Source of the DNA: Halolamina pelagica
Lineage (GTDB): Archaea; Halobacteriota; Halobacteria; Halobacteriales; Haloferacaceae
Assembly (NCBI RefSeq): GCF_900115675.1
Contig: NZ_FOXI01000002.1
Span: 124,001 to 188,000, forward strand
Length of the DNA: 64,000 nt
Reading direction: 5' to 3'
The position numbers and the translations under genes are program-made. Positions 1-64,000 of this stretch are shown here, in pieces (the stretch's first letter is position 1; each line of letters begins with the position of its first letter). The notes beneath the pieces are model-generated. The model saw only the letters and a program-made list of their open reading frames with translations, was not told the DNA's origin and made no database searches.

Positions 1-660
1 GACGAACACGGCCGCATCGCCGTCGACGGGTTCTACGACGAGGTGGCGGGCGTTCCCGAACCGGACCGCGACCTGCTCGACGAGTTCGAGCCCGATCCCG
101 ACCAGCTCCAGGCTGACCTGGAGATCGGCGGCTTCCAGAACGGCCCCGGCGAGACCTTCCTCGAGAAGACGCTCTACTACCCGTCGCTCAACGTCAACGG
201 GCTCGCCAGCGGCCACGGCGAGGCGGGGTTCAAAACCATCGTCCCGAGCGACGCCTCGGCGACGATCGACGTGCGCCTCGTGGTGGACCAGGATCCAGAC
301 CGCATCTTCGAGTTGTTCGAACAGCACGTCGAGGACCACGCCGACGACCGGTTGGGGACGACCGTCACCTACCACGCCAGCATGGACCCGATGCGGACGC
401 CGATCGACACGCCGTACTTCGACCCCATCGTCGACGCGGTCACCGACGGCTGGGGCGAGGAACCGGTCGTGAAGCCGTCGACGGGCGGTTCGGCGCCGTA
501 CGCGCTGTTCACCGACTACCTCGGCCTCCCGCACGCGAGCATCCCGTACGGACAGAACGACAACAACCAGCACTCGCCCGACGAGCGGTTCGCCGTCGAG
601 CACTTCCGGAAGGGGATCCGGACCAGCGCGCGCCTGCTGGACGCCGTCTCGACGGTCTGA
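1..660 (+). CDS. M20-family metallopeptidase/deacylase, C-terminal part
   Basis: This is the 3' part of a gene that begins before the window. The frame is open from base 1 and ends in TGA at 658-660. Proteins of the M20/ArgE/DapE class remove acyl or amino-acid groups from small amides using two metal ions. The visible part holds the dimerisation (lid) domain, with PSDASATIDVRL typical of this family, then a return to the catalytic domain. Near the end, GGSAPYALF and NNQHSPDERF match the conserved C-terminal M20 segment that supplies a metal-ligand histidine. The N-terminal metal motif (HxD) lies outside the window, so activity cannot be judged and the substrate is unknown. The next gene is convergent, with a gap of only 12 bases. 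Confidence 0.85.
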   Translation, partial: DEHGRIAVDGFYDEVAGVPEPDRDLLDEFEPDPDQLQADLEIGGFQNGPGETFLEKTLYYPSLNVNGLASGHGEAGFKTIVPSDASATIDVRLVVDQDPDRIFELFEQHVEDHADDRLGTTVTYHASMDPMRTPIDTPYFDPIVDAVTDGWGEEPVVKPSTGGSAPYALFTDYLGLPHASIPYGQNDNNQHSPDERFAVEHFRKGIRTSARLLDAVSTV

Positions 661-672
661 TCGGTCGCGCGA

Positions 673-2004
673 TCAGTCTTCCCGCTCCAGCGCCGCCAGA
701 ATCGGTTCGAACTTCAACCCGACCTCCTCCCACTCGTCCGCCGGATCGCTGTCGGCGACGATGCCGTTGCCCGCGAACAGCGTCGCGCGGCGCCCGCCAG
801 CGACGGCCGAGCGGATCCCGACCGCGAACTCGCCGTCGCCGTGGGCGTCGAACCAGCCGACGGGGGCGGCGTACCAGCCGCGCTCGAACGTCTCCGTCTC
901 GCGGATGACGCGCTCGGCGGTCTCGGGCGGGAGGCCACCGACTGCGGGCGTCGGGTGGAGTGCGTCGACGAGGTCGAGCACGTGGGGATCGCCGTCGAGG
1001 TCGGCCTCGATGGGCGTGTGGAGGTGCTGGACCGTCGCGAGTTTCCGGACGCCCTGCTCGGCGACGGTCACCTCGCCCATCGGCGCGAGCCGCTCCTCGA
1101 TCGCCTCGGCGACCAGCGCCTGCTCGTGCTGGAGCTTCTCGCTCTCGAGCAGCGAATCGGCCAGCGCGGCGTCCTCCTCGGGCGTGTCGCCGCGGGCGAC
1201 CGTGCCGGCGAGCGCGTCCGTCCGCGCGTGATCGCCGTCGAGGTTGACCAGCCGTTCGGGCGGGACGCCGAAGAAGCCGGCCTCGTCTGTCGGCTGGATC
1301 AGGAAGCGGAAGCAGTCGGGGTAGGAGCGCCGCAGGCGTTCGAGCGCGTCAGAGATCGCGACCTCCGCCTCCAGCGTGACCGCGAGCGCGACCGCGAGCA
1401 CGACCTTCCGGAGGTCGCCGGACTCGATTCGCTCGACCGCGGACTCGATCCCCGCGGCCCACGCCGCTTCGGTCGTGGTGCGACGGCTCGCGACGACGCC
1501 CGGTTGGTCGCCCACGGGGCGCATCGCCGGGAGCCGGGCGATCTCGTCGGCGACGGCCGCCAACTCGGCTTCGAGCGCGTCCGTGTCGCCGTCGACGCGG
1601 GTGACCGTGAGGCGGGTAGCGTCGTCGGTGCGGACCAACTGGATCCGCGGGAGCACGAACGTGGCCGGGGGGAACCCCTCCCACGGCGGCGCCGGCTCGT
1701 GGTCGTCGTGGAACGCCGCGCCGCCGAAGAACCGGGGTCTGGCTGGTCCGTCGGGCGTCGTCGCGCCCGCGAACGCCGTTTCGGCGGCGTCCCTGACCGT
1801 TTCGAACCGCTCGGCGCCGTCGCTCGTGAGTCGGACTGCCTCGCCGGCGCCGACCACTTCCAGCCCGTCCGGGGCGGCCCAGTGGACGCGTGGCGCGCCT
1901 CGCCCGGCGAGAAAGGCACGGAACGAGACGTCCGGCACCTCCCGGCTCCGGGAAACGAGCGTCGTCTCTGCCGGATCGACACCGGCCTGCCGCGATGACT
2001 CCAT
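673..2004 (-). CDS. menF: Isochorismate synthase
   Basis: The 443-aa protein is a chorismate-binding enzyme that converts chorismate to isochorismate, the first step of menaquinone synthesis. The C-terminal half carries the family blocks: LAGTVARG, KLQHEQALV, HLHTPIEA, HPTPAVGG and near the end FAGNGIVADSDPADEW, which in most relatives reads AGAGI. The N-terminal part is the variable region usual for MenF/EntC. The length fits the family. The ATG is at 2002-2004. No menD or other men gene is adjacent, so it stands apart from the rest of the pathway. Anthranilate synthase component I is less likely, because there is no TrpG partner and the HPTPAVGG block is of the isochorismate type. Confidence 0.9.
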   Translation of the reverse strand: MESSRQAGVDPAETTLVSRSREVPDVSFRAFLAGRGAPRVHWAAPDGLEVVGAGEAVRLTSDGAERFETVRDAAETAFAGATTPDGPARPRFFGGAAFHDDHEPAPPWEGFPPATFVLPRIQLVRTDDATRLTVTRVDGDTDALEAELAAVADEIARLPAMRPVGDQPGVVASRRTTTEAAWAAGIESAVERIESGDLRKVVLAVALAVTLEAEVAISDALERLRRSYPDCFRFLIQPTDEAGFFGVPPERLVNLDGDHARTDALAGTVARGDTPEEDAALADSLLESEKLQHEQALVAEAIEERLAPMGEVTVAEQGVRKLATVQHLHTPIEADLDGDPHVLDLVDALHPTPAVGGLPPETAERVIRETETFERGWYAAPVGWFDAHGDGEFAVGIRSAVAGGRRATLFAGNGIVADSDPADEWEEVGLKFEPILAALERED

Positions 2005-2030
2005 CTACTCCTCCTTTTCGGGGGTCGGCC

Positions 2031-2621
2031 CTAACTGTACCGCTCCTCGTTCCACGGGTTCGCGGAGTCGGAGTAGCCACGCTTCTCCCAGTAGCCGAGT
2101 TCGGACTCGGTGAGGAACTCGACGCCGCTCACCCACTTCGCGCCCTTGTAGGCGTACTTGTGTGGGGTAACGACCCGAAGCGGGCCGCCGTGTTCGGCGG
2201 GCAGGGGCTCGCCGTCGAACGCCCAGACGAACATGACCTCCCGGCGGTCACACTCCGCGAGCGTGAGGTCCGTCGTGTAACCGTCGTGGGCGTGGAACAT
2301 GACGTGCTCGGCCTCGTCGTCGACGCCGACGGCCTCGGCGAGTTCCGGGAACGGGAGCCCCGTGAACTCGCAGTCGAACTTCGACCAGCCCGTGACGCAG
2401 TGGAAGTCCTGGATCTGGGTCTCGGGCGCCAGTTCACGGAACTCGTCGGCGCTGAACTCGCGTTCGTCGGCGACGGCGCCGGAGACGGTGAACGTCCAGT
2501 CGTCGTCGACGGCGGGCGTGTCGCCCTTCGAGAGGACGGGGAAGCTGTCGGTGCGTCGCTGCCCGGGCGGGAGGCGTTCGCCGCCGAACTCCTCGTACAG
2601 CGCCGTCACGTCCGTAGTCAT
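2031..2621 (-). CDS. Sulfite-oxidase-family molybdopterin oxidoreductase
   Basis: The 196-aa protein matches the oxidoreductase molybdopterin-binding domain shared by sulfite oxidase and YedY/MsrP. The key segment is DFHCVTGWSKFDCEFTG, where the cysteine after H should bind the molybdenum centre. HGGPLRVVTPHKYAYKGAKW is the other conserved pterin-binding block. There is no signal peptide, haem domain or C-terminal dimerisation domain, so this is the short stand-alone type, probably cytoplasmic. The electron partner and substrate are unknown. The ATG at 2619-2621 is the first in frame. It is followed by isochorismate synthase on the same strand, 26 bases further on. Confidence 0.85.
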   Translation of the reverse strand: MTTDVTALYEEFGGERLPPGQRRTDSFPVLSKGDTPAVDDDWTFTVSGAVADEREFSADEFRELAPETQIQDFHCVTGWSKFDCEFTGLPFPELAEAVGVDDEAEHVMFHAHDGYTTDLTLAECDRREVMFVWAFDGEPLPAEHGGPLRVVTPHKYAYKGAKWVSGVEFLTESELGYWEKRGYSDSANPWNEERYS

Positions 2622-2736
2622 ACGGGATGGAAGTGGGTCGGCTCACCTATGGGTGTCGGATCCGGAACCGTCGAGGGAGTCCGAGCCGGGAATTCGTGCC
2701 GCCGAGGGATACGACGCGGGGAGACGCGGCAACGAG

Positions 2737-2745
2737 CTTAAATAC
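2737..2745 (+). promoter_or_regulatory. Probable TATA box for the ribbon-helix-helix gene
   Basis: CTTAAATAC lies about 28 bases before the ATG at 2771. This is the spacing expected for a leaderless or nearly leaderless haloarchaeal transcript. It is the most AT-rich stretch in the intergenic region. Confidence 0.5.
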
Positions 2746-2770
2746 CCGCTGCGATAAACTCCTCTGACAG

Positions 2771-2983
2771 ATGCCGAAGGTCGATCTCACAGTCCCCGAG
2801 CACTTGGAAATGCAGATCGCACAGCTCGTCGAGCAGGGCGAGTTCGTGGACCGAAACGAGGCCGTCGAGGAACTCCTCTCCACCGGACTGAAAGCCTACA
2901 AGACCAGCGGCCCGATGGACGACGAGGAGCCCGAGTACGAGGACGAGGGCATGATGGGCCACGAGGACGAGTACGTCTTCTGA
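2771..2983 (+). CDS. Ribbon-helix-helix DNA-binding protein
   Basis: The 70-aa protein begins with a strand (KVDLTVPEHL) followed by two helices (EMQIAQLVEQGEF, then RNEAVEELLSTGL), the CopG/NikR-like ribbon-helix-helix arrangement seen in small archaeal repressors. The tail (residues 47-70) is very acidic and probably disordered. Proteins of this size bind DNA as dimers, often at their own promoter. The target is unknown. The neighbours are a molybdopterin oxidoreductase on the other strand and a UPF0058 protein downstream, and neither points to a regulon. Confidence 0.75.
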   Translation: MPKVDLTVPEHLEMQIAQLVEQGEFVDRNEAVEELLSTGLKAYKTSGPMDDEEPEYEDEGMMGHEDEYVF

Positions 2984-3091
2984 ATCGGGTTTTCGTGCGG
3001 TTCGCCTGCTCCGTGAGTCGTGTCCGTCTCGCCCCTGATCGTGAGAGATTTCCCCAATAACGTTTAACCCCCGGAACCGCGTGGTTCGGGT

Positions 3092-3370
3092 ATGCACAAG
3101 GACGAACTGCTCGAGCTCCACGAACAGATGGTGATCATCATGGAGAACTTCCGGGAGCGTGAGGACGTCGAACCCGGAACCTTCGACGAGTACGACGAAC
3201 TCGACGTGGACCCCTCCCACGTCCACAAATCCAAGAGCGAACACAAACACGCCGTGTTCGTGCTGGGCAACGCGCTCGCGAGCGCGATGAGCGACGACGA
3301 GTTCTCCTCGGCCGGCCGGATCGGCAAGCGCATGCAGGAACTCGCTGAGGACGCCGAGAGCCGCCTGTAG
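3092..3370 (+). CDS. UPF0058-family protein
   Basis: The 92-aa protein starts MHKDELLELHEQMV and is mostly helical and acidic, like the UPF0058 family found widely in haloarchaea. Function is unknown. The TAG stop at 3368-3370 is followed directly by the ATG of the DUF4112 gene at 3371, so the two are almost certainly co-translated. The GTTTAAC at about 3062-3068 is at the right distance for a TATA element of a leaderless transcript. Confidence 0.75.
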   Translation: MHKDELLELHEQMVIIMENFREREDVEPGTFDEYDELDVDPSHVHKSKSEHKHAVFVLGNALASAMSDDEFSSAGRIGKRMQELAEDAESRL

Positions 3371-3703
3371 ATGGCTGAACCGGTCCGACTGACCCGTGCC
3401 CGCCGTGTCGCGGATCTCCTCGACGCCGCGTTCACGCTGCCCGTGGTCGGGAAAGTTGGGTTCGACGGGCTGATCGGGCTGCTGCCGGTGATCGGCGACT
3501 GGGCGATGGCGATCCCGTCGCTGTACGTCGTCTACCAGGGCTACCGGCTCGGCCTGCCGAAACGCACCGTCGCGTGGATGCTCCTGCTGCTCGTCGTCGA
3601 GGCCGTCGCCGGGAGCGTCCCGGTCGTCGGCGACGCCCTCGACATCGCGTGGAACGCCAACCAGCGCAACGTCGCCCGGATCGAGCGCCACGTGGGTGGG
3701 TAA
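3371..3703 (+). CDS. DUF4112 membrane protein
   Basis: The 110-aa protein has the DUF4112 pattern: an amphipathic start, then GLIGLLPVIGDWAMAIPSLYVVY and a second hydrophobic stretch AWMLLLLVVEAVAGSVPVVGDALD, then WNANQRNVARIERH. It repeats the PVxGD turn twice, which is typical of the family. Two or three membrane helices are likely. Function is unknown. It abuts the UPF0058 gene with no gap. A paralog lies at 9669-10112. Confidence 0.8.
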   Translation: MAEPVRLTRARRVADLLDAAFTLPVVGKVGFDGLIGLLPVIGDWAMAIPSLYVVYQGYRLGLPKRTVAWMLLLLVVEAVAGSVPVVGDALDIAWNANQRNVARIERHVGG

Positions 3704-3806
3704 CCGACACGGCGGGGTTCCGCCGGAGCTTCCGTGCTCCGGTCACCAGTACTCCGCCGTGGTCGTGTCGTAACCCATACGCCGTGGTTCCGCCGGAGCC
3801 CCCGTG
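3701..3806 (+). repeat. Two imperfect 36-base direct repeats, 70 bases apart
   Basis: Bases 3701-3736 and 3771-3806 match at 30 of 36 positions by hand alignment. Both copies start with TAACC and share GGTTCCGCCGGAGC and CCGTG. The first copy includes the stop codon of the DUF4112 gene. The spacer also has related GC-rich sequence. It may be a duplicated 3' end or transcription-termination region; there is no coding potential that I can defend. Confidence 0.55.
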
Positions 3807-3876
3807 TTTCGGCTGCTGTTTCTCCGCCGACGCGAACCGACCCGTTTTTTGATGGAATCGGGCTCACCCGTCCCGC

Positions 3877-4284
3877 ATGGCAGACGAGTCAGGCGAGATA
3901 AGCGACCAACTCCTCACGATCCTCGGCGTCGGCTCCGGCGTGATGCAGCTCGCGGTGTTCACCTGGGTCGGCGTGATGCTCTTCGACAACGCCGTCTACG
4001 GTGTCGCGGTGGGAGTGTTCTCCGGCGTCGGGGCGTTCCTCTTCGTCCCCTGGTTGCTGAGCTACTCAGCCGCTCAGGAGGCTGCGAGCCCCGAGCCGGC
4101 CGGCGAGCGCATCGCCCGCAGCACCGGGCCGGGGGTGTTCGGCTTGGGGCTGGAACTCGGCGCGATCACGATGCTCGCACTCGGGTTCGTGCAGGAGCCG
4201 CCCGCGCTGCTGTTGGGCGTCGCGAGCGCGCTCGTCGTCGGCGTCGGCGTCTACCTCCTCGGCTCGTTCGTACTGGAGGCGTAG
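3877..4284 (+). CDS. Four-helix membrane protein, unknown function
   Basis: The 135-aa protein has four clear hydrophobic segments: about residues 10-32 (ending FTWVGVMLF), 38-60 (GVAVGVFSGVGAFLFVPWLL), 86-105 (GVFGLGLELGAITMLALGF) and 110-133 (ALLLGVASALVVGVGVYLLGSF). A short acidic N-terminus and an acidic loop between helices 2 and 3 (AAQEAASPEPAGE) separate them. I do not recognise a family motif. The gene ends 28 bases before the convergent acetyltransferase gene. Confidence 0.7.
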   Translation: MADESGEISDQLLTILGVGSGVMQLAVFTWVGVMLFDNAVYGVAVGVFSGVGAFLFVPWLLSYSAAQEAASPEPAGERIARSTGPGVFGLGLELGAITMLALGFVQEPPALLLGVASALVVGVGVYLLGSFVLEA

Positions 4285-4312
4285 CGCGGCGTCGACGCGA
4301 CTGGCGTCCTCC

Positions 4313-4858
4313 TCAGAGCGTTCGGGACATCCGGTGGGCGGCCCCCATCGGGTTGACCGTCGAGAAGCCGGCGCGACTGTAGAACCGCTGGATCCCGCGC
4401 TTCCAGGACTCCACCGTGAGCCAGATGTACTCGACGCCCTGCTCCCGGGCGTGGCCCAGCCCGGCGGCCATGAGTTCGGTGCCGATCCCCGCGTGCTGGT
4501 ACTCCTGGTGGACGAAGATCGCGAGTTCGTGGCGGTCGGTCCCGTCGGGAACGAAGCTGACGTGCCCCACGGGCTCGCCGTCGTGCAGCGCGACGACGTT
4601 CACTCCCTCGAGGAGTCCCTCGATCCACGTCCGGATCTCGTCGGCCTGAATCGGCGGCGTCCCCTGCGCCCGCTGTTCGGGGTCAAACGCGTCGTACATC
4701 TCGACAAGTCCCTCGACGTCCCCGTCGCGGAACGGACGGATCCGGATCTCCCGCTCCTCGCCGTCGACGACCGTCGACGGGGGGTCGGTCGGTCGGATCC
4801 GTGGGGGCCTGATCCGGGCCAGTAGCCCGCGAACGCCCCGGCGTGCCTTCTCGATCAT
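4313..4858 (-). CDS. GNAT-family N-acetyltransferase
   Basis: The 181-aa protein has a GNAT acetyl-CoA site at QEYQHAGIGTELM (Q/RxxGxG/A), preceded by the strand HVSFVPDG and DRHELAIFVH. It ends with the RFYSRAGF block common at the end of the fold. The first about 30 residues (basic, proline-rich, with RPPRIRPTDPP) are an extension ahead of the domain. The substrate cannot be told. The ATG at 4856-4858 is the first in frame; a later start would still leave the domain intact. Confidence 0.85.
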   Translation of the reverse strand: MIEKARRGVRGLLARIRPPRIRPTDPPSTVVDGEEREIRIRPFRDGDVEGLVEMYDAFDPEQRAQGTPPIQADEIRTWIEGLLEGVNVVALHDGEPVGHVSFVPDGTDRHELAIFVHQEYQHAGIGTELMAAGLGHAREQGVEYIWLTVESWKRGIQRFYSRAGFSTVNPMGAAHRMSRTL

Positions 4859-4976
4859 TCGCGTTCCCTCGGTGTTCGGTCACACGTGACATGCCGAGCC
4901 ACATAAACACCCGCCCGAGGTCGCGCGGCGGATCCGCTCCCCCGGAAGCTAAGCCCCGCCCGCGACAGGGGCGGGT

Positions 4977-6134
4977 ATGGACGAGCGACTCGTCGCCGAG
5001 AAAGTCGAACAGGCCCGCGACGCCGTCGCCGACAGCGACGCCGACGCGTGGGTGATCTTCTGCCGGGAGACCGACGAGATCCACGAGCCGACCCTGCCGT
5101 ACGTGCTGGGGTTCGACGTGGTCTGGCCGACCGCCGTCGTCGTCGGGGCGGAGGACTCGACGGTGATCCTGGGCCAGCACGACGCCCCGAGCGCCGAGGA
5201 ACTGGGTGTTCACGAGGTCCGCCCGTACGACGAATCGATCCGGGAACAGCTCCGTGCGGCGCTGTCGCGGATCTCCGCCGACACGGTCGCCGTCAACTTC
5301 GATCGCGACGACAACGTCGCAGACGGGCTCACCCACGGGATGTACCTCCGACTCGACGATCTGTTGCCCGACCGGGAGTTCGTCGGCGCCGGCGACATCG
5401 TCGCCGACGTGCGCGGGCTCAAGTCCGAGACCGAACAGGAGCGCATCGACGCCGCCGCCGAGACGACGCTCGACCTCCTCCACGACGCCGCCGACGAGTG
5501 GACGCCCGACACCACCGAGGCCGAGGTCGCGGACTACCTCCACGGGCGAATGCGCGAGGCGGGCTACGAGGGCGCGTGGTCGTGGGAGTACTGCCCGACG
5601 GTCCACGCCGGCGGCGCCGCCGACGTTGGCCACACGCTCCCCGGCGACCGAACGGTCCCCGAGGGCGAACTCCTCCACGTCGACTTCGGCGTCGTGCAGG
5701 ACGGGTACGCGGCCGACCTCCAGCGGCTCTGGGTCAACGGTGAACCGCCGGAGGGACTCGTCGAGGCGTTCGAGGACGTGCGCGCGGCCATCGAGGCGGG
5801 GTACGAGGAGCTCGAACCCGGCGCCGTCGGCCATCGCGTGGACGCTCGAGCGCGCGCGGAACTGGTCGCGCGGGACCGGGACCTGTTCGACCACGCGTTC
5901 GGCCACCAGGTCGGTCGCAGCGCCCACGACGGCGGCACGCTGCTCGGGCCGGAGTGGGAGCGCTACGGCGAGTCCGTGGAGGGCGAGGTCCGCCCCGGCG
6001 AGGTGTACACGATGGAACTCGGCCTCGACACCGAGTGGGGCTACGTCGGCCAGGAGGAGATGGTCCGGGTGACCGAGGACGGCACCGAGTACGTCGTCGA
6101 CCCCCAGACGTCGCTCCGGCGACTCGACGAATAG
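4977..6134 (+). CDS. M24-family Xaa-Pro peptidase
   Basis: The 385-aa protein has the two-domain layout of Xaa-Pro dipeptidases: a creatinase-like N-terminal domain (about 1-150) and a pita-bread domain. The five metal ligands are all visible: D236 in HVDFG, D247 in YAADLQ, H310 in AFGHQVG, E347 in MELG and E361 in GQEEM. It should therefore be an active dinuclear-metal peptidase in the cytoplasm that cleaves Xaa-Pro bonds. The ATG follows a GC-rich leader, and the ATG at 4977 gives the usual family length. Confidence 0.9.
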   Translation: MDERLVAEKVEQARDAVADSDADAWVIFCRETDEIHEPTLPYVLGFDVVWPTAVVVGAEDSTVILGQHDAPSAEELGVHEVRPYDESIREQLRAALSRISADTVAVNFDRDDNVADGLTHGMYLRLDDLLPDREFVGAGDIVADVRGLKSETEQERIDAAAETTLDLLHDAADEWTPDTTEAEVADYLHGRMREAGYEGAWSWEYCPTVHAGGAADVGHTLPGDRTVPEGELLHVDFGVVQDGYAADLQRLWVNGEPPEGLVEAFEDVRAAIEAGYEELEPGAVGHRVDARARAELVARDRDLFDHAFGHQVGRSAHDGGTLLGPEWERYGESVEGEVRPGEVYTMELGLDTEWGYVGQEEMVRVTEDGTEYVVDPQTSLRRLDE

Positions 6135-6207
6135 TCCTGCCGGCGCATCCGCTGCACTCCGCCACGGCAGCCGAGCTTTCAAGTCCGGTGACGGCACTAC
6201 TACGTCC

Positions 6208-7953
6208 ATGTCCGTCTCGCCGGTCCTCCAGTTCGGGGGCGTGCCGTGGGCGCTCCTCCAACGCCTGTTCGTCGTCGGCGCACTGCTCGGCGGCGCCGCG
6301 CTCGCGCTCACTCTCGACGACGGTCGCCTCCTGACCCGCCTTCGCGAGCGGTTCGTCTTCGGCGTGCCGTGGGGGACCGTCGTCACCGTCCTGGGGATTC
6401 TCGGGGTGTACCTGTTCGTCCAAGGGGGCTACGGCCACTGGTACCGCCCTGTCGTGCTCCCGTTCCGCGCGTGGTCCTACTTCGAACCGCTGGGGATGCT
6501 CGTCGCCGGGTTCGCCCACGCCGGCCCGGGCCACCTCCTCGGGAACCTCTTCGGCGCGCTCACGCTCGCCCCCGTCGTCGAGTACGCGGTCGGGCACTAC
6601 CCGCCGGAGCAACGCGACCCCGACGTGCCGGTGGCTGGCGTCGAACCGCCACCGGAGCCGTCGGCGTCCCGCGGTCGACTCGATGCGCTCCGTCGCAACC
6701 CGAAAGCGCGCGCGTTCCTCCTGTTCCCGCTCGCGGTCGCCGTCGTCGGCGTCGTACTCACGCTGTTCACCGTCGGCGCCGTGATCGGCTTCTCGGGGGT
6801 CGTGTTCGCGTTCGCCGGGTTCGCGCTGGCGCGCTACCCGCTCGCGGCGGTGCTGGCGCTGGTCGCGTCGGACCTGCTGAACCTCGTCTACAACGCGCTC
6901 CAGAACCCAACCGTCACTGCGTCGGGGCGCTCGCGGTTCGTCACGCCGTGGTGGGCCGACATCGCGATCCAGGGGCACGCGATCGGGCTGCTCGTCGGCG
7001 TCGTCCTGGCGGCCGTGCTGCTCCGTCGACGCGACGGGACGACGCCGTCGCCGACGCGGCTCTGGAGCGGTGGGGTGCTGCTCGCCGCCAGCCAGTCGCT
7101 TTGGGCGGTGTACTGGTACCGCGGCGGCACCGAGTACGTGCTCTACCGTGCGGCCGGCCTCGGCCTCGTCGCGCTGGCGGCGACCGTGATCGTCGTCGCC
7201 GTCGCCGGGCCGGACTGGTCGCCGTTCTCGCCTGGGAGCGGGGAAACGACGACTGACGGCGACGAATCCCGGCTCAGGGACCTCTCGGTGCGACAGCTCG
7301 GGCTCGTCGCCATCGTGATCACGGCCGCACTCTTCTCGGGCCCCGCGGTCGCGGTCAACCTCGTCTCGACCGAGGGCGATCTGCCGGGCGAGCCGGCGAC
7401 CGTGCGGGGCTACGAGGTCACCTACGCCGAGGGCGTCGAGAACGAGATGGTGTCGGCGATCCCCGTCACCCTGTTCGGCGAGACGACCCAGGTCACCACT
7501 TCGGGGGTGATCGTCGCCAACCCCGACAGGAAGATCTGGCTCTCGGTCGTCCCCCGTGGGCGACTCGCGGCGAACGGCCGGGCGACGGTCGTCGTCGGCG
7601 GGATCGGGTGGCGGGACACCGTGACGGCAGTCCGGCGCGGGTGGACTGCCGTCGGCGGCGACACCGCCTACGCCGTCGCGCTCGACCACGACGCCCAGCG
7701 GCGGACGGTGTTCACCTCCGCCCCCGCGCAGGCCGAGCCACGGATCGCGCACCAGAACGTCTCCGTCGCCGCCGGGAACGACTCGTTCTACCTTCTCGTG
7801 AGCGAGGGGAACGAGACGGTCCGGCGGCCGCTCCCCGGCACGAACGAGTCGGTCACTGTGCGGAACGTGACGTTCTACGGGGAGGACGGCCGTGTCGTCG
7901 CCGTTCACAACGGAACCCGGGTGACGGTACTGCGCGAAGAGACGTACGACTGA
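6208..7953 (+). CDS. Rhomboid-family intramembrane serine protease with C-terminal extension
   Basis: The 581-aa membrane protein has the rhomboid signature set: H109 and N113 in GHLLGN, the nucleophile S196 in GFSG, and H257 in QGHAIG. Several hydrophobic helices surround these, with a loop of about 40 residues after the H/N helix (130-168). After the rhomboid core come further helices (about 285-350) and then a non-membrane domain (about 345-581) rich in beta-type sequence and NxS/T sites, probably outside the cell. Rhomboids cut membrane proteins within the bilayer. The substrate is unknown, and the large C-terminal domain may recruit it. Confidence 0.85.
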   Translation: MSVSPVLQFGGVPWALLQRLFVVGALLGGAALALTLDDGRLLTRLRERFVFGVPWGTVVTVLGILGVYLFVQGGYGHWYRPVVLPFRAWSYFEPLGMLVAGFAHAGPGHLLGNLFGALTLAPVVEYAVGHYPPEQRDPDVPVAGVEPPPEPSASRGRLDALRRNPKARAFLLFPLAVAVVGVVLTLFTVGAVIGFSGVVFAFAGFALARYPLAAVLALVASDLLNLVYNALQNPTVTASGRSRFVTPWWADIAIQGHAIGLLVGVVLAAVLLRRRDGTTPSPTRLWSGGVLLAASQSLWAVYWYRGGTEYVLYRAAGLGLVALAATVIVVAVAGPDWSPFSPGSGETTTDGDESRLRDLSVRQLGLVAIVITAALFSGPAVAVNLVSTEGDLPGEPATVRGYEVTYAEGVENEMVSAIPVTLFGETTQVTTSGVIVANPDRKIWLSVVPRGRLAANGRATVVVGGIGWRDTVTAVRRGWTAVGGDTAYAVALDHDAQRRTVFTSAPAQAEPRIAHQNVSVAAGNDSFYLLVSEGNETVRRPLPGTNESVTVRNVTFYGEDGRVVAVHNGTRVTVLREETYD

Positions 7954-7980
7954 GTCGGTCAGCGTCGACTCGGCCAGTCG

Positions 7981-8769
7981 CTATCTGTACGTCGCCGCAA
8001 CGTCGTCGAGACGGTCGTGGCGTTCGACGGTGTGCGGCGCCGTCAGCGGCGAGACGCTGATCTGCCCGTCGACGACGGCACGTCGGTCCGTCCCGTTCTC
8101 GTCGGGGATGTCGCCGTTCTGCATCCGCTGCCAGACCCGGTCCTCGAGCCGGATCGTGTCCCCGTCGAAGTCGGCGGTCATGGCGTACAGCGGGGAGGGA
8201 TCAGTGACGACCATCGGCGGCCGCTCCGGGGCGTCGTCGGGGGCGGGCGCGTTGACGTTGAGATAGTCGACCTGCTCGAACACGCCGGAATCCAGGGATT
8301 CCTCGACCAGGTACGCCGCGGCGTCGGCGGCGTCCGCGTAGGCCTCTTTGGGTGGAGCGATGTTCTCGAAATCCTCGTCGTCGGCGGTCGGGACGTACTG
8401 GGAGACGGCCATCGCGGGCACGTCGAAGAACGCCGCCTCGACGGCCGCCGAGACGGTCCCGGAGCGGCCCATCACGTAGGCGCCGAGGTTCGCGCCCTTG
8501 TTACAGCCCGCGACGACGATGTCCACGTCGGGACAGAGCGCTTCGATGCCGGCGATCACGCAGTCGACGGGCGTCCCTTCGACGGTGTAGCCGAGTTCGT
8601 ACTCGTGGACCGTCGCCTCGAAGGAACGGGCGCGGCCGACCGCGCTCTGGTTCGAGTACGGCGCGACGGCGATGGGGTCCCCCACCTCGTCCAGGGCGTC
8701 GTAGAGCGCCCGGAACCCCGGGCTCTCGATCCCGTCGTCGTTGGTCACCAGAATGCGTGGCTCGCTCAT
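7981..8769 (-). CDS. surE: 5'-nucleotidase SurE
   Basis: The 262-aa protein starts with the SurE metal site ILVTNDDGIESPG, followed by NQSAVGRARS and the second signature VAGCNKGANLG (commonly SGIN.G.N). SurE removes phosphate from nucleoside 5'- and 3'-monophosphates using a divalent metal. Length and motif order match the family. The ATG at 8767-8769 precedes the first strand directly. It runs in the same direction as the HAD phosphatase 45 bases upstream, so the two may form one transcription unit of phosphatases. Confidence 0.93.
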   Translation of the reverse strand: MSEPRILVTNDDGIESPGFRALYDALDEVGDPIAVAPYSNQSAVGRARSFEATVHEYELGYTVEGTPVDCVIAGIEALCPDVDIVVAGCNKGANLGAYVMGRSGTVSAAVEAAFFDVPAMAVSQYVPTADDEDFENIAPPKEAYADAADAAAYLVEESLDSGVFEQVDYLNVNAPAPDDAPERPPMVVTDPSPLYAMTADFDGDTIRLEDRVWQRMQNGDIPDENGTDRRAVVDGQISVSPLTAPHTVERHDRLDDVAATYR

Positions 8770-8814
8770 GCTCGGCGATGGGACGGAATCGCGGTTAAGC
8801 GGTTCGACTCCGAG

Positions 8815-9621
8815 TCAGCGATCGCCGTCCAGTATCGGCCCGATGTCGGCGAGGGAGTCGACGACGAAATCAGGGGTGACCGGGGACCGCTCGATCCGTG
8901 ACTCGCCGCGCACGCCCGACCGCACGAGCACGGTCGTCATCTCCCCGGCGCCCAGTGCGATATCGGTGTCGAGCCGGTCGCCGACGACCAGACAGTCCGC
9001 GGCCTCACAGTCCAGGCGATCCAGCGCCAACTCCCGCGTGATCCCGTGGGGCTTGCCGAGCACGGCCTCGGGTTCGCGCTCGACCGCGGCTGTGACGGAC
9101 GCGATCATCGACCCCGATCCCGGCACGTCGCCGTCGGCGGCCGGGATGACGGCGTCGGGATCGGTCCCCACGACGGGGAGGTTTTCGCTCCGGATGGACC
9201 GGACGGCAGTTGTGAGCGTGTCGTAGTCGAACTCCCGATCGAGCGACACCACCGCCACGTCGGCGCCGCGCTCGGGGTTCCCGTGCCGACCCGCGACGAC
9301 GACGTCGAACCCTGCACTCTCCAACTGTTCGCGCAGGCCGCGCTCGCCGACGAGATATACAGTGTCGCTGGGGTAGTGGCGACCGAGGTACGCGACCGTG
9401 CTCGCGCCGGCCGTGAGGATTTCGTCGGGGGCAGCGTCGACGCCAGCGCGCCGGAGTTTCTCGGCGTAGGCGGTCGGCGGTCGGGTCGGGTTGTTGGAGA
9501 CGAACAGGCGCGGGATCGACCGCGTATCGAGCGCTGCCAACCCATCGGCGGCGCCGGGGAGTCGCTCCTCACCGCGCAACACCGTCCCGTCCACGTCGAG
9601 GATCGCCCCCTGGTACACCAT
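8815..9621 (-). CDS. NagD-type HAD hydrolase
   Basis: Starting from the ATG at 9619-9621 gives MVYQGAILDVDGTVLRG, which places the HAD nucleophile motif (DVDGT) at the very N-terminus as usual; an upstream in-frame start would add eight atypical residues. Other blocks are FVSNNPTRP (motif II), LGKPHG and DCLVVGDRLDTDIALG (motif IV), with a C2-type cap in between, so it belongs to the NagD/4-nitrophenylphosphatase group. The natural substrate is probably a small sugar or nucleotide phosphate. It lies upstream of surE on the same strand. Confidence 0.88.
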   Translation of the reverse strand: MVYQGAILDVDGTVLRGEERLPGAADGLAALDTRSIPRLFVSNNPTRPPTAYAEKLRRAGVDAAPDEILTAGASTVAYLGRHYPSDTVYLVGERGLREQLESAGFDVVVAGRHGNPERGADVAVVSLDREFDYDTLTTAVRSIRSENLPVVGTDPDAVIPAADGDVPGSGSMIASVTAAVEREPEAVLGKPHGITRELALDRLDCEAADCLVVGDRLDTDIALGAGEMTTVLVRSGVRGESRIERSPVTPDFVVDSLADIGPILDGDR

Positions 9622-9668
9622 ATCACCCGGTACGCGGGCGAACACGAAAAACCGCCGGCTCGGTGTGA

Positions 9669-10112
9669 CTACTCGACGGGTATCTCGACGACCGTTCGGT
9701 CGTCGTCGTCACCGCTCTTCTCGGGGAACAGATCGTCGACCGCCGCCTCCACGTTCCACGTGTTGGCCTTGAACACGGCGTCGAACACCGGGCCGACGAC
9801 GGGGATCGATCCGCCGACGGCGTCGACGCTGATCCGGCCCAGCATACCCAGAAGCGTCGTAAAGGAGACGCCGAGCCGTGCCGACTCGATCACGATGTAC
9901 AGCGAGATCCCCGCGCTGAGTGCGTCGCCGACCCCGGGGAGCATCGAGAGCAGCGGATCGACGCCGATCCGGTACTCGATCACCGGGATCTCGATCGACT
10001 CGTCGAGCACCATCGCGACGGTCCGCATCCGCTCGAGCGCCGCGCGGTCGACCGATTCTGGCACGTCTGCCGGGTCGATACCGTCGAACGCCGCCGCGAC
10101 GTCGTCACCCAT
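9669..10112 (-). CDS. DUF4112 membrane protein (paralog)
   Basis: The ATG at 10110-10112 gives a 147-aa protein (MGDDVAAAF...) with a soluble N-terminal stretch and the DUF4112 core: RIGVDPLLSMLPGVGDALSAGISLYIV and GRISVDAVGGSIPVVGPVFDAVFKANTWN. This is the same arrangement as the shorter copy at 3371-3703. Function is unknown. It ends 24 bases after (convergent reading aside) the HAD gene start, and all three genes in 7981-10112 are on the minus strand. Confidence 0.8.
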   Translation of the reverse strand: MGDDVAAAFDGIDPADVPESVDRAALERMRTVAMVLDESIEIPVIEYRIGVDPLLSMLPGVGDALSAGISLYIVIESARLGVSFTTLLGMLGRISVDAVGGSIPVVGPVFDAVFKANTWNVEAAVDDLFPEKSGDDDDRTVVEIPVE

Positions 10113-10198
10113 ACGTCCACGTTGGGCGTTGACGGGGGTAAACGCTGTGGCGGGCCGGTGCCGCCGAGAGTTAAGCACTGTCGGCCCGAACGGTACGT

Positions 10199-10858
10199 AT
10201 GAGCACGCTCGAGGTCGTCGACCGGTGGGATGGCGGCATCAGTTGGACGTTGGCGGACGAGGTCGACCGTATGCATCGGACCAGTCACGCGATCGAGACC
10301 GAAGCCGGCGTCTGGGTGATCGACCCCATCGACGCCCCGGGGCTCGACGACGAACTCGCGTCGCTGGGGGACGTGGTCGGGGTGACGCTGCTGCTGGACC
10401 GCCACAAGCGCGACGGCGCGGCGGTCGCCGAGCGCCACGACGTTCCCGTCTCCCTGCCCGAGACGCTCGCCGGCGTCGCCGACGAGCTCGAGTGCGAGAC
10501 GACGGTGTACAGCCGGGCGCTCCCGGAGACGGATTTCCGGACGATTACCGTGGTCGACAACCGGTTCTGGCACGAGGTGGCGCTCTACGAACGCGAGCGC
10601 GATACGCTGATCGTCCCCGAGGCCGTCGGAACGGTCGAGTTCTTCAGGACCGACGGGGAGCGGCTCGGGGTCCACCCGGCGCTGCGGCTGTTCCCGCCGC
10701 GGAAAGCGCTCGGGACGCTCGGGCCCGACCGCGTGGTCGTCGGGCACGGGCCTGGCGTGTTCGACGACGCCGCCACCGCGCTCCGGGTCGCCCTGGCTCG
10801 GTCGCGCAAGAGCGCGCCGAAGTACTACGCCGGCCTGCTGCTGTCGCCGCTGCGGTAG
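10199..10858 (+). CDS. Metallo-beta-lactamase-fold-like protein without the metal motif
   Basis: The 219-aa protein reads like a short metallo-beta-lactamase fold: a strand with MHRTSHAIETEAGVWVIDP, then LASLGDVVGVTLLLDRHKRD, where hydrolases have HxHxDH, later LIVPEAVGT and DRVVVGHGPGV. The HxHxDH signature is replaced by LDRHKRD, so the usual two-metal site is absent. It could be a non-enzymatic relative or use another chemistry. TTAAG at 10171 is at promoter distance. I assign the fold with moderate confidence and no function. Confidence 0.65.
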   Translation: MSTLEVVDRWDGGISWTLADEVDRMHRTSHAIETEAGVWVIDPIDAPGLDDELASLGDVVGVTLLLDRHKRDGAAVAERHDVPVSLPETLAGVADELECETTVYSRALPETDFRTITVVDNRFWHEVALYERERDTLIVPEAVGTVEFFRTDGERLGVHPALRLFPPRKALGTLGPDRVVVGHGPGVFDDAATALRVALARSRKSAPKYYAGLLLSPLR

Positions 10859-10919
10859 GGGTTCCACACATTCGGGAATACCAAACTACAACTGCGCGAC
10901 CCGCCCATCTCGGCCCGAG

Positions 10920-11681
10920 ATGAGTCGGCTGCAGCTCACCCACATCCAGATCGACAACTACGGCCCGTGGACCGTCGAACCCGAACCCCGGCGCGAGATG
11001 GACCTTCAAACGCTCCAGTCCCGGCTGTTCGCGGACATCGCGCAGTTCGTCGGCTCCCGGGACGGCTACGCCTTCTTCACCCGGTTCGACAACATGGTCG
11101 CCGTCACCAACGGCCTCGACGGGGCGGATCACGAACTCCTCCAGGAGTCGATCGGGAACCGCTACCCGATCTCGGTCAGCCTCGGGACGGCCGTCGATTC
11201 CGTGCCGATCGAGGCCCTCGAAGGGGCGACTGAACGTGTTCAGGAGGCCGGCAGTGCCCAGGACCACGGTCGACGCGAGGTCCTCGCCGGCGAGTACCGC
11301 CCGCCGGAAGCCGACGACGTGGCGATCGCCCACTTCGACGTGAACGACGCGACCGGGAAGTACACAGACCGGCTGAACGAGTTCGACTCGTTCATCCGTA
11401 TCGAGCAGGCCTACGCCAGCCTGATGCGACACATGCGCGAGGCCCACGGCGCGCTCTCCTTCTTCGTCGGCGGCGACAACGTCATCGCGGTCGTCCCGGG
11501 GATGAGCGAGGCCGAGTACGAGGCGGCCATCGACCACGTCAGCGAGGAGGCCGACGTGGAACTCAAGGTCGGCGTCGGCCACGGCCCCACGCCGCACGAC
11601 GCCGGGATCGCCGCCAAGCACGCACTCGAAGACTGCCGGTACGACGGGACACGGGTCGAGTTCGCCGACGAGGCGCACTGA
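10920..11681 (+). CDS. gch3: GTP cyclohydrolase III
   Basis: The 253-aa protein starts LTHIQIDNYGPWTVEP and continues ADIAQFVGSRDGYAFFTRFDNMVAVTNG, then in the second half FFVGGDNVIAVVPG and DVELKVGVGHGPTPHDAGIAAKHALE (in parts). These are the archaeal GTP cyclohydrolase III blocks, a relative of nucleotide cyclases with two GGD-like half sites (TRFDN and GGDN). The enzyme turns GTP into the formylaminopyrimidine intermediate used for F420/flavin-type cofactor synthesis. The ATG at 10920 gives the family length. Confidence 0.9.
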   Translation: MSRLQLTHIQIDNYGPWTVEPEPRREMDLQTLQSRLFADIAQFVGSRDGYAFFTRFDNMVAVTNGLDGADHELLQESIGNRYPISVSLGTAVDSVPIEALEGATERVQEAGSAQDHGRREVLAGEYRPPEADDVAIAHFDVNDATGKYTDRLNEFDSFIRIEQAYASLMRHMREAHGALSFFVGGDNVIAVVPGMSEAEYEAAIDHVSEEADVELKVGVGHGPTPHDAGIAAKHALEDCRYDGTRVEFADEAH

Positions 11682-12032
11682 GACCGGGTTTGTCACTGCC
11701 GCCGGGACACGGCTCCCCGATTCCGTCCCGTCGCTGCTGTCACGCCGGCGTCGCTCCCTCGGGCGTTCGTCAAGGAGGTAGCCGACCAGCGTGAGCGAAA
11801 GCAGTAGCGCGGCGGGGGACCCCGCGAACGTTCGCTGACCGTCCTCAGGTCCCTCGCTCGCAAGGACGCGCACGATACCGGCGAGGCCGAGTACCACACC
11901 GACGACCCGCAACGGCCGTCACGGCTGTTCGCACTCCGGAGACGGCGCCGCTCTACGTGGCCGCCCTCCCGGTAACTCGGGACCGCATCCCCTTCCGCAA
12001 CCGCTTTTTCCGTCGGGCCCCTCGTTCGGTCA
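11682..12032. other. Intergenic 351 bases with a degraded minus-strand membrane-protein-like frame
   Basis: No intact gene is visible. On the minus strand from about 11912 a frame gives RVVGVVLGLAGIVRVLA and SPAALLLSLTLVGYLLDE, two plausible membrane helices followed by a basic patch. It has no ATG (only TTG or an internal GTG) and no stop before it runs antisense into the GTP cyclohydrolase gene; a frame shift near 11700 would reach a stop at 11693. It may be a broken small membrane-protein gene. The bases just before 12033 (CGCTTTTTCC) could serve as a TATA-like element for the next gene. Confidence 0.3.
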
Positions 12033-12941
12033 ATGACTGAGCCGGTACCCGTCGCAGTTCCCCGGAAGGGGCGGCCGCTGGAGGCGGTGCTGGAGCGGGT
12101 CGCCGCCGTCGCCGACACCGAGGACGCCGAGGCGACGGTCGATCAGGTGACCTCCGTGCTCCGCTACGAGAAGGCGATCACGAAGGGCGAACAGGCCGCC
12201 GAGAAGGGGAGCTACGAGCGACTCGCTGAGTACTCCGCGCCCGCCGACCCGACCGGGCCGGAGTTCACGCTCCTTCGGGACGACCGCGAGGGGAAACCAC
12301 GGCGGATCGTCTTCGATAGCCTCACGGTCGCACTCGACGGGACGCCGGTGCATCTCGTGGGTCGCGAGGAGCCGTTCCGCGCGCTCCGAACTCACGAGTT
12401 CGCGCTCGGCTTCGACGCCGCCGACCTGGTGCTGGAGGAGGTCGTCTCGCTCGGCCCCGAGGGGGTGTCGAACCTCGCCGGCGTCAACGAGCGCATCGAC
12501 CCGACGGAGTCCGACGTGCGCGTGGTCACCGGGCTCGGTGATACGGTCTATCACACCCTGCTCGGGACCCCAGAGATCGCCCCGTCCGGCACCGAACTCG
12601 ACCGGGAGTTCCTCACCGAGTACGAGGGGCCGATGTGTATCTCGCCGCGCTACGAACGGCTGGTGGAGGCGGTCCTGGGGATGGACGCGCTCGAGGGGAT
12701 CGAGTTCGTCTACCCCGAGAACGGGCAGGAGGAGGAGGCCGCCATCGCGGAGGCGGGCGTCGGCGTCTACCTCACCGTCACCGGGAACACCGCCCGCGAT
12801 CACGGGCTCGTCCTGGGCGAGCAGCTGTTCCCAAGCGAGACCGTGTTGCTCGAGAACACCGCCGAGGTCGACGCCGGGATCGAGACCGTCCGGTCGATCA
12901 TCACCGGCGGCCTCCGCGAGCAGACGGAGCTCTGGGCGTAG
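12033..12941 (+). CDS. HisG-like periplasmic-binding-fold protein
   Basis: The 302-aa protein begins PVAVPRKGRPLEAVLERV, resembling the LPKGRL start of ATP phosphoribosyltransferase (HisG). In its second half it has AGVGVYLTVTGNTARDHGL followed by LVLGEQLFPSETVLLEN, which parallels the PRPP-binding region of HisG (D.V.TG.TL...GL). The middle differs and is longer than in HisG. I infer a distant HisG paralog, possibly a phosphoribosyl- or small-anion-binding protein; the specific reaction is unknown. No his genes are adjacent. The ATG at 12033 is the first in frame. Confidence 0.6.
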   Translation: MTEPVPVAVPRKGRPLEAVLERVAAVADTEDAEATVDQVTSVLRYEKAITKGEQAAEKGSYERLAEYSAPADPTGPEFTLLRDDREGKPRRIVFDSLTVALDGTPVHLVGREEPFRALRTHEFALGFDAADLVLEEVVSLGPEGVSNLAGVNERIDPTESDVRVVTGLGDTVYHTLLGTPEIAPSGTELDREFLTEYEGPMCISPRYERLVEAVLGMDALEGIEFVYPENGQEEEAAIAEAGVGVYLTVTGNTARDHGLVLGEQLFPSETVLLENTAEVDAGIETVRSIITGGLREQTELWA

Positions 12942-13005
12942 TTCCGCGGCCCCGCTTTCGGCCCGGAGTCGTCAGAGCTTACCCGACACGGCTCCACGCC
13001 CGGCT

Positions 13006-13827
13006 ATGGATCTCGAAGCCACGTTCGGCCACAGCCAGCCCGTCATCGGGATGGTGCACCTCGACCCGTTACCGGGGGCGCCGAAGTTCGACGGCGACCG
13101 CGACGCCGTGATCGACCGAGCCCGCGCCGACGCCCGGGCGCTCGACGCCGGCGGCGTCGACGCCGTCATGGTGGAGAACTTCGGCGACGCGCCGTTCTAC
13201 CCCGACGACGTCCCCAAACACGTCGTCGCCTCGATGACCCGCGCCGCGGGTGCGGTCGCCGACGAGGTGGACCTCCCGGTGGGCGTGAACGTGCTCCGGA
13301 ACGACGCCGCCGCGGACCTGGCGGTCGCACAGGCCGTCGGCGCCGACTTCATGCGTGTCAACATTCACACCGGCGCCCGCGTGGCCGACCAGGGGATCAT
13401 CGAGGGCAAGGCCTACGAGACGATGCGCGAACGCGACCGGCTCGGCGCCGACGTGGCGGTGCTCGCCGACCACGACGTGAAACACTCCGCACCGATCGCC
13501 GCGGAGGACTTCACCGCCGAGTCGTTCGCCGACAACGTCGAGCGCGGGCTGGCCGACGCCACGGTCGTCTCGGGGATGGGGACCGGCCACGCGGTCGACC
13601 GGGAGGAGCTCCGAGCGGCTGCCGACCGCCGGGAGGAGTTCGGGCTGGACGTGCCGCTGCTCGTCGGCAGCGGCGTCACCGCCGACACGGTCGGGGAGAT
13701 CCTCTCGGTCGCCGACGGCGTCGTCGTCGGCACCGCGCTCAAGGCCGGCGACGCCTCCGGCGACCCCGTGAGCGAGGAGCGAACCCGGGAGCTGGTCGCG
13801 GCCGCCGACGAGGTCCGGGAGCCCTGA
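13006..13827 (+). CDS. BtpA/SgcQ-family protein
   Basis: The ATG at 13006 gives 273 aa starting with a short leader and PVIGMVHLDPLPGAPKF, the family's opening strand. Further blocks are GVDAVMVENFGDAPF, VGVNVLRNDAAADLAVA, ADFMRVNIHTGA, LADHDVKHSAPI and VVGTALKAGD, spaced as in a TIM barrel. BtpA was linked to photosystem I stability in cyanobacteria, but archaeal members have no proven role. Upstream in-frame sequence overlaps the HisG-like gene and lacks family similarity, so the start is well supported. Confidence 0.85.
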   Translation: MDLEATFGHSQPVIGMVHLDPLPGAPKFDGDRDAVIDRARADARALDAGGVDAVMVENFGDAPFYPDDVPKHVVASMTRAAGAVADEVDLPVGVNVLRNDAAADLAVAQAVGADFMRVNIHTGARVADQGIIEGKAYETMRERDRLGADVAVLADHDVKHSAPIAAEDFTAESFADNVERGLADATVVSGMGTGHAVDREELRAAADRREEFGLDVPLLVGSGVTADTVGEILSVADGVVVGTALKAGDASGDPVSEERTRELVAAADEVREP

Positions 13828-13974
13828 CCGTCGCCGACGCGGTCGCTCACGGGGCTGGCGAACAGGCGACCGCCGCGATCACCCGAGGCGCGTGGTCGCA
13901 CACCCGCTGACGCCCCGGGCCAGTTCTCAGCGCATCGACGGGCGTGGCCGCGCTCTCCCGCATAAACCCTCGGG

Positions 13975-14643
13975 TCAGTCGAGTAGATCGTCGAGCGTCT
14001 CGCGGATCCACGCCATCTCGTCGTCGTTCACCTGGTGACCCAGGTCGTCGTAGAGTCGCTCCGTCACGTCGGCGCCGCGCTCGCGGTAGGCAGCCGCCGA
14101 CTCGTGGACCCGCGATTCGGGGATGTGCGGGTCGGTGTCGTCACAGCCGAAGAACGCGGGCGTCCCCTCGAGACTCGCGTCGGCGGCGTCGGGCCAGGTG
14201 GTACCGTCAGCGCCGATCAGGCCGCCGCTGAGTGCGGCCAGCCCGCCGTAGCGCTCGGGATTGCGGTAGACGTACTCGCTCGCGAGACAGGCCCCCTGCG
14301 AGAAGCCGCCGACGAGCACCTTCCCCAGCGGGATCCCGGCGTCGAGCGCGACGCCGACGGCGTCGTCGACGGCCCGGAGCGCCGAGTCGAGGTGGGACTG
14401 GTTCGCCTGGCGGTCGGCCATGAACGAGTTCGGATACCAGGTGTTGTGGTACGCCTCGGGGGCGACGTAGGCGACGCCGGAGCGCCCGAGTTCGTCCGCG
14501 AGGTCGAGCATGCTCCCCGGCCGCGCACCGCGACCGTGGAGCAACACGATCGCGGTTTCGGCCGCCCGCTTCGGCGCGCCGGCGGTCTCGATCGGCTGCC
14601 CGGCGTGGGGCCCGTCGCCGCCGACGGTGAGCCCGTCAGTCAT
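13975..14643 (-). CDS. Alpha/beta-hydrolase of the carboxylesterase/phospholipase type
   Basis: The 222-aa protein has the fold's elements in order: AIVLLHGRGARPGSML (oxyanion loop), VLVGGFSQGACLASEY with the nucleophile elbow GFSQG, an acid segment PAFFGCDDTDPHIP and the late histidine in YDDLGHQVNDDEM. This matches the short carboxylesterase/phospholipase family. Its ATG (14641-14643) overlaps the stop of the upstream dioxygenase-like gene at 14640 (ATGA). It is therefore in one operon with two glyoxalase-fold genes, a pairing often seen in ring-cleaving or hydroquinone breakdown loci. Confidence 0.88.
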   Translation of the reverse strand: MTDGLTVGGDGPHAGQPIETAGAPKRAAETAIVLLHGRGARPGSMLDLADELGRSGVAYVAPEAYHNTWYPNSFMADRQANQSHLDSALRAVDDAVGVALDAGIPLGKVLVGGFSQGACLASEYVYRNPERYGGLAALSGGLIGADGTTWPDAADASLEGTPAFFGCDDTDPHIPESRVHESAAAYRERGADVTERLYDDLGHQVNDDEMAWIRETLDDLLD

Positions 14644-15785
14644 CGGTTTCCCCCCGGTGCAGCAGGTCGATCCGTGTCGCTGTCTCCTGAATCATCGTCT
14701 CGGACTGGGTTGTCGAGTGGTGGTAGTTGTTCGCGCAGCATCGCCTCGTCCTCGCGGAGCCACGGCGGCAGGCGGAGGTCGCTACCGAGGTCTGCGATCG
14801 GTTCGTCGCGCGTGATGCCGGGCCCGTCGGTCGCCAGTTCGAACAGGACGCCGCCGGGGTCCCGGACGTAGACGGAGCGGAAGTAGTAGCGGTCCCTGGG
14901 CTGAGAGGGTCCGAGTCCGGCCTCGACCAGTCGATCGTGCCACGCGTCGAGCGCCGCCCGGTCCGGCACGCGGAGCGCGACGTGGTGGCCCGTACCCGCG
15001 CCCTCCTTCGCCCACGGCTCCTCGCGGGCGAAGAGGTCGACGCCGGTCCCGGGCGTCGGCGCTCGGGCGAGATCGGTGGTGTCGGCCTCGATCCCGTCGG
15101 TCTCGACGCCGTCGGCGCCCGCGACGTAGCGAACGCGCTCGGCCTCCTGGCCGACGAGGCCGAACCCGAACAGTTCCAGCACGCGCGCTGTGGCGTAGGG
15201 GTTGTTCGAGCGCAGCGTCGTCGAGTGCATCCCGCGGATCGCGTGCTCCGCCGGGACACGCTCGCCCCAGGGACTGACTGCGACGTTGTCGACGCCCAGC
15301 GTCCCGGCGTCGGCGCTCTCGACTAGGGCGAGGTCGAGGCCGTCGCGGTCAGTGAACCTGAGCGTCGGCTCGCCGAACCGCTCGCTCGCGTCGGCGTCGA
15401 CGCCGTACTCGGCGAGTCGGTCGCGCCAGTACTCCCGGCTGCCGTCGGGGATCGCGAACGCGGTCCCGCTGGGCTGGCCTGCGCCGCGGCGCCCGCCCGG
15501 AGTGAGCGGGTAGGGAAAGGCCGTGAACGTCGTCCCGGGCGTCGCCTCGCGATCGCCGAAGTAGAGGTGGTGGACCGCCGGCTCGTCGTGGTTGACGGTC
15601 CGCTTGACGAGGCGCAGGCCGAGCACGTCCCGGTAGAACGTCACCGTCCCGTGTGGATCGCCGGAGACCACCGAGAGGTGGTGGATCCCGGGCGTGTCCG
15701 GGGCCTCCGCCGGGTCGCCGTCGGTATCGGCGTCGACGCCCGCCTCCGGGGCGAGGGTGTCGAGTTCGGGTTCCCGCTCGCTCAC
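14640..15785 (-). CDS. Glyoxalase-fold (VOC) ring-cleaving dioxygenase-like protein, two-domain
   Basis: The 381-aa protein contains two VOC repeats: the first begins GIHHLSVVSGDPHGTVTFYRDVLG, the second AIRGMHSTTLRSNNPYATARVLELFG. Each half has paired beta-alpha-beta modules, with metal-ligand candidates H at the starts and E in VLFELATDG. Relatives are annotated as ring-cleaving dioxygenases or PcpA-like hydroquinone dioxygenases. The C-terminus (about 345-381) is a low-complexity acidic tail. It overlaps its neighbours on both sides by 4 bases (14640-14643 and 15782-15785), so translation is coupled. Confidence 0.85.
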   Translation of the reverse strand: MSEREPELDTLAPEAGVDADTDGDPAEAPDTPGIHHLSVVSGDPHGTVTFYRDVLGLRLVKRTVNHDEPAVHHLYFGDREATPGTTFTAFPYPLTPGGRRGAGQPSGTAFAIPDGSREYWRDRLAEYGVDADASERFGEPTLRFTDRDGLDLALVESADAGTLGVDNVAVSPWGERVPAEHAIRGMHSTTLRSNNPYATARVLELFGFGLVGQEAERVRYVAGADGVETDGIEADTTDLARAPTPGTGVDLFAREEPWAKEGAGTGHHVALRVPDRAALDAWHDRLVEAGLGPSQPRDRYYFRSVYVRDPGGVLFELATDGPGITRDEPIADLGSDLRLPPWLREDEAMLREQLPPLDNPVRDDDSGDSDTDRPAAPGGNR

Positions 15786-16423
15786 AGTCCCCCCGAGCCG
15801 GAGGCGGCCGTGCTCGGGATCTCGATCTCCTCGACGGGGATGCCGAGTTCCTCCAGCGCGGCGCGCATGTGCTCGTCCTTCACGTACTCGGCGCCGCTGT
15901 CGACGCGGTGGGCCTGTGCGTGGGCCAGCACTTCGCCCCGACGGTCGTCCGGGATCTCGAACTTGTCGGCCGCGAGTTCGATCGTGAGGCCGTTGTGGTC
16001 CCGGGTGTACAGCGAGTGGAAGGCGCCGCGGTCGAACTCGTTGTAGCCGTAGCCGTGGTCCTCGAGCCCCTGGGCGATCTCCGGCAGGCGTTCGCCGTCG
16101 ACGCTGAAGGCCAGGTGGTGGACGCCGCCCATCCCGACGCGCTGGGGGCGGTTGTCCGAGTCCCGATCGTCGGTCACGAAGAACGTGATGATCCGGCCGT
16201 CGCCGGCGTCGAAGAAGAGGTGGGTCGCGTCGGGGTTGTCGAGGTTGGGCTGGCGCAGCACCAGCGGCATCCCGAGGATGTCGCGGTAGTACTCGACGGT
16301 GTCCTCCTCGTTACTCCCGATGAGGGTGATGTGGTCGACGCCGGAAGCCCCGACGGGGCTGTCGGGCGTCTCGGCGGTTACGGGGATGTCGCTCTCGTCC
16401 GCTTGGGTGGGTACGTCGGCCAT
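15782..16423 (-). CDS. Glyoxalase-fold (VOC) family protein
   Basis: The ATG at 16421-16423 gives a 213-aa protein. A VOC domain spans about residues 25-165: GVDHITLIGSNEEDTVEYYRD then GVHHLAFSVDG, and NGLTIELAADKF with the typical H, H and E metal ligands. The tail adds a conserved-looking helical segment and a Gly/Ser-rich end. Being first in a three-gene operon with a larger VOC protein and an esterase suggests a role in an extradiol-type or glyoxalase-type pathway; the substrate is not known. Confidence 0.82.
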   Translation of the reverse strand: MADVPTQADESDIPVTAETPDSPVGASGVDHITLIGSNEEDTVEYYRDILGMPLVLRQPNLDNPDATHLFFDAGDGRIITFFVTDDRDSDNRPQRVGMGGVHHLAFSVDGERLPEIAQGLEDHGYGYNEFDRGAFHSLYTRDHNGLTIELAADKFEIPDDRRGEVLAHAQAHRVDSGAEYVKDEHMRAALEELGIPVEEIEIPSTAASGSGGL

Positions 16424-16512
16424 AGTCGTCTCGTGGTACCGGATTGGCGGCCCACGGGTAAATCCGTTCCCGGACACCACCCTCACCCGGTGACGGCGGT
16501 GTTAGCGGCCGC

Positions 16513-17112
16513 TCAGATCCCGAGCCACTCGTCGCTCCGGACCTCGTACCCGGTGTTCCGGGTGATCTTCGCCCCCTGCCGGCGGACGTCGCGCGATTCC
16601 GGGAGTTTCCCCTTCTCCTCGATCTGCTCGATGATCCAGTCGGTGATCGCGCGAACCCCCTCGTCCTCGTCTAGGGTGTCGACCGCCTGGAGCGCCCGGA
16701 TCGTCTTCTCGTAGGCGTCGCGCTGGCCCGACGAGAACTCCACGTTCGGAATCGTCTCGCTCGCCTCGACGATCCGCTTCATCGCCGACGCGACCGTCGG
16801 CCGCTGGATCCTGCTCCGGACCACTTCCGGGGCTTCGAACGTCTCGACCTCGGCCTCGGGAAGCAGTTCCTCGACGGCGTACGTCTTCTGGCCCGCCGTG
16901 ACCCGGCGCTCGCCGACGGCGTCGACGATCTCGGCGCCCGTCGCGGGGAAGGAAACGGTCTCCAGTTCCGCCTCGAGCTCGTCGAGTTCGGCGTCTTCAA
17001 TGGGTGGTTCGGCCTCGTCGTAGCGCTCCAGTTCGGCCTGGAGGGCGCGCTCGCGCTGGCGGCGGTCTGCGTCCTGTGCCTGCTTGTCTCGGCCTCGCTT
17101 GTCGTCTGCCAT
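16513..17112 (-). CDS. Conserved haloarchaeal acidic protein, unknown function
   Basis: The 199-aa protein starts with a charged helix (RDKQAQDADRRQRERALQAELERY), then an acidic linker, then a compact region with FPATGAEIVDAVGERRVTAG and YAVEELLPEAEVETFE. A helical region (RIQRPTVASAMKRIVEASE) follows, ending in a basic patch (KITRNTGYEVRSDEW). The central block resembles small haloarchaeal DUF5789-like domains, but I cannot confirm this. There is no membrane segment or cysteine. It is cytoplasmic, and the function is not recognised. Confidence 0.6.
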   Translation of the reverse strand: MADDKRGRDKQAQDADRRQRERALQAELERYDEAEPPIEDAELDELEAELETVSFPATGAEIVDAVGERRVTAGQKTYAVEELLPEAEVETFEAPEVVRSRIQRPTVASAMKRIVEASETIPNVEFSSGQRDAYEKTIRALQAVDTLDEDEGVRAITDWIIEQIEEKGKLPESRDVRRQGAKITRNTGYEVRSDEWLGI

Positions 17113-17172
17113 ACCGTAATCTAATGGGCGAAGTGAGATAACCTTGTGGCCGGTTCGACGAACCTCGCGGGC

Positions 17173-18150
17173 TCAGTCCGCTCGCTCGGCGAGAAACGCG
17201 GAGACGGCCTCGCGGTCCGGCAGCCCCTCGCGAGCCCCCTCGGCGCGACAGTTGAGCGCCGCCGCGGCCGCCGCGAATCGCCCTGCTTCGTCGGCGTCGA
17301 CGCCGCCGAGCAGCCAGCGCTCGGTCAGCGCCGCGGTGAACGCGTCGCCCGCCCCCGTCGTGTCGACCGCGTCCACGTCGAACGCCCGGATATCGGTCCG
17401 CTCGTCGGCCTCGAACAGCGTCGCGCCGTCGGTGCCGAACGTCACCGCGCCGCGACTGCAGCCACGGTCGCGGAGCGCGTCGACGGCCTCGTCGGCCGGG
17501 CGGTCGAGGTACGACTCGGCGGCGACTTCGGCGGTGACGAACAGGTCCGCCACCTCGACGGCGCGGTCGATCGTCGCCGGCTCCGTCCCGCGGTCCCGGA
17601 GCTCCTCGATCGGCCCCGACAGGTCGAACGCGAGCGCCGGCCCGTCCGGCTCGGCCGCGATCTCGACGATCTCGCCGGTCACCGAGTCTGGCACGTAGGC
17701 GGTCACGAACACGGCGTCGGCGGCTCGGACGGTAGGACGGGCCGAATCGTCGAGTCCGAGTCGGACCGTCGAGTCGCCCGCGGTGACGATCATCCGCTCG
17801 CCCTCGGGCCCGCGGAGGATCACGCAGTGAGTCGTCGTCCCGGGACCGCGCCGGATCAACGCCGTCGAGACGGGGCCGGCGTCGAGGTCGGCGAGGACGC
17901 GGTCGCCCAGGTCGTCGTCCCCCAGACGGGCGAGTAGGGCCGTGTCCCGGTCCAGATCGGCGAGCCCGGTCGCGACGTTGGCGCCGACGCCGCCGAAGCG
18001 CTCGGTCGCCTCGCGGGCGAACGCGCCGCCATCGGGAGCGGGGAGGTTCGTCACGTCGTAGAAGCGGTCGACCGTCGCCGCGCCGACGGCCACGAGGTCG
18101 GGGTTCGGGGCGGCGTCGGCTGCTGGAACGTCGTCGACGGCGTCGCTCAT
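17173..18150 (-). CDS. PfkB-family carbohydrate kinase
   Basis: From the ATG at 18148-18150 the 325-aa protein has the ribokinase-like pattern: LVAVGAATVDRFYDV, then FGGVGANVATGLADL (sugar-binding GG turn), and the C-terminal anion hole DTTGAGDAFTAALTERW with the catalytic aspartate. PfkB kinases transfer phosphate from ATP to sugars or nucleosides. The substrate cannot be told from sequence; 2-keto-3-deoxy sugars, ribose and fructose phosphate are all possible in haloarchaea. The open frame extends much further upstream antisense to the threonine dehydratase gene, but similarity begins at this ATG. Confidence 0.88.
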   Translation of the reverse strand: MSDAVDDVPAADAAPNPDLVAVGAATVDRFYDVTNLPAPDGGAFAREATERFGGVGANVATGLADLDRDTALLARLGDDDLGDRVLADLDAGPVSTALIRRGPGTTTHCVILRGPEGERMIVTAGDSTVRLGLDDSARPTVRAADAVFVTAYVPDSVTGEIVEIAAEPDGPALAFDLSGPIEELRDRGTEPATIDRAVEVADLFVTAEVAAESYLDRPADEAVDALRDRGCSRGAVTFGTDGATLFEADERTDIRAFDVDAVDTTGAGDAFTAALTERWLLGGVDADEAGRFAAAAAALNCRAEGAREGLPDREAVSAFLAERAD

Positions 18151-18312
18151 ACCCGTGCTGTGTCGCGGCGGGGGATAAGTCCACGGCGGTCGAGGCGGGG
18201 TTTCGGCCGCGCGGATGAGCGAAGGCCTAAGTCCGTGTCGCTCGATCACGACGAGCGTGAACGACGACACGAACCGACGCGGAAGCGACCGTGGGCGACG
18301 GGGAGCGCGGCG

Positions 18313-19533
18313 ATGACGGTCTCGCTGGACGACGTGCGCGAGGCTCGCGAGCGCATCAGGGGCGTCGAGCGGATACGCGAGACGCCGGTCAGACAGAGCG
18401 CCACACTCGGCGAGACGGTCGGCGCGGACGTGTGGCTCAAGCTCGAACACTTCCAGAAGACCGGCTCGTTCAAACCTCGCGGCGCGTACAACTGCATCAG
18501 CCGGATCGCCGACCGCGGCGACGCCGAGCGAGTCGTCGCCGCCAGCGCGGGCAACCACGCCCAGGGGGTCGCGTTCGCGGCCACCGAGTGCGGCCTCGAC
18601 TCGCTGGTGTTCATGCCCGAAACGGCCCCGCAGACCAAGATCGACGCGACGCGTGGGTACGGCGCGACGGTCGAACTCCGGGGGGACACGTTCGCCGACG
18701 CGATGGCGGCGGCCCAGGAGCGCGCGGACGAGCCCGGGACCGCGTTCGTCCACGCCTACGACGACGCGGACGTGATCGCCGGGCAGGGGACGCTGGGGCT
18801 CGAACTGCTGGAACAGGTTCCCGACCCCGACACGGTGATCGTCCCGATCGGCGGCGGCGGCCTGATCTCCGGCGTCGCGACGGCGATGCGGGCCGCCGAG
18901 AGCGACGTGCGCGTCGTCGGCGTGCAGGCCGCAGCGGCGGCGACGGCCCCCCAGAGCCTGCAGAAGGGCGAACCCGTCGCGAACGAGGACCCCGACACGA
19001 TCGCCGACGGGATCGCGACCGGGAGCCTCTCGGACCAGACCTTCGAGATCATCCGGGAGCGCGTCGACGAGGTGGTGACCGTCGACGACACCGAGATCGC
19101 GAACGCGACGCTGTGGCTGCTCGAGCGCACCAAGCAGATGGTCGAGGGCGCGGCGGCGGCCTCGGTCGCGCCGCTGCTTTCGGGTGACCTCGACGTGGGC
19201 GGGACGGTCGTCCCGCTGCTCTGTGGCGGCAACATCGACATCGCGACGCTGCAGGACGTGCTGACCCGCGCGCTGGTCGACCGGCGGCAGTTCGTCACGA
19301 TCCGAATCAGGATCGACGACCGCCCCGGCGTGCTGGGGGAGCTCGCCTCCCTGATCGGCAACCACGACACCAACATCCGCGACGTGCGCCACGACCGCTC
19401 CGAACAGGGGCTCCCGGTGGGCGAGGCCGACATCGTCGCCCGGCTGACCACCCCCAGCGAAGCCGCCATCGAGCGGATCGTCGAGGACATCGAGGACGCG
19501 GGCTACACGGTGCGGGACGTGGGACCGCCGTAG
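18313..19533 (+). CDS. ilvA: Threonine ammonia-lyase (threonine dehydratase) with ACT domain
   Basis: The ATG at 18313 gives 406 aa. The PLP lysine is K54 in KTGSFKPRGAYN. ASAGNHAQGVAFAA holds the substrate loop, and PIGGGGLISGVA (about 177-188) is the phosphate-binding glycine loop. A C-terminal ACT domain (about 325-406) starts FVTIRIRIDDRPGVLGEL, a regulatory site for amino acids. The enzyme deaminates threonine to 2-oxobutyrate, feeding isoleucine synthesis, or serves catabolism (TdcB-type). An in-frame upstream extension to 18160 is basic and atypical, so I reject it. It is divergent from the PfkB gene. Confidence 0.92.
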   Translation: MTVSLDDVREARERIRGVERIRETPVRQSATLGETVGADVWLKLEHFQKTGSFKPRGAYNCISRIADRGDAERVVAASAGNHAQGVAFAATECGLDSLVFMPETAPQTKIDATRGYGATVELRGDTFADAMAAAQERADEPGTAFVHAYDDADVIAGQGTLGLELLEQVPDPDTVIVPIGGGGLISGVATAMRAAESDVRVVGVQAAAAATAPQSLQKGEPVANEDPDTIADGIATGSLSDQTFEIIRERVDEVVTVDDTEIANATLWLLERTKQMVEGAAAASVAPLLSGDLDVGGTVVPLLCGGNIDIATLQDVLTRALVDRRQFVTIRIRIDDRPGVLGELASLIGNHDTNIRDVRHDRSEQGLPVGEADIVARLTTPSEAAIERIVEDIEDAGYTVRDVGPP

Positions 19534-19558
19534 CACCGAACCCGGCGAGTTCGACCGG

Positions 19559-19882
19559 TCACCCCTCGGCGTCGACGCGCTCCCACGCCGTCGACGACGA
19601 GAGCGCCGGCAGCGCCTCGCGGAACTCCGTCCGGATCGCGCCGTAGAACCGGCTCCGACCGACGGGGCTGCGCAGCCGGAGTACCAGCGTCTCCTCGGTG
19701 GCCTCGAACGCCGTCAGCGACCACCCGCCACCCGTTTGTCGCCACTCCCCGAGCGACCGCGCCCCATCGGCGATGCGACTGCCGAGTTTCCAGCTCTGGC
19801 GCGTGAGGTTCCGGAGGTCGAGCGGGACGGCGTCTGGCAGCGACGACGGTGAGGGGTCGTCGCGCGGTGCATGCGTCGCCAT
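19559..19882 (-). CDS. Small protein of unknown function
   Basis: The ATG at 19880-19882 gives a 107-aa protein. After a polar N-terminus there is LDLRNLTRQSWKLGSRI and then beta-rich sequence (GGWSLTAFEATEETLVLRLRSP, GRSRFYGAIRTEFREAL). No cysteines, signal peptide or membrane segment. I recognise no family. It ends 25 bases after the convergent threonine dehydratase gene. Confidence 0.6.
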   Translation of the reverse strand: MATHAPRDDPSPSSLPDAVPLDLRNLTRQSWKLGSRIADGARSLGEWRQTGGGWSLTAFEATEETLVLRLRSPVGRSRFYGAIRTEFREALPALSSSTAWERVDAEG

Positions 19883-19983
19883 ACCACGCCTCAGGTGGTG
19901 GAGCGCCAAAAGTCGCACCCTTCCGTCCGACAGGACTGGGACAACACTCCTCGAGGCGCCGACCGTCGTCGACGCCCGGTCAC

Positions 19984-20080
19984 GAGCCGCGATCGGTCAC
20001 AACACGACCACGGCAACAGGCTCGGCCCCGCCGGCACGGAGGCCGCCGCAGCTCGCGAGCCGTGATCGGTTACAACACGA
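19984..20080. repeat. 24-base near-identical direct repeat at the 3' end of the pirin gene
   Basis: Bases 19984-20007 and 20057-20080 match at 22 of 24 positions (GAGCCG.GATCGGT.ACAACACGA), 73 bases apart. The second copy contains the pirin stop codon and its last codons; the first lies in the intergenic region beyond it. It looks like a short tandem duplication of the gene end and may influence transcription termination. Confidence 0.5.
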
Positions 20081-20807
20081 ACGGGCCGCGCTGCCGAATC
20101 GGATCCCCGTGGGGCGCGCCCGAGACCGCAACAAGTCGAAGCCCGTCGCCCTCGACCGTCACGCCGCCGGCGTCGGACGTGGGCAGCACGTCGCCCTTCT
20201 CGAACGCTTGGCTGTCGACCGTTCCCTCGCCCGCGACGCCGAAGAGGAACCCCGCCCAGCCGTCGGGGGCTGTCCACTCCCAGGCGCCGTCGACGCGCAC
20301 GTCGTCGTACTCCATCGACGTGTGCGGGGAGAGGGACGAGCCCTCGCCGACGACGGTCGTGACGGTGGCGCCGTCGACGCTCTCGGTCGGGAGTTCCTCG
20401 GCGTCCACATCGGCGTAGTCCGGTTCGGCATCCTTCTTCTCGCTGGGGAGGTTCACCCAGAGCTGGAGGCCGTTGCAGGCGGCACCGTCCGCGGGCATCT
20501 CCGAGTGCTCGATGCCGGCGCCGGTGGTGATGTGCATCGCGTCGCCCGCGTGGGCGGTGTGGCTCACGCCCAGCGAGTCCTCGTGGTCCATGCCGCCCTC
20601 CAGCATGTAGGAGACGATCTCGAACCCGCGGTGGGGGTGGGTCGGGAACCCGTCGTCGGGCTCGATGTAGAACCGCTCGAACAGCACGAACGGGTCGAGG
20701 TTCCGCTGGAACCGGTCAGTGGGGAACGCGCGAGTCGAGTTCACGCCGGTTCCGTGCCGAACCGTCTGGCCGGGGATCGGCCCGTCGACGGCGTGGTCTG
20801 AAGACAT
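20070..20807 (-). CDS. Pirin-family protein
   Basis: From the ATG at 20805-20807 the protein is 245 aa with two cupin domains. The N-terminal pirin domain has the metal site FPTHPHRGFEIVSYMLEGG, followed by GDAMHITTGAGIEHSEMP. The C-terminal cupin ends with SGAPHGDPIRQRGPFV. Pirins bind iron; some bacterial members act as quercetinases and others as redox-sensitive regulators. The divergent neighbour is superoxide dismutase, so an oxidative-stress role is plausible but inferred. Confidence 0.9.
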   Translation of the reverse strand: MSSDHAVDGPIPGQTVRHGTGVNSTRAFPTDRFQRNLDPFVLFERFYIEPDDGFPTHPHRGFEIVSYMLEGGMDHEDSLGVSHTAHAGDAMHITTGAGIEHSEMPADGAACNGLQLWVNLPSEKKDAEPDYADVDAEELPTESVDGATVTTVVGEGSSLSPHTSMEYDDVRVDGAWEWTAPDGWAGFLFGVAGEGTVDSQAFEKGDVLPTSDAGGVTVEGDGLRLVAVSGAPHGDPIRQRGPFVL

Positions 20808-21005
20808 AGTCCGATCCAGTCGGTCGGGACGGATAACCGCCACGGCGGCGGCACGACGGACCTTCCCGTCTGAATATGGTTCTCCGATAAACTCCCCCCA
20901 GCGTGGTTTAGAACCGGTCTTCCACCACTTTCGGACATATCGGACACTGAACTTGAATCCGTTTCAGCGAACGTTCATACCGCCCCGGCACGTAGGGGAG
21001 AGTGC

Positions 21006-21608
21006 ATGAGCGATTACGAACTGCCGCCGCTTCCGTACGACTACGACGCGCTCGAACCCTCGATCAGCGAGCAGGTGCTGACGTGGCATCACGACACCCA
21101 CCACCAGGGCTACGTCAACGGCTGGAACAGCGCCGAGGAGACGCTGGCCGAGAACCGCGAGAACGGCGAGTTCGGCTCGTCGCCGGGCGCGATCGGCGAC
21201 GTGACCCACAACGGGTCGGGGCACATCCTCCACGACCTGTTCTGGCAGTCGATGAGCCCCGAGGGCGGCGACGAACCGTCCGGCGCCCTCCCAGACCGAA
21301 TCGCCGAGGACTTCGGCTCCTACGACGCCTGGAAGGGCGAGTTCGAGGCCGCGGCCGGCGCCGCCGGCGGCTGGGCGCTGCTGGTGTACGACTCCTACAG
21401 CAACCAGCTCCGTAACGTGGTCGTCGACAAGCACGACCAGGGTGCACTCTGGGGCTCGCACCCCATCCTCGCGCTGGACGTGTGGGAGCACTCCTACTAC
21501 TACGACTACGGTCCCGCCCGCGGGGACTTCGTCGACGCGTTCTTCGACGTGGTCGATTGGGGCGAGCCGTCGGCCCGCTACGAGCAGGCCGTCGAGCTGT
21601 TCGAGTAA
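21006..21608 (+). CDS. sod: Superoxide dismutase (Mn/Fe type)
   Basis: The 200-aa protein matches the Mn/Fe family: YELPPLPYDYDALEP at the start, EQVLTWHHDTHHQGYVNG with the first metal histidine, GHILHDLFW with the second, and the C-terminal LDVWEHSYYYDY supplying Asp and His. It converts superoxide to oxygen and peroxide in the cytoplasm; haloarchaeal members usually use manganese. The 198-base upstream region, shared with divergent pirin, is clearly AT-richer than its surroundings (AATATGG, CGTTCATACC) and holds the palindrome GAACGTTC at 20969-20976, which might be regulatory. Confidence 0.95.
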   Translation: MSDYELPPLPYDYDALEPSISEQVLTWHHDTHHQGYVNGWNSAEETLAENRENGEFGSSPGAIGDVTHNGSGHILHDLFWQSMSPEGGDEPSGALPDRIAEDFGSYDAWKGEFEAAAGAAGGWALLVYDSYSNQLRNVVVDKHDQGALWGSHPILALDVWEHSYYYDYGPARGDFVDAFFDVVDWGEPSARYEQAVELFE

Positions 21609-21770
21609 CCCAGCGACGGCAGCTCCCCAGCGCCGACGCCGGTCGGCGCGCCGGAGCGTGACGCCGTGGCTGTGTCGAAGCAGGTAGCGAGACCACGCCG
21701 CGGTCACTCCCTCTCCCCGCTGACGCCGCTCGTCGACGCCGGTCCCGACGGTTGGCACGCCGCCGGCGTC

Positions 21771-22217
21771 TCAGAACGAGAGGTGCGAGGTCGAACTCGG
21801 CCCCTCGTCGTCCTCCAGTCCCCCGTCGTGGAGGTAGGTGTACCCGTCGTCGACGAGGTACACCTCGCCGTCCCTGACTTCGATATCGACTGGTCGTAGC
21901 GACGAGCCCGCGGCCGGGCCGTTGCCACAGTCGCCTTCGCAGGCGTCGAACAGCGACCCGTGTTTGGGGCAGATGATCTCGCCGTCCCGGATCGCCGCCC
22001 CCCGGCCGGCGTCGAACCGCTGGTCCTCGTGGGGGCAGTTGTTGAGCCAGGCTTCGACGCCCGGGTCCGCCTCGCAGGGAACGAGGATCGCCTCCCGTTC
22101 GTTCGTGAACGGGTCCTCGACGCTGAACAGGTACGAGCCGTGCTCCGGGACCGCGTCGACGGCCGCGACGTGTGTCCCACGCATCAACGGCAGGTCGACG
22201 CGCCCTGCCAAAAGCAT
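21771..22217 (-). CDS. Rieske [2Fe-2S] protein
   Basis: The 148-aa protein has a single Rieske motif: C61-P-H63 in NNCPHEDQRF and C83-PK-H86 in IICPKHGSLFDACEG, which bind a 2Fe-2S cluster. There is no membrane anchor or Tat signal, so it is a soluble ferredoxin-type Rieske protein. It may pass electrons to an oxygenase or have a housekeeping redox role. The start is uncertain: ATG at 22217 gives an 11-residue hydrophobic leader, while ATG at 22184 begins right at the domain (MRGTHVAAVD). It is divergent from the AOR paralog. Confidence 0.88.
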   Translation of the reverse strand: MLLAGRVDLPLMRGTHVAAVDAVPEHGSYLFSVEDPFTNEREAILVPCEADPGVEAWLNNCPHEDQRFDAGRGAAIRDGEIICPKHGSLFDACEGDCGNGPAAGSSLRPVDIEVRDGEVYLVDDGYTYLHDGGLEDDEGPSSTSHLSF

Positions 22218-22258
22218 AGCGCCCGCCCCCTGAGCGACCGGTGGCGCTGTCGGGCAAC

Positions 22259-22266
22259 GCTTTTAG
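22259..22266 (+). promoter_or_regulatory. Probable TATA box of the AOR-paralog gene
   Basis: GCTTTTAG stands about 28 bases before the ATG at 22291, in an otherwise GC-rich 73-base divergent region. The spacing suits a leaderless haloarchaeal transcript. Confidence 0.4.
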
Positions 22267-22290
22267 CCGTGCCCACCCTGGGAATCACAG

Positions 22291-24141
22291 ATGCAACGGG
22301 AGTCGGTGCTGCGCGTCGATCTCACGCGGGGGGTCGCCAGCCGCGAGACCGTTCCCGAGCGCTGGCGACGGCGCTACCTCGGGGGAAAGGGGCTCGGGGC
22401 ACGCTACCTCTACGACGAGCTGTCGGCCGGCGCCGATCCGTTAGGGCCGGAGAACCGCCTCTGTTTCGCGCTCGGGCCGCTCTCGGGCTACCTCCCGGGC
22501 GAGACCCGCTACGCCGCGGTCACCAAGTCGCCGCTGACCGGCGGGTTCCTCGACTCCTACGCGGGCGGCCAGTTCCCGCTCGCGCTCGCCGGCGCGCTGC
22601 CGGACTGTCTGGCCGTGATCGTCCAGGGCGCCGCCGACGAACCGACGACGCTCGTCGTCGAGGACGGCGACGCCGAACTCGTCCCCGCCGAGAACTGGGG
22701 CGCGGACACCGTCGAAACCGCCGAGGCCTACCCCGACGCGAGCGTCGCCTGTATCGGGCCGGCGGGGGAGAACGAGGTGGCCTACGCCACCGTCGCCTCC
22801 GACGCCGGCGACCATCACGCCGGCCGCGGCGGCGTCGGCGCCGTGATGGGCGCCAAGCGACTGAAAGCCGTCGTGGCCCGCGGCGACCGGCCCGAGATTC
22901 CGCCCGCCATCCAGCAGTTGCGCGAGCGGACCGACGCCGAGTACGCCGACCACGCGACCGGTCGCTGGCAGGCCGCCAGCGGCACCCTCGAGTCGGTGGA
23001 GTTCGCCGACGAGGTGGGGGCGCTCGCGACCGAAGGCTGGCAGGCCGGCCGGTTCGAGGGGAGCGAGGGCGTCGGCATCGACGCGGCCCGCGAGGCCGCG
23101 GTCGAGCGCGAGCGCCCGGACGACCGCGTGCCCGGCGGCTTCCGCGTCGACACCGAGGAGGGGGAGATCGTCCCCCGCGGCGCGGCGCCGATCAGCCTCG
23201 GCGCCGGCCTCGGGATCGACGACTTCGACGCCGTCGCCGCGCTGGGCGCCGCCTGCGACCACCTCGGCGTCGACGTGATCGAGTCGGGCAGTGCCGTCTC
23301 GTGGACCGTGCTCGCGGCCGAGGCCGGCATCGTCGACGAGTCGGTCGAGTTCGGCGACGAGGCGGCCGCCCGCGACCTCGTGGAGCGCATCGCCGGCCGG
23401 GAGGACCCGCTGGCCGACGCGCTGGCAGACGGCGTGGCCGAGGCGGCCGCGTTCGTCGAACGCGAGGCCGGAGCTGACGACACCGCGGCGCCGGACGCCG
23501 ACCTCTCCGGCGAGGAACTGGTGCCGACCGTGAAGGCGATGGCGCTGCCGGGGTACGACCCCCGCGGCGCAGAGGGGATGGCGCTGGCCTACGCGACCAG
23601 CGACCGCGGCGGCTGCCACCGGCGCGCTCGCCCCGTCGAGGAGGAAGTGTTCCACGAGCGGACCCGGGCGGAGACCGTTCGGGAGGTTGCGGAGGCCCAG
23701 ACCGCCCGCTCGGTGCTCTGGAGCCTCGTCGCCGACGACTTCCTGGGCGACCTGCTGCGAGCGGATCTCGGCGCTGAGTGGCTCCAAGCGGTCGGTATCG
23801 ACCACGACGCGGAGTCGCTTGCCCGGACGGGCGAGCGTATCTGGACGCTGATCCGCCTGTTCAACGCCCGCGAGGGGTTCGACCGCGCGGACGACGACCT
23901 GCCGGCCCGCCTCCGGCAGGCTCGCGCCGACGGCGCCGCCGTCGATCCGGAGGCGTTCCAGCGCACGCTCGAAGCGTACTACGAGTACCGGGGCTGGGGG
24001 CGTGACGGGCTCCCGACCCGTGAACTGGTCGGGGCGCTCGACCTCGACGGCGTCGTCGACGCGGCGACGCCGCTCTCGGCGGACGCCCCCGTCGCGTCGG
24101 CCGGCGACGCGACCCTATCCGACGACACCCAGACAGAATGA
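22291..24141 (+). CDS. Aldehyde ferredoxin oxidoreductase (AOR) family protein lacking the [4Fe-4S] cysteines
   Basis: The 616-aa protein has the AOR fold throughout: RRYLGGKGLGARYLYDE near the start, AVTKSPLTGGFLDSYAGG, GRGGVGAVMGAKRLKAVV, and DPRGAEGMALAYATSDRGGCHRRA, all pterin-binding blocks. AORs oxidise aldehydes to acids with a tungsten-bispterin centre and a nearby 4Fe-4S cluster held by CxxCxxxC and a late Cys. Here the first three should fall near residue 265 but the sequence reads AAREAAVERERPDD, and the late one near residue 475 reads SVLWSLVADD. None is present; the five cysteines in the protein lie elsewhere. The second AOR in this window keeps all four. The function is therefore uncertain. 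The stop overlaps the next gene by ATGA. Confidence 0.85.
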   Translation: MQRESVLRVDLTRGVASRETVPERWRRRYLGGKGLGARYLYDELSAGADPLGPENRLCFALGPLSGYLPGETRYAAVTKSPLTGGFLDSYAGGQFPLALAGALPDCLAVIVQGAADEPTTLVVEDGDAELVPAENWGADTVETAEAYPDASVACIGPAGENEVAYATVASDAGDHHAGRGGVGAVMGAKRLKAVVARGDRPEIPPAIQQLRERTDAEYADHATGRWQAASGTLESVEFADEVGALATEGWQAGRFEGSEGVGIDAAREAAVERERPDDRVPGGFRVDTEEGEIVPRGAAPISLGAGLGIDDFDAVAALGAACDHLGVDVIESGSAVSWTVLAAEAGIVDESVEFGDEAAARDLVERIAGREDPLADALADGVAEAAAFVEREAGADDTAAPDADLSGEELVPTVKAMALPGYDPRGAEGMALAYATSDRGGCHRRARPVEEEVFHERTRAETVREVAEAQTARSVLWSLVADDFLGDLLRADLGAEWLQAVGIDHDAESLARTGERIWTLIRLFNAREGFDRADDDLPARLRQARADGAAVDPEAFQRTLEAYYEYRGWGRDGLPTRELVGALDLDGVVDAATPLSADAPVASAGDATLSDDTQTE

Positions 24142-25085
24142 CCGACAGGATCGATCTCGACGACGTCGAACAGCCCGACGAGGAGAACGAGGCCGACCAG
24201 CCCAACCCCGGTGACTGGCTCTGGCGCGGCGAAGGCTCGCCCGACGAGGAGCCCGACGCCCCCGAACGGAGCGTGGACATCGGCGCCGACGACTTCGGGG
24301 ACGAGGACGTCGCGACGCCGCGGATCCCGCGGGAGAACGACGACCGACCGGTCGGCGTTCCCGTGGAGGGCGGCGGCGCCGGTGGGTCGGCAGCCGGGTC
24401 GGGCGGTAGCCCGACCGGCGGCGTCCCGCCGAGCGACGGCGAGGGGCGCGAGGACGCGACCACGAGCGAGGATCCCGCGAACACCGGCGACACGCCCAGC
24501 CGTGCGTGGGGCGAGGCTGCGCGGGAACAGGGTGCGTCAGCCGGGGCGAACGACCCCGGCGGCGCCCAGCCCGGGACGCCGTCGGACGGCGACGGCCCGA
24601 CGCCGAGCGCGAGCCGGACCGCCGAGGGGCACTCCCGGGGCGAGGAGTGGGAGAACGCCCAGCCAGTCGAGCAGTCCGAGTCGACGCCGGGTGCGGCCTC
24701 CCACGGTTCGACGCCGACCCGGACCGCGGAGATGACGATGGCGTTCTCCTACCGGGCGATCCGGCGGTTCGAGAACGTCCACGCCGTCCTCGCCGACGCC
24801 GAGAACTGGACCGACTACCTCGGCATCGTCGGCGACGTGGACGCGACGGTGATCAACAAGTACCAGCGGGACAACGTGCTGGACCTCGACTTCTTCAACG
24901 GCTCCGGCACCGGGCCCGCCGAGCGACTCGCGGCCGTCGGGCCGAACTCGATGTTCCACGCCGAGCGCATGGTGCTCGTCGGCGTCGACGAGCGCGAGCA
25001 GGCGTGGGCCGAGGAGGCCGACTGGGAGTTCATGCCGCTTGAGACGGCGGCGGCGGAAGCCGACTGGGAGCTCGGCGAGAACTGA
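24138..25085 (+). CDS. Protein with disordered acidic N-terminus and conserved C-terminal domain, unknown function
   Basis: The 315-aa protein splits into two parts. Residues 1 to about 195 are low-complexity, acidic, Gly/Pro/Ser/Thr-rich and probably disordered. The remaining about 120 residues look folded: MAFSYRAIRRFENVHAVLADAENWTDYLGIVG, then VINKYQRDNVLDLDFFNGSG and MFHAERMVLVG. I do not recognise the domain with certainty. Its ATG overlaps the AOR stop codon (24138-24141), so it is co-translated with the AOR paralog and could be a partner of it; that is inferred from position only. Confidence 0.6.
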   Translation: MTDRIDLDDVEQPDEENEADQPNPGDWLWRGEGSPDEEPDAPERSVDIGADDFGDEDVATPRIPRENDDRPVGVPVEGGGAGGSAAGSGGSPTGGVPPSDGEGREDATTSEDPANTGDTPSRAWGEAAREQGASAGANDPGGAQPGTPSDGDGPTPSASRTAEGHSRGEEWENAQPVEQSESTPGAASHGSTPTRTAEMTMAFSYRAIRRFENVHAVLADAENWTDYLGIVGDVDATVINKYQRDNVLDLDFFNGSGTGPAERLAAVGPNSMFHAERMVLVGVDEREQAWAEEADWEFMPLETAAAEADWELGEN

Positions 25086-25134
25086 TCGTCCGCCGACCCT
25101 GGGGTTTTTGACTCGACGGCTCAATGTGTGGCCC

Positions 25135-25401
25135 ATGAGTCTGACAGACGCGTTCGAACGGTCCCGAATCCTGACGGTGGCGTTACTGGCCGCGATCGCG
25201 TGGTTGGTGTTCACCGCCGCCCGCGTCCTTGGCCAGTTCGACTTCTGGTCGCCCGAGCCGGTCGGCATGACTCCCGCCGCGGGCGTCGTCGGCCTGCTCG
25301 TGATGGCGGTGACGATCCTGTTCGCCGCCCTGGTGCTGAGCGCCTTCGAGAGCGACGAGCCCGCTCCCGAGGCGTGGCCGCCGGAGGACGTCGCCGAATA
25401 A
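25135..25401 (+). CDS. Small two-helix membrane protein
   Basis: From the ATG at 25135 the protein is 88 aa with two hydrophobic helices: ILTVALLAAIAWLVFTAARVL (about 13-33) and AAGVVGLLVMAVTILFAALVLSAF (about 48-70), and an acidic tail. Its TAA stop (25399-25401) shares a base with the ATG of the zinc-ribbon gene (TAATG), indicating coupled translation. No family is recognised. An upstream in-frame start would add 32 basic residues overlapping the intergenic region, so I reject it. Confidence 0.65.
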   Translation: MSLTDAFERSRILTVALLAAIAWLVFTAARVLGQFDFWSPEPVGMTPAAGVVGLLVMAVTILFAALVLSAFESDEPAPEAWPPEDVAE

Positions 25402-25544
25402 TGCAGTACGTCTGCACCGAGTGTGACTCCATGGCTCGGTTCGGCGCCGAGACCGGGCCCGTCGACACCGAGTGTCCGGTCTGTGAGCAGGTGACCCGCT
25501 GGGAGCCCGCTTTCGAGGCCGAGGCACAGGGGGTGTCGTTCTGA
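25401..25544 (+). CDS. 47-residue zinc-ribbon protein
   Basis: The frame MQYVCTECDSMARFGAETG... has two CxxC pairs, C5-C8 and CPVC about 20 residues later, enough for one zinc or rubredoxin-like iron site. It resembles rubrerythrin-like or zinc-ribbon microproteins common in haloarchaea. The start overlaps the previous stop (TAATG), and its own stop overlaps the next start (TGATG at 25542-25546). Tight coupling on both sides strongly supports it as a real gene despite its size. Confidence 0.7.
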   Translation: MQYVCTECDSMARFGAETGPVDTECPVCEQVTRWEPAFEAEAQGVSF

Positions 25545-25897
25545 TGGCGCTTTCGGTGCGTATCGGCGACCGGCTCGCCGACGCCGCCGCGGAGTGGGCC
25601 GACCAGCGCATGCTCGACGACGATGACGCGCTGGAACAGAAGCTCGAACAGGCGCTGCTGGAGGTCGAACACCTCGCCTCCGGGACGACGGAGATCGAGT
25701 TCGAACTCGACGGGCGGACGCTCCACTACGCGCCCAGCGACGAGCTCGAGGAACTGCTCGCCGAGCAGGCCGAGCGCGTCGACGCCGACCCGTCGGCGGT
25801 GCTCGAACTCCACCTCGAACTGTTCGCTCGCACGTTCCTCCCGGAAGACTCGGTCCAGCCGGGGGCCGGCCCGGGCGCGCCGGTCGACGACTGGTGA
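25544..25897 (+). CDS. Small acidic helical protein, unknown function
   Basis: The 117-aa protein has two long acidic helices near the N-terminus (MLDDDDALEQKLEQALLEVEHL), a strand pair IEFELDGRTLHYAPS, then two helices ELEELLAEQAERV and AVLELHLELFARTFL. The strand-helix-helix end vaguely recalls a ribbon-helix-helix domain, but the surface looks too acidic for DNA binding. It is translationally coupled to the zinc-ribbon gene (TGATG). No function is assigned. Confidence 0.6.
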   Translation: MALSVRIGDRLADAAAEWADQRMLDDDDALEQKLEQALLEVEHLASGTTEIEFELDGRTLHYAPSDELEELLAEQAERVDADPSAVLELHLELFARTFLPEDSVQPGAGPGAPVDDW

Positions 25898-25936
25898 GGG
25901 AAAACGACTAAGCCCTGTCAGTCCAAGGCTTTCCCC

Positions 25937-26125
25937 ATGGCTCACAAGGACAGTGGCTGGCGTCCGGAAGGTGCGATGGACGCGTTCGGCGACTACGAGG
26001 TCTGGGAGTACAACCTCGGCCCCCACGAGATCAACGAGGGCGAGGTCGACGGCGAGATCGACTTCGAGAAGTACGCCGACGAGGACGGCTTCGCCACGTC
26101 GGTCGACGACATCGACGACGAGTAA
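25937..26125 (+). CDS. 62-residue acidic protein, unknown function
   Basis: The protein MAHKDSGWRPEGAMDAFGDY... is acidic with several aromatics (YEVWEYNLGPHEIN). There are no cysteines or membrane segment. The ATG at 25937 follows a pyrimidine-rich, short leader (GGCTTTCCCC). It ends 92 bases before the convergent TorD gene. Codon use is like its neighbours, which supports translation. Family unknown to me. Confidence 0.55.
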   Translation: MAHKDSGWRPEGAMDAFGDYEVWEYNLGPHEINEGEVDGEIDFEKYADEDGFATSVDDIDDE

Positions 26126-26216
26126 CGCGCTCGCCCCTTCTTCCCGCAGTTAGTTGGATCGTGCCGCGCACAGTGGTCACGATCGACCACGGCGCCGAAA
26201 CGACCCCGAAAAGCCG

Positions 26217-26843
26217 CTACAGCAGCTGCGCGACGATCTCGTCCTCGAAGGCCGCAGTTCCGGCGGCGACATGTGCGCCGGCGACGAACAGCGGCTCGTC
26301 CGTCTGGTCGACCAGGTGGTCCGTGAACTCCTCGAGCCACGTCAGCAGGTGCTCGTCGAGGAAGACGCGCTCGAAGCCGACCGTCTCGTCCTGACCGGCG
26401 CGCTGGCGCTCGATCAGGTTCCGCAGGAACGCGAACTCGACGGCGACGTGGTCGTTCTCCTCGCCGTACTCCTCCGGCGGGTTCCAGCCCGCGGCGCCGT
26501 AGCTCGCCTCCACGTCGGCCAGCCCCTCGCCGATGAACTCGGTGTCCTCCCGGTAGTACGTCTCGTGGGGGAGCACCTCCGGGCGCGGACCGACCATCAG
26601 GGCGGTGTACTCCCCGGCGAGTTCGTCGACGACCTCCGCCACGTCCCGGCCCTGGTTGGCGTCGACGAACTCCTCCAGCGCCGCGAAGCCGGCGTCGAGG
26701 TGCTCGTTCACCTCCTCGCCGGGCGTCTCGATCTCCCCCGCGAGGAGGCGCTCGACGAACGCCTCGTCGGGCGTGTCGTGGAACACTTCGATCACGAAGT
26801 CGACCAGTTCGATACGTGCGTCGTAAACGGCGTTATCGTCCAT
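26217..26843 (-). CDS. torD: TorD/DmsD-family chaperone for a molybdoenzyme
   Basis: From the ATG at 26841-26843 the protein is 208 aa and mostly helical. The TorD signature region is present: YTALMVGPRPEVLPHETYY, then ASYGAAGWNPPEEYGEENDHVAVEFAFLRNL. These chaperones bind the Tat signal of a DMSO-reductase-family enzyme and help insert the molybdenum cofactor before export. The obvious client here is the Tat-dependent formate dehydrogenase catalytic subunit encoded divergently at 29240. Its start overlaps the end of the iron-sulfur protein gene by 11 bases, so the two are one operon. Confidence 0.88.
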   Translation of the reverse strand: MDDNAVYDARIELVDFVIEVFHDTPDEAFVERLLAGEIETPGEEVNEHLDAGFAALEEFVDANQGRDVAEVVDELAGEYTALMVGPRPEVLPHETYYREDTEFIGEGLADVEASYGAAGWNPPEEYGEENDHVAVEFAFLRNLIERQRAGQDETVGFERVFLDEHLLTWLEEFTDHLVDQTDEPLFVAGAHVAAGTAAFEDEIVAQLL

Positions 26844-28965
26844 TGTTGGCCCCTTGGAAAACGACCTGCGCGCGGCACTCGTCGCAGTACTCGAAGATGC
26901 TGTGCTCGGTGTCGCCGGCGACGCCCTCGACGAGGTCGCCCACTTCGTCCCGAACCGACTCCATCGACCCGCGGCTGGTGAACGGCGTCCCACAGCGCAC
27001 GCACTCGAGCATCTCGCCCTCGAAAACGGGCTCCCACTCCTCGCCGTCGCGGTTCTCCGGCAGCCGGGAGGGCTCCAGTCCGGGCTCGATCGTGATGGCG
27101 CCCTCCGGACAGCCGCTCTCACACACGCCGCAGTTCACGCAGTCGGCGTGGTTGAACTGGAGTTCGCCGTCGTTCGTGCGCTGGATGGCGTCGGTGGGAC
27201 AGAGCGTCGAACACGTCGGCGTGAGGTTGCAGGCGTCCGAAACCTCCATCCGGCCGAACGTGTCCAGCCCGCGGATCACGTCGCGGTCCGGCTCGGTCTC
27301 CTCGATGATCCGGCGAACCGACTCCAGCGCCCAGTCGTGGGTGGTGAACGGCTCGCGGGGCGAGTCGGGCCGACCGGTGCCGGTCGCCTCGTGCTCGCCG
27401 GTCGGGACCGGGGACGACTCCAGCCCCTCGACGAACGCGTCGAGTTCGCCGGCGAAGGCGGCGGGATCGTCGCCCTCGGGTGCGAAGAAGGCGGTGCGCG
27501 CGCCGAGTTCGAGGTCGCCGGTCGCGACGTTCATCCGGTCGACCAGTTCGGCCTTCGGGTCCGGGCCGGAGTGGAGACACGCGTCGCCACAGCCGACGAT
27601 GGCGACGCCGTCGGCGCCGGCCGCGAGCGCGTGGAGCACGTGAGCCTCGCCCACCGTGTCGGTGCAGTTCACGCGAACCGGGAGGATCGGCTGGTAGCCG
27701 GCGTCCTCGCCGCGGCCGGCGCGGCGCCCATAGCTCTCCAGGGCGTCGGCGGCCTGCTCCGAGCAGACGAACGCGACGACCGGCGACTCGATGCCGGCGT
27801 CGCCGCCGAAGAACTGGGAGACGCGGCCGCCCTCGTCGATGTCGAGCAGCGACTCGACCTCGCGCGCCAGTCGCTCGTTGGTCGGCTCGCGGAGTTCGAC
27901 GGCGCCGGTCGGACAGGCGGAGGTGCAGGCGCCACAGTTCATGCAGGCCGTCTCGTCGAACGCCACCTCGTCGACCGCGGGCCGGGAAACTGCCTCGTGC
28001 GGGCACGCGTCCGTGCACCGCGTACAGCCCTCGACGCCCGAGTCGCCCGAGGCGCAGATGTCCATTTCGATGTCGAGGTGCTGGGGCTTGGTGATCCCGC
28101 CGAGCTGGCTCTCGACGGCGGCAGCGACGCCCCCGTCGAAGTGGGAGAAGTACCCGAGTTGGCCGCCGCGACTCTTCGTCGGGCCGCCGGGGTAGACCAC
28201 CTGATCCGCCTCGAGCGTTCGCTCGACGCCCTCAGGCTCGATGGCGTCGACCGGGCAACACTCCAGATACTCGCCGTCGGGGGCGTCGGGCGCGATGTCG
28301 ACGGGGTAGGAGGTGACGCCCTCGTCGGGCCCCTGCTCGACACACTTCATGCAGCCGATGCAGTCCTCGGTGACGCGGGCTTCGAGCGCCAGTTCGAACT
28401 CGCCGAAGGAACCTGAAACCTCACGCACGCGGCCGCGTTCGACGTCGACCTCGTCGAGGTCGTGTTCGGGATCGCCGAAGTCGCGGCCGTTCGCGATCAG
28501 CGTCACGTCGGCTCGCCCCGAGAGCGCCGACGCCGCGGCCGCGTCCCCGACGACGACGACGTGGTCGCCCGCCTCCTTCGAGACCGTCCGGGAGGGTGAC
28601 TCCTCGCGCAGGCCGGCGACGGTCGCGTCGATGGTGCGGGCGGTCTTCTCCGTCGCCGCGGGTGTGTCGTGCACCCAGCCCGAGCCCTCGCGGTGGTCGA
28701 CGAACGCCGTCGCGTCGGGGTGGAGCCCCTGGGCCTCGGCCATCTCACGGATCCGCCGCTGACAGCCGGCGTCGGGGGCGGTCGCCACCACGTGGTCCAG
28801 GTCGTACTCGTTGACGACGGCGGCGGCTTTCTCGAGGCCGTCGCCACAGAGGTGGCCCGCGCTCGCCACCACCTCCACGTCGTCGTCGCCGACGCCCTCC
28901 CTGACGCCCTCGGCGTCGATGGCATCGGGGGCGCCACAGTCGCAGACGAACGCGCCTACCTTCAT
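26833..28965 (-). CDS. Large multi-cluster iron-sulfur protein with HdrA-like and MvhD-like parts
   Basis: The 710-aa protein is built of electron-transfer modules. Residues 1-75 (FVCDCG, HLCGDG, DAGCQR) resemble an HdrA N-terminal segment. Ferredoxin-type cysteines follow at 202-208 with C236/C237, at 304-321 (CASGDSGVEGCTRCTDAC) and at 341-351 (CMNCGACTSAC). An MvhD/FrhD-like domain spans about 395-500 (VNCTDT, GCGDACLHSGPDPKAELVDRMN). Two further cluster sites follow at 579-589 and 609-619, and a four-cysteine, probably zinc, site at the C-terminus (CVRC and CDEC). No flavin motif is evident. I infer a cytoplasmic electron hub associated with the adjacent formate dehydrogenase; the partner is unproven. 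Confidence 0.8.
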   Translation of the reverse strand: MKVGAFVCDCGAPDAIDAEGVREGVGDDDVEVVASAGHLCGDGLEKAAAVVNEYDLDHVVATAPDAGCQRRIREMAEAQGLHPDATAFVDHREGSGWVHDTPAATEKTARTIDATVAGLREESPSRTVSKEAGDHVVVVGDAAAASALSGRADVTLIANGRDFGDPEHDLDEVDVERGRVREVSGSFGEFELALEARVTEDCIGCMKCVEQGPDEGVTSYPVDIAPDAPDGEYLECCPVDAIEPEGVERTLEADQVVYPGGPTKSRGGQLGYFSHFDGGVAAAVESQLGGITKPQHLDIEMDICASGDSGVEGCTRCTDACPHEAVSRPAVDEVAFDETACMNCGACTSACPTGAVELREPTNERLAREVESLLDIDEGGRVSQFFGGDAGIESPVVAFVCSEQAADALESYGRRAGRGEDAGYQPILPVRVNCTDTVGEAHVLHALAAGADGVAIVGCGDACLHSGPDPKAELVDRMNVATGDLELGARTAFFAPEGDDPAAFAGELDAFVEGLESSPVPTGEHEATGTGRPDSPREPFTTHDWALESVRRIIEETEPDRDVIRGLDTFGRMEVSDACNLTPTCSTLCPTDAIQRTNDGELQFNHADCVNCGVCESGCPEGAITIEPGLEPSRLPENRDGEEWEPVFEGEMLECVRCGTPFTSRGSMESVRDEVGDLVEGVAGDTEHSIFEYCDECRAQVVFQGANNGR

Positions 28966-29199
28966 CGTCCGAGCGGTTACCCACCGGCCGCATTAGGGCT
29001 TGCGACACGGGCAGTCTTTCTTTTGGTAGCCCGAAAATAGCTTGATAGTTCGTGATATACGTTTCGTGAGGTCCGATGCGGTGTCCGATGTTGGTGAATA
29101 TCGTTTCACGGACGCCGGGGAAACAGGGGAAGAGGGGGCTGAAACCGCCGTACCTGCGTGCGATGGATTGAAGGTGGGTCCGTCCATGTATCCGCTAAT

Positions 29200-29227
29200 T
29201 CGTACCAGCCAGTGACAGTTGGTACGA
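29200..29227. promoter_or_regulatory. Perfect 8-bp inverted repeat just before fdhA
   Basis: TCGTACCA (29200-29207) and its exact complement TGGTACGA (29220-29227) are separated by 12 bases. The right arm ends 12 bases before the fdhA ATG. Arms one helical turn or two apart are typical of operators bound by a dimeric regulator. In a leaderless promoter this position would cover the start of transcription. The surrounding 274-base divergent region is AT-richer than the genes and also holds short direct repeats (TTCGTGA at 29049 and 29063; GTCCGATG at 29071 and 29083). Confidence 0.55.
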
Positions 29228-29239
29228 CAGGATACAACA

Positions 29240-32200
29240 ATGAGCTCAGAACCAGTCTCCCTCGACCTGGACCGCAGGTCGTTCCTGAAAGCCAGCGCGC
29301 TCGCGGGCGCGGTGGCGCTCGGGGGCGGCGGCGCGGGACAGGCGCTCGCACAAAGTGACGGGGAGGTCGACGGAACTGACGAAGAGGGCGAACTCACGAA
29401 GACGGTCTGTAACTTCTGTGCCGTCGGTTGTGGGTTCCGGGGCGAACGGCAGGGCAACGCCTTCGTCGGGCAGGAGCCTTGGCACGAGAACCCGATAAAC
29501 AACGGATCGCTCTGCTCGAAGGGGGCCGCTATCTACGGCAGCGAGCACTCCGAACGGCGACTCAAGCATCCACTCATCAAGGAAGGTGACACCTCGTGGC
29601 GGAAGGCCGGCTGGGACGAGGCCCTCGAGAAGGTCGGAAACGAACTCAACCAGATCCGGGAGGAGCACGGTCCGGACTCCGTGATGTGGATGGGGTCGGC
29701 CCACTTCTCCAACGAGGAGTCCTACGCGTTCCGGAAGCTCTCGAGCATCTTTGGGACCAACAACGTGGACCACCAGGCTCGGATCTGTCACTCCACCACC
29801 GTCTCCGGCCTCGCGAACACGTGGGGCTACGGGGCGATGACGAACACGATCAACGACTACCGCAACTTCGACCTCAACCTCATCATCGGGCAGAACCCCG
29901 CCGAGGCCCACCCGATCGCGATGCAGCACATCCTCGAGGGCCAGCAGCGCGGCGGCGATATCGCCGTCGTCGACCCGCGGTTCACCAAGACCGCGGCCAA
30001 GGGCGACTACTACTACCGGATGCGGCCCGGGACCGACGTGGCCCTGATGATGGGCCTGATGAAGTACCTGCGCGACGAGCAGAACCTCGACCGGGAGATG
30101 CTCGAAGAGCGGGTCATGGGGTGGCCCGACGTGGAGGTCGAACTCGACCAGTACGACCTCGAGACCGTCGAGGACATCACGTGGGTCAGCCAGGAGCAGA
30201 TCCGCGAACTCGGCGACCTGATCGCCGAGAACGCGCCGAAGGTCCAGATCGAGTGGGCGATGGGCGGGACCCAGCACAACAACGGGACCCAGAACATCCG
30301 CTCCTACGCGCTCACCTCGCTGTCCTCCGGGAGCGCCGCCCAGTCCGGCGGCGGCCTGCAGGTCATGCGTGGCCACGCGAACGTGCAGGGGGCAACCGAC
30401 CTCGCAGTCGCGAGCCACATCCTGCCCGGTTACTACTCGGTCGGTTCGCCCGGTTCCTGGCAGTACTGGAGCGAGGTCTGGTCGAAGAGCCCCTTCACGA
30501 GCGGCGAGATCACCTTCGAGGAGCTCTACGACGAGTACGACCTGATGCCGGAGGACCGGTATCTGGAACAGTCCGACGGCGACGAGATCGACGACTCGTT
30601 CCCGAGCGAACGGTCGATGATGTTCCAGAAGGGGATGACCGTCGCGCGGTGGTTCGACGGCGGGCTTCCCCAGGAGGAGCGGCTCAACGAGACGCCGCTC
30701 TACCAGCCCGACGAGCTGAAGGCCGTCGTCATCTGGGGCCACTCGCTCAACTCCATCTCGGAGATGCAGAAGATGAAGGACGCGATGGACCGGATGGACC
30801 TCGTCGTCGTCGTCGACGTGTTCCCCTCGGTGGCGTCGGTGCTCTCGGACCAGGACAACGTCGTGATCCTCTCGGCGGCGTCCCAGTACGAGCACCACCG
30901 GTCGCTCACCAACTCCCACCGCTCGGTCCAGTGGTCCGAGCCGGTGCGGCCGCCGTCGCACAACACGAAGCCCGACCTCGAGATCATGCAGGAGCTCGCC
31001 GACCGCTTCGGCTTCGGCGACCACTTCGACTGGGGCTCGGGCTCCGGCCTCTACAACGGCAAGAGCACCTACGAGGAGGTGCTCCGGGAGGTCAACCTCG
31101 GCGTCCGGACGATCGGCTACCAGCAGGATCCCCAGCGCCTGCAGGAACAGCAGGAGTACGACTACGCGTTCTCCACGGACAACCTCCGGTGTGAGGAGGA
31201 GGGACTCCCCGTCTCCGGGGAGTTCTGGCAGCTCCCGTGGCCCTGCTGGGGCGAAGGTCACCCGGGAACGCCGATCATCTGGAACGACGACCTGGACCCG
31301 CGCAACGGCGGGCAGGACTTCCGCGCTCGGTGGGGCGTTCAGGCCCCGACACCCGAGGAGTGGGCGGACATGGACACGGACAAGGAGTACCCCATGCAGG
31401 AGACCTACGACCAGGGCGGCGAGGAGGCCCTGAACCTCCTGCGTGATCCGTACACGCCCGACTGGGAGTCCGACTTCGACAACGAAGTCCAGGGCGTCCC
31501 GCAGTACCCCGGCTTCGCGACGACGCTGCCGGAGGACTACAGCAACCCGGATCAGCTCTCGCTGCCCTACGCCTACGCGCTCGACCCCGACCAGTCCGTC
31601 TACGACACGGCGGTCGCGATGAACGAGCGCTACGGGGCCGACTTCGACGAGGACTTCTACGCCCAGTACGACTTCGCACAGCCGGACGCGCCGACCGGGC
31701 GTGGCCGGGCTCGTGCAGTCGTCTGGGGCTTCATGGACACCGTGCCGGTTCACCGCGAACCGGTTGAGAGTCCGCGCCCCGACCTGGTCGAGGAGTGGCC
31801 CGCCAACGGCCAGCAGACCAACTTCTACCGGCTCGACCAGAACAACGCGGCCGTCCAGGAGCGGGCGACCGCGGCGGCGAACGATCCCGGCGACGAGTCG
31901 GCGTTCAGCACGGTGATGACCACGGGCCGGCAGGTCGAGCACCAGGGCGGTGGGGCGGAGTCCCGCTCCAACGAGTACCTGGCCGACCTCCAGCCCCACA
32001 TGTACGTGGAGATCCACCCGAACATGGCCGAGGAGATGGGGATCGACGGCGGCGACCTCGTCGTCGTCTCCACCACCGACCGCGGGTCGGTGCTGGTCAA
32101 GGCTCGCGTCACCCCGCGTCCCGGCCACGGCCCCGAGGAAGAGGAGATCTTCCTCCCGTTCCACTGGGGCGGTATCGCGAAGGGTGAGGACCTACTCGAG

Positions 32201-32452
32201 AAGTACCCCGACGGCAACGAGCCGTTCGCGATCGGGGACTCGGTGAACTTCATCACCTCCCGCGGCTACGACGTGGAGACCCAGATGCAGGAGACCAAGG
32301 CGGCGCAGGCGAAGGTCCGCCCGGCCACCCAGGAGCTCGTCGACGAGCTCAACATGGACGTGGACCTGGAGACGTTCACGTTCCCGCAGGACGAGGCCGG
32401 CTTCGGCCAGCAGAAGGACTTCGACACCCGCGACAACACGACGGTTCAGTAA
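29240..32452 (+). CDS. fdhA: Formate dehydrogenase catalytic subunit, FdnG type, Tat-exported
   Basis: The ATG at 29240 gives 1070 aa. A Tat signal (DRRSFLKASALAGAVALGGG, about residues 11-30) directs export. A 4Fe-4S site follows at C57, C60, C64 and C92. The molybdenum ligand region ARICHSTTVSGLANTWGYGAMTN matches FdnG, with C183 in place of the bacterial selenocysteine and the catalytic His184. QNPAEAHPIAMQH is another FdnG hallmark. The C-terminal quarter is the MopB pterin-binding domain. The enzyme should oxidise formate outside the cytoplasm and pass electrons via FdhB to the membrane. Length is close to FdnG (1015 aa). First gene of a four-gene operon. Confidence 0.92.
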   Translation: MSSEPVSLDLDRRSFLKASALAGAVALGGGGAGQALAQSDGEVDGTDEEGELTKTVCNFCAVGCGFRGERQGNAFVGQEPWHENPINNGSLCSKGAAIYGSEHSERRLKHPLIKEGDTSWRKAGWDEALEKVGNELNQIREEHGPDSVMWMGSAHFSNEESYAFRKLSSIFGTNNVDHQARICHSTTVSGLANTWGYGAMTNTINDYRNFDLNLIIGQNPAEAHPIAMQHILEGQQRGGDIAVVDPRFTKTAAKGDYYYRMRPGTDVALMMGLMKYLRDEQNLDREMLEERVMGWPDVEVELDQYDLETVEDITWVSQEQIRELGDLIAENAPKVQIEWAMGGTQHNNGTQNIRSYALTSLSSGSAAQSGGGLQVMRGHANVQGATDLAVASHILPGYYSVGSPGSWQYWSEVWSKSPFTSGEITFEELYDEYDLMPEDRYLEQSDGDEIDDSFPSERSMMFQKGMTVARWFDGGLPQEERLNETPLYQPDELKAVVIWGHSLNSISEMQKMKDAMDRMDLVVVVDVFPSVASVLSDQDNVVILSAASQYEHHRSLTNSHRSVQWSEPVRPPSHNTKPDLEIMQELADRFGFGDHFDWGSGSGLYNGKSTYEEVLREVNLGVRTIGYQQDPQRLQEQQEYDYAFSTDNLRCEEEGLPVSGEFWQLPWPCWGEGHPGTPIIWNDDLDPRNGGQDFRARWGVQAPTPEEWADMDTDKEYPMQETYDQGGEEALNLLRDPYTPDWESDFDNEVQGVPQYPGFATTLPEDYSNPDQLSLPYAYALDPDQSVYDTAVAMNERYGADFDEDFYAQYDFAQPDAPTGRGRARAVVWGFMDTVPVHREPVESPRPDLVEEWPANGQQTNFYRLDQNNAAVQERATAAANDPGDESAFSTVMTTGRQVEHQGGGAESRSNEYLADLQPHMYVEIHPNMAEEMGIDGGDLVVVSTTDRGSVLVKARVTPRPGHGPEEEEIFLPFHWGGIAKGEDLLEKYPDGNEPFAIGDSVNFITSRGYDVETQMQETKAAQAKVRPATQELVDELNMDVDLETFTFPQDEAGFGQQKDFDTRDNTTVQ

Positions 32453-32453
32453 A

Positions 32454-33131
32454 ATGTCCACAAACGAATCAAAGACCGAGATGATGAGCCAGGGGGTGAT
32501 GGGCACCGGCGACGACACGCGCATCTTCCCCGACGTGGCTGCGTGTATCGACTGTGGCGGCTGTGTAGTCGCCTGTAACCGAACGTGGGACATGCCCCGC
32601 GACGAACAGCGCATCAGCATCTCCACGATGCTGGAGGGCGAGGAAGGCGCCGAGGGACTCAACGCGAGCCCCTCCCAGGCGATCGGTCAGGGCGAGAATC
32701 CGGGCGAGACCAGCGTCCCGATGCAGTGTTACCACTGCGAGAACGCGCCCTGCGTGTCGGTCTGTCCGGTCGACGCCCTCGTCAAGAAGGACGACGGGTT
32801 CGTCGACGTGCGCGACGACGTCTGTATCGGCTGCCAGTACTGCCTGTCCGCCTGTCCGTTCGGCGCCCCGCAGTTCCCGGGCTCGAACGACGGCTCGGCG
32901 GAGATCTTCGGCACCGGCGGTACGATGGACAAGTGTACGATGTGTCAGGACCGACAGGAGGTCGGCAAGGGGCCGGCGTGTGCCGAGGAGTGCGCGACCG
33001 ACGCCATCCTCGTGGGCACGACCGAGCAGATCGCTGACGAGCTCGACAAACGAGACTCCGGGACGTTCTTCAACGACGACGCGATGGAGATCGTCTTCGG
33101 TGCCGACGACGCGGAGGCGTTCGGCGTATGA
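32454..33131 (+). CDS. fdhB: Formate dehydrogenase iron-sulfur subunit
   Basis: The 225-aa protein has sixteen cysteines in four groups: CIDCGGCVVAC, CYHCENAPCVSVC, CIGCQYCLSAC and CTMC with CAEEC, enough for four 4Fe-4S clusters as in FdnH. It would wire FdhA to the membrane cytochrome. Unlike E. coli FdnH there is no C-terminal transmembrane helix; the two-helix protein encoded next may replace it. There is no Tat signal of its own, suggesting export together with FdhA. ATG at 32454, two bases after the fdhA stop. Confidence 0.9.
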   Translation: MSTNESKTEMMSQGVMGTGDDTRIFPDVAACIDCGGCVVACNRTWDMPRDEQRISISTMLEGEEGAEGLNASPSQAIGQGENPGETSVPMQCYHCENAPCVSVCPVDALVKKDDGFVDVRDDVCIGCQYCLSACPFGAPQFPGSNDGSAEIFGTGGTMDKCTMCQDRQEVGKGPACAEECATDAILVGTTEQIADELDKRDSGTFFNDDAMEIVFGADDAEAFGV

Positions 33132-33556
33132 GCAACTCTACCGCAGAGAACGGCGCCAGCAGCTACTCGGGGACCGTCGTCGCGGTCAACGCCGTGATCG
33201 CGGTGGCCGTCGCGCTTGGAGCTGTCTGGGTCGTCAACGGGTTCGACGTGTTCTACGAGCGACTGAACCGCGTCTCGCCGACTATCGAGGGCGGCGGGAT
33301 CGGGACGGCGTTCGCACAGGGGAACGATATCGGGTGGCTCGTGTTCATAGTCGAGGCGATCCACGCGATCGACGTGCTGATGGGGCTGTTCATCCTCGTG
33401 ATGGTGTTCGTCCACTGGGGCGCGTTCCGGCGCCTCGCCGGGCGGATGCGCCAGCCCGGAGAATCCCGCGCGATGCCGGACGGAGGCTCGCCGGCACAGG
33501 GAGCCGGCGCGGACGGCGGCGACACCGGCGCGGAGAACGGAGGTGACACCCGATGA
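33128..33556 (+). CDS. Two-helix membrane subunit of the formate dehydrogenase operon
   Basis: The 142-aa protein has helices at about 14-42 (VVAVNAVIAVAVALGAVWVVN) and 72-102 (WLVFIVEAIHAIDVLMGLFILVMVFVHW). Histidines at IHAID and FVHWG could bind haem but that is speculative. A Gly/Asp-rich tail (about 115-142) is soluble. Its start overlaps the fdhB stop (ATGA, 33128-33131) and its stop overlaps the cytochrome start. I infer a small anchor, perhaps replacing the FdnH membrane helix. No family name is recognised. Confidence 0.7.
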   Translation: MSNSTAENGASSYSGTVVAVNAVIAVAVALGAVWVVNGFDVFYERLNRVSPTIEGGGIGTAFAQGNDIGWLVFIVEAIHAIDVLMGLFILVMVFVHWGAFRRLAGRMRQPGESRAMPDGGSPAQGAGADGGDTGAENGGDTR

Positions 33557-34542
33557 CGAACCTCGATCACGGGAAGTTCACGCGCATGACGACGGTGTTC
33601 CACTCGCTGCTCGCCATGGACGTGTTCTTCCTGTTCTTCACGGGGTACGCCATCATGTTCAACGACGAGCTCTGGTGGATGCTCACCCTCATGGGTGGCT
33701 CCGGCTCGGTCGCCGCGCTCCACCGCGTGTTCGGCGTCGGGCTGCTGGCGCTGATCACGTTCTGGGCGCTGATGATGGTGACCACGGACACCGGCCGCTC
33801 GAACTTCAGTGAGGTCATGCCCACGCCTGACGACGCGAAGGCGTTCGTGCAGGACATCCAGTTCGTGCTGGGCAACGCCGAGGAGCGCCACCCCAACGCC
33901 CGCCAGTTCGCGGGCGGCACCGCCGACGAGATCCCGCTGCTGAGCTACGTCGGCAAGGGCGTGATCTTCATCTTCGCGGTGGAGCTGGCGCTGCTGTCCA
34001 TCTCGGGACTGCTCATCTGGAGCAAGACCGGGCTGATGCAGTACTTCGCCACCCAGACGGCGGCGATCGCGTTCGTCGTCTTCCACGGGCTGCTGGGCGT
34101 CATTATGCTGATGGGGGTCATGTTCCACATCTTCGAGCACGGCTTCCACCCGGCCTTCTTCCCGGTGGAAACGAAGGCGTTCATCCCGCGCTCGATGATC
34201 CCCGAGCACCACGAGGACGGCGACGAGGGGACCGGCATCGAGCGCCTCCAGCTCTCCTCGAGCTGGGCGAGTGCGTCCAACCTCGCCGGCGCGGCGACGG
34301 TGATCGGTATCGTCAGCGTACTGACCGCCAGCATCTACGACACCGGCTACCCGGTGTCGCTCGAACTGCTGGTCGGCGGCGGTCCGACGAACCTGCTGCT
34401 GACCGTCGGCGTCAACATCGGCATGCTCGTGCTGTTCTTCGGCATGGTGCTGTCGGTGTACGGGAACCTCGTCCGCATGCGCTGGGAACAGCAGATGGCG
34501 GAGGAGGAGGCCGACGGCGCCGAGGCCGAAGCCGCCGACTGA
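33553..34542 (+). CDS. Formate dehydrogenase cytochrome b subunit (FdnI-like)
   Basis: The 329-aa integral membrane protein begins KFTRMTTVFHSLLAMDVFFLFFTGYAIMF, the first helix of the FdnI/cytochrome b561-like fold with a haem-ligand histidine. Others are in ALHRVFGVGLLALI and VVFHGLLGVIMLMGVMFHIFEHGFHP. Four core helices bind two haem b groups and pass electrons to quinone. Two further helices at the C-terminus (about 240-310, NLAGAATVIGIVSVLTA and LLLTVGVNIGMLVLFFGMVLS) extend the usual about 220-aa length. The tail is acidic. It is the last gene of the operon, with a 4-base overlap to the previous one. Confidence 0.88.
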   Translation: MTNLDHGKFTRMTTVFHSLLAMDVFFLFFTGYAIMFNDELWWMLTLMGGSGSVAALHRVFGVGLLALITFWALMMVTTDTGRSNFSEVMPTPDDAKAFVQDIQFVLGNAEERHPNARQFAGGTADEIPLLSYVGKGVIFIFAVELALLSISGLLIWSKTGLMQYFATQTAAIAFVVFHGLLGVIMLMGVMFHIFEHGFHPAFFPVETKAFIPRSMIPEHHEDGDEGTGIERLQLSSSWASASNLAGAATVIGIVSVLTASIYDTGYPVSLELLVGGGPTNLLLTVGVNIGMLVLFFGMVLSVYGNLVRMRWEQQMAEEEADGAEAEAAD

Positions 34543-34547
34543 GGCGG

Positions 34548-34566
34548 TTTCTCCCCCTCTCGTTTT
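34548..34566 (+). terminator. Pyrimidine-rich tract after the formate dehydrogenase operon
   Basis: TTTCTCCCCCTCTCGTTTT lies a few bases past the last stop codon. Archaeal termination commonly uses T- or pyrimidine-rich stretches with no hairpin, so this is a likely end point of the operon. Confidence 0.35.
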
Positions 34567-34624
34567 CACGGTCGCCAGCGGCGGCGCTGGCTCGTGAGCT
34601 CGCTCGGAGAAGGGACGGTCCGCG

Positions 34625-35023
34625 CTACGAGATCAGCTCCGCGCTCTCGGTGGAGAGCTCGACGGTCACGTCCTCGGTCGCGTGCTGCTGGATCTGGTCG
34701 ATGTTCCGCGTGAGCACCTCGAGCACGTCCTCGGGCTCGGGGTAGACCAGCATGTTGCCGTCGTCGTCCTCCATCACCAGCTGGGTGTCGGAGAGTTGGA
34801 TCTGGCCGTCCTCGATCGACGCGACGATCGCGGGGAGCGCCTCCGAGCCGCCGGGCTCACCTTCCTTCACTTTGGTGATGTAGAGGCTGTCCATCCCGAT
34901 CAGGTCCTTGTACTCCCGGACCCGCTCGGCGGCGCTGACCATGTCTCGGGTCACCGCCGTCTTCTCGGGGTTCCCGTGTTCGCCCTCGTAGCAGTGTTTA
35001 CAGACCCGCAGTTCCATCCGCAT
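34625..35023 (-). CDS. Small acidic protein with one CxxC, unknown function
   Basis: Starting at ATG 35021-35023 gives 132 aa; ATG at 35017 would drop two residues and an earlier in-frame start adds about 13 less likely ones. It has CKHCYEGEHGN near the start, helical and acidic sequence after, and a mid region DTQLVMEDDDGNMLVYPEPED. One CxxC is too little for a zinc ribbon alone but could dimerise. Unknown family. It is convergent with the formate dehydrogenase operon. Confidence 0.6.
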   Translation of the reverse strand: MRMELRVCKHCYEGEHGNPEKTAVTRDMVSAAERVREYKDLIGMDSLYITKVKEGEPGGSEALPAIVASIEDGQIQLSDTQLVMEDDDGNMLVYPEPEDVLEVLTRNIDQIQQHATEDVTVELSTESAELIS

Positions 35024-35118
35024 ACACCGGCCTGGGGGATGGGGGCGGATATAGCTGTTCACCTCGGCCGATCGTTCGCGGTCCGGGGAATTATGGTGGA
35101 TGGGCTGTAACGAGGAGT

Positions 35119-35298
35119 ATGGCGAGTGAGTTAGTCAACATGGCCTACGCGTGGGCGGGCGTCGTCGTCGCCGTCGCCGGCGTGTTCGGCACGATGACGG
35201 TGACGGAGGGTCCCGAAGAGAACAACACGGCGTCTGGCGCGACGGCGATCGCCGTCGCAGTGTTCACCATCGCGCTGGTCGCGTCGCTGACGCTCTGA
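35119..35298 (+). CDS. 59-residue membrane protein
   Basis: The frame from ATG 35119 to TGA 35296-35298 encodes two hydrophobic helices: AYAWAGVVVAVAGVFGTMTV (residues 9-28) and TAIAVAVFTIALVASLTL (42-59), joined by a polar loop EGPEENNTASGA. The pattern is that of a real small membrane protein rather than chance. It lies between a minus-strand gene and the minus-strand helicase gene, with its own short leader. Function unknown. Confidence 0.6.
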   Translation: MASELVNMAYAWAGVVVAVAGVFGTMTVTEGPEENNTASGATAIAVAVFTIALVASLTL

Positions 35299-35378
35299 AC
35301 CGGGGCGTCTTCTCTCGACTCCCTGTTCGGGAGCGGTTTCGCCGGCGTTAGGCCCACTCATACCCCGTGAACCGGCGC

Positions 35379-38300
35379 CTACTGCTGACAGTTCCACCGG
35401 CGGTCCGCGAGTCGATCAAGCCGATCGCGCACAGCCGCCTCGCCAGCGGTGACGACGGTCGTCTCTCGGTGTGCGCCGACGGTCGTGACCGTCGCCGTCA
35501 CCGAAGTTCCCTCCTGTCGCTCCAGGAGCCACGCGTACGTCGCCGCCTGTAGCTCGTAGCGGTCCCGGAGGTCGGGCTCGGGCGGCCGTAGTCCGATCTT
35601 GAGTTCGTCGACGTGCCACTGGCCGTCCCGGTCGACGGAGACCACGTCGGCGCGACCGCCGACTTCGACGGCTAGCCCGGCCACGCGGACGACCGCGTCG
35701 AGTGGCTCCTCGACGTACCGCTGCCGGCTCGCCACCAATCGCTCGTACACCTCCGTCTCTGCCAACTGCGGGCAGAGTGTCCCTTCGACGTAGCGCCGTA
35801 ACTGCTCGCGCTCGTCGGACGCGACCCCACGGGCGTGCTCGCGAACCGCGCGGTCCAGCGCAGCGGGCACTGGCCCCTCGCAGTTTCGGAGCGTCCCGGC
35901 GTCGACGCCCGCCGAGAGCGCGGCTGCGAACACGTCGTGGGCCACGTCGCCGACGACCTCCGGCCCCATCGTCTCGAAGGAGAGCGGCACGGTGACGCCG
36001 TCCTGTTCGGCGTGGAGCGCCTGCCCGCTCAGGTGGGCCAGCACGCCCGCCTCCGGCGCCGCCGAGAGCTCGTACACCGTGCTCGGGTTGACGAACCGCG
36101 GCGTCCAGCCCCGATCAGCGAGGGGATCGGGGCCGTCGACGGTCGCCGGCTCGCTCGCCGCCGCACCGGTCGGTTCGGGCGTCCCGCCCGCCGCGCGGTG
36201 AACGGCCACCGTCAACGGGTCGTGTTCGCCAGGGGTGGCGACGGTGTACTCGTCGGGTCGCTCGGCGTCGAACGCCAGCGCGTCCCGAAGCGTGTCGACC
36301 CAGCGGTCCCGCGGCGTCGGCGCCGAGCGCCGGCCGGGCAGCGGGAGCACGAGGTGGTCCCGCGCCCGCGAGAGCGCGACGTACAGCAGGCGCCAGCGCT
36401 CGGCGCGCGCGGCCGCGACCGGGCTGCGAAGCGGCGGTGCCCCGGCGAGGCGGGACGGGTCCGCCTCGACCCACTGCTCGCTCGCCCAGCGCAGTCCCGC
36501 GTCGCCGTCGCCCGGCGAGGCGTCGGGGTCGTACGGCCCGTCGGCGAGCACCGTCCCACCGAGATCGGGGTAGTCGTCGCCGAGGTCGATCTCCGGCGGC
36601 GCGAGCGCGACGTGGCGGCCGTGGGCGACGAACTGATCGAGATAGGCGCCGTAGCGACCGAGTCCGGTACCGAGATCCGCGACTGCGACCACGTCGTCCT
36701 CGTCGCCCTTCGCGCCGTGGATGGTGCGGAAGGTCACGTCGGCTTCGGCGGCGGTCGGGAGGCTCGGACCGCTCTTCGGGTTCCGCCGTGCGTGATCCAG
36801 CGCCGCCGCGAGTTCGGCCAGCGAGAACGTCCGGTCGCCCTCCCAGTCGGCGACGACGCCCACCAGTCGGTCGAGCACGGCCGCGTGGTCGGCCGCCGTC
36901 GCGCTCTGGTCCAGCGGGTCGGCCGCGAGCGAGAGCGTCTCGATCACGTCGCTCACCACGTCCGCGCCGGCGGCGGCGAGGTGGTCGGCGCGTCGGCGCG
37001 CGAGGTCGGCGAGTCCGTCGACGACCGCGGCGTTTCCGCCGCGCATCGACCCGGCGTCAGCGACCGCAGTGATCGACCAGTCCGCCCGCATAAGTTTGTC
37101 GACGAGCCCCGTGACCGGCAGGTCGTCGTCGTTGACTAGCCGCAGCGTCGCTTCCTGGGTCGTGGGGGCGCGGAGCCAGTCGACGACTGCACAGACCGCG
37201 CCGACGAGCGGGTGGTCGAACAACGCGCGGCTGGTGTCCCGGACCGAGAGTCCGGCGTCGGCGAAGGCGTCGACGTAGGCGTCCATGTGGGTGCGGCGGT
37301 GGAACAGCACCGTGACGCCCGGGTCCTCGCCGTCCTCGCGCTCGAAGCGGTCGGACGCCAGCCCCGTCGCGATGCAGTCGGCCAGCGCCTCGGCCTCACC
37401 GAGCCCCTCCTCGGGATCGACCCACGTCGGCGAGCCGGGGCGGCCGTGCTCGGGGAACGCGGCGACGTGGACGCTCGGCTCGGCCGTCGACCCGCGAACG
37501 GCCGAGAGGGGTTCGTACGGCCCGATCTCCCGCTCGTCGGCCGCGGCGTCGGCGGCCCCCCGGGTCGGATCGGTGAACACCGGCTCGAAGACGGTGTCGA
37601 TCGCGGCTGCGATCGCCGGGCGAGGGCGGTACGTCCGGGTCGCGCTCCGGCGTTCGTGGGTCTCCCAGTCGATCCCGAAGTAGCGGCCGTCCGCCGCCGC
37701 GGCGTCGAACAGGCTCGGCTGTGCGTTGCGCCAGGCGTAGATGCACTGCTCGCGGTCGCCGACCAGCAGCACGCGAGTGTCGGCGTCGACCAGCGGCGCG
37801 AGCGCGTCGTGCTGGGCTCGCGAGACGTCCTGTGCCTCGTCGACGATCACCGTCGAGAGTCGACCGGTCCAGCGCTCCCGCAAGCGCTCGCGGAACGGGC
37901 TCTCGTACCCCCCGCTCTCGAAGAACGTCGCGATCCAGTGGGCGACGTCGACGTGGGCCAGCACACCGGACGCCCGGCAGGCCTCGTCGTAGGCGTCGAG
38001 GTAGGCCGGCAGCACCGTACAGAGCGCGTCGACGGCCTCGAACCAGCGGTCGTGGCAGTCGGCGTCCGCGTCGACGACCGTCCCCGCGTCGCCCGCCGGA
38101 TCAGCGTCCAGTTCTCGTTCGACGGCCGCGCGTTCCTCGGCGCCGAAGAAGCGCTCGGTGTCACGCAGCACCGCCTCGAGCGACGCCGGCGGGCCGTCGG
38201 GGTAGGTGCCCGAGACCGCCGCTTCCAGTCGCTCGCGGAGGTCGGGGACCGAGAGCCGACGTTCGCGACAGGCGCTGCGAGCGGCCGCCAGCAGTCCGGC

Positions 38301-38888
38301 GGTGTCGGCGTCGTACCGCCCGCCGGGGTAGCCGTCGTCGAGCGTCGCGAGCGCCGCCGACAACGACGCGTCGCTCCGAACCGCGTCGAGCGCGTCGCCG
38401 TGGACCTGAGCGAGGGCGGCGCTGTCGCCGACTTCCGGTACCTCGTCGAACCCGACCTCGCCGGCCACCGCCTCGAAGACGGCGCCGAGCACGCTGTCGA
38501 TGGTGCCGACGCGGTCGCTCCCGCGGAGCACGCTCCCCAGTTCGGACGCCGTCTCGTCGTCCAGTCCCACCGGTGCCTCCGGGTCCTCGGCGAACCCGCG
38601 GAGTGCCCGCTCCACGCCCGGGAGGATGCTCGCGGCGTCGTCCCGGGAGAACGAGGTGAGACAGAGCGTCTCCGTGGGGCTGTCGACGCCCGCCCGGGCC
38701 TTCCGTGCGAGGTCCTCCGCGGCGACGCTATCGGCGGTGACGGACTTGCCGGCCCCCGGACCGCAGTCGAGCACGAACAGCCCCGACTCGGCGGCGAAGA
38801 AGGCGTCGCGGATCTCGGCCTGGGCCCCTTCAAGTCGGCGGTAGCCGTCCCCATCCGGGCCGGCTCCGACCGACTCCTTATCGGTCAT
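35379..38888 (-). CDS. UvrD-family helicase with C-terminal PD-(D/E)XK nuclease (AddA-like)
   Basis: The 1169-aa protein has the superfamily 1 helicase motifs in order: Walker A DCGPGAGKS (41-49), Walker B TVIVDEAQDVSRAQ (about 340-355), VGDREQCIYAWRNA, RTYRPRPAI, RTIHGAKGDEDDVVAV and LLYVALSRARDHL. Near the C-terminus GGRADVVSVDRDG...HVDELKIG followed by YELQAATYAW is a PD-(D/E)XK nuclease core (D...ELK). Helicase plus nuclease in one chain is the AddA plan. Its start overlaps the stop of the AddB-like gene (ATGA, 38885-38888). Archaeal recombination normally relies on HerA-NurA/Mre11-Rad50, so this would be an additional DNA end-processing or defence system. Exact role unknown. Confidence 0.85.
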   Translation of the reverse strand: MTDKESVGAGPDGDGYRRLEGAQAEIRDAFFAAESGLFVLDCGPGAGKSVTADSVAAEDLARKARAGVDSPTETLCLTSFSRDDAASILPGVERALRGFAEDPEAPVGLDDETASELGSVLRGSDRVGTIDSVLGAVFEAVAGEVGFDEVPEVGDSAALAQVHGDALDAVRSDASLSAALATLDDGYPGGRYDADTAGLLAAARSACRERRLSVPDLRERLEAAVSGTYPDGPPASLEAVLRDTERFFGAEERAAVERELDADPAGDAGTVVDADADCHDRWFEAVDALCTVLPAYLDAYDEACRASGVLAHVDVAHWIATFFESGGYESPFRERLRERWTGRLSTVIVDEAQDVSRAQHDALAPLVDADTRVLLVGDREQCIYAWRNAQPSLFDAAAADGRYFGIDWETHERRSATRTYRPRPAIAAAIDTVFEPVFTDPTRGAADAAADEREIGPYEPLSAVRGSTAEPSVHVAAFPEHGRPGSPTWVDPEEGLGEAEALADCIATGLASDRFEREDGEDPGVTVLFHRRTHMDAYVDAFADAGLSVRDTSRALFDHPLVGAVCAVVDWLRAPTTQEATLRLVNDDDLPVTGLVDKLMRADWSITAVADAGSMRGGNAAVVDGLADLARRRADHLAAAGADVVSDVIETLSLAADPLDQSATAADHAAVLDRLVGVVADWEGDRTFSLAELAAALDHARRNPKSGPSLPTAAEADVTFRTIHGAKGDEDDVVAVADLGTGLGRYGAYLDQFVAHGRHVALAPPEIDLGDDYPDLGGTVLADGPYDPDASPGDGDAGLRWASEQWVEADPSRLAGAPPLRSPVAAARAERWRLLYVALSRARDHLVLPLPGRRSAPTPRDRWVDTLRDALAFDAERPDEYTVATPGEHDPLTVAVHRAAGGTPEPTGAAASEPATVDGPDPLADRGWTPRFVNPSTVYELSAAPEAGVLAHLSGQALHAEQDGVTVPLSFETMGPEVVGDVAHDVFAAALSAGVDAGTLRNCEGPVPAALDRAVREHARGVASDEREQLRRYVEGTLCPQLAETEVYERLVASRQRYVEEPLDAVVRVAGLAVEVGGRADVVSVDRDGQWHVDELKIGLRPPEPDLRDRYELQAATYAWLLERQEGTSVTATVTTVGAHRETTVVTAGEAAVRDRLDRLADRRWNCQQ

Positions 38889-40927
38889 CGCGCAGCACCC
38901 CCGTCGGCGGCGAGGGCGTCCGGGAGCGTTCCCGTCGCAAGCAGCGACTGCGCCGCCGACTCGTCGACGCGCCGGGTCGGCACCTCCGCGAGTAGCGGCG
39001 AGCGCTCCCGCGTGGTCCCCTCACGGTCCCGGCGGTAGCGCGTGCAGGCCAGCGTCTCGGTCGCGGCGCCGAAGCCGCTGGCGAGGTGGTCCACCTCGCG
39101 GGCGGCGGTCCACCGGCCGGGGACCGCCAGCCGACAAGCGGCGGCGCTGTCGCCCGCGACGACTGCCTGCCGGAGCGCGTCCGGGAAGACGCTCTCCACG
39201 CGGCGCGGCCAGACGCCGTCGACCAACCCCACGGCGACGACGTGGGGCGCTTCGCGGAGCCACGCGTCCGTCGCGTCGATCACGTCGACGGCGGCGGCGT
39301 TCGCGTGCTCCCGGCGGCCGGGTCGGGTGGTGACCACGCGCTCGGCGAGGTCGGCGACGGCCAGCCACGACCGCGGCACGTCGCCCGCGTCCAGCCACTC
39401 CCGGTACTTCGCGCGGGTGTCGGTGAGGAGCTCCTCGATCCGCGAGAGCGCGCGCGCGTACCGCGAGGTGCGACCGAGATCGGCGGCGTCGGACGCGAAC
39501 ACGGTGGGCAGCGCGACCTCCCGGCCGGCCTCGACCAGCGGCTCGAACGTCCGGTGGAGTGCGGCGGGCTCGGGCGCCGCCGGCTGGTCGTCAGCCCAGT
39601 CGAGGAAGGTTCGGAGGGGGGCCGCCCCCGCCGGGGCGAGTTCGCCGTCCTCGACTGTATCAGCGAGTCGGTCGCGCCACCCGTCGAGACTGCGCGCGGG
39701 CAGGTCGCCCTCGGTTCCCGTCGACAGGGCGGCGCGCAGGTCGCCGACGGCGTCGGTGTCGAGTGGCCACGCCGTGGCGTCTTCGGCCGCGGCAGCTGGG
39801 GGAACCCAGTGGAACTCGACCGGGGCGAGCAGCTCGTCGAGCGTGAGCTCGTCTCGGCCGAGCACTGTACAGAGTGCCGCGAACTGCCGGTAGAGGATCG
39901 TTCGGTCGACCGGGAGCTGGGCCCAGACAGCGAGGTTCACGCCGTGCCGGTCCGCGGCGCGCCTGAGCGGTCGCTCGTACTCGCCGGCGTCGCGGGCGAC
40001 GACCAGCACGTCGCTCGGCGACGCGCCGTTGCGGAGGCGGGCGGCGACGACGGCGGCCGCGAGCCGCGCTTCCGCCTCGGGGGTGTCGGCGACGAGTTCC
40101 GCGGCCGCGGGCATCGGCGGGACGGCTCGCCCGCCGTCGTCGGCGTCGAGTTCGATGTCGTCGCCGAGCCGGTTCGGCAGTCGCTCGACGATCGCCGGCC
40201 CGGTACCCGGGCGCAGCGAGAGCGTCACCCCGACGCCGCCCGTGGCCGCGGCGCCGAGCAGTTCCGAGAGCGGGGCGTCGACGACGCTCACGCCGGCGAC
40301 GGCGAGGCGACGCGCTTCGGGGAACGCCTCGCGCCAGAGCCCAGGGTCCTCCCGGAGCGCGCCGGCGGCGGCCGGCAGCAGCGTCTCGCGGGAGTGGACC
40401 GCGCCGGCGCGGTCGATCAGCCCCCGCTCCAGCGCGCGGACGCCGGCGACGACGTCGTCGGTGTCCCGTCCCGCGACTGCGGGCAGGTCGTCGGCGACCG
40501 CCGCGAGCGCGTCAAGTCGCTGCTCGTCCCAGCCGGTCAGCTCGGCGACGCGGCTGTGCGCCGCCGCGATCGTCTCGGCACGCGCGGGGAGGTCGCTCCC
40601 GAACGCGGCACGGAGTCGCTCGTTCGCCGCCGTGTCGCGCCGGAGGAGTGCCTCCACGTGTTTGAGCCGGTCGATGCGGTCGATCGTCTCGCTCGGGCTC
40701 CCGGCGGCGTCGAGGAGTTGGGCCGCGATCGCGGTCGCGTCGGTGAGCCAGAGGCTGCTCCGCGGGCTGGCGCGCTCGGCCAGGCGTCGCTTCAGGTTCC
40801 GGCGGTGGAGTCGTTCGGGCGTGACGACGAACTCGGCGGGTTCGGGGGCTCGATCCGCCCGATCGAGCAGTTCGTCGGGGTCGCCGACGACCGCCCGAAC
40901 TGAGCCCGGGGCGCTGGTCTCGGTCAT
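38885..40927 (-). CDS. AddB-like partner of the helicase-nuclease
   Basis: From the ATG at 40925-40927 the protein is 680 aa. It carries no Walker A motif, but its layout follows AddB/RexB: an N-terminal strand VRAVVGDPDELLDRA, a region with VAGVSVVDAPLSELLGAAATGG, a SPSDVLVVARDAGEY stretch like helicase motif IV of inactive partners, and PHVVAVGLVDGVWPRR, which resembles the sequence near motif V of AddB-type proteins. The four-cysteine iron-sulfur staple of bacterial AddB nuclease domains is absent. It is translationally coupled to the helicase-nuclease gene. The assignment rests mainly on this coupling and on overall pattern, so it is an inference. Confidence 0.6.
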   Translation of the reverse strand: MTETSAPGSVRAVVGDPDELLDRADRAPEPAEFVVTPERLHRRNLKRRLAERASPRSSLWLTDATAIAAQLLDAAGSPSETIDRIDRLKHVEALLRRDTAANERLRAAFGSDLPARAETIAAAHSRVAELTGWDEQRLDALAAVADDLPAVAGRDTDDVVAGVRALERGLIDRAGAVHSRETLLPAAAGALREDPGLWREAFPEARRLAVAGVSVVDAPLSELLGAAATGGVGVTLSLRPGTGPAIVERLPNRLGDDIELDADDGGRAVPPMPAAAELVADTPEAEARLAAAVVAARLRNGASPSDVLVVARDAGEYERPLRRAADRHGVNLAVWAQLPVDRTILYRQFAALCTVLGRDELTLDELLAPVEFHWVPPAAAAEDATAWPLDTDAVGDLRAALSTGTEGDLPARSLDGWRDRLADTVEDGELAPAGAAPLRTFLDWADDQPAAPEPAALHRTFEPLVEAGREVALPTVFASDAADLGRTSRYARALSRIEELLTDTRAKYREWLDAGDVPRSWLAVADLAERVVTTRPGRREHANAAAVDVIDATDAWLREAPHVVAVGLVDGVWPRRVESVFPDALRQAVVAGDSAAACRLAVPGRWTAAREVDHLASGFGAATETLACTRYRRDREGTTRERSPLLAEVPTRRVDESAAQSLLATGTLPDALAADGGAAR

Positions 40928-41057
40928 GCGGGGGAGATAGCTCCGACGTGGCTCCCGACCGGTAAGAATCCGTGGGACAGGGGCGGAGCCGCCACGCACT
41001 CGCGACAATATTCACCGGAATCCTGCGGTGTATCGCTCGTCGGCGTGGGGCACGAGC

Positions 41058-42050
41058 ATGGAGATCACGGTACTGAGCACCGGCGGCACCATCGCCAGCA
41101 CCGGCAGCGACGACGGCAAGACGCCGACGAAGGCGGGCGAGGAGCTGATCGAGGCCGTCCCCGGCCTGGGGGACCTGGCGTCGTTCACGGTCGAACGGGT
41201 CGCGAGCGTCTCGGGGTTCGACGTGACGTGGGACCGCGCGGGCGGGCTCCGGCGGGCCGCCGAGCGCGCAGCCGACACGTCGGACGGGATCGTCGTCACC
41301 CACGGCACCGACACGATGGCGGAGTCGGCGTACCTGCTGGACCTGACGACCGAGCTCGACGTGCCGGTGGCGTTCACCGGCGCGCAGCGACCGTTCGACG
41401 AGGTCGGGACCGACGGTCCACCGAACCTGCTCGCGGCAGTCCGGACGGTCACCCACGAACGGGTCGATTCGGGGACGTACCTCGTGTTCGACGACGAGGT
41501 TCACGCCGCGCGCGACGTGGTGAAGTCCCACACCAGCGCGCTCTCGACGTTCCGCTCGCCCGCGCGCGGCCCGGTGGGCGAGTTCACGCCAGCGGGGCTC
41601 AGGCTGTTCCGGGAGCCCCGGAGCTACTCGGCGTCAGCACCGACGGTCGACGAGGTCACGGCCGAGATCCCCGTCCTCACGTCCGGGCTCGGCGTGAGCG
41701 GGGAGACGCTCCGCCGGGTCGTCGACCTCGACGACGGCCCGGCTGCCGACGGCGTCGTCGTCGCCGGGACGGGGCTGGGAAACACGACCGGCTCGCTCTG
41801 TGACGCGATCGCGGACGCCCGCGAAGCCGGGGTTCCGGTCGTGATCGCGTCCCGATGCCACGAGGGCGCGACGGCGCCGCTGTACGGCGGCGACGGCGGC
41901 GGCACCACGCTCGACGGGCTGGGGGTGCTGTGGGCGGGTGACCTCCCGGCGTGGAAGGCACGGATCAAACTCGCCGTCGCGCTGGCGGCCGGCGACGACG
42001 GCGTCGACGGGTCGTTCTTCGAGCGCGGCCTCCGGGAGCCGGGGCGCTGA
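41058..42050 (+). CDS. L-asparaginase
   Basis: The ATG at 41058 gives 330 aa starting MEITVLSTGGTIAS, which contains the first catalytic threonine motif (TGGTIAS). The second, VVTHGTDTMAESAYLL, supplies Thr/Asp. SHTSALSTF and AGTGLGNT are also family blocks. It hydrolyses asparagine (and perhaps glutamine) to aspartate and ammonia. No signal peptide, so cytoplasmic (type I). A start 10 codons upstream is possible, but the strand begins at this ATG. Archaeal GatD is an alternative, but no GatE partner is nearby. Confidence 0.85.
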   Translation: MEITVLSTGGTIASTGSDDGKTPTKAGEELIEAVPGLGDLASFTVERVASVSGFDVTWDRAGGLRRAAERAADTSDGIVVTHGTDTMAESAYLLDLTTELDVPVAFTGAQRPFDEVGTDGPPNLLAAVRTVTHERVDSGTYLVFDDEVHAARDVVKSHTSALSTFRSPARGPVGEFTPAGLRLFREPRSYSASAPTVDEVTAEIPVLTSGLGVSGETLRRVVDLDDGPAADGVVVAGTGLGNTTGSLCDAIADAREAGVPVVIASRCHEGATAPLYGGDGGGTTLDGLGVLWAGDLPAWKARIKLAVALAAGDDGVDGSFFERGLREPGR

Positions 42051-42091
42051 GGACCGGAGCGGAGAAACGGTCCGTCAGTCGATGATCGGAA

Positions 42092-43072
42092 TCAGGCCTC
42101 GGGCGCGGCGTCGATGGTCGGCACCTCGACCGAGTCGAGCACGTCCTCGATCACGCTCGCCTTCTCGATGCCGTCGACCTGTGCCTCGGGCGTGAGCACG
42201 AGTCGGTGCGCCAGGGCGGGCCCGGCGACGGCTTTCACGTCGTCGGGCGTGAGGAACTCTCGGGAGCGAAGCGTCGCGTGGGCGCGGCCGATCTCGAACA
42301 GTCGCTGGGTCCCGCGGGGGGAGACGCCGACCTCGACGCGTCGGTCCTGTCGGGTCGCCCGAGCGACGTCGGCGATGTACTCCAGGAGGTCCGGATCGGC
42401 GTGGACTGACTCGGGCACCTGCTGGAGCGTCTCGACCATCCCGTCCGCCAGGACGCGATCGACGGTGGGTACCTGTTCGGTGCGGCCCGCGCGGCGACGG
42501 AGCAGTTCGATCTCGCCGTCGCGCTCGGGGTAGCCCATCGAGTCCTTCACCGCGAAGCGGTCGACCTGCGCCTCCGGCAGCGGGAACGTCCCCTCGCTCT
42601 CGACGGGGTTCTGGGTCGCGATCACGATGAAGGGCTCCGGGAGCTCCCGGGTCTCACCCTCGACGGTGACCTGCCCCTCGGCCATGGCCTCGAGCAGCGC
42701 CGCCTGGGTCTTCGGCGGCGCGCGGTTGATCTCGTCCGCGAGGACCACGTTCGCGAACACGGGACCGGGCTGGAACTCGAAGTCGCCCTCGTTCTCGTGG
42801 AACACGTTCGTCCCGGTGATGTCCGCCGGCAGGAGGTCCGGCGTGAACTGGATGCGGGAGAAGGAGAGCCCCAGTGCCGTCGAGACGCTCTGGGCGGTCA
42901 GGGTCTTCCCCGTCCCGGGAACGTCCTCGAGCAGGACGTGGCCGCGGGCGAGAACCCCCACCAACACGGTTTCGAGGAACTCGCGGCGAACGATCACGGC
43001 TCCCTCGATGGCGTCGAGCACCGCCGCACAGCGCTCGCCCGCCTCCGAGGCGGAGGGCGTGTCAGTCGTCAT
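42092..43072 (-). CDS. MoxR-family AAA+ ATPase
   Basis: The 326-aa protein has a Walker A VPGTGKT, Walker B VVLADEINRAPPKTQAALLEAM, sensor 1 region IATQNPVESEGTFPLPEAQ and the C-terminal lid ending with ARATRQDRRVEVGVSPRG. MoxR ATPases act as chaperones that assemble metal centres or protein complexes, usually with a von Willebrand-domain partner. No such partner (DUF58 or VWA gene) lies next to it; a neighbouring Tat lipoprotein runs in the same direction. Confidence 0.9.
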   Translation of the reverse strand: MTTDTPSASEAGERCAAVLDAIEGAVIVRREFLETVLVGVLARGHVLLEDVPGTGKTLTAQSVSTALGLSFSRIQFTPDLLPADITGTNVFHENEGDFEFQPGPVFANVVLADEINRAPPKTQAALLEAMAEGQVTVEGETRELPEPFIVIATQNPVESEGTFPLPEAQVDRFAVKDSMGYPERDGEIELLRRRAGRTEQVPTVDRVLADGMVETLQQVPESVHADPDLLEYIADVARATRQDRRVEVGVSPRGTQRLFEIGRAHATLRSREFLTPDDVKAVAGPALAHRLVLTPEAQVDGIEKASVIEDVLDSVEVPTIDAAPEA

Positions 43073-43204
43073 TCACCCGTAGGTGACGCCGGGGGCTCAA
43101 AGTTCCTGCCCTCGACACCAACGTGAACAGTCCACACGACGGCGCGTTCACGAACCTGGGAGGGTCGACCGATCGAGAGCGTCCGGGATCGGTTCCGGCG
43201 GCGG

Positions 43205-43762
43205 TCAGTCCCCGCCCCTGCGGCCCTCGATGTCCGATGCGATGCTGTCGAGTTCTTGCATGATCTCGGTGTCCGACGGCATCCCCTCCCACGTCCGGCC
43301 GTAGGTCACGAGGTTCAGGCCGATCGCTGTCCCAACGACGAGGTCCGCGTCCGGCTGTCCCCACTCGGCGCCCATCACGTCGAAGTCCGTCGCGAACGCG
43401 CTGGTCATCACCCACGAGTTCCACGTGTCCCCGCAACCGTCGCCGAGCAACGCGACCGTGCGCCGGTCGGCGATCCACTCCGCAGCCCGATTCGGGGAGC
43501 GTTCCGTGTCCCCGGGAACCACGACGACGCCGGCGTCGGACGGCTCACTCCCCGTTGGTACCGCGTCCGGCGCCGAGAGATCGACGCCGTCGTCGAGATA
43601 GACGCGCTGCCGGTCGAGCGCGGCGAACGGCTGCTCCGTGGGGCTCTCACCGAGGCCGCTACAACCGGCCAGTGTTCCTGCCACCGATACCCCCGCGGCG
43701 AGCAGCGCCCGTCGACGGCCGGAGATCGACCAGTCTTCGCTGTCTCCGATTTCGAGTCGCAT
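43205..43762 (-). CDS. Tat-exported lipoprotein, unknown function
   Basis: The 185-aa protein has a Tat-type signal (GRRRALLAAGVSVAGTLAGCSG) ending in a lipobox LAGC, so it should be exported folded and lipid-anchored outside the cell. The mature part (VVVVPGDTERSPNRAAEWIADRRTVALLGDG, then FDVMGAEWGQPDADLVVG) looks like a small alpha/beta fold with no motif I recognise. Acidic, as expected for a surface protein. The next gene (minus strand) is the MoxR ATPase. Confidence 0.75.
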   Translation of the reverse strand: MRLEIGDSEDWSISGRRRALLAAGVSVAGTLAGCSGLGESPTEQPFAALDRQRVYLDDGVDLSAPDAVPTGSEPSDAGVVVVPGDTERSPNRAAEWIADRRTVALLGDGCGDTWNSWVMTSAFATDFDVMGAEWGQPDADLVVGTAIGLNLVTYGRTWEGMPSDTEIMQELDSIASDIEGRRGGD

Positions 43763-43841
43763 GACGGGCTCGTTGTACAGCCCTCGGTAAATCGTTCACT
43801 GAGGCACAGGTCCGCGTTTCACCCTCGGCGGCGGCATTTCA

Positions 43842-44603
43842 TCAATCGAAATCCGGTTTACGGCCCTCGCGGAAGGCGTCGACACCCTCCTCGTGTGCGG
43901 CTGTGTCGTAGGCCATCGACTGGAGTTTGGCCTCCCGTCGGAGCCCGTCGCGCCACTGGGTCCCGAGGCTGTCGTGGATCGCCTCCTTCGCGAGGCCGAC
44001 GTTCGCCGTCGGGCGGTTCCGGAGCGTCTCGAGCAGGTCGTCGACGCGCGAATCGAGCTCGTCGTCCGGCACGGTTTCGTTGACGAGCTCCATCGCCGCC
44101 GCCTCGTCGGCGTCGACGAGGTCGCCGGTGAACGCGAGCTCCTTCGTCTTCCGGAGGCCGATCAGGTGCGGGAGGATCGCCGTCGCGCCCATGTCGGGGA
44201 TCAAACCGACGTTGACGAACGTCGCCCCGAATCGGGCCGACTCGGCGGCGTAGGCGAAATCGGAGACCGCAACCAGCGACAGGCCGGCGCCGACGGCGTC
44301 GCCGTTGACCTTCGCGACGATCGGAACCGGCGCCGACAGGGCGTTCTCGGCGACGCGCCCGAACGTGGCCCGAACGCGCTCGTACGCTTCCGCAGTCGTC
44401 CAGTCCCGTTCGGCCATCGCGTCGATGTCGCCGCCGGCGCAGAAGGCCGCCCCGGCGCCGGTGATCACGGCGGCGTCGTGGCTCTCGGGATCGAGATCCC
44501 CGAGCACGTCGGCGAGTTCGGCGGCGACGTCGGTGGTCATCGCGTTGCGAACGTCGGGGCGGTCGAACGTGATCCGGTAGATGGCTTCGTCGGAGACTCG
44601 CAT
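43842..44603 (-). CDS. paaG: Crotonase-family isomerase, PaaG-like
   Basis: The 253-aa crotonase-fold protein has the oxyanion-hole pieces CAGGDIDAM and GDAVGAGLSLVA. The two glutamates used by true enoyl-CoA hydratases are missing (GLSL and GATFVN at those sites), while NVGLIPDMGATAILPHLIG has the aspartate used by PaaG-type isomerases. That fits the ring-epoxide isomerase step (epoxy-phenylacetyl-CoA to oxepin-CoA) or a delta3-delta2 enoyl-CoA isomerase. It sits beside the regulator and the epoxidase operon, which supports the PaaG reading. Confidence 0.75.
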   Translation of the reverse strand: MRVSDEAIYRITFDRPDVRNAMTTDVAAELADVLGDLDPESHDAAVITGAGAAFCAGGDIDAMAERDWTTAEAYERVRATFGRVAENALSAPVPIVAKVNGDAVGAGLSLVAVSDFAYAAESARFGATFVNVGLIPDMGATAILPHLIGLRKTKELAFTGDLVDADEAAAMELVNETVPDDELDSRVDDLLETLRNRPTANVGLAKEAIHDSLGTQWRDGLRREAKLQSMAYDTAAHEEGVDAFREGRKPDFD

Positions 44604-44627
44604 GCCCGTACTCGAAGGGGCGAGGCC

Positions 44628-45278
44628 TTAGTTCCCGTCGACGCCGAACAACTGCGAGAACAGCGCGCCCTGACCCCGGTGGAGGCGCTCGAGGAACGCG
44701 GACTTGCTGATCCCGATCTCGTCGGCGACATCGGTGGCGGTGACCTGCCGGGGAACGGCGAAGTAGCCCATCCCGGCGGCGGTCCGGAGCGCCTCGCTCT
44801 GTGCCGGCGTGAGGTCCCACCGCTCGGCGACCGCGGCGTCGCCCTCGGGCCCGAGTGCGTACACCCGTTCCAGTTCGACGCCGACGGTTCCGCCGGCGGT
44901 CTCCATCACGGCTTGCAGGATCTCCTGCCCGACCACGGCGCCGGTGAGCAGGGCGTCGCCGCGCTGGTAGCGCAGCGACTCCACCATGAAGCCCGCGCTG
45001 ACGAGTTCGTGAACGACGCTGCGCTGCAGGGAGAGACACCGGTAGCTGTACCGGCCGTCGACGACCGCCCGGTAGAGGTACCGGATTCGGTCGTCCTCGT
45101 CGAGCAGACGGGTCAGGTCGTCGCTGGCCGCCGAACTGAACCGAAGCAGTACGTTGCCGTCGTCGCGCAGCAGCGGCGGCGCCACGTCGAGGGTGGCGTC
45201 GGCGGCCCGGCTCGCGTCCGCGAGGGGGGACTCCTCGCCCCTGATGCGGAACTCCGCCATCAGGCACTCGTCGATCAT
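44628..45278 (-). CDS. HTH-10 (Bat-type) transcriptional regulator, probable paa regulator
   Basis: The 216-aa protein starts MIDECLMAEFRIRG, has a long ligand-sensing-type N-terminal part, and ends with a helix-turn-helix: LTPAQSEALRTAAGMGYFAVPRQVTATDVADEIGISKSAFLERLHRGQ, split here by the turn at VPRQVTATDVA. The family is haloarchaeal, related to the bacterioopsin activator Bat. Its start and the paaA promoter share an 83-base divergent region, so control of the phenylacetate operon is likely, activation being most common for the family. Which ligand it senses is unknown. Confidence 0.85.
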   Translation of the reverse strand: MIDECLMAEFRIRGEESPLADASRAADATLDVAPPLLRDDGNVLLRFSSAASDDLTRLLDEDDRIRYLYRAVVDGRYSYRCLSLQRSVVHELVSAGFMVESLRYQRGDALLTGAVVGQEILQAVMETAGGTVGVELERVYALGPEGDAAVAERWDLTPAQSEALRTAAGMGYFAVPRQVTATDVADEIGISKSAFLERLHRGQGALFSQLFGVDGN

Positions 45279-45299
45279 CGGCGGTGAGAGGCGTCCTGA

Positions 45300-45309
45300 T
45301 TATTTAAAA
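45300..45309 (+). promoter_or_regulatory. Probable TATA box of the paaABCD operon
   Basis: TTATTTAAAA (45300-45309) is the only strongly AT-rich stretch in the divergent region between the HTH-10 gene and paaA. It lies about 53 bases before the paaA ATG at 45362, which would leave a short leader; the bases just upstream (CGTCCTGA) could be a transcription-factor-B element. Confidence 0.6.
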
Positions 45310-45361
45310 CCCGTCTATGGGCTGCCGAACCGGTAAGGTCGGGCGTCGGCAACGATCGACC

Positions 45362-46306
45362 ATGAACATCGAGGAGGTCAAAGCGCAGGCGGGCCCCCGC
45401 GAATTCAGCCCGCGGGACGATCTGCCCCGTGAGTACCGCGAGGCGGCGACGCGGATGCTCGAGTTCCATGCCAACAGCGAGATCATGGGCGCGTACCTGG
45501 AGCGCCCGTTCATCCGGAAGGCACCGAGCTTGGAGCGCAAGATGGCGTTCAGCGCCAAGACGCAGGACGAGATCGGCCACGGCCAGATGCTCTACCGGGC
45601 GGCCGAGTCGCTGGGCATCAAGACCCGCGACGAGATGCTCGACGACCTCGCCAACGGCGACGGCAAGTTCCTCAACTGCTTCCACTACCCGATGGAGAGT
45701 TACGTCGAGACGCCGATGATCGCCTTCTTCGTCGACGGCGCCGCGATGCGCCGGCAGGCGACGCTGAAGTCCTCGAGTTGGGAGCCGTACGCCCACGCGA
45801 TGGACAAGATCTGCTTCGAGGAGGGGATGCACGTGAAACACGGCGAGTCCATCCTGCGGGAGCTGATGAGCGGCTCGAAGCGGGAACAGGAGATGACCCA
45901 GGAGGCGTTCGAGGAGTGGTGGCCGCGCATCCTCCAGTTCTTCGGCCCGACCGACGACCAGAGCACCCACCACGACTTCGCCAGCGAGGTCGGCCTGAAG
46001 ACCAAGTCCAACGACGAACTCCGGAACGCGTTCCTCAACACGTACATGCCGAAGGCGGAGAGGTACGGGCTGGAGATCCCCGACGAGCCACGTATCCGAG
46101 ACAACGGCGACGGCACCTACGAGGTCGTGGAGGACGACCTCGACTGGGAGGAGTTCTTCACGGTGTCGAAAAACGAGTACGAGGGCAGTAAACAGCAGAT
46201 CAACGGCCGTGCGCGAGCCCAGGAAGCCGTCCAGTGGGTTCGGGACATGATGGACAGTCAGGCGACCACCGGCGACGGCCCCAACACGCCACAGGCGGCC
46301 GACTGA
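45362..46306 (+). CDS. paaA: 1,2-phenylacetyl-CoA epoxidase catalytic subunit PaaA
   Basis: The ATG at 45362 gives 314 aa. The fold is the four-helix di-iron bundle: EFHANSEIMGAYLERPF supplies a glutamate, KTQDEIGHGQMLYRAAE supplies E and H, and CFEEGMHVKHGESILREL supplies another E and H. PaaA binds phenylacetyl-CoA and, with PaaC, inserts oxygen into the ring to form the 1,2-epoxide. It is the first gene of paaA-paaB-paaC-paaD on the plus strand. Length matches E. coli PaaA (309 aa). Confidence 0.93.
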   Translation: MNIEEVKAQAGPREFSPRDDLPREYREAATRMLEFHANSEIMGAYLERPFIRKAPSLERKMAFSAKTQDEIGHGQMLYRAAESLGIKTRDEMLDDLANGDGKFLNCFHYPMESYVETPMIAFFVDGAAMRRQATLKSSSWEPYAHAMDKICFEEGMHVKHGESILRELMSGSKREQEMTQEAFEEWWPRILQFFGPTDDQSTHHDFASEVGLKTKSNDELRNAFLNTYMPKAERYGLEIPDEPRIRDNGDGTYEVVEDDLDWEEFFTVSKNEYEGSKQQINGRARAQEAVQWVRDMMDSQATTGDGPNTPQAAD

Positions 46307-46308
46307 CC

Positions 46309-46827
46309 ATGATCTGGGAAGTGTTCCGACAGGAGGCGTCCGGCGAACCGCACGAGCACTGTGGCAACGTCCACGCACCCGACCGAGTGATGGCCAAGCA
46401 GTTCTCGGTGATCCAGCACGGCCGTCGCAAGCCGACCCAGTCGCTCTGGGTCGCCCCACAGGGGAAAGTCAGCGGCGTCTACGGCGACGAGGACGCGGGC
46501 CCCGTCGACGGCGAAGTGACGTGGGAGGTGTTCCGGCAGGACAGGGCGGGCGGCTACCACACCCACTGTGGCGACGTGACTGCCGGGAGCGTCGACGCCG
46601 CGAAGGCGACGGCTGACGAACAGTACGGCGCCGACGACCCACACAGCCTGTGGATCGTCCAGTCCAGCTACATCGGCGAAATCACCGCCGACGAGGTGGC
46701 GTTCGGCGGCACCACGAACAAGGCCTACCGGTTCGCCCAGACGTACAACGTCGATCCGGCGGCCGAGGAGGTGGCGGCCTCCGAGAGCGAGCAGGTGGCG
46801 GCCGAACAGCGAGGAGGGAAGAACTGA
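46309..46827 (+). CDS. paaB: PaaB-like subunit with two PaaB domains in one chain
   Basis: The 172-aa protein contains the PaaB pattern twice. Residues 1-60 (WEVFRQEASGEPHEHCGNVHAPD, ending LWVAPQ) and 70-145 (WEVFRQDRAGGYHTHCGDVTAGS, ending LWIVQSSYIGE) align to each other. E. coli PaaB is a single domain of about 95 aa. PaaB connects PaaAC and binds the reductase. A fused pair would change how many copies each complex contains. ATG at 46309 directly follows the paaA stop; its stop overlaps the paaC start (TGATG). Confidence 0.85.
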   Translation: MIWEVFRQEASGEPHEHCGNVHAPDRVMAKQFSVIQHGRRKPTQSLWVAPQGKVSGVYGDEDAGPVDGEVTWEVFRQDRAGGYHTHCGDVTAGSVDAAKATADEQYGADDPHSLWIVQSSYIGEITADEVAFGGTTNKAYRFAQTYNVDPAAEEVAASESEQVAAEQRGGKN

Positions 46828-47654
46828 TGGCGACGACACGAACAGACCTCGGGAGTCCGGAAGAACTGAGCGAACGGGAACAGCGCGCCGTCGAGGCCCA
46901 ACTGTTCCGGCTCGCCGACGACGAGTACATCCAGGCCGAGCGGTACACGTTCTGGCAGGTCCGCGCCCCCACGCTGGAGTCGGACCTCGCCGTCGCGAAC
47001 AACGCCCAGGACGAACTCGGTCACGCCCGCCTCTGGTACGACGCCATCCAGATGTTCGGCTACACCGAGGAGTCGCTCCTCTGGGAGAGCGAGCCGGACG
47101 ACTTCCAGCACAGCACCCTCGTGGAGCTGCCGTTCTCGGAGGGCGACTGGGCCGACGCGATCGTCCGTGGCTACCTCTACGACGTGGCCGAGGACGTCCG
47201 CCTGGCCGCGCTCGAGGACTCCTCCTACGAGGTCATCCGCAACCGAACTAGCCGGATCCAGGGCGAGGAAGACTACCACGTCGAACTCGCCCGGAGCTGG
47301 CTGGAGCGGATGGCCACCGACGAGGAAGCGAGCGAGCGCGTGCAGGCCGCACTCGATCGGCTCTACCCTTACGCACTCACGCTGTTCGAGCCTGTCGGCG
47401 ACGTCGAAGCGGACATCGAGGAGCTGGGCATCCGCACCGCCAGCCTCGACGAGATGCGCGGGGAGTGGGAGGAGCGAATCACGGCGTTCCTCACCGACCT
47501 CGGCTTCGAGGTGCCGACCGACGCCGAGCCGGCGACGCCGACGGGGCGGGATAACCAGCACACCGACCACTGGCACGACCTCCACGAGGAGATGGTGTCG
47601 GCGTACCGCAACCTCGGTCGCCACGAGGCGACCAAACTCATGGACGATGAGTAG
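46827..47654 (+). CDS. paaC: 1,2-phenylacetyl-CoA epoxidase structural subunit PaaC
   Basis: The ATG at 46827 overlaps the paaB stop (TGATG), giving 275 aa. It has the ferritin-like bundle: QAERYTFWQVRAPTLES, ANNAQDELGHARLWYDAI and RIQGEEDYHVELARSWLERM. In E. coli PaaC pairs with PaaA and stabilises it. The acidic C-terminal tail (PTDAEPATPTGRDNQHTDHWHDL) is longer than in E. coli. Its stop overlaps the paaD start by eight bases (47647-47654). Confidence 0.92.
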   Translation: MATTRTDLGSPEELSEREQRAVEAQLFRLADDEYIQAERYTFWQVRAPTLESDLAVANNAQDELGHARLWYDAIQMFGYTEESLLWESEPDDFQHSTLVELPFSEGDWADAIVRGYLYDVAEDVRLAALEDSSYEVIRNRTSRIQGEEDYHVELARSWLERMATDEEASERVQAALDRLYPYALTLFEPVGDVEADIEELGIRTASLDEMRGEWEERITAFLTDLGFEVPTDAEPATPTGRDNQHTDHWHDLHEEMVSAYRNLGRHEATKLMDDE

Positions 47655-48099
47655 CGAGCCCGACGGCCCCGAGGAGTACGACCGCCCCCGGGCGGACGCC
47701 GAGGCCGCGCCGTGTGGCTATACTGACTACGAGACCAAAGAGCGGACCGCGGAGGAGGTGCCCGCCACGGGCGAGGGTGCCGAGGGCCTCGAACGAGAGG
47801 TCTGGGCGGCGCTCTACGAGGTGGAGGACCCGGAGATGCCCGTCAGCGTCGTCGACCTCGGGCTGATCTACGGGCTCGAACTCGACGACGGGAAAGCGAC
47901 GATCGACATGACCCTGACCTACAGCGGCTGTCCGGCCCGGGAGATCATCCTCGAGGAGGTCGAGGAAGCGGCCGCGGGCGTCGACGGCGTCGACGACGCC
48001 GAAGTCCGGCTCGTCTGGGCGCCGGACTGGTCGCTCGATCTCGTCACTGAACAGGGGAAGGAAGCCCTGCGGGAGTTCGGAATCAGCGTGGAACGATGA
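47647..48099 (+). CDS. paaD: PaaD N-terminal part (MIP18-type domain), without its zinc domain
   Basis: The ATG at 47647 overlaps the paaC stop, giving 150 aa. After an acidic leader comes the MIP18/DUF59 domain: LYEVEDPEMPVSVVDLGLIYG and LTYSGCPAREIILEEVEEAAAGV. In bacteria PaaD is one chain with this domain and a C-terminal zinc ribbon, and helps mature the iron centre. Here the zinc part is a separate small gene immediately after (ATGA overlap at 48096-48099). So the PaaD function is likely carried by two subunits. Confidence 0.88.
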   Translation: MSSEPDGPEEYDRPRADAEAAPCGYTDYETKERTAEEVPATGEGAEGLEREVWAALYEVEDPEMPVSVVDLGLIYGLELDDGKATIDMTLTYSGCPAREIILEEVEEAAAGVDGVDDAEVRLVWAPDWSLDLVTEQGKEALREFGISVER

Positions 48100-48263
48100 C
48101 GGAACGGGACCCAAGCGTCACGACAAGCGGCGAGACGACTGGCGCGGAGTGTCCCTACTGCGGCTCGGAGAACACCGAGCGCGAGCACCCGCGGGGGCCC
48201 TCGCGGTGTCAGTCGATCCACTACTGCAACGACTGCCTCCAGCAGTTCAAGAAGTTCGAGTAA
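48096..48263 (+). CDS. PaaD C-terminal zinc-ribbon domain encoded as a separate 55-residue protein
   Basis: ATG 48096 overlaps the TGA of the PaaD gene (48097-48099). The product MTERDPSV...GAECPYCGSENTE, then SRCQSIHYCNDCLQQFKKFE, has five cysteines, C19/C22 and C38/C44/C47, with a CPYCGS knuckle and a CNDC knuckle. This matches the C-terminal end of bacterial PaaD (CPRCGS... YRCNDC... F). It is too short to show up in scans with a usual length cut-off and is easy to miss. Translational coupling supports that both halves are made together. Confidence 0.85.
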   Translation: MTERDPSVTTSGETTGAECPYCGSENTEREHPRGPSRCQSIHYCNDCLQQFKKFE

Positions 48264-48286
48264 GTCGTGGACGGTGGAGTGGCGGG

Positions 48287-48763
48287 CTACGCTGCGTTCT
48301 CGTCCGCGCCCTTCCGCTTGATCAGGAACTTCATGTCGCCCTCGAGGACGACCGTACCTTCCTGGTTCTCCATCACGCAGTCGAGCACGACCAGCCCGGC
48401 GTCCTCGCGGCTGAGCTCCTTCTTCTCGGAGACCTCCATCTCCAACTGGAGCGTGTCGCCGATGGTGACGGGGTTCGGGAGGTCCATGTAGTTCATCCCG
48501 AGGAACGCGACGGCGGTGCGCTCGACGATGCCGGTCCGGTAGACGAAGCCGGTCGCCTGCACGAACGTCATCGGCCCGTGGGCGATGCGCTCGCCGAACT
48601 CCTGGTCCTCGGCGTACTCCTTGTTGGTGTGCAGTTCGGTCCAGTCGCCGCTGAGCGCGGAGTGCATCACGAAGTCGGACTCCGTCACGGTTCGGCCGAC
48701 GCTGATGAACTCCTCGCCGACCTCGAAGTCCTCGAAGTGGTGGGGCTCGTAACTGTACGCCAT
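48287..48763 (-). CDS. MaoC-family (R)-specific enoyl-CoA hydratase
   Basis: From the ATG at 48761-48763 the protein is 158 aa with a hotdog fold. The hydratase motif is present: DWTELHTNKEYAED (Asp... His) and FGERIAHGPMTF. In the phenylacetate pathway the ring-opening enzyme PaaZ has a MaoC hydratase half fused to an aldehyde dehydrogenase; here a free MaoC protein stands between paaD and paaI on the opposite strand. It could hydrolyse the oxepin-CoA. The frame extends upstream in a GC-rich region, but family similarity starts at this ATG. Confidence 0.82.
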   Translation of the reverse strand: MAYSYEPHHFEDFEVGEEFISVGRTVTESDFVMHSALSGDWTELHTNKEYAEDQEFGERIAHGPMTFVQATGFVYRTGIVERTAVAFLGMNYMDLPNPVTIGDTLQLEMEVSEKKELSREDAGLVVLDCVMENQEGTVVLEGDMKFLIKRKGADENAA

Positions 48764-48888
48764 ACCCCGGCTTCGGCCAGTCGCGGTATATAGCTCCCGG
48801 ACGGCGGCGCCCGTGGGGGATCGTCGCCGTGGGCGTCGACGCCCACACGACCAGCAGTCCGTTGGGCTCGCTCGCGGAACTGGCCGCC

Positions 48889-49287
48889 ATGACCGAGGTT
48901 CCCGAGGAGACACGCGAGCAGGTGGCGTCGGACCCGTTCTGTGCGACGCTCGGCATCGAGGTCGTCGACCTCTCGCCCGGCCGTGCCCGCGCGGAACTGC
49001 GCGTGACCGAGGACCTGCTGAACTTCCACGGCACGCCCCACGGCGGCGCGATCTACTCGCTGGCCGACGCCGCCTTCGCCGCGGCGTCGAACTCGCGGGG
49101 GGAGACGGCGCTGGCGCTCGAGACGAACATCTCCTACCTCGACGCCGACGGCGTCGGCGAGACGCTGACCGCGACGGCCGAGGAGACCCACCTCGCCGGC
49201 AAAACCGCCGAGTACGAGGTCGACGTCGTCGACGGGAACGGGGACCGCGTCGCGACGTTCCGCGGGCGAGTGTACCGCCCCGAGTAG
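48889..49287 (+). CDS. paaI: Hotdog-fold thioesterase, PaaI-like
   Basis: The ATG at 48889 gives 132 aa, close to PaaI's 140; a GTG at 48829 would add 20 atypical residues. Key blocks are RVTEDLLNFHGTPHGGAIYSLADAAFAAASN and SYLDADGVGETLTATAEE. PaaI hydrolyses stalled hydroxyphenylacetyl-CoA and thereby frees CoA when the pathway jams. It lies divergent to the MaoC gene and convergent to paaK, inside the cluster. Confidence 0.85.
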   Translation: MTEVPEETREQVASDPFCATLGIEVVDLSPGRARAELRVTEDLLNFHGTPHGGAIYSLADAAFAAASNSRGETALALETNISYLDADGVGETLTATAEETHLAGKTAEYEVDVVDGNGDRVATFRGRVYRPE

Positions 49288-49320
49288 GCGAGGCGCCGAT
49301 CGCGGTCGGCGGCGTCGGCG

Positions 49321-50610
49321 CTAGCTACGGTGGTCGTAGACGCGCTGGACCTTCCCGACCTCGGTGCGGGCGATCCCGCCGGGCTCGACGATCGAGAGCT
49401 CGTCGGGGGTGAAGCTGAGCACGTTCGCCAGCCGTTCGAGGATCTCCTCTCGCAGCTCGGCGTGGCCCCGGTCCGTACCTTCGGCGCGCTCGACGGTGAG
49501 CTCCATCACGTCGAGGTTCTCCTCGCGGTCGAGGTCGATCCGGTAGTGCGGGGCGACGCCGTCGACGTCCAGAACCGCGTGCTCGATCTCGCTGGGGTAG
49601 AGGTTCACCCCGCGAACGATCAGCAGGTCGTCGGCGCGTCCGGTGACGTTGTCCATCCGGACCATCGTCCGCCCGCACTCACACTCGTCGTAGGTCAGCG
49701 TCGTCAGGTCGCCCGTCCGGTAGCGCAGCACCGGCAGCGCCTCCTTGGTGAGCGTCGTGAGCACGAGTTCGCCCTCCTCGCCCTCCTCGACGGGTTCGCC
49801 CGTCCGCGGGTCGACGACCTCGGGGTAGAAGTGGTCCTCCCAGACGTGCAGGCCGTCCTGGGCCTCGTGGCACTCGTTGGAGACGCCGGGGCCGATGATC
49901 TCCGAGAGCCCGTAGATGTCGATCCCGGTGACGCCGAGTCGCTCCTCGATCTCCTCGCGCATCGGGTCCGTGCAGGGCTCGGCGCCGAAGATGACCGTCG
50001 AGATGGGGAGATCGCGGGGGTCGTGGCCCATCTCCTCGGCGGTCTCGGCGAGGTAGAGCGCGTAGGAGGGCGTGCAGGTGAACACGTCGCTCTCCAGGTC
50101 CGCCATCAGTTCGATCTGGCGCTGGGTCTGCCCGCCGCCGATCGGGATGACCGTCGCGCCCAGTTCCTCGACGCCGTAGTGGAGGCCGAGTCCGCCCGTA
50201 AAGAGACCGTACCCGTAGGCGTTCTGGACGGTGTCGCCGGCTTCGACGCCCGACGCCGCGAGCGATCGGGCGACGACCTCGCTCCACACGTCGACGTCGG
50301 CGTCGGTGTAGCCGACGATCTTGGGCTTCCCGGTCGTCCCCGAGGAGGCGTGGATCCGCGTCAGTTCGTCGTCGTCGACGGCGAACAACCCGTCGGGGTA
50401 CTCGTCCCGGAAGTCCTCCTTGGTCGTCATCGGGAGCGCCGTCACGTCCTCGACGCCCCGGATGTCGGCGGGCGCGACGCCGGCCTCGTCGAGCTTCTCG
50501 CGGTAGAAGGGGACGTTCTCGTAGGCCCGTTCGACGGTTTCACGGAGGCGTTCGGCCTGGTGGTCCCGGATCTCCGATCGGTCGGCGGACTCTATGGGCT
50601 TGTGTACCAT
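49321..50610 (-). CDS. paaK: Phenylacetate-CoA ligase
   Basis: The ATG at 50608-50610 gives 429 aa, typical for PaaK. It begins ERLRETVERAYENVPFYREKL, and the adenylation signatures are ASSGTTGKPKIVGY, FGAEPCTDPMREEI, IYGLSEIIGPGVSNEC and GRADDLLIVRGVNLYPSEIE, with the C-terminal catalytic lysine in EVGKVQRVYDHR. It activates phenylacetate to the CoA thioester using ATP. This is the entry step of the pathway. It runs divergently from the thiolase, with 108 bases between the starts. Confidence 0.93.
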   Translation of the reverse strand: MVHKPIESADRSEIRDHQAERLRETVERAYENVPFYREKLDEAGVAPADIRGVEDVTALPMTTKEDFRDEYPDGLFAVDDDELTRIHASSGTTGKPKIVGYTDADVDVWSEVVARSLAASGVEAGDTVQNAYGYGLFTGGLGLHYGVEELGATVIPIGGGQTQRQIELMADLESDVFTCTPSYALYLAETAEEMGHDPRDLPISTVIFGAEPCTDPMREEIEERLGVTGIDIYGLSEIIGPGVSNECHEAQDGLHVWEDHFYPEVVDPRTGEPVEEGEEGELVLTTLTKEALPVLRYRTGDLTTLTYDECECGRTMVRMDNVTGRADDLLIVRGVNLYPSEIEHAVLDVDGVAPHYRIDLDREENLDVMELTVERAEGTDRGHAELREEILERLANVLSFTPDELSIVEPGGIARTEVGKVQRVYDHRS

Positions 50611-50718
50611 TCGGCACTCGATAGCGGGGCGACGAGCGTGAAAAATCATGAGGGTGCGGCAAGCCACGCGCTCGCCGTCACGGGAAGCCTTTTCGCGGAA
50701 CCGCCGGAACGAACCACC

Positions 50719-51891
50719 ATGCGGGACGCCTACATCATCGGCGCGGGGCAGACGAGTTTCGGCGCCATGCCCGGCGAGAGCTACCGGTCGCTGTTCACCG
50801 AGGCGGTTGACCACGCCCTCGAGAGCGTGCCGGCCGGCATCGACGCCGACGCCGTCGACGAGGCGGTCGTCGGGTCGCTCGGCGTCGGCGGGCGACAGAT
50901 CGGGCTCTCCGGGCCCGCGGTCACCGAGCACGCCGGGCTCCACGGTGTCCCAAGCGCCCGAATCGAGAACGCGTGTGCCGCCTCGGGCTACGCCGTCAGG
51001 CAGGCGATCCAGGCGGTCAGAAGCGGGATGGCCGACGTGGCCCTCGCGGGCGGCGTCGAAGTGATGACGGACATGAGCGGCGACGCCGCGAAGTACTGGC
51101 TGGGCGTCTCCGGCGAGACCGAGTGGGAGCGCCTGACCGGCACCACCTTCGCCGGCGTCTACGCCCAGATGGCCAGCGCGTACTTCGACCGGTACGAGGC
51201 GACGCCGGAGCACCTCTCCCGGATCGCGGTCAAGAACCACGCGAACGGGGCCAAGAACCCGAACGCCCACCTCGGCTTCGAGTGCTCGCTTGAGGACGCA
51301 ACGAGCGCGCCGGCGGTCGCCGATCCGCTGAACCTCTATCACTGCTGTCCGACCTCGGACGGCGCCGCTGCGGTCCTCGTGGCCGGCGAGGAGGTGGTCG
51401 GGGAGTACACCGACGAGCCGATCCGCGTCGCCGGCGTCGGCGCCGCCAGCGAGCGCGTGGGGCTGTTCCAGCGGGACACCTACACCGGGATCGACTCCTC
51501 GGCAGTGGCCGCCGCCGAGGCGTACGACAGCGCCGGGATCGATCCCGAGGACCTCGACTTCGCGGAGGTCCACGACTGCTTCGCCATCGCGGAGCTCCTG
51601 GCCTACGAGGATCTGGGGTTCTGCGAGCGCGGGGCGGCCCACGAACTCGTCGAGTCCGGCGCGACGGAACTGGACGGCGCCCTCCCGGTCAACGCCTCGG
51701 GCGGCCTGAAGTCGAAGGGCCACCCCATCGGCGCGACCGGCGCCGGCCAGATCGCGGAAGCGTACAAACAGCTCCGGGGTGAGGCGGGCGACCGCCAGAT
51801 CCCGGACGCGGAGGTCGGACTCACCCACAACGTCGGCGGCAGCGGCGGCGCGGCGGTGGTTCACGTCCTCGAACGGGAGGTGGCGCGATGA
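50719..51891 (+). CDS. Thiolase (acetyl-CoA C-acyltransferase, SCP2-type)
   Basis: The ATG at 50719 gives 390 aa. The nucleophilic cysteine is in ENACAASGYAVRQAI, with HDCFAIAELLAYEDLG and NASGGLKSKGHPIGATG as the histidine-bearing blocks. The C-terminus reads THNVGGSGGAAV instead of the second cysteine block (CIGGGQG) of bacterial thiolases, which is the SCP2/archaeal form. It may carry out the last step of the pathway (3-oxoadipyl-CoA cleavage, PaaJ-like). Its stop overlaps the start of the HMG-CoA-synthase-like gene (ATGA at 51888-51891), the usual pairing for archaeal thiolase/HMGCS/DUF35. Confidence 0.88.
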   Translation: MRDAYIIGAGQTSFGAMPGESYRSLFTEAVDHALESVPAGIDADAVDEAVVGSLGVGGRQIGLSGPAVTEHAGLHGVPSARIENACAASGYAVRQAIQAVRSGMADVALAGGVEVMTDMSGDAAKYWLGVSGETEWERLTGTTFAGVYAQMASAYFDRYEATPEHLSRIAVKNHANGAKNPNAHLGFECSLEDATSAPAVADPLNLYHCCPTSDGAAAVLVAGEEVVGEYTDEPIRVAGVGAASERVGLFQRDTYTGIDSSAVAAAEAYDSAGIDPEDLDFAEVHDCFAIAELLAYEDLGFCERGAAHELVESGATELDGALPVNASGGLKSKGHPIGATGAGQIAEAYKQLRGEAGDRQIPDAEVGLTHNVGGSGGAAVVHVLEREVAR

Positions 51892-53357
51892 GCGACGACC
51901 CAACCAGCGAGCCCGGAGTCGCCGCGATCGGCGCGTACACCCCGCGGCTCCGCGTCGACGCCGAGGCGTTCGAGGAGGCGTGGGGGCGCTTCGACGTCGC
52001 GGGCGTCGAGGAGAAGGCGGTCCCGGAGGCCGACGAGGACGCGCTCACGATGGGCGTCGCGGCGGCCGGGCGCGCCCTCGACGCCGCGGGCCGGGACGGC
52101 GACGAAATCGCCCACCTCGCGTTCGCGACCACGACGCCGCCGATGGCCGAGGAGGAGCTCACGCCCCGGCTCGCCAGCGTGCTCGGGGCGCCCGCGGACG
52201 CGGCGACGCGCACGCTCACGGGCAGCACCCGCGCCGGCGCGCAGGCGCTGGCTGGGGCGCTCGACGCCGGACCGTGGGGCAACTCCGACGCGGGGGACGC
52301 CGACGGCATCGGCCTCGTCGTCGCCGCCGACTGCCGGCGCGGCGCGCCCGACAGCGGGATCGAACACGCCGCGGGCGCCGGCGCGGCCGCCCTCGTGCTC
52401 GCCGCGGACGCCCCTGGAACGGTCGTCGACCGCGCCGCACACGTCGCGTCCTACCCCGGAACGCGGTTCCGGGGGGCCGGCGACGACGAGACGACCGGAC
52501 TCGGCGTCACCCAGTACGACCGCGAGGCGTTCACCGCGGCGCTCGGCGGCGCCGCCGACGGCCTCGACGCGGACCCGTCGGGCGTCGACGCGGCGGCGGT
52601 CCAGTCGCCGGACGGCAAACTCCCGTACCGCGCCGCCGGCGCGCTCGGCGTCGACACCGAGACCATCGCGGCCGGGGAGACCGTCAGTCACCTGGGCGAC
52701 ACGGGCGCGGCGAGCACGTTCCTCGGCGCCGCGTCGGCGTTCGACGACGGTTCGGGCCAAGTGCTAATTGCCGCGTACGGGAGCGGCGCGGGCGCGAACC
52801 TGTTCGTGATCGACGGTTCGGTGCCGGTGAACGCCGCGTTCTCGGGGGCGACCGACGTCTCCTACGCCGAGTACCTCCGCCGGCGCGGTGAGATCACGAG
52901 CGGCGAGCCGGAGGGCGGCGGCGCCTACGTCAGCGTTCCCTCGTGGCAGCGCACCACCCCACAGCGCCACCGACTCGTCGCGGGTCGGTGTCCGAACTGC
53001 GGCGCGCTGAACTTCCCGCCCGGGGGCGCCTGTCGGGCCTGCGGGGGTCGCCCCGATTCCTACGAGCAGGTCGAACTCCCCGGAGAGGGAACCGTCGAGG
53101 CGGTGACCACCATCGCGCAGGGCGGCGCGCCGCCGGAGTTCGTCGAACAGCAGTCCCGGAGCGGGCCGTTCCTGAGCGCGATCGTCGCGCTCGACGGTCC
53201 CGAGGGTGGCAACGTGAGCGTCCCCTCGCAGGTCGTCGGCGACGCCGACGGCGTCGAAATCGGGACTCGCGTCGAGGCGACGACCCGTCGAATCTACACG
53301 CAGGAGGGCGTGATCCGGTACGGTTTCAAGATGCAGCCAGTCGACCGCCGGCGGTAG
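51888..53357 (+). CDS. HMG-CoA-synthase-like/DUF35 fusion, catalytic residues missing
   Basis: The 489-aa protein fuses two domains. Residues 1 to about 345 follow the HMG-CoA synthase fold (AAIGAYTPRLRVDAEAFEEAWG, HLAFATTTPPMAEEEL, VAADCRRGAP). The catalytic cysteine block (usually ACKAGT) reads GSTRAG, and the FHxPxGK block with its histidine reads QSPDGK, so both catalytic groups are lost. The C-terminal about 130 residues are a DUF35 domain: zinc ribbon GRCPNCGALNFPPGGACRACGG then an OB fold. In archaea, DUF35 links thiolase and HMG-CoA synthase into a complex; here the fusion is more likely a scaffold for the coupled thiolase. Confidence 0.82.
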   Translation: MSDDPTSEPGVAAIGAYTPRLRVDAEAFEEAWGRFDVAGVEEKAVPEADEDALTMGVAAAGRALDAAGRDGDEIAHLAFATTTPPMAEEELTPRLASVLGAPADAATRTLTGSTRAGAQALAGALDAGPWGNSDAGDADGIGLVVAADCRRGAPDSGIEHAAGAGAAALVLAADAPGTVVDRAAHVASYPGTRFRGAGDDETTGLGVTQYDREAFTAALGGAADGLDADPSGVDAAAVQSPDGKLPYRAAGALGVDTETIAAGETVSHLGDTGAASTFLGAASAFDDGSGQVLIAAYGSGAGANLFVIDGSVPVNAAFSGATDVSYAEYLRRRGEITSGEPEGGGAYVSVPSWQRTTPQRHRLVAGRCPNCGALNFPPGGACRACGGRPDSYEQVELPGEGTVEAVTTIAQGGAPPEFVEQQSRSGPFLSAIVALDGPEGGNVSVPSQVVGDADGVEIGTRVEATTRRIYTQEGVIRYGFKMQPVDRRR

Positions 53358-53477
53358 GCGGCCGATCGCGGGGGCGTGGTCGACTGCTGGGCTGTCGCCG
53401 ACCGGCGGGCGCGCCGTCGGCGGCCCGACGGTCGCGTGACAGGCGGTTTTTTCTCCGCGGCGTCCCCTCGTTCCCGC

Positions 53478-54365
53478 ATGCACGTAGCCGTACTCGGCGC
53501 GGGGACGATGGGCCACGGGATCGCCCAGGTGTCGGCCATGGCCGGCCACGACGTGGCGATCCGGGACGTCGAACGGGAGTTCGTCGACGACGGCCTCGCG
53601 GCCATCGAGGAGAACCTCCAGGGCGGCGTCGAGCGTGACAAGGTGACCGCCGAGGAGAAGGCGGCGACGCTCGACCGCATCGCCGGCACGACGTCGCTCG
53701 AGGAGGCCGTCGCCGACGCCGACATCGTCATCGAGGCCGTCCCCGAGCGGATGGAGCTCAAACGGGAGACGTTCGCGGACGTGGAGGAACACGTCGACGA
53801 CGGGGCGATCGTCGCCTCGAACACCTCCTCGCTCCCGCTCACCGAGATCGCGAGCGCGCTGGACCGTCCGGACCGCGCGGTCGGTCTGCACTTCTTCAAC
53901 CCCGTGCACATCATGGAGTTGGTTGAAATTGTGGTCGCCGAGCAGACGAGCGACGCGACGCTCGACGCCGCCCGGGAGTTCGTCGAAAGCATCGACCGGA
54001 CGCCCGTGGAAGTGACGGACTCGCCGGGGTTCGCCTCCTCCCGGCTCGGCGTCGCGCTGGGCGTCGAAGCCATGCGCATGGTGCAGGAGGGCGTCGCCTC
54101 GCCCGAGGACATCGACGCCGCGATGGAACTGGGGTACAACCACCCGCAGGGTCCCATCGCGCTCGGCGACGTGGTCGGCCTGGACGTGCGGCTTGACATT
54201 CTCGAACACCTCCGCGAGGAACTGGGCGAGCGGTTCCGCCCGCCCCAGATCCTGAAGCGGAAGGTCCGGGCCGGGAAGCTCGGGAAGAAGACGGGCGAGG
54301 GGTTCTACGTCTGGGAGGACGGCGAGATCGTCGGCACCAGCGGCGATTGGGGTGAGGACCGGTGA
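53478..54365 (+). CDS. 3-hydroxyacyl-CoA dehydrogenase (PaaH-like)
   Basis: The ATG at 53478 gives 295 aa. The NAD-binding fold starts at once with VAVLGAGTMGHGIAQVSAMAG. Catalytic-type residues are in SNTSSLPLTEIA and GLHFFNPVHIMELVEIV (His). The C-terminal domain contains GYNHPQGPIALGDVVGLD. It oxidises 3-hydroxyacyl-CoA; in this cluster the substrate is probably 3-hydroxyadipyl-CoA, but general beta-oxidation is possible. The stop overlaps the GTG start of the next gene (54362-54365). A T-rich run GGTTTTTTCTCC at about 53445-53456 may be its promoter. Confidence 0.88.
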   Translation: MHVAVLGAGTMGHGIAQVSAMAGHDVAIRDVEREFVDDGLAAIEENLQGGVERDKVTAEEKAATLDRIAGTTSLEEAVADADIVIEAVPERMELKRETFADVEEHVDDGAIVASNTSSLPLTEIASALDRPDRAVGLHFFNPVHIMELVEIVVAEQTSDATLDAAREFVESIDRTPVEVTDSPGFASSRLGVALGVEAMRMVQEGVASPEDIDAAMELGYNHPQGPIALGDVVGLDVRLDILEHLREELGERFRPPQILKRKVRAGKLGKKTGEGFYVWEDGEIVGTSGDWGEDR

Positions 54366-55165
54366 TCGAGGACGTCGCCGCCGACTGCGAGACCGTCGAC
54401 GCCGAGGTCGGTGATCGGGGCGAGGACGTTGCGACGGTCACGCTCCGGCGGCCGGACGCGCGAAACGCCCTGAACGCGCAACTGCGCGAGGAGCTCACCG
54501 CGGTCATCGAGGCCATCCCCGAGAGCGACGTGCGCGTGGTCGTGCTCACCGGCGCCGAGGAGGCCGGCGCGTTCGCCGCCGGCGCTGACGTGACCGAGCT
54601 CCGCGAGCGCGACGCGCTGGAGCAGCGCGAGGCGAGCGAGCGCCCGCGGGTGTACGAGCACGTCGCCGACTGCCCGTTTCCGGTGATTGCCCGGATCAAC
54701 GGCCACGCGCTCGGCGGCGGCTGCGAACTGATCCAGGCCTGCGACGTGCGCATCGCCCACGAGGACGCCAAGATCGGCCAGCCCGAGATCAACCTGGGGA
54801 TCATGCCCGGCGGCGGCGGCACCCAGCGGTTGCCCCGACTCGTCGGCGAGGGGCAGGCGATGCGGCTGATCCTCTCGGGCGACCTCATCGACGCCGCGGA
54901 GGCACGGGAGATCGGACTCGTCGACGAGGTCCACGGCGACGACCTCGACGACGCGGTCGACGACCTCGCGGCGTCGATGGCGTCGAACGGCCCGGTCGCC
55001 CTGGAGTTCGCCAAGCAGTCGGTTCAAGCCGCGTCGCAGTTGGGGCTGGAGGACGGCCTCGACTACGAAGCCGAACTGTTCGCTCAACTGTTCGCGACCG
55101 CCGACAAGGACGAGGGGATCGACGCGTTCCTCGAGGACCGCGAGCCCGAGTGGCGCGGCGAGTAG
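54362..55165 (+). CDS. Enoyl-CoA hydratase (PaaF-like)
   Basis: The 267-aa protein starts at GTG 54362, overlapping the dehydrogenase stop (GTGA). The oxyanion hole is FAAGADVTEL and ALGGGCELIQAC, and both catalytic glutamates of rat crotonase are conserved (GGGCEL and GQPEINLG). It adds water to 2,3-dehydroadipyl-CoA or similar enoyl-CoA. Together with the dehydrogenase and thiolase it makes a complete beta-oxidation-like set. Contrast with the isomerase-type paralog at 43842-44603, which lacks both glutamates. Confidence 0.88.
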   Translation: MIEDVAADCETVDAEVGDRGEDVATVTLRRPDARNALNAQLREELTAVIEAIPESDVRVVVLTGAEEAGAFAAGADVTELRERDALEQREASERPRVYEHVADCPFPVIARINGHALGGGCELIQACDVRIAHEDAKIGQPEINLGIMPGGGGTQRLPRLVGEGQAMRLILSGDLIDAAEAREIGLVDEVHGDDLDDAVDDLAASMASNGPVALEFAKQSVQAASQLGLEDGLDYEAELFAQLFATADKDEGIDAFLEDREPEWRGE

Positions 55166-55179
55166 CCCGGTACCGGCAG

Positions 55180-55187
55180 TATACTTT
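55180..55187 (+). promoter_or_regulatory. Probable TATA box of the second hotdog gene
   Basis: TATACTTT lies about 30 bases before the ATG at 55213, matching a leaderless promoter. So this gene is likely transcribed on its own as well as with the upstream operon. Confidence 0.5.
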
Positions 55188-55212
55188 TGGCCGACTGGCA
55201 GAACGGCCCACC

Positions 55213-55593
55213 ATGGACGTCGAGGCGTTCTTCGAGGAGATGCCGTTCGCCGACCTGCTCGGCATCGAACTGACCGAGATCGGCGAGGGCCACGCCGAGG
55301 GGCGGGTGGAACTGCGCGAGGAGCTCTCCTGGGACGAGGACCGGGCGGTCGCCCACGGCGGCGTCACGTTCTCGCTGGCGGACACCGTCGGCGGTGCCGC
55401 GCTCGTCTCGCTGGTCGAACAGCCGGTGCCGACGATCGACATGCGCGTCGACTTCCTCGAGGCCGGGACGGGCGATCTGACTGCCGAGGCCGAGGTGGTC
55501 CGACTGGGCGAGGACGTCGGCGTCGTCGAGGTGGGCGTGTTCACCGAGGACACCCACGTCGCCGACGCTCGCGGGGTGTACAAGACGGGGTAA
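55213..55593 (+). CDS. Second hotdog-fold thioesterase, PaaI-like
   Basis: The ATG at 55213 gives 126 aa. Blocks are LLGIELTEIGEGHAEGRVE, DRAVAHGGVTFSLADTVGGAALVSL (Asp/Gly hotdog signature) and PTIDMRVDFLEAGTGDLTAEAEVV. It is distantly similar to the PaaI copy at 48889. It may remove dead-end CoA esters from the pathway. It ends the phenylacetate cluster on this strand. Beyond it GC content drops. Confidence 0.82.
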   Translation: MDVEAFFEEMPFADLLGIELTEIGEGHAEGRVELREELSWDEDRAVAHGGVTFSLADTVGGAALVSLVEQPVPTIDMRVDFLEAGTGDLTAEAEVVRLGEDVGVVEVGVFTEDTHVADARGVYKTG

Positions 55594-55885
55594 GCAGCGC
55601 TCCCTGGACATAAACCAATCACCACGATACAGAAAGTCTCGAAAGCGGTAGTTGCGGCTGGCCGACTCAACGAATCTGAAGTGCCTGGGGCGGTAGAGGG
55701 ATCGCGGTGGATCAACCGCTCCGTAGGTTGCTTATCGACTGCGACCGGACGTTCGAAAGCTGATAGGCTTGGCTCTCGTGATTCGTGGGGACGCGCTTCC
55801 GGCCTGTGGATCCGCCATCGCTTGGTCCCGATGCCTCGGTATCGCAACATAACGCCTTTTGTATGAACCAACCAAATCCGGACCA

Positions 55886-57319
55886 ATGAAGGACAGTACG
55901 GCACCCGTAGAAGCTGACGAGGTGACTGCGTGGTATCGGACGCTCGTCGAGGAAGTGAACGATCTCACGACAGTAATCGACACTGACGGGACGATAACGT
56001 ACGTTAGCCCCGCTGTTACACGGATACTCGGCTACGACCCTGACGAATTGATCGGCCACGAGGGGTACGAGTTCGTTCACCCTGACGATCGGGAACGAAA
56101 CGCGGAGGCGGTGGAGACCGTGCTATCGGACAGCGCCGAATCCGAGACTGTCGAAGTCAGGTTCAAGCACGCTGACGGGTCGTGGCGGTGGATCGAGGCC
56201 ACGATGCGGAATCGACTTGACAACGACGTTATCGACGGCATCCTCCTCAGCAGTCGAGATATCACCGACCGAAAGGCGTACGAGCTCGAAGCGCAGGAAC
56301 TCGCTGACGAGTACGAGGCCCTGTTGAACAACGTCGAGGACGCGATCTTCCTCGTCAACGTCGGGGAAGGGGAGGACGGTATCAGATTCGAATTTGAACG
56401 CCTCAGCCCTTCTTACGAGCGACAAACCGGTCTCACGACCGAAGAAGTCCGAGGCGGAACTCCTCGGGACGTGTTCGGTGAGGAACAGGGACGGGGGCTC
56501 GAAGCAAACTACCACCGCTGTGTCAACGCCGGTACGTCGATCTCCTACCAGGAAGAACTACAGGTCGACGACGGGGCACGATTCTGGCACACGAAGCTGG
56601 CCCCAGTCGTCAGGGAGGGTGAGATTACTCGCCTCGTCGGAATCACCCGGAACGTGACAGATCGCGTCGAACGCGAGCGGCAACTCCGGCAGCAGAACCA
56701 ACGCCTCGACGAGTTCGCAAGTGTTATCTCACACGACTTGCGCAACCCGCTCAACGTCGCACAGGGTCGCGCGACGCTCCTCGCCGAAGACGCAGAGAGC
56801 GACCATCTCGAGCCACTCCTCAACGCGCTTGACCGGATGGAGGCGATCGTCGAGGACACGCTGACGCTCGCTCGGGAAGGTAACACGATAACCGATACGG
56901 AGCAGATCAGTTTGACTGACCTCGTCGGGAAGTGCTGGGCGACAGTCGACACCGCCGACGCGACAATCGAAATCGTCGACGAAGTGACGTTCCAGGGCGA
57001 CCCCGACCGATTACGCCACGTGTTCGAGAACCTGTTCCGGAACGCCGTTGAACACGGGGGGTCCGACGTGAACGTCCGTGTCGGCTCGCACGGCGAACGC
57101 GGAATTTACGTCGAGGACGATGGGCCAGGAGTACCCGTGGACGAGCGCGAAGCGGTGTTCGAAGTGGGGTACTCGTCGGCGACGGATGGGACTGGTTTCG
57201 GGCTGACCATTATCAAACGGATCGTGGAAGCCCACGGCTGGGAGTTGTCCGTGACCGACGGAGTAGAGGGCGGTGCACGCTTCGAGATCGACATGTCCGG
57301 GGACGGCGAACTACCGTAA
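55886..57319 (+). CDS. PAS-domain sensor histidine kinase
   Basis: The ATG at 55886 gives 477 aa with no membrane segments, so cytoplasmic. PAS 1 covers about 10-130 (VIDTDGTITYVSPAVTRILGY) and PAS 2 about 140-265 (ending TRLVGITRNVTDRVERE). A HisKA-type helix contains SHDLRNPLN with the phosphorylated H283. The ATPase has N386 in NLFRNAVEHGG, DDGPGVP and GTGFGLTIIKRI. No response regulator is adjacent; haloarchaeal kinases of this type are often orphans. Base composition is clearly lower in GC than its neighbours. A TTG nine codons upstream is possible but less likely. Confidence 0.92.
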   Translation: MKDSTAPVEADEVTAWYRTLVEEVNDLTTVIDTDGTITYVSPAVTRILGYDPDELIGHEGYEFVHPDDRERNAEAVETVLSDSAESETVEVRFKHADGSWRWIEATMRNRLDNDVIDGILLSSRDITDRKAYELEAQELADEYEALLNNVEDAIFLVNVGEGEDGIRFEFERLSPSYERQTGLTTEEVRGGTPRDVFGEEQGRGLEANYHRCVNAGTSISYQEELQVDDGARFWHTKLAPVVREGEITRLVGITRNVTDRVERERQLRQQNQRLDEFASVISHDLRNPLNVAQGRATLLAEDAESDHLEPLLNALDRMEAIVEDTLTLAREGNTITDTEQISLTDLVGKCWATVDTADATIEIVDEVTFQGDPDRLRHVFENLFRNAVEHGGSDVNVRVGSHGERGIYVEDDGPGVPVDEREAVFEVGYSSATDGTGFGLTIIKRIVEAHGWELSVTDGVEGGARFEIDMSGDGELP

Positions 57320-57399
57320 GTACTCGGGCGCTGCTGCCACGGTGCATCGAGCCGCCCGAATCGACTACTCTGCTCCTCTGGGCGACGCCGAGTCAGTCG

Positions 57400-58554
57400 T
57401 TACGCCACGATCCAGGGCTTCTCGTCGGGGTCGTACTCGCTCATCGCGCCGGAGTGACTCCGCGTCTCGGGGGCGAGGACGCCGACGTGTTTGAGCTGCT
57501 GGACGAAGTTGAACAGGACGTTGTTCCGGATCACGTCCCGCCACACCGACGGGTCGGCGTACAGGCGCCGCGTCTCGCCCGCCTCGATCAGCCGCCGGGC
57601 ACGGTCGGCGCCCCGATCCGTACAGAACGCGCCGAGGAACACGTTCGGGTACTGGTGGACGAGCCGCTCGACGAGGTCGAGGAAGTTGACTCGGGGCCCC
57701 TCCTCCCGGAGCGCGTCGAGCAGCAGGCCGAACTCCGGGTGGCGGGTGAACGCGTTCCGAAGCAGGATCGCCAGCGGGCGGTGGACTTCGTCGACCGTCG
57801 AGCCGCGGGTCTCCTCCTTCACGAGCCGGAGGTCGTCCAGCGCTTCGATCCCGTAGCCACGGAGCACCGTCGCGGAGAGTTCGCCCTGTTCGGTGAGGCC
57901 GTGCGGTCGCTCCCGGGTGAGCAGGCCGAGCGTCCGGGCGCTCGCGATCGCGGCGTCGCCGGCGCCGAAGCCGTACTCGTCGGCGAGGGCGTCGACGAGT
58001 TCGTCGCGGGCGAGGGGGCCGTGGCGGTCAACGGCGACGACCGGCGCGAGGTAGTTCAGCGGCTGGGCGAGGCTCAGCGTCGTCACGTCGCCGCCGAACT
58101 CGTTTCCGCGGAGTCGCACCGAGAGTCGGCCTTCCACGTCGGCGACTTCAGTGTCGGATTCGGCGCTCGGGGGCCGGCGCCAGGTGTCGAGTCCGCCGTC
58201 GTCGACGCCGATGACGCCGACGCCTTTCGCCCGCAGGAGCTCCGTGTGCTGGGCGACGGCGTCGGCGTCGCCGGCGAGGTACGAGACGTGGGCGCCCTGT
58301 TGGTAGGTCAGTGCTTGGCCCATCCCGCGCAGGAGGTTCGTCGCGCCTTTCACCTCGATCGCGAACACGCGGTTGGCGTTCGTGAAGCCGATCACGTCCG
58401 GGTAGCGCCCGCGGATCGTGATCTCGTGGCGCTCGCACCGATCGAGAACGTCGGCGTACGCATCGTCGTGCGCCGCCGGCACGTGGACCAGCGGCTCGTA
58501 GCTCCGGGCAGCGAGTTCGTCGACGACGTGGTCGAACACCGCCGGCTCGTCCAT
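57400..58554 (-). CDS. Protein with N-terminal PD-(D/E)XK nuclease-like domain
   Basis: In the 384-aa protein, residues 45-95 carry a nuclease-like core: PD at 52-53 in YPDVIGFTN, EVK at 67-69 in VFAIEVKG, then GQALTYQQGAHVSYLA, the arrangement of many restriction-enzyme-like nucleases. The rest is mostly helical, with a winged-helix-like stretch near DELVDALADEYGFGAGDAAIASARTLGLLTRE. No membrane segments or partner genes. It could be a nuclease of a repair or defence system, or a fold relative without activity. Located next to an orphan kinase and a dehydrogenase, which give no clue. Confidence 0.65.
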   Translation of the reverse strand: MDEPAVFDHVVDELAARSYEPLVHVPAAHDDAYADVLDRCERHEITIRGRYPDVIGFTNANRVFAIEVKGATNLLRGMGQALTYQQGAHVSYLAGDADAVAQHTELLRAKGVGVIGVDDGGLDTWRRPPSAESDTEVADVEGRLSVRLRGNEFGGDVTTLSLAQPLNYLAPVVAVDRHGPLARDELVDALADEYGFGAGDAAIASARTLGLLTRERPHGLTEQGELSATVLRGYGIEALDDLRLVKEETRGSTVDEVHRPLAILLRNAFTRHPEFGLLLDALREEGPRVNFLDLVERLVHQYPNVFLGAFCTDRGADRARRLIEAGETRRLYADPSVWRDVIRNNVLFNFVQQLKHVGVLAPETRSHSGAMSEYDPDEKPWIVA

Positions 58555-58611
58555 ACCCCGTGCTGGGGGAGCTGCCTAATAAACGTCCCCGACCGCCGGT
58601 CCGAGATACCC

Positions 58612-58740
58612 TCACGCCTGCAAGCGGTCGCCGTCGGTCCAGCGCCCGCCGACGTCGTCGCGGTAGTAGCGGCTCGGGACGACGATCCCGTCGACGCACT
58701 CGTGACACCGTTCACGGGCCCCGGTCACGACGATGGGCAC
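58612..58740 (-). CDS. Candidate 42-residue protein with a CxxC motif
   Basis: From a GTG at 58738-58740 the frame reads ...VTGARERCHECVDGIVVPSRYYRDDVGGRWTDGDRLQA to TGA. It is open further upstream without an ATG. The composition (Arg/Asp/Gly with CHEC and a YYRDD patch) looks protein-like, but the start is weak and there is no context. It fills most of the 260-base gap between the nuclease-like gene and the divergent dehydrogenase. Confidence 0.35.
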   Translation of the reverse strand: MPIVVTGARERCHECVDGIVVPSRYYRDDVGGRWTDGDRLQA

Positions 58741-58815
58741 CCCGCTCTCGCTGGCGATCGTGTGGTACGTGACCGGTTGGCGAACACGTAAGGCGTCCCA
58801 CGCCGACGCTCACGC

Positions 58816-59541
58816 ATGACCGAGGCAGCCATCGTGACGGGTGCGGCGAGCGGTATCGGGCGGGCGACCGTTGACCTGTTCCGGGAGCGGTACGACCTCG
58901 TGGCCGGCATCGACGTCGACGACGCCATGCGCGAGGTCGCCGCCGGGTTCGACGGCGTGGCGGGCTACGTCGCCGACGTCCGCGACCACGAGCGCGTCCA
59001 CGAGATCGTCGCCGACGTGGAGGACCGGGCCGACGTGGTCGCACTCGTCAACAACGCCGCCGTCTCTCGCTACGAGTGGATCGGCGAGTTGGGCCCGGAG
59101 GAGTGGCAGGAGGTGCTGGACGTGAACCTCACCGGGCAGTACAACCTCGTCCACGCGGCCGCCCCGCGGATGTACGAGCGCGAGCGCGGCGCCGTCGTGA
59201 ACGTCTCCTCGGGCGCCGGGAAGAGCGGCTCCGCGAGCGGCGGCGTCCACTACTCCGCCTCGAAGGCCGGCGTCTTCGGCCTCACCAAGGGCCTGGCCAA
59301 ACAGCTCGGCCCCCACGTCAGGGTGAACTGCATCGTCCCGGGGCTGATGGACACGCCGCTGACCACCGACTCGGGGCTCTGGACCGAGGAGGGGATCGAG
59401 GAGTTCACCGACGGCGTCCCGCTGCGTCGCCTCGGCCAGCCCGAGGAGGCCGCGGAGCTGATCGACTTCCTCTGCTCGGAGCGGGCGAGCTACATGACCG
59501 GCGCCGTCGTCGACGTCGACGGCGGCGCCGGGCTGGTCTGA
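58816..59541 (+). CDS. Short-chain dehydrogenase/reductase
   Basis: The 241-aa protein has the classic SDR signatures: TGAASGIGRATVDLF (dinucleotide loop), LVNNAAVSRYEWIG, a catalytic serine and YSASK (NVSSGAGKSG then HYSASKAGV), and VNCIVPGLMDTPLT. It ends YMTGAVVDVDGGAGLV, also typical. It probably oxidises or reduces a hydroxyl/carbonyl; acidic residues after the first strand (IDVDDAM) suggest NAD rather than NADP. The substrate is unknown. Confidence 0.92.
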   Translation: MTEAAIVTGAASGIGRATVDLFRERYDLVAGIDVDDAMREVAAGFDGVAGYVADVRDHERVHEIVADVEDRADVVALVNNAAVSRYEWIGELGPEEWQEVLDVNLTGQYNLVHAAAPRMYERERGAVVNVSSGAGKSGSASGGVHYSASKAGVFGLTKGLAKQLGPHVRVNCIVPGLMDTPLTTDSGLWTEEGIEEFTDGVPLRRLGQPEEAAELIDFLCSERASYMTGAVVDVDGGAGLV

Positions 59542-59559
59542 GACGGGCGACCGCCGGCG

Positions 59560-61290
59560 CTACTGGCGTTCGACGAACGCCTCGGCCGCCTCCTGCGCGT
59601 TCCGGAGTCGGTGGCGCAGCCGCGTGACCTCGCGGGTGAGCGTGGTCGCCGCGAAGCGCTCCTCGCGCCGGGTCCCGTCGACGCCCGCCGCGCGGCGGAG
59701 TTTCGGTAGCGGCTCGTGGGGGAGGGCGGGCTCCTGGTCGTAGTCGCGGACGCTGTTGTACAGCGCCGGCACCAGTTCGTTGCCAAGCGCGACCTGCAGG
59801 TCCTCGGCGGCCGCCGCGGTGCCGGAGCCGACGGCGTCGATATCGTCGATCACGCTGTAGGCCGCCGCGAGCGCGTCCGCCAGCGCGTCGAGGTCGTCGT
59901 GTACCCCGGTGAACTCCCGATCGGCTTCGGCCTCGATCCCGGCGACCTGCTCGCGAACGTCCGCGACGGTCGCCCGGAAGTCGTGGGGGAGCGCCGGCGA
60001 GTCACAGATCCGGCTGGCCAGCGCGACCGCGATCCGGGTTTCCTCGGCCAGCAGGTCGACGTCGACCTTGTCACGGGTGTCCTCGGGCGTGTGCCACCAC
60101 CAGCCGCCGCCGACGGGGCCGCCCTCCTCGCCGGGTTCGAGCCGCGCGCCCGAGAGCAGCGAGGTGAGCCCGGCGCCCCAGAACGACTGGTCGGAGTTGC
60201 GTGCCGGGCGTCCCGACCCGAGGAACCCGCCGTCGCCACCGCCCTCGAGCAGCGGGAGGTCGCCCGCGGCCGCCAGCACGTCGGCGTGCTCCTCGCCGAG
60301 CTCGGCCATCTCCTGGTGCCAGAGTCCGTCGGCGCCATCGAGGCCGTTGAGGTCGAGGTGGCAGTAGGCGACGCCGTTCTCCCGGAGGTCCAGCCACTCC
60401 CGATCGGCCCACCACGCGCTCCCGGCGTAGCGGCCGGTCGAGTGAGCGGGCCAGAAGCCGAAGACGAGCCCCCGTGCTGGCGGGTCCGCGGCGAAGACCC
60501 GGGCGAGTTCGAGCGTCGCCGCCATCGCCGTCGCGTTGTCAGTGATCCCCTCGTACCACGAGTCGACGTGGTTGCCGACGACCATGTAGCGGTCGCTCTC
60601 GGTTCCCTCGATCCGCCCGACGGGGCAGGGGAGCGTCGTGAGTTCGGTCGTGACCTCGGTCGTCACCGTCGCCTCGACCGGTCCCTCCTCGCAGCGGTCG
60701 CGGAGCCAGTCGCCGGCATCGTGGGTGACCTGTGCCACGGCCAACTCGGGGATCCCCCCGGCGTCGTCGAGCCCGGGCGTCCCCCAGATCGGCGTGACGA
60801 TCATCTCGTGGAGCTGGTCGGGGGTGACGGACTGGTAGATCACCGCCCCGGCGCCCGCGGCTTCGAGGAGCTGGATCGGCTCGGGGGTCGGGAGCCCCGT
60901 GGTGAACGCGATTTTCCCCTCGAGATCGGCGGCAGTGACGGCCCCCTCGGTCACCTCATCGACGCGGACTACCTCGCCCGAGACGCCGCCTGGCGGCGTA
61001 CTCGCGCCGAAGGAGGCGGTGATGGCCTCGTCGAACGTCTCCCGCGTGGGCGCGGTCACGTCGACTCGGGCGTCCTCGGGGACGCTGATGTACCCCTCGA
61101 ACTCGTGGAGTTCGGCCTCGCAGCCGTACTCCCGGAGGGTCTCGACGACGTACTCGCTGGCTTCCCACTCGTCGTCGGTCCCCGAGATCCGCTCCGTGCC
61201 GTCGAAGGCGTCGACGTGTCGTTCCAGTTCGTCCGGGTCGACTCGGTCCCCGAGCCGTGTCTCCGTCTCCCTGTCGATCGGGTCGAGCAT
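59560..61290 (-). CDS. M28-family peptidase-like protein
   Basis: The 576-aa protein has an N-terminal part, a PA (protease-associated) insert (GKIAFTTGLPTPEPIQLLEAAGAGAVIYQS) and an M28 core. The metal ligands VVGNHVDSWYEGITDNATAM give H-D and D. The block that normally carries the catalytic glutamate pair (EE) reads WPAHSTGRYAGSAWWAD, so the pair is absent. Related haloarchaeal proteins with the same HSxGRYxGS pattern exist, so it may be a subfamily with different chemistry. No signal peptide is evident; cytoplasmic. The start at ATG 61288-61290 is the first in frame. Confidence 0.78.
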   Translation of the reverse strand: MLDPIDRETETRLGDRVDPDELERHVDAFDGTERISGTDDEWEASEYVVETLREYGCEAELHEFEGYISVPEDARVDVTAPTRETFDEAITASFGASTPPGGVSGEVVRVDEVTEGAVTAADLEGKIAFTTGLPTPEPIQLLEAAGAGAVIYQSVTPDQLHEMIVTPIWGTPGLDDAGGIPELAVAQVTHDAGDWLRDRCEEGPVEATVTTEVTTELTTLPCPVGRIEGTESDRYMVVGNHVDSWYEGITDNATAMAATLELARVFAADPPARGLVFGFWPAHSTGRYAGSAWWADREWLDLRENGVAYCHLDLNGLDGADGLWHQEMAELGEEHADVLAAAGDLPLLEGGGDGGFLGSGRPARNSDQSFWGAGLTSLLSGARLEPGEEGGPVGGGWWWHTPEDTRDKVDVDLLAEETRIAVALASRICDSPALPHDFRATVADVREQVAGIEAEADREFTGVHDDLDALADALAAAYSVIDDIDAVGSGTAAAAEDLQVALGNELVPALYNSVRDYDQEPALPHEPLPKLRRAAGVDGTRREERFAATTLTREVTRLRHRLRNAQEAAEAFVERQ

Positions 61291-61368
61291 GTGGGTGTGG
61301 TTGGGTAACGTGAGTATAGTCCTTCGTGTGCCGGCTATCGGTCGAGCGGTCGGTCGACGGGGTCGCCG

Positions 61369-61770
61369 TCAGGGCCGGGCTACTCCCTTGCCGATCACGT
61401 CACGGTTTCCGATGGCGGCGGGGTTCTCGGCTACCTGGTCGAGCGGGAGGACGCGGCCGATCCGCGGTTCGAGTTCGCCGTCGGCGACAAGCGAGCGCGC
61501 GTCTCGGAAGTTCTGGCGATTCCCCATCGGCGCCGCGCGGGTCCGTCGGTGGTGCTGGTAGCGCGACCGGATGTCGGTCTCCGGATCTCGGCCGGAGGTG
61601 GCGCCACGGACAACGATCCGGCCGCCGATCGCGAGCGGGTCGATCGACCGCTGCCACGTGGGCCGTCTGACGGTGTCGGCCACGTGGTCGACCCCGCGGC
61701 CGTCGGTCGGGTTCAGCACCGCACCGACGGCCACGCGCACCCCGGCCGGACCGGGCGCCTGGGCCGCCAC
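61369..61770 (-). pseudogene. Remnant of a zinc-dependent alcohol dehydrogenase
   Basis: The frame reads like the C-terminal quarter of a medium-chain alcohol dehydrogenase: GVDHVADTVRRPTWQRSIDPLAIGGRIVVRGATSG, then YQHHRRTRAAPMGNRQNFRDARSLVADGELEPRIGRVLPLDQVAENPAAI. The coenzyme-binding and catalytic (zinc cysteine) regions that should precede it are missing, and upstream sequence gives no continuation in this frame. No intact start. It looks like a gene truncated by deletion. Confidence 0.7.
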
Positions 61771-61916
61771 ATCGACGACCGAGGGCGCCTCGTCGGTGGG
61801 TCCCGGATCGGGTGATGTGTACGGCCGGCGCGCTCGCTGCTCGGGCGAGTCTCGGCGAGAAGCCGCGGGTCGGAACCGCCGACGGGTTTTTTGCCCGTTA
61901 GGTGATAATGTCCCCT

Positions 61917-62132
61917 ATGAAGGAACGCATTCAGCACGCGATCCGACGCGCACAGTTCGCAGCCGCGGGCGCCGCCATCGGCGGCGGGCTCGGCGGGTTG
62001 GTCGGGCGGAACGCCGCGAGCACCGGCGCCGGCTTCGGCGCGCTGATCGGTGCGACGGTCGCGGAGAAGGTCGGACCGGCGGACGAACTCAAAAAGCGGT
62101 TCGAGGGAGCGGACGACGAGGCCGCCGAATAG
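61917..62132 (+). CDS. Glycine-zipper miniprotein
   Basis: The ATG at 61917 gives 71 aa; ATG 61908 or GTG 61902 are in frame too. It starts with a basic amphipathic helix (KERIQHAIRRAQFAAAGAA) and then a glycine-zipper pattern IGGGLGGLVGRNAASTGAGFGALIGA, which favours membrane association and oligomers. The end is acidic (DELKKRFEGADDEAAE). Similar small proteins are known in haloarchaea but their role is unclear. ACGGGTTTTTTGCCCGT at 61882-61898 just upstream may act as promoter or terminator. Confidence 0.65.
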   Translation: MKERIQHAIRRAQFAAAGAAIGGGLGGLVGRNAASTGAGFGALIGATVAEKVGPADELKKRFEGADDEAAE

Positions 62133-62185
62133 CGACCTCGGCGCTTTTCTTCAGTCGTCGCCGGCTGCTCGCGTCGGCGACATCC

Positions 62186-64000
62186 TCAGTCGTCGGCGGG
62201 GGCCGAGCCGCCGGCGGAGACGCCGGTGCCCGGACCCATGTCGATGCCGAGGTCGTCGAGCTTCTCGTCGGGGACGACGCCGTCGACCCAGCCGCGGTGC
62301 TCGTAGTACTCCTCCTTCATCGCGTCGAGTTCGCAGAGCTCGCCCTCGATCCCGCCGCCGGCGGGCACGGCGTCCTCGGCGCCCTCGACGAAGCGGTCCG
62401 GCAGCGAGTCGTCGTCGCCGTCGAAGCCGGCGAGGTTGTTGTAGTAGCGTTCGAGGTTGTAGACGCGCTCGCCGGCCTCCATCAGCTCCTCCTCGCCCAC
62501 GGAGCGGCCGGTCATCCCGTTGTACTGGTCGATGTACTCCTCGATCCCTTCGGCGAAGGCGTTGAACTTGCAGATGTCGAAGGAGTCCGAGATGGCGTGG
62601 AGGTCCTGGAACGTCGCCGTGAGTTCGCCCTTCCCCTCCCACTCGGTGGGGTCGACCTTCTCCGGGATGCCCAGGATCTCCGCCGCGGGCGTGTAGCCGC
62701 GCAGGTGGCAGGCGCCGCGGTTGGAGGTCGCGTAGCCGATCCCCATGCCCTTCAGGCCGCGCGGGTCGTAGGCGGCGATGGCCTGCCCCTTCACGTCGAG
62801 GCGGCAGTCGTGGGCGCCGAGCGCTTCGGCGGCCCGCTTCTGGCCCTCCGCGAGCGTGTCCGCGAGGTCACCCTCGCGCTTGCCGATCTTCTCGATCATC
62901 TCGGTCATCGCGTCCACGTCGCCCCACTCGATGCCCTCGTCGATGTAGCCCTTCTCGGTGGCCTCCATCGCGAACGCGAGGATGTTCCCGGTCTCGATGC
63001 TGTCGATCCCGAGGTCGTTGCACTGGTCCATCATGACCGCGATCATGTCGCGGTCGTCGTTCATCGAGTTCGGGCCGAGCGCCCACGCGGGCTCGTACTC
63101 GTAGGACTCCATGCGGACGTTGAGGTCCTGGCCCTTGTGGTGGACGTCGACCTCGACCTCCTTCTTGCAGGCGACCGGACAGGAGTGACAGGTCGGGTCG
63201 TCGACGAGGATGTTCTCCTCGACGTTCTCCCCGGACACCTTCTCGGAGTCGATGTTGGGTTCGTCGGGCTCCTCGTCGGCCTCCATGCTGGTGGAGGTGA
63301 AGCGGCCGTTCCGCGTCGGGAGGCCGTCCATCTCCTCGGTGAGGTTCATCAGGACGTTCGTCCCGTACACCGAGAGCCCGCCCTCGTTGGGCGCGGTCAC
63401 GTCGGACTCCTGGATGGCCTGCATCGCGGCCTTGTGGCCCTCCATGAACGTCTCGCGGTCGGCCGGCTTCGGCATCTCCGTCCCAGACTTGACGACGACG
63501 GCCTTGAGGTTCTTCGAGCCCATCACCGCGCCGGTACCCCCGCGGCCCGAGGCGCGGTCGTCCTCGTTGATGATGCAGGCGTAGCGGACCTGGTTCTCGG
63601 CGCCGGGGCCGATGGCCATCGTCGAGAGGTTCTTGCCGTAGGACCCGTCGACCTCCTCCTCGAGGGTGTCGATCGCGTCGTGGATGCCGTCGCCCCAGAT
63701 GTGGCTGGCGTCACGGAGTTCGACCTCGCCGTCCTCGACGACGGCGTAGACGGGCTCGTCGGCCTTCCCTTCGAACAGGAGGCCGTCGAAGCCGGCCCAC
63801 TTCAGGCGGGCGCCGCTCCACCCGCCGTGGTGGGAGTCGGTCACCGTCCCCGTCAGCGGGGACTTGGTGACGACGGCGATCCGGCCGCTCATCGGCGTCT
63901 GCGTGCCCGTGAGCGGGCCGTTCATGAAGGCGAGGAGGTTCTCCTCGCCCAGCGGTTCGACGTCGGTCCCGTTGTCGAACACGTATTTCACGCCGAGGCC
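62186..64000 (-). CDS. aor: Aldehyde ferredoxin oxidoreductase, cluster-type (5' end cut)
   Basis: The gene runs off the right edge, so its N-terminus is outside; the visible frame is open to base 64000. It has all four cluster ligands: TCHSCPVACKKEVEV (three cysteines) and DICKFN (the fourth). Pterin-binding blocks include AVVTKSPLTGTVTDSHHGGW, SGRGGTGAVMGSKNLKAVVV and YDPRGLKGMGIGYATSNRGACHLRGY. It should be an active tungsten enzyme oxidising aldehydes to acids with ferredoxin in the cytoplasm. The other AOR copy at 22291 has the same blocks but no cluster cysteines. Last residues are GGSAPADD. Confidence 0.92.
   Translation of the reverse strand, partial: GLGVKYVFDNGTDVEPLGEENLLAFMNGPLTGTQTPMSGRIAVVTKSPLTGTVTDSHHGGWSGARLKWAGFDGLLFEGKADEPVYAVVEDGEVELRDASHIWGDGIHDAIDTLEEEVDGSYGKNLSTMAIGPGAENQVRYACIINEDDRASGRGGTGAVMGSKNLKAVVVKSGTEMPKPADRETFMEGHKAAMQAIQESDVTAPNEGGLSVYGTNVLMNLTEEMDGLPTRNGRFTSTSMEADEEPDEPNIDSEKVSGENVEENILVDDPTCHSCPVACKKEVEVDVHHKGQDLNVRMESYEYEPAWALGPNSMNDDRDMIAVMMDQCNDLGIDSIETGNILAFAMEATEKGYIDEGIEWGDVDAMTEMIEKIGKREGDLADTLAEGQKRAAEALGAHDCRLDVKGQAIAAYDPRGLKGMGIGYATSNRGACHLRGYTPAAEILGIPEKVDPTEWEGKGELTATFQDLHAISDSFDICKFNAFAEGIEEYIDQYNGMTGRSVGEEELMEAGERVYNLERYYNNLAGFDGDDDSLPDRFVEGAEDAVPAGGGIEGELCELDAMKEEYYEHRGWVDGVVPDEKLDDLGIDMGPGTGVSAGGSAPADD

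Follow-up and report, generated by a model that had tools for sequence, protein, structure and literature searches.

A cluster-less AOR-fold protein of haloarchaea that may hold a pterin cofactor in formate dehydrogenase maturation

Related enzymes and maturation factors

Enzymes of the AOR family surround their tungsten with a characteristic set of residues: E313, H448 and Y427 (1AOR numbering throughout) are universally conserved around the metal and Y312, Y452, T243 and E311 highly conserved, and Mg is bound through the main chain of N93 and A183 (PMC12096430). A damaged cluster site has been described in one member, WOR4 of Pyrococcus furiosus, for which no activity was found (PMC12096430); a single Cys is changed in WOR4 and a 3Fe–4S cluster is kept, whereas all four cluster Cys have been lost in the haloarchaeal clade considered here.

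A second point of comparison is FdhD, the sulfurtransferase and cofactor chaperone of bacterial formate dehydrogenase (FDH), which carries out the sulfuration in E. coli. The step proposed below for the cluster-less protein is the same one, the giving of a matured bis-pterin cofactor to FDH (PMC10609526), although FdhD belongs to an unrelated family and is absent from all haloarchaeal genomes searched. A 2023 review named as an open question how cofactor insertion and sulfuration occur in halobacterial FDHs without fdhD, and which proteins are responsible (PMC10609526). The cluster-less protein and YqeC are concrete candidates. In bacteria, YqeC is associated with SelD/YqeB and molybdenum hydroxylases (PMC2276186, PMC11448449), and C. 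difficile lacking it showed no clear phenotype (PMC11448449). The haloarchaeal YqeC proteins resemble the YqeC of selenium-dependent molybdenum hydroxylases in exceeding the family cut-offs (TIGR03172 and PF19842), but differ in that they go with FDH and the cluster-less AOR.

A full-length AOR fold without the cluster site

The window, a 64,000-nucleotide stretch of a Halolamina pelagica contig, contains at 22291–24141 on the forward strand a single open frame of 616 amino acids, without internal stop or frameshift. Pfam assigns AFOR_N (217.7 bits, cut-off 29.8) and AFOR_C (261.2 bits, cut-off 27) to its product and nothing else, the FdhD domain PF02634 giving no match. The AlphaFold2 model (pLDDT 92.5, pTM 0.93) follows the AOR and FOR structures over the whole length: 1AOR (1aor_A; Z 48.1, r.m.s.d. 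1.8 Å, 565 residues), the FOR 1B25 (Z 49.3, 2.0 Å, 574 residues) and 9MQX (Z 48.8). The product is a full-length AOR-fold protein, of the AOR/WOR family by homology; its best-matching named genomes are those of Halolamina rubra, H. salifodinae and H. pelagica (87–95% identity).

A first-pass annotation of the window had claimed that all four cluster cysteines are missing, so that the protein cannot hold a 4Fe–4S cluster. Both statements stand. In a MAFFT alignment the columns of 1AOR Cys288, Cys291, Cys295 and Cys494 hold a gap, D, G and D, respectively, and the phmmer alignment to solved AORs also places non-Cys residues at all four positions; the protein has no cluster ligands. Across 92 aligned orthologues, the four columns are free of Cys throughout and no CxxC occurs in the former cluster region, and the deepest orthologues (48–56% identity, from other families) likewise lack the four Cys. 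The same annotation had offered the AOR gene at 62186–64000 (reverse strand) as a complete internal control; this paralogue has all four Cys and does serve as a valid control, although the window ends within the gene and so truncates it; the full gene is present in locus L001.

The losses extend beyond the cluster ligands. The former CxxCxxxC region and the residues after it (aa 273–298, 23107–23184, RERPDDRVPGGFRVDTEEGEIVPRGA; aligned to 1AOR 284–313) contain PRGA in place of the catalytic PEYE. Thus E311-Y312-E313 has become R-G-A in the window protein and, across the 92 orthologues, E311 is replaced by R in 91, Y312 by G in all and E313 by A, G or S in all. The fourth Cys has gone together with the second pterin motif, D489xxGLC494, which is replaced by WxLxxD (W477 to D482, 23719–23736); the W and the D are each present in 91 of the 92, the remaining row being a gap. 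The resulting signature, PRG[AGS] ... LW[SC]xxxD, is common to the most divergent orthologues too.

The earlier description of the pterin-binding motifs as intact therefore holds in part. R76 is kept (85 of 92), as is the first DxxGxD motif (aa 323–328, 23257–23274; 1AOR 338–343), in which D343 is invariant and D338 is present in 82 of 92 orthologues and N in the rest; the second motif is not, and two pterins may accordingly not be bound as they are in AOR. Similarly, pocket conservation applies to one side: T243, Y427 and H448 are, like D343, unchanged in 92 of 92 orthologues, but the E311/Y312/E313 side is lost, so that the second-shell set of AOR enzymes is half present. The clade also carries Y for N93 and H for A183; because the Mg ligands are main-chain groups, these changes alone would not bar Mg–pterin binding. 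As judged from the alignments, the pocket has kept one half and lost its acid–base half, and we are almost certain that both the cluster and catalysis have been lost in this clade.

Three Cys are invariant in the cluster-less orthologues, at aa 154, 322 and 442. We considered whether any could form a replacement cluster elsewhere and rejected this, as Cys322 and Cys442 are shared with cluster-bearing AORs and there is no CxxC near the old site. Cys442-His443 is the sole invariant Cys-His at the metal site; the pair is common in normal AORs too and is thus no special sign.

Distribution, phylogeny and selection

A search for further cluster-less homologues, as had been suggested, found orthologues in 122 of 170 genomes of the same family and in 111 of 214 genomes sampled across the order Halobacteriales, the two sets overlapping in some genomes. 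In the tree, the cluster-less proteins group in a single clade (SH-aLRT 100). The closest relatives of this clade, a haloarchaeal sister clade (L114–L119, L187 and L188; 44–46% identity), have HH for R182/A183 in common with it, as well as an aromatic residue at position 489, but retain the four Cys together with E311-Y312-E313, which establishes that the cluster was lost. The non-haloarchaeal AOR matches examined in one scan of genome contigs keep the cluster Cys. Our literature searches brought up no cluster-less AOR and, to our knowledge, this clade would be the first in the AOR family in which the cluster has been lost entirely.

The gene is under purifying selection: dN/dS is 0.10–0.16 when Halolamina species are compared and 0.09 within Haloarcula. 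Together with the agreement of 91 other sequences with the window protein, this excludes sequencing error, which had been named as a possible refutation, as well as a pseudogene or decay.

Genomic context

To describe the surroundings of the gene we used 67 cluster-less loci, each 7 kb or longer, with 12 Asgard, bacterial and other Cys-bearing loci excluded. The recurring neighbours are YqeC (38 loci), an FDH-type CISM gene (31), TorD (22), DUF7124 (19), a MobA-like gene (13) and archaeal MoaA (7). YqeC, FDH, TorD, MobA or MoaA lies near the cluster-less gene in 59 of the 67, in varied orders and orientations; in three of the other eight, MoaD/ThiS is directly downstream. YqeC is divergent in Halorubrum and on the same strand in Natronococcus, a YqeC–MobA pair stands beside the gene in Haloarcula and Haladaptatus, FDH modules do so in Halolamina and Halobacterium, and MoaD/ThiS is immediately downstream in Halomarina and Haloplanus. 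Given these differing arrangements, the positional link has probably arisen more than once.

Counted by genome, YqeC lies within 4 kb of the cluster-less gene in 65 of 121, YqeC or FDH near it in 80 of 122, and FDH-alpha within 10 kb in 43 of 114. Among 61 Cys-bearing AOR paralogues taken from 26 related genomes, none has YqeC within 4 kb. The linkage of the cluster-less gene to FDH and cofactor genes exceeds what chance would give.

In the window, the stop of the cluster-less gene overlaps by ATGA the start of a DUF7124 gene (24138–25085, forward strand), whose product combines an acidic disordered N-terminus with PF23439 (129.7 bits). The co-occurrence of the two genes that the first-pass annotation had suggested checking is real but partial: the 19 DUF7124 genes are immediately downstream, and 39 DUF7124 sequences occur over all fetched loci. 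A profile search of DUF7124 against the PDB gave no sequence match at E ≤ 1, and no literature on it was found. Two small genes keep the same downstream order, one for a membrane-type protein without a Pfam match (25129–25398, forward; 18 of 73 loci by tblastn) and one for a 117-aa protein (25544–25897, forward; 19 of 73). They are followed by a TorD/NarJ-type chaperone (26217–26930, reverse; PF02613, 90.9 bits) and, on the forward strand, by an FDH catalytic subunit with a Tat signal and an ARICH active-site motif (FdhA, 29219–32452; PF00384, PF01568 and PF04879), the best solved relative of which is the FdhA 9vap_A (E = 5.7e-212), and its Fe–S beta subunit (32454–33128, forward; FDH3_beta/DmsB-like, Fer4_11).

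Between TorD and the Tat-exported FdhA lies an HdrA/FlpD-like multi-4Fe–4S protein (26833–28965, reverse; PF02662 and Fer4 families; 16 of 73 loci), which accompanies this FDH in loci of Haloarcula, Natronococcus and Halobacterium as well. Upstream of the cluster-less AOR and divergent from it is a Rieske-type 2Fe–2S protein (21771–22217); we rejected it as an electron partner, as it occurs in 4 of 73 loci only, all from Halolamina.

Co-occurrence with YqeC

YqeC is a near-obligate companion of the cluster-less gene. Within the family, 121 genomes have both genes, one has the cluster-less gene only (G077, 79% complete), 17 have YqeC only and 31 have neither; across the order the corresponding counts are 110, one (G286, 77% complete), 23 and 80. 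YqeC thus accompanies 121 of 122 family genomes with the gene compared with 17 of 48 without, and 110 of 111 compared with 23 of 103 in the order. The association survives stratification by genus (P = 2 × 10−11), and in six genera (g1, g9, g19, g20, g21 and g23) some or all of the genomes without the gene are also without YqeC. In one Halolamina genome (G050, 97% complete) the gene, YqeC and Fdh-alpha are all missing.

A dedicated YqeC copy may travel along with the cluster-less gene. One genus includes seven genomes with two YqeC copies and a cluster-less AOR (G023, G024, G026, G031, G032, G034 and G037) and five with one copy and no cluster-less AOR (G028–G030, G035 and G036).

The haloarchaeal YqeCs have GAGGKK[TS] in common, and a profile search against the PDB gave no sequence match at E ≤ 1. 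By its predicted structure (pLDDT 96.4), YqeC has a SIMIBI-type NTPase fold, the matches including SRP54/FtsY (Z 12), MeaB (11.2), UreG (10.8) and HypB (10.6). MeaB, UreG and HypB act in the loading or gating of metal cofactors. The likeness of the modelled fold to these three makes a hand-over role for YqeC reasonable without proving it, and SRP GTPases match the model as well as the metallochaperones do.

Formate dehydrogenases without FdhD

FdhD and FdhE were both rejected as haloarchaeal maturation factors: FdhD was absent from all 170 family genomes and all 214 order genomes in searches in which control genomes gave matches, and FdhE from 35 of 35 haloarchaeal genomes. An Fdh-alpha-like gene (E ≤ 1e-100) is present in all 122 family genomes with the cluster-less gene and in 33 of the 48 without it, so the cluster-less protein is dispensable for some FDHs. 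We judged the presence of an FDH too weak by itself to prove a role connected with FDH, because eight of ten FDH-less genomes checked have no bis-MGD enzyme of any kind and presence therefore cannot separate FDH from molybdenum enzymes generally.

A tree of 42 FDHs, a hand-chosen sample, resolves four haloarchaeal groups (A1, A2, B and C) besides the window type. Groups A1 and B (the latter with RMCHAST) come mainly from genomes with the cluster-less gene, the exceptions being G144 (84% complete) and G012 and G015, which have YqeC. In several genomes (G028, G030 and G035) the group C gene lies next to YqeC. Group A2 comes, in this sample, only from genomes without the cluster-less gene, although bit scores suggest that an A2-like FDH is also present in a few genomes with it (G117 and G072). 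All FDHs of the four groups have R[LM]CH, compared with ARICH in the window FdhA. This distribution would fit a system in which cofactor maturation by the cluster-less AOR and YqeC serves particular FDHs, not every one.

Proposed role and alternatives

The first-pass annotation had listed storage or transport of the tungsten cofactor among its options, and the context (YqeC, MobA, MoaA, MoaD/ThiS, TorD and FDH) favours it. On the sequence evidence, we give about an even chance to the reading that this redox-dead AOR-fold protein holds a pterin–metal cofactor, a Mo or W bis-pterin or a precursor of it, during FDH maturation. MoaA, MoaD and MobA would make the cofactor; the AOR fold would take it after metal insertion, after guanylylation by MobA or after both, and hold it in the kept half-pocket. 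YqeC may then hydrolyse NTP and drive the hand-over, with TorD keeping apo-FdhA receptive. More speculatively, the cluster-less AOR could replace the FdhD step, with the invariant Cys442 beside His443 as a possible sulfur relay. The wider proposal, that FdhD-less haloarchaeal FDH is matured by a new system in which an AOR-derived cofactor chaperone or sulfuration platform is driven by YqeC, is more tentative, and we would sooner doubt it than assume it. If it is true, a tungsto-enzyme has been turned into a factory for another enzyme, and YqeC, a family without a known mechanism, would gain a fold and a partner.

The protein could still be a tungsten oxidoreductase that passes electrons from the metal straight to a partner protein or soluble acceptor, the other-acceptor option of the first-pass annotation. 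The first pterin motif, R76, T243, Y427 and H448 are invariant or nearly so, and Fe–S partner proteins lie nearby in some loci; no one redox partner, however, is kept across all loci. Furthermore, known AORs have E311, Y312 and E313 flanking W (PMC12096430); none of the 92 orthologues retains these residues, which went along with the cluster and are kept in the cluster-bearing sister, and this disfavours a simple swap of electron acceptor. We regard this explanation as unlikely.

We consider it equally unlikely that the protein is an enzyme in its own right, with non-redox chemistry (a hydratase, lyase or similar) in the AOR pocket and neighbours that merely supply cofactor. Acetylene hydratase is a known non-redox tungsten enzyme and provides a precedent, and the pocket, although remodelled by the arrival of Arg and Gly at E311/Y312, is strongly conserved. 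The recurring partners are nonetheless cofactor and FDH genes rather than conserved metabolic pathway genes, in contrast to the cluster-bearing sister clade, two loci of which (L132 and L133) have aldehyde dehydrogenases or an aldo/keto reductase around the gene, a context of aldehyde catabolism.

Less probable again is a structural or regulatory role, as a cofactor-free subunit of a single FDH complex. The proximity of FDH-alpha in the genomes counted above would suit it, but the gene is linked to at least three FDH types (the window type, A1 and B), elsewhere it stands with YqeC or MobA without a nearby FDH, and the retained pterin side has conserved residues. Storage or sensing of tungstate, molybdate or pterin cofactor with a purely indirect effect on FDH, to which the kept cofactor-binding side, the lost catalysis and the MoaD/ThiS neighbour of some genera would be suited, is about as improbable, as it leaves the near-obligate YqeC partner and the match to FDH subclades unexplained.

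Additional loci

A 216-aa protein without a Pfam or NCBIfam match is encoded near the FDH of one cluster-less locus (L070, 10488–11135) and has homologues in 11 loci. The third AOR paralogue of the H. pelagica genome itself (L130, contig C12: 2744–3025, 3044–4801 and 13841–15364) adjoins a ThiS/MoaD gene, with yqeC and a MobA-like gene about 10 kb away. In genome G037, the mobA–yqeC–cluster-less AOR genes are adjoined by a gene for a CobW/ZigA-like metallochaperone GTPase (L131, 9220–10350).
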